This document shows positions 1 through 6,101 of a DNA stretch of 6,101 nt, piece after piece. The translations under genes were made by a program, and so were the position numbers. The notes beneath the pieces were generated by a model. It searched no databases. It saw nothing but the letters and a program-made list of their open reading frames with translations, and was not told the origin of the DNA. This DNA comes from JBFMHD01 sp040752395 [NCBI: Candidatus Hydrogenedentota bacterium]. Lineage in GTDB: Bacteria; JBFMHD01. Each line of letters starts with the position of its first letter. Position 1 is the stretch's first letter. The stretch is taken from the NCBI GenBank assembly GCA_040752395.1, contig JBFMHD010000170.1, forward strand, positions 1 to 6,101. Direction: 5' to 3'.

Positions 1-127
1 GCCGGCTGGAGCCAAAAGCCAAAAGCCTGCTGAAAAGTCTTGAGTCTTGAGTCTCGAGTCCTGTTTTGACTCACGACTTGCGACTCACGACTCTTTTCAT
101 ATCATCTTTAGTTTTTCATCCTTTGTG
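1..127. repeat. Left copy of a dispersed inverted repeat
   Basis: Bases 1-13 (gccggctggagcc) are the exact reverse complement of 6072-6084. Bases 98-127 match the reverse complement of 6019-6048 at 29 of 30 positions, the only mismatch being at base 120. Between these blocks, 14-32 resembles the reverse complement of 6049-6071 (shared AAGCC/GAGCCTG-type heptads), while 33-97 is an extra hairpin array absent from the right copy. The two copies therefore look like one intergenic repeat family in opposite orientation, bracketing the whole gene cluster. No transposase is seen in the window, so a composite mobile element is not supported by the visible genes. Confidence 0.7.
33..97. repeat. Heptad tandem array folding into a long interrupted hairpin
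   Basis: The left arm has gagtcNN units at 42, 49 and 56, preceded by aaaagtctt at 33-41. The right arm has gactcNN-type units at 68, 75, 82 and 89, followed by tttt at 94-97. Each gagtc can pair with a gactc or gactt, giving 5-bp stems separated by 2x2 internal loops around the loop at 61-67, closed by aaaa/tttt. Period-7 arrays recall the short tandemly repeated repetitive (STRR) heptamers described in cyanobacteria, though the unit here differs. A bidirectional terminator role is possible because the arms end in an A-tract and a T-tract. Confidence 0.65.
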
Positions 128-185
128 TAGAGCGCAAAAACGCAATAACCCAATAACCCAATAGTGTAGAGCGCAACCCGCGCTC
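125..185. repeat. 13-bp direct repeat, 8-mer tandem repeat and small hairpin
   Basis: The 13-mer gtgtagagcgcaa occurs at 125-137 and 164-176. Between them caataacc is tandemly repeated (143-150, 151-158 and partial 159-163). The second 13-mer runs into a perfect hairpin with arms gagcgc (169-174) and gcgctc (180-185) and loop aaccc. No T-run follows, so it is not a typical Rho-independent terminator. Function is unknown. Confidence 0.6.
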
Positions 186-228
186 ATGAGTACTCCTTTA
201 AAGTGTCTCACGTTTCAGGGGAGTAATA

Positions 229-357
229 TATTCCCATTTCTTCTCCACCTATAACTGAGAACCTGTGAAAAAATTAGACTTTTTTAGAAAACAGGGAGTG
301 ATAATAAAAGAGTTACCCGGTATTAATGATGATTATTTCACAGGTTCTGAGGGAATA
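229..357. other. Inverted-repeat structure, possible leader RNA or small MITE-like element
   Basis: Bases 255-270 (ctgagaacctgtgaaa) pair with 336-351 at 15 of 16 positions, enclosing a 65-base loop. An outer pair, tattccc at 229-235 and gggaata at 351-357, is continuous with the right arm but separated from the left arm by 19 bases. The element ends about 25 bases before the candidate promoter, so it may lie outside the transcript of the downstream operon. No clear target-site duplication is visible. A TPP riboswitch was considered because of CTGAGA next to ACCTG, but the rest of the conserved aptamer is missing. Bases 191-228 and 412-453 show nothing else recognisable. Confidence 0.5.
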
Positions 358-382
358 CTTTCAAGGTGTTTCAATAATTTCC

Positions 383-411
383 TTGCTTTTTATATAAATA
401 ATATATAAAAT
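383..411 (+). promoter_or_regulatory. Candidate sigma70-type promoter for the operon
   Basis: TTGCTT (383-388) and TAAAAT (406-411) are separated by 17 bases inside a strongly AT-rich stretch. This would start transcription around base 418 and give a leader of about 90 bases before the first gene. The hexamers match the consensus imperfectly and such matches arise by chance in AT-rich DNA. The position, just upstream of the first gene of a same-strand cluster, is what supports it. Confidence 0.35.
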
Positions 412-453
412 TTAGATAGTTACAGAATTACAGCGAGGAGACTGCTGCAGTTC

Positions 454-488
454 GTGACTTGAGGTCTGAAGCCCGGAATAAAGAGACA
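454..488. repeat. Degenerate heptad tract in the leader of the first gene
   Basis: The sequence can be read in 7-base steps: gtgactt, gaggtct, gaagccc, ggaataa, agagaca. The first three units resemble the gagtcNN and gaagccN units at the two ends of the window. A small inverted repeat, actgctgcagt (441-451), lies just before it. The phase is weak after the third unit, so this is a tentative member of the same repeat class. Confidence 0.35.
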
Positions 489-510
489 AGACTTTTTATA
501 GGAAGTTTTT

Positions 511-1401
511 ATGATTAGCAGGCGTAAATTTATTATTGGTAGCGCTTTAACCTTCGCTGCACCCTCTATATTTATTAAAAGAGGGCTTAATGCTTATAAT
601 GATTTTACAAGATTAACTCTGCTACATACTAATGATATGCATTCACATATAGAACCTATCAAAGGCGGGAAATATGATGGGTTGGGTGGCTGCGCAAGAA
701 GAATGACGCTTATAAAGAGGTTACGTAATAACAATACTTTATTACTTGATGCTGGTGATGTTATTCAGGGAACGCCTTATTTTAATTTTTATAAAGGCGA
801 GATAGAGTTTAAATCAATGACAGCTATGGGGTATGATGTAATGACAATAGGTAATCACGAGTTTGATGCTGATATAGAGGGGATGAGACGAAATTTTAAA
901 AAATTTGCTAAATTTGAGATAGTTAATTCTAATTATAAAATAGAAGATGAATACTTAAGAAACAGGGTCAAGGATTATGTTGTGCGGAATTTTGGTAATG
1001 TCAGGGTTGGGATCTTTGGACTCGGGATAAAGCTTCAGGGGCTTGTCTCAGATAATATTTGCGAAGGGTTTGAATATACTTCTCCTTTAGAAAATGTTGA
1101 TAGAGTTGTTAAAATATTAAGAAAGAAAGAAAAAGTTGATTTTATTATCTGTATCTCGCATCTTGGGTTAACAGGTTATGATAAAGAATGTGGTGATAGA
1201 GATATAGCAGAAAGAGTAAGAGGGATAGATTTAATTATAGGTGGGCACACTCATACATTTATGGAACAGCCAGAATTGATTAAAGATACCTATATATTTC
1301 AGGTGGGATTTGCAGGAATAATTCTTGGCAGACTGGATTTTACATTTGATAAAAACAAGAAATTAGTCTCTCTTCAAACTAAAAAATATACAATCTGTTA
1401 G
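511..1401 (+). CDS. Tat-exported metallophosphatase, 5'-nucleotidase (UshA/CpdB) family, catalytic domain only
   Basis: This is likely an exported phosphoesterase of the calcineurin-like superfamily acting on nucleotides or other phosphate esters. The N-terminus MISRRKFIIGSALTFAAPS has the twin-arginine motif SRRKF followed by a hydrophobic stretch, so Tat export is likely; the cleavage site is unclear. Metal and catalytic motifs appear in order: LLHTNDMHSH (D42, H44), LDAGDVIQG (D83), GNHEFD (114-119), SHLG (H217) and GGHTHT (H246, H248). UshA-type enzymes usually exceed 500 residues because of a C-terminal substrate-binding domain. This 296-residue protein ends just after the metallophosphatase fold, so its specificity cannot be read from the sequence. 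The start is supported by AGGAAG (500-505) and the intact signal sequence. The ThiC-family gene follows after 9 bases, which suggests cotranscription. Family assignment is firm; the substrate is unknown. Confidence 0.88.
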   Translation: MISRRKFIIGSALTFAAPSIFIKRGLNAYNDFTRLTLLHTNDMHSHIEPIKGGKYDGLGGCARRMTLIKRLRNNNTLLLDAGDVIQGTPYFNFYKGEIEFKSMTAMGYDVMTIGNHEFDADIEGMRRNFKKFAKFEIVNSNYKIEDEYLRNRVKDYVVRNFGNVRVGIFGLGIKLQGLVSDNICEGFEYTSPLENVDRVVKILRKKEKVDFIICISHLGLTGYDKECGDRDIAERVRGIDLIIGGHTHTFMEQPELIKDTYIFQVGFAGIILGRLDFTFDKNKKLVSLQTKKYTIC

Positions 1402-1410
1402 AAAGTTATT

Positions 1411-2697
1411 ATGAACAAAGATACTTTGATAAATTTATTAAGAAAGAAGGAGATAATAGGCACAGTAAAAAAAGTTGCCAGGACCGAGGGTATTGAGGTA
1501 CCAGAGCTTGCTGATTTGATACTAAACAGCAGAGTTGTTATACCATGTAATATTCTTAATAGAGACAGACTAAAAGTATGTGGTATCGGTGAAAAATTAA
1601 GAGTTAAAATAAATGCTAATATAGGTACATCTCCTGATTGCCATAATCTTGATGTAGAGATAGCTAAAGCCAGGACCGCTGTTAAGTACGGCAGTGATAC
1701 TTTAATGGATTTATCCATTGGAGGAGATGTATATAAAATATTAAAGGGGATAAGAGAAACGGTTGACATACCACTTGGCACAGTTCCGGTTTATACCGCA
1801 TCCGTAAAAGCAAAAGAGAAATATGGTGTTTCATCTAAAATTACTGAAGATGATTTATTTGAAAGTGTAGAAAGGCATTGTGAGATTGGCGTTGATTTCA
1901 TAACAGTTCATTGTGGAGTGACCCGGAAAGTATTAGAGATATTAAAAAATAAAAAGAGGATATTAAACATAGTGAGTCGGGGAGGCGCTTTACTTGCTAA
2001 TTTTATGTTGAAAAACGATTGCGAGAACCCATTCTACGAAAAATTTGATAGATTGCTTGATATTGCAGCTTGTTATGATGTTACGTTAAGTTTAGGTGAT
2101 GGTTTAAGACCCGGCTGTATTGAAGATGCGACTGATACGCCGCAGATCGAAGAGATGATAGTTTTATCACAACTCGCTAAAAGAGCAGCAACAAGAGGTG
2201 TTCAAGTAATGATTGAGGGACCAGGTCATATACCATTAAATGAGATTGAGACCAACATAAAAATACAGAAATCTTTATGTAATGGAGCACCATTTTATGT
2301 TCTTGGTCCGCTTGTAACAGACGTAGCTGTTGGCTATGATCACATTGCTTCAGCGATTGGCAGTGCTTTAGCGGGTTTAGCAGGTGCTGATTTTTTATGT
2401 TATGTGACACCTGCTGAACATCTCGGACTACCAACCATTGAAGATGTTAAAACAGGTGTTATAGCTTCTAAAATAGCTGCACATAGTGTTAACATCGCAC
2501 GTGGATTTAAAGATGCAAGAGAAAGAGATAGATTAATGGCTATCGCAAGACAGAAACTTGACTGGGAAAAACAATTTGAGCTCGCATTTGACCAGGAAAT
2601 CCCAAAAGAAAAAAGAAATAAAATTTTACCAGTAGATGAAGAATTATGCTCTATGTGCGGTGAATACTGTGCTATTTTGGCTTCTAAGAATTTATGA
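1411..2697 (+). CDS. thiC: ThiC-family radical SAM enzyme (HMP-P synthase, or possibly the BzaF paralogue)
   Basis: ThiC turns the purine intermediate aminoimidazole ribotide (AIR) into the thiamine pyrimidine HMP-P using S-adenosylmethionine and a [4Fe-4S] cluster in the cytosol. Conserved segments are INANIGTS (67-74), MDLSIGGDV (99-107), GTVPVY (123-128), TVHCGVT (165-171), SRGGALLA (189-196), SLGDGLRPG (227-235), VMIEGPGHIP (266-275), APFYVLGPL (293-301), GYDHI (308-312) and CYVTPAEHLGLP (330-341). The C-terminal cluster motif is C413-x2-C416-x3-C420, one residue shorter than the CX2CX4C of proteobacterial ThiC. At 428 residues it is the short form lacking the extra N-terminal domain of the E. 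coli protein. The usual TD(I/V)APGYDHI reads TDVAVGYDHI. The closely related BzaF makes 5-hydroxybenzimidazole from the same substrate and cannot be excluded. No TPP riboswitch is seen upstream. The ribosome site (gaaag, 1401-1405) is weak, suggesting translational coupling to the preceding gene. Confidence 0.9.
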   Translation: MNKDTLINLLRKKEIIGTVKKVARTEGIEVPELADLILNSRVVIPCNILNRDRLKVCGIGEKLRVKINANIGTSPDCHNLDVEIAKARTAVKYGSDTLMDLSIGGDVYKILKGIRETVDIPLGTVPVYTASVKAKEKYGVSSKITEDDLFESVERHCEIGVDFITVHCGVTRKVLEILKNKKRILNIVSRGGALLANFMLKNDCENPFYEKFDRLLDIAACYDVTLSLGDGLRPGCIEDATDTPQIEEMIVLSQLAKRAATRGVQVMIEGPGHIPLNEIETNIKIQKSLCNGAPFYVLGPLVTDVAVGYDHIASAIGSALAGLAGADFLCYVTPAEHLGLPTIEDVKTGVIASKIAAHSVNIARGFKDARERDRLMAIARQKLDWEKQFELAFDQEIPKEKRNKILPVDEELCSMCGEYCAILASKNL

Positions 2698-3644
2698 ATC
2701 GGCTCCCAAATTATTTAAGACTATCTATAACTGATAGATGCAATTTAAGATGCAAATATTGTATCGGGACCTTTGTCTATTTAAAAAGAGAAGAAATTCT
2801 TACTCTTGAAGAACTTTATAGAACCTCTTATCTTTTTTCAAGATGCGGGATTGATAAATTAAGAATAACTGGCGGTGAACCGCTTGTAAGAAAAGGTGCT
2901 ACAGAATTAATTAATAAAATTACTGAGTCTGAGCTATTTAATGACATATCTCTAACCACTAACGGAATGTTATTAGAAGAAAAGGCTGATGAATTGTTTA
3001 AAGCCGGTATAAGAAGACTTAATATCAGTCTCGCTACACTTGATAATGAAGAGTATTACGGATTAACAGGCGGAGATTTGAACAAGGTTTTAAGAGGGAT
3101 AAATTTAGCAAAAACCACTGGCTTTGAATCGATCAAGATAAATGTTGTATTATGGAAAGGACTACAAGAGAACGAGATCAACAATTGGATAGAATTTTCA
3201 CAAAAGAATAATTTAACAGTACGATTTATCGAACAGATGCCGATTGAATCAGGGATGTTTATTCAGGAACAATGGCCACGAACTACGGCAGGGAATGTTT
3301 TAGAGATAATAAGAAATAAATATATAATTGAAAAGATAGATATTAAAGGTGCAGGACCCGCTTCTTATTATAAATTGAGAGAAAAAAAAGTAGTGTTTGG
3401 TATTATCAATTCTATGGACCATAATCAATGTCTTACCTGCAACAGGATAAGAGTCTCAGCAAAAGGTGAATTAAGGTATTGCCTTTTTCAGGATGATTGC
3501 GTAGATTTGAAATACATTTTACGGAATGAAAAAGATGATGAAAAATTAATTGAGATGTTGAAAAAAATAGTTTCTAATAAGGTGTCGTACAAAAATAATA
3601 ATCCTCGAATATTATCACAACCTATGTCCTATATAGGAGGATAG
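2694..3644 (+). CDS. moaA: GTP 3',8-cyclase MoaA
   Basis: MoaA is a radical SAM enzyme that rearranges GTP to 3',8-cyclo-7,8-dihydro-GTP, the first step of molybdopterin synthesis. The N-terminal cluster motif is C16-x3-C20-x2-C23 in SITDRCNLRCKYC, and LRITGGEPLVRK (57-68) is the SAM-binding GGE region. The second cluster motif is C246-x2-C249-x13-C263 in NQCLTCNRIRVSAKGELRYC. Arginines R9, R251 and R253 align by motif with the GTP-contacting arginines of the family. The C-terminal double glycine (PMSYIGG, 315-316), needed for GTP radical initiation, is present. The loop after C23 lacks the usual Met-Pro and is shortened (CIGTFVYLKREEIL), and SLDTL reads SLATL. The start overlaps the thiC stop by 4 bases (ATGA). 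The last 96 bases are repeated before moaC, so this gene marks the left edge of an insertion. Its 316 residues are close to the family norm of about 330. Confidence 0.94.
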   Translation: MNRLPNYLRLSITDRCNLRCKYCIGTFVYLKREEILTLEELYRTSYLFSRCGIDKLRITGGEPLVRKGATELINKITESELFNDISLTTNGMLLEEKADELFKAGIRRLNISLATLDNEEYYGLTGGDLNKVLRGINLAKTTGFESIKINVVLWKGLQENEINNWIEFSQKNNLTVRFIEQMPIESGMFIQEQWPRTTAGNVLEIIRNKYIIEKIDIKGAGPASYYKLREKKVVFGIINSMDHNQCLTCNRIRVSAKGELRYCLFQDDCVDLKYILRNEKDDEKLIEMLKKIVSNKVSYKNNNPRILSQPMSYIGG

Positions 3645-3823
3645 ACGAAATTCTGTAAATCTCGAATTATAAATTGAAGATTGCAAATTGTAAATTTTAA
3701 AATGAAACAAGAGGCTTGGCACCTACTGATGAATTATAAATTGTAGATTGGAAACTCGGGAGTTAAAATCGGGGAATTGCCTTCGGCAACTTCGTGAATA
3801 CAAGACGATAAATAAAAGATTTT
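3645..3823. repeat. AT-rich heptad tracts between moaA and the MNT gene
   Basis: Immediately after the moaA stop, acgaaa (3645-3650) matches the atgaaa start of moaC. Period-7 AT-rich units follow: aattata, aattgaa, gattgca, aattgta, aatttta and aaatgaa at 3665-3706. A second tract has aattata, aattgta, gattgga and aactcgg at 3732-3759. The two tracts share gaattataaattg-type sequence as a direct repeat. A perfect small hairpin, ttgcc/ggcaa, sits at 3777-3789 with loop ttc and no flanking T-run. No convincing gene is seen here, and neither moaA nor the converging MNT gene has a clear terminator. Confidence 0.6.
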
Positions 3824-4153
3824 TTATATTAATGGAATGTCCTTACGACTTTTTAGGATTTCAGAGAGGATACTTGCTTTTTCTGGTTTCTGGTATTCAT
3901 CCCAAAAAATACACCGCGGTTCAATGTTATAATCTACCTTGGCCGCATAATGAAAAAGAGATGCTGTAATATTTATTCTATTACTTCCAGCCAGCTTATC
4001 AACTACTACTCCTACATCAATATCACTATCTTTTGATACTTTCCCTTTTGCATAGGATCCATATATAAACACTTTTTTTACAGAATAAATATCTTTAATC
4101 AATAAATAAAATTGCCTGACTTTTTCCTTAATTAAATCTTTCTTTTTAACCAT
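3824..4153 (-). CDS. Minimal nucleotidyltransferase (MNT) domain protein
   Basis: This is a small DNA polymerase beta-like nucleotidyltransferase. The signature FIYGSYAKGKVSKDSDIDVGVVV (29-51) contains the GS loop (32-33) and the metal-binding SDID (D44, D46). A later VDYNIEPRCIFWDEY segment (73-87) matches the IEP region typical of MNT proteins paired with HEPN proteins. At 109 residues it has the normal length of a stand-alone MNT protein. Its start lies inside the end of the HEPN gene, overlapping it by 22 bases in another frame, which indicates tight coupling. In characterised HepT/MntA toxin-antitoxin pairs the MNT partner AMPylates and silences the HEPN toxin. Applying that here is an inference, since the HEPN partner lacks the classical RNase motif. 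The gene runs against the mo-gene cluster and converges on moaA. Confidence 0.85.
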   Translation of the reverse strand: MVKKKDLIKEKVRQFYLLIKDIYSVKKVFIYGSYAKGKVSKDSDIDVGVVVDKLAGSNRINITASLFHYAAKVDYNIEPRCIFWDEYQKPEKASILSEILKSRKDIPLI

Positions 4154-4521
4154 TTAAACAAACTCCTGGTTTTTCTTAAAATCTCAAACGATCTTTTTTT
4201 TGTTAAACTTTTAAATAATTCTTTGATTGTTTCGGTATATCTTGATTCAAGGTAATAGGAATTCAGCAATTCAACAAATGTTAGCTCGCTTTCTTTAATC
4301 ATTGATGCAATTGATGTTAAGTTAATTAATTTTATTAAATTATGAGTATACGGTGGTGTTTTATTATTTTCTTTTACATAAATTGCTTTTAATATTTTCT
4401 CTATTGCCTGCTGGCAGGTGAATGCCACATAAAGGTATCTCCTGGATTTATACATATGTTTAGCAGTTTTTAAGTCATATTCTGCAATAATCATCCAATT
4501 TTTAACTATTTTTTCACTCAT
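4132..4521 (-). CDS. HEPN domain protein paired with the MNT gene
   Basis: This is an all-helical HEPN protein. Family hallmarks are NWMIIAEYDLKTAKHMY (8-24), FTCQQAIEKILKAIYV (34-49), PPYTHNLIKL (56-65) and SYYLESRYTE (88-97), the last corresponding to the Y-x-x-(A/S)-R-Y-(P/T)-(D/E) motif of PF05168-type HEPN proteins. The RX4-6H ribonuclease motif of HepT toxins is absent: no histidine follows R94 within six residues. RNA cleavage is therefore not supported, and a substrate-binding or regulatory role with the MNT enzyme is equally possible. The start is supported by agaggt (plus-strand 4527-4532) at good spacing. HEPN comes first and MNT second, with a 22-base overlap, which is a common order for these pairs. 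The pair lies on the opposite strand within an otherwise co-directional cluster, consistent with acquisition. Confidence 0.85.
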   Translation of the reverse strand: MSEKIVKNWMIIAEYDLKTAKHMYKSRRYLYVAFTCQQAIEKILKAIYVKENNKTPPYTHNLIKLINLTSIASMIKESELTFVELLNSYYLESRYTETIKELFKSLTKKRSFEILRKTRSLFKWLKRKI

Positions 4522-4579
4522 AAACTACCTCTAAATCTATAAATTTTCTGTTTTTCAATATCATGATACATTACCAATA

Positions 4580-4608
4580 AATTTACTATATTTTTGAAAA
4601 GCTATCAA
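4580..4608 (-). promoter_or_regulatory. Candidate promoter for the HEPN-MNT pair
   Basis: Read on the minus strand, TTGATA (plus-strand 4603-4608, 5 of 6 to TTGACA) is followed after 17 bases by TAAATT (4580-4585, 4 of 6 to TATAAT). The start of transcription would lie near 4573, giving a leader of about 50 bases. The -35 box overlaps an 8-bp perfect inverted repeat. Support is moderate because the region is AT-rich. Confidence 0.35.
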
Positions 4609-4622
4609 ATATTTTATTTGAT
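4604..4622. promoter_or_regulatory. Perfect inverted repeat, possible operator
   Basis: The arms atcaaata (4604-4611) and tatttgat (4615-4622) are perfectly complementary around ttt. The site covers most of the putative -35 box of the HEPN-MNT promoter, a position where a repressor would block transcription. A second palindrome, tatcatgata (4559-4568), lies just downstream in the leader. No regulator gene is present, so an operator role is inference. A weak hairpin is the alternative. Confidence 0.35.
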
Positions 4623-4650
4623 TTGCGTATACATGAAATGAAAAAAAATA

Positions 4651-4746
4651 GTTGAAATGTTGAAAAAAATAGTTTTTAATAAGGCGTCGTACAAAAATAA
4701 TAATCCTCGGATATTATCGCAACCTATGTCCTGGATAGGAGGATAG
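4651..4746 (+). pseudogene. Duplicated 3' fragment of moaA
   Basis: These 96 bases align without gaps to 3549-3644, the end of moaA, with 8 mismatches (about 92% identity). The match continues 6 bases into the moaC start. In the moaA frame the fragment encodes 31 residues plus stop, ending PMSWIGG, and differs from the intact copy by I/V, S/F, V/A and Y/W. The frame is closed upstream by a TGA at 4639-4641, so it is not a functional MoaA. Weak similarity may continue upstream through A-rich sequence to about 4635. It is best explained as the scar of an insertion or duplication at the moaA-moaC junction. Confidence 0.85.
4737..4742 (+). promoter_or_regulatory. moaC ribosome binding site within the moaA remnant
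   Basis: AGGAGG lies 4 bases before the moaC ATG and encodes the Gly-Gly codons of the moaA remnant. The same AGGAGG is present at the end of the intact moaA (3635-3640), where it now precedes ACG rather than ATG. The remnant therefore preserves the original overlap of the moaA end with the moaC translation signal. The 4-base spacing is short but the core is perfect. Confidence 0.7.
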
Positions 4747-5241
4747 ATGAAACTACCTACAAAGTTCAGTCACTTAACTAAATCTGGGGATGCTCGAATG
4801 GTCTCAATATCAAATAAAGAGAAAACGCATCGAATTGCTATCTCAAAAGCTGAAATAAAAATTAATAAAAAAACAATGAATTTAATACTTAAAAATGAGA
4901 TCCCCAAGGGCGATATCTTTAGTGTCTCTCGAAACGCAGGTATTATGGCAGTTAAGAAAACAGCAGAATATATTATTTTAGCACACCCTTTAAATATTAC
5001 AGCTATTAATATAGACTTTAATATAAATAAAAAAATGTCTATCATAGAGGTTGAGGTACGGGTTGAGGCTTTTGACAGGACTGGTGTTGAGATGGAATCG
5101 CTTGTTGGAGCAACAGCTGCTTGTTTAAATCTTTATGATATGATAAAATCTGTTGATAAATCCGCAAGAATAAATAATATTCGTCTTGTGTATAAAAAAG
5201 GTGGTAAAAGTGGCGAGTATATTAGACCGCCTCAACTTTAG
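4747..5241 (+). CDS. moaC: Cyclic pyranopterin monophosphate synthase MoaC
   Basis: MoaC converts the MoaA product to cyclic pyranopterin monophosphate in the cytosol. Matching segments are FSHLTKSGDARMVSIS (7-22), KGDIFSVSRNAGIMAVKKT (54-72), HPL (80-82), TGVEMESLVGATAACLNLYDMIKSVDK (112-138) and GGKSG (152-156). The residues expected in the active site are present: K54, H80, E115, E117, D131 and K134. The near-invariant Cys before the histidine (LCHP) is Ala here (LAHP), and MVDVS reads MVSIS. At 164 residues it has normal length. The start directly abuts the stop of the moaA remnant and uses its AGGAGG. Because the HEPN-MNT pair lies antisense upstream, transcription must either read through from moaA or begin at a promoter in about 4522-4650, where no strong plus-strand match was seen. 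Confidence 0.93.
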   Translation: MKLPTKFSHLTKSGDARMVSISNKEKTHRIAISKAEIKINKKTMNLILKNEIPKGDIFSVSRNAGIMAVKKTAEYIILAHPLNITAINIDFNINKKMSIIEVEVRVEAFDRTGVEMESLVGATAACLNLYDMIKSVDKSARINNIRLVYKKGGKSGEYIRPPQL

Positions 5242-5289
5242 ACTCTGGACTGATAACTTTTTAAAGCAAGGCATAGGATAAAAGTATAG

Positions 5290-5778
5290 ATGTTAAGAAA
5301 TTGTTCTATAATTACAGTATCAACCTCGAGAAAAAGTTTAAAAGTCGATAAATCGGGTAATATCATTCAGAGTTTTTTGAAAAAAAATTACCCTGATCTT
5401 AAAATTAACAGATTTATTGTAAAAGATAACGAAAAAATTATATTTACGTTATTAAAAAGAAGAGTTATTCTTAAAGATGATTTAGTCCTGACAACTGGTG
5501 GGACAGGTTTAAGCCCTGATGACGTGACACCCGAGGCTACTATGAGAGTTATTAAAAAAGAGGTACCGGCTGTGATTCTCTCGTTGATACTTCCTTTTAT
5601 TAAAAAGATACCAACCTCTGCACTATCAAGAGCAAAAGCAGGAATAGCCGGTAAAACATTCATCGTAAATTTACCCGGCTCTCCTTTGGCCTGTAGAGAC
5701 CAGATGAAAATATTATTAAAATATCTTAACCATGCAATGGGAAAAATACAGGGCGATAAGACACCTTGTAGAGTTTGA
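5290..5778 (+). CDS. mogA: Molybdopterin adenylyltransferase (MogA/MoaB family)
   Basis: This family adenylates molybdopterin with ATP, preparing it for molybdate insertion by MoeA. The N-terminus CSIITVSTSRKSLKVDKSG (5-23) matches the ITVSDSR...DxSG start of the family. DDLVLTTGGTGLSPDDVTPEAT (63-84) is the hallmark TTGGTG and DVTPE region. LSRAKAGIAGKTFIVNLPGSP (112-132) is the second conserved block. The segment between them, normally VPG-xx-E-xMR, reads VPAVILSLILPF, losing the usual acidic and arginine residues; the first motif has STS rather than SDS. These changes could alter activity or mark a divergent MoaB. Length (162) is normal. It starts 48 bases after moaC, with AGGA at 5275-5278. 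MogA and MoaB cannot be separated by sequence alone; mogA is used as a family label. Confidence 0.88.
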   Translation: MLRNCSIITVSTSRKSLKVDKSGNIIQSFLKKNYPDLKINRFIVKDNEKIIFTLLKRRVILKDDLVLTTGGTGLSPDDVTPEATMRVIKKEVPAVILSLILPFIKKIPTSALSRAKAGIAGKTFIVNLPGSPLACRDQMKILLKYLNHAMGKIQGDKTPCRV

Positions 5779-5780
5779 TT

Positions 5781-5927
5781 ATGTTTGGATTATTTGATAG
5801 ACTTTTCAAAAGAGAAAAAAGGGTGTCCCCGATTAGAAATGTCGCCTGGCTTATCTCGATAAGACTCTATATTTTTTTCACTATTTTAGTGATAATATTA
5901 TTAATTTATCTATTTATTTTTATCTAA
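5781..5927 (+). CDS. Small single-span membrane protein (48 aa), function unknown
   Basis: The ATG comes 2 bases after the mogA stop, so translation is probably coupled; no strong separate ribosome site is seen. The peptide begins MFGLFDRLFKREKRVSPIRN, a possible amphipathic and strongly basic cytoplasmic segment. It continues VAWLISIRLYIFFTILVIIL and ends LIYLFIFI, an almost uninterrupted hydrophobic run from about residue 21 to 48 that would make one transmembrane helix with the N-terminus inside. Such a clean basic-plus-hydrophobic layout is unlikely by chance, although AT-rich DNA favours Ile/Phe/Leu codons. I do not recognise a family. Its position suggests cotranscription with the molybdenum cofactor genes, but a role there is only a guess. 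Confidence 0.55.
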   Translation: MFGLFDRLFKREKRVSPIRNVAWLISIRLYIFFTILVIILLIYLFIFI

Positions 5928-5959
5928 TTGAATTCAGTCTGTAACCACTCAGGTATAGA

Positions 5960-5968
5960 TGATATAAT
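5960..5968 (+). promoter_or_regulatory. Extended -10 promoter candidate
   Basis: TGATATAAT is a perfect TGn-TATAAT extended -10 element on the plus strand, 33 bases after the small membrane protein. No good -35 hexamer is present (TGTAAC at 17-base spacing), which extended -10 promoters can tolerate. It would transcribe towards sequence beyond the right edge. Just downstream, aagataacg is directly repeated at 5982-5990 and 5997-6005. Confidence 0.35.
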
Positions 5969-6018
5969 AGAGGCAAGAAGCAAGATAACGGAAAGAAAGA
6001 TAACGAAAGGCCCAGAGG

Positions 6019-6084
6019 CACAAAGTATGAAAAACTAAAGATGATATGTTGGCTTCAGGCTCCGGGCTTCGGGCTCCAGCCGGC
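6019..6084. repeat. Right copy of the dispersed inverted repeat
   Basis: Bases 6019-6048 are the reverse complement of 98-127 with one mismatch, and 6072-6084 is the exact reverse complement of 1-13. The intervening 6049-6071 reads in 7-base steps on the minus strand (ggagccc, gaagccc, ggagcct, gaagcca) and resembles 7-32. Unlike the left copy it lacks the gagtc/gactc hairpin array. The palindrome cagccggctg (6077-6086) ends the matched block. The remaining bases to 6101 show no clear feature. Confidence 0.7.
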
Positions 6085-6101
6085 TGTAGTCCGTAGCCTG
6101 T

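What the first reader, a model, noticed from the sequence alone, without database searches (positions are those of the whole stretch)
3549..4752. HEPN-MNT cassette split the moaA-moaC junction and left a duplicated moaA tail
Bases 3549-3650 and 4651-4752 align without gaps at a constant offset of 1102 bases, with 9 mismatches in 102. The duplicated block is the last 96 bases of moaA plus the first 6 of moaC. The DNA between is foreign in orientation and content: a minus-strand HEPN-MNT pair and AT-rich heptad tracts. A duplication this long is not a transposon target-site duplication. It fits integration at a gene 3' end with restoration of that end, or recombination with a related moaA carried by the incoming DNA. 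The 8% divergence suggests either an old event or a donor from another strain.
Basis: partly seen in the sequence, partly recalled or inferred. Interest (0 to 1): 0.75.

Follow-up and report, generated by a model that had tools for sequence, protein, structure and literature searches.

The report
Gene cassette bracketed by duplicated junction
A small toxin-antitoxin-like gene pair sits between two cofactor genes and is bracketed by two copies of the old gene junction, so both genes stay whole; similar scars recur around such pairs in other bacteria.

Summary
Observation confirmed. They copy the moaA end plus the moaC start. The 992-nt insert carries a minus-strand HEPN-MNT pair and no recombinase. 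MoaA's Gly-Gly codons (GGAGGA) double as a ribosome site for moaC, so the duplication keeps both genes usable; in copy 1 the moaC ATG is ACG. Five relatives keep moaA abutting moaC.

It is not a one-off. In two candidate phyla 14 of 88 HEPN-MNT cassettes (window excluded) have a tight bracketing repeat of 31-135 nt, against 6 of 420 random genes (Fisher 1.4e-7). Seven of the 88 copy a neighbouring gene's end by an automatic rule. PIN 3 of 30 and ParE 3 of 28 loci show a bracket; 0 of 10 E. coli K-12 loci do.

Best reading: insertion without its own recombinase, leaving a duplicated site, most likely anchored by homology to the neighbouring gene. Donor evidence is mixed; for the window itself duplication plus drift suffices. 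Toxin-antitoxin function is unproven, and the HEPN lacks RX4HXY.

The parts
2694..3644 (+). moaA (GTP 3',8-cyclase), complete, ends in Gly-Gly
   Evidence: TIGR02666 309.6 bits over a cut-off of 284.05
3541..3650 (+). repeat copy 1: moaA 3' end, stop and fossil moaC start
3636..3641 (+). GGAGGA in copy 1: MoaA Gly-Gly codons
   Evidence: sequence
3645..3647 (+). ACG where copy 2 has the moaC ATG
   Evidence: alignment
3651..4642 (.). insert between the copies, 992 nt, no recombinase ORF
3653..3722 (.). AT-rich period-7 tract (also present at both window ends)
3824..4153 (-). MNT nucleotidyltransferase gene, GSX10DXD present
   Evidence: PF01909 2.1e-10; motif
4132..4521 (-). HEPN gene, overlapping MNT; no RX4HXY
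   Evidence: PF05168 1.6e-22; motif
4634..4674 (+). 21-nt imperfect tandem at the left edge of copy 2
   Evidence: TRF; sequence
4643..4752 (+). repeat copy 2: displaced moaA 3' end plus the working moaC start
4738..4743 (+). GGAGGA in copy 2: likely moaC ribosome site
   Evidence: sequence; same overlap in five relatives
4747..5241 (+). moaC, complete
   Evidence: TIGR00581 160.3 bits over a cut-off of 141.5

Best explanation
A small HEPN-MNT cassette entered an existing moaA-moaC junction and the junction was duplicated, so the cassette is bracketed by two copies. Copy 1 supplies MoaA's C-terminus; copy 2 supplies moaC's likely ribosome site and start codon (shown by sequence and by uninterrupted relatives). 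The insert encodes no recombinase (shown for the window). Similar brackets recur around HEPN-MNT pairs in two candidate phyla (shown). Inferred: the DNA entered by additive integration anchored on homology to the neighbouring gene end, either a single crossover of a molecule carrying a copy of that end or homology-facilitated illegitimate recombination. Also inferred: the pair is addictive, so cells that lose it by recombination between the repeats are counter-selected and the scar persists.
For: Repeat and gene content. Uninterrupted moaA-moaC in five relatives. Tight brackets in 14 of 88 HEPN-MNT cassettes against 6 of 420 random genes, p 1.4e-7. Insert-free neighbours: DUF35-carboxylase in L301; ferredoxin directly before korA in 6 of 6 relatives examined (L279-L284). 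Donor-type signals: DUF35 copies differ at 8 synonymous and 2 non-synonymous sites (p 0.003 under one decaying copy) and the displaced copy ends VLV* like 3 of 5 relatives while the attached one ends VLK*; in lysC all 9 differences lie in the distal 32 of 89 nt and the nearest relative (83%) matches the displaced end almost letter for letter.
Against: For the window, 5 of 8 differences are non-synonymous, as drift of one copy predicts (p 0.48); without L154 and L253 the pooled differences also fit drift (p 0.14). In lysC only 3 of 13 relatives share the displaced KFKL end and 7 of 13 have FGL like the attached end, and the gene beyond the displaced tail in L257 is not the cimA-like neighbour. 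Copy 1 holds 6 nt of moaC, so a linear donor would already have carried the insert there. 74 of 88 cassettes lack a tight bracket and 0 of 10 E. coli K-12 loci have one. Addiction is untested; the HEPN lacks RX4HXY, and a paper mentions precise loss of yafNO in an E. coli strain (PMC2884548, passage).
Confidence: 0.45

Rival explanations
1. Target duplication without donor homology: the cassette was captured at a widely staggered break, or by an unknown transposition or template switch; fill-in duplicated 30-135 nt of the site and the copies drifted apart.
For: Sufficient for the window. Fits recent cases with 2-3 differences (L185, L227). The 21-nt tandem at the right junction looks like a slippage or template-switch scar. 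The duplicated block spans moaA end and moaC start, as a random cut would.
Against: Pooled non-synonymous share 47% against 67% expected (p about 0.001), though two loci drive it; clustered differences in lysC.
Confidence: 0.33
2. The moaA-moaC junction was first tandemly duplicated and the cassette later inserted between the copies.
For: Tandem gene-end duplications occur without any cassette (L363, L377).
Against: Needs two events; enrichment around HEPN-MNT pairs would need the cassette to prefer such duplications.
Confidence: 0.12
3. A site-specific integrative element that targeted a gene 3' end and restored it, and has since lost its integrase.
For: Gene end restored by an element-side copy, several 3' ends.
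Against: No integrase or remnant in the insert; different genes and lengths at each locus, and 5' and non-coding sites too.
Confidence: 0.06
4. Assembly artefact or a mixture of two strains.
For: No whole genome and no reads were available.
Against: The longest exact word shared by the copies is 24 nt, shorter than usual assembly k-mers (recalled); the layout recurs in many separate assemblies.
Confidence: 0.04

Closest known systems
MNT-HEPN modules of Makarova et al. 2009 (PMC2701414, passages read)
   Same: Two adjacent small genes, HEPN plus minimal nucleotidyltransferase, patchy and mobile; recent insertions noted (Thermus thermophilus HB8 against HB27)
   Different: The word 'repeats' has 0 occurrences in that text; no duplicated gene ends are described in the passages seen
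Homology-facilitated illegitimate recombination (described in PMC2884548, passages; primary papers seen only in its reference list)
   Same: A homologous anchor on one side, an illegitimate join on the other, DNA added without a recombinase
   Different: Described there for segment replacement; duplication of 30-135 nt of gene ends around toxin-antitoxin-like pairs is not in the passages seen
Variable segments flanked by direct repeats (PMC2884548, passages)
   Same: 10-18% of variable segments have flanking direct repeats
   Different: 66-94% of those repeats are under 30 bp; here 31-135 nt, several copied from gene ends
Integrative elements at gene 3' ends (recalled, no call)
   Same: Gene end restored; direct repeats at both ends
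   Different: No integrase in the insert; many different target genes
Type VII toxin-antitoxin HepT/MntA (PMC11586414, passages)
   Same: HEPN plus MNT; GSX10DXD present in MNT
   Different: HEPN lacks RX4HXY; MNT below the NCBIfam MntA cut-off (33.9 against 60 bits)

Membership tests
Type VII toxin-antitoxin (HepT/MntA) | MNT with GSX10DXD | tested here: met
   GSYAKGKVSKDSDID in the window MNT
Type VII toxin-antitoxin (HepT/MntA) | HEPN with RX4HXY | tested here: not met
   No match in the window HEPN; 0 of 98 HEPN ORFs of the set, which holds overlapping loci
Type VII toxin-antitoxin (HepT/MntA) | MntA family score over the curated cut-off | tested here: not met
   NF047752 33.9 bits against 60
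Type VII toxin-antitoxin (HepT/MntA) | HEPN toxicity neutralised by AMPylation | not testable with these tools
   needs experiment
MNT-HEPN module (Makarova 2009 sense) | Adjacent small HEPN and MNT genes on one strand | tested here: met
   3824-4153 and 4132-4521, both minus; PF01909 and PF05168
Transposon insertion | Transposase in the insert | tested here: not met
   ORFs of the insert and Pfam
Transposon insertion | Terminal inverted repeats of at least 18 nt at the insert ends | tested here: not met
   none pairs both insert ends in the listing; shorter ones not sought
Integrase-driven element at a gene 3' end | Integrase in the element | tested here: not met
Integrase-driven element at a gene 3' end | Target gene end restored by a repeat | tested here: met
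   intact moaA and moaC
Homology-anchored additive integration | One copy derived from a donor homologue | tested here: inconclusive
   Suggested in DUF35 and lysC; not in the window

The most novel reading that the evidence does not exclude
HEPN-MNT and some other toxin-antitoxin-like pairs in certain candidate phyla are a class of mobile gene cassette without a recombinase of their own: they insert next to or across gene ends with long duplications of the site, the duplicated end keeps the host genes alive, and addiction stops the flanking repeats from excising the pair. Excision between the repeats would give a circle carrying the gene end, able to re-enter the same site in relatives.
Probability: 0.28. 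Interest if true: 0.8.

Novelty: new variant of a known kind. Interest (0 to 1): 0.58.

Why it matters
Toxin-antitoxin pairs are described as highly mobile, yet how bare two-gene pairs insert is not explained in the passages I read. A scar that preserves the old junction twice makes the question testable: which copy is native, how long the duplication is, which sites survive, and whether addiction is what keeps long direct repeats from looping the pair out. The moaA-moaC case also shows why a junction duplication could be selected: the last two MoaA codons are moaC's likely ribosome site, so a plain insertion there would damage one of the two genes.

Tried and rejected
Own genome: none held, so other duplicated gene ends in it could not be sought. 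MoaA scans of genome contigs and viral contigs and a HEPN scan of viral contigs confirmed no relative. HEPN against plasmids: one 36.5% match, Bacteroides uniformis. The ThiC scan gave 80 loci, best 57%, and a tree with the window on a long branch. The host phylum stays open; MoaA was closest (46% full length; 57% over the first half, at a contig end) in the phylum of a Ca. Stahlbacteria record. No PDB sequence match for HEPN or MNT.

Controls and cases against: E. coli K-12, 0 of 10. Of 5 cassettes from the phylum of a KSB1 record, 1 had a loose bracket, 159 nt at 70% (L357). Relatives of L271's gene: none besides itself among 19 genomes. Heptad tracts as cause: rejected.

Filtering: L121 (a repeat that looks dispersed) and L189 (heptad-like) pass the tight filter and are among the 14; without them 12 of 88, p 2.8e-6. 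L124, L147, L155, L162 and L198 were loose brackets judged dispersed, internal or array repeats and are not in the tight count. The G165 cassette (L129/L186; 64-nt repeat) was not paired by my MNT model and is in no HEPN count; its HEPN was among the tight random ORFs (4 of 205) and was taken out. The third-copy check used the whole locus and 3 kb either side, which swapped one hit (L208 out, L216 in). Neither check sees the rest of the genome, so dispersed repeats may remain. 33 of the 40 control stretches come from genomes with a HEPN match. PIN used 30 loci and ParE 28 of 30, a part of the matches listed; ParE had a laxer distance limit, 500 nt. L225 fails the 400-nt limit; L172 and L256 are tight but not 'gene-end' by the rule. 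Some cassettes lie near contig ends, where a bracket cannot be seen. ORFs next to cassettes in the same loci: 4 of 88 loosely bracketed.

Papers: searches listed no report of long gene-end duplications around toxin-antitoxin pairs, and one search (heptads) found nothing; this is absence from these listings only. Passages were read in three papers; the rest were seen as listings.
Full report
What is there. The window runs nucleotidase-like gene, thiC, moaA, [insert], moaC, mog-like gene. The 992 nt between the copies hold a minus-strand HEPN (4132-4521) and MNT (3824-4153) and no recombinase ORF. The right junction carries a 21-nt partial tandem copy. Period-7 tracts occur in the insert but also at both window ends.

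Why both genes survive. MoaA ends in Gly-Gly, and its codons GGAGGA are also a likely ribosome site for moaC, whose ATG follows the stop directly. Five relatives show the same overlap or abutment with no insert: L085, L101, L102, L103, L106 (five examined there, out of 16 distinct loci whose moaA ends were printed). In the window copy 1 gives MoaA its end and copy 2 gives moaC its ribosome site and start; the spare start in copy 1 is ACG. A plain insertion here would harm one gene; an insertion with junction duplication harms neither. That selection favoured this is inference.

Is it a one-off? No. HEPN relatives were taken from 147 genomes of the phylum of a Ca. Stahlbacteria record (48 of 147 with a match) and 193 genomes of the phylum of a Ca. 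Omnitrophota record (20 of 193). 64 and 24 distinct cassettes or arrays could be defined (window excluded). Tight filter: repeat of at least 30 nt, E below 1e-4, both copies within 400 nt of the cassette, no third copy nearby. It was met by 9 of 64 and 5 of 24, against 3 of 204 and 3 of 216 random genes from the two phyla; together 14 of 88 against 6 of 420, Fisher p 1.4e-7. Without two doubtful cases, 12 of 88, p 2.8e-6. Loose filter: 25 of 88 against 21 of 420, p 1.5e-9. Random same-strand gene pairs: 0 of 56. Other toxin families of the first phylum: PIN 3 of 30, ParE 3 of 28 with a laxer distance; nominal p 0.029 and 0.025 against 3 of 204. E. coli K-12: 0 of 10. So the scar is enriched but belongs to a minority of cassettes, and it is not universal.

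What is duplicated. By eye, the clearest repeats copy the neighbouring gene's end: the DUF35 3' tail in L154 (56 nt, 82%), the lysC-like 3' tail in L257 (89 nt, 90%), 3' tails in L253, L262, L271 and L172, and around PIN genes in L227 (82 nt, 96%) and L225 (91 nt, 92%); the korA-like 5' end in L185 (69 nt, 97%); and stretches that look non-coding in L174, L177, L180 and L129. By the automatic rule 7 of 88 were gene-end type (3 of 64 and 4 of 24), against 1 of 204 random genes once the G165 HEPN is set aside; the rule was not run on the second control. Surviving insertions are expected at gene ends whatever the mechanism, so a 3' bias is no proof of site choice. Of the six tight random hits, L363 and L377 look like remnants of tandem gene duplication and L373 is a gene that looks like a REP-associated transposase (names recalled).

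Empty sites. In L301 (G160) DUF35 is followed after about 80 nt by the carboxylase-like gene that in G157 lies beyond the cassette and the displaced tail. In 6 of 6 relatives examined (L279-L284; a seventh, L285, was not) a ferredoxin gene directly precedes korA, whereas G153 has a further gene and the cassette between. The lysC-like gene is followed by a cimA-like gene in 10 of 13 relatives by eye; in G184 a Phd-RelE-like pair sits between the two without a repeat. In L257 itself the gene beyond the displaced tail is not cimA-like, so this site's old neighbour is unknown. Gene names here are recalled from motifs.

Which copy is native? Mixed. In lysC the displaced copy ends KFKLGK*, almost letter for letter like the nearest relative (83%, KFKLGR*), and the attached tail ends KFGLERGK*, nearer to G184 (KFGLGREK*); all 9 differences lie in the distal 32 of 89 nt. 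But among 13 relatives only 3 have KFKL and 7 have FGL, so this is a hint and no more. In DUF35 the displaced copy ends VLV*, as in 3 of 5 relatives, the attached one VLK*, while in the body the attached copy is by eye nearer to G160. A crossover between native and incoming tails would give that. Pooled over eleven coding stretches of ten loci, the non-synonymous to synonymous ratio is 0.26. Under one decaying copy I expected 67% non-synonymous and saw 47% (p about 0.001); without L154 and L253 the rest fits decay (p 0.14), and so does the window (5 of 8, p 0.48). The expectation assumes a ratio of 0.15 in the functional copy, my choice. L253's gene has another relative in its own genome (63%), so its second tail may come from a paralogue.

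Mechanism. Shown: insertion into an existing junction, duplication, no recombinase in the window's insert, recurrence. Inferred: entry by homology-anchored additive integration, in which divergence between the copies can be there from the start; and persistence because loss is penalised. The strongest rival is break-and-fill-in with later drift, which suffices for the window. A linear donor must already have carried the insert at the moaC start, since copy 1 contains 6 nt of moaC; a circle excised from a relative with the same insertion, or plain duplication, avoids this difficulty.

Membership. The MNT has GSX10DXD; the HEPN lacks RX4HXY, which the Legionella paper gives as conserved (PMC11586414, passages), and so do all 98 HEPN ORFs of my set, overlapping loci included. 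The MNT is below the NCBIfam MntA cut-off. I therefore call it an MNT-HEPN module in the sense of Makarova et al. 2009 (PMC2701414, passages), not a HepT/MntA system. PADLOC's best match is a candidate-defence model for the MNT (PDC-S09, 3e-12) and none for the HEPN. Toxicity and addiction are untested.

Novelty. MNT-HEPN mobility and homology-facilitated illegitimate recombination are known (PMC2701414 and PMC2884548, passages). Long gene-end duplications around such pairs did not turn up in searches. I rate it a new variant of a known kind.

Noticed in passing
L130, L152, L153, L163: Tandem arrays of several MNT-HEPN pairs, with diverged copies head to tail.
   Followed up: partly
L289 2004-2457: A Phd-like antitoxin and RelE-like toxin sit between lysC-like and cimA-like genes, overlapping or abutting both, without a direct repeat.
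   Followed up: partly
window 98-127 / 6019-6048 and 1-29 / 6056-6084: Inverted repeats of 30 nt (97%) and 29 nt (83%) near both ends of the window, in stretches with period-7 tracts.
   Followed up: no
window 255-274 / 332-351: A 20-nt inverted repeat (90%) 57 nt apart upstream of the nucleotidase-like gene, possibly a hairpin.
   Followed up: no
L357 329-487 and 1557-1715: An MNT-HEPN pair lies between a broken 5' fragment and the start of an intact gene, 70% identical over 159 nt.
   Followed up: partly
L373 14428-15326: A gene that looks like a REP-associated tyrosine transposase is bracketed by 56-nt direct repeats.
   Followed up: no
L257 1100-1188: The MNT gene's end runs out of frame into the displaced lysC tail, so the cassette lost its own 3' end at the junction.
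   Followed up: no
HEPN set: 0 of 98 HEPN ORFs have RX4HXY; 79 have RYP and 42 have R, 4-6 residues, H.
   Followed up: no
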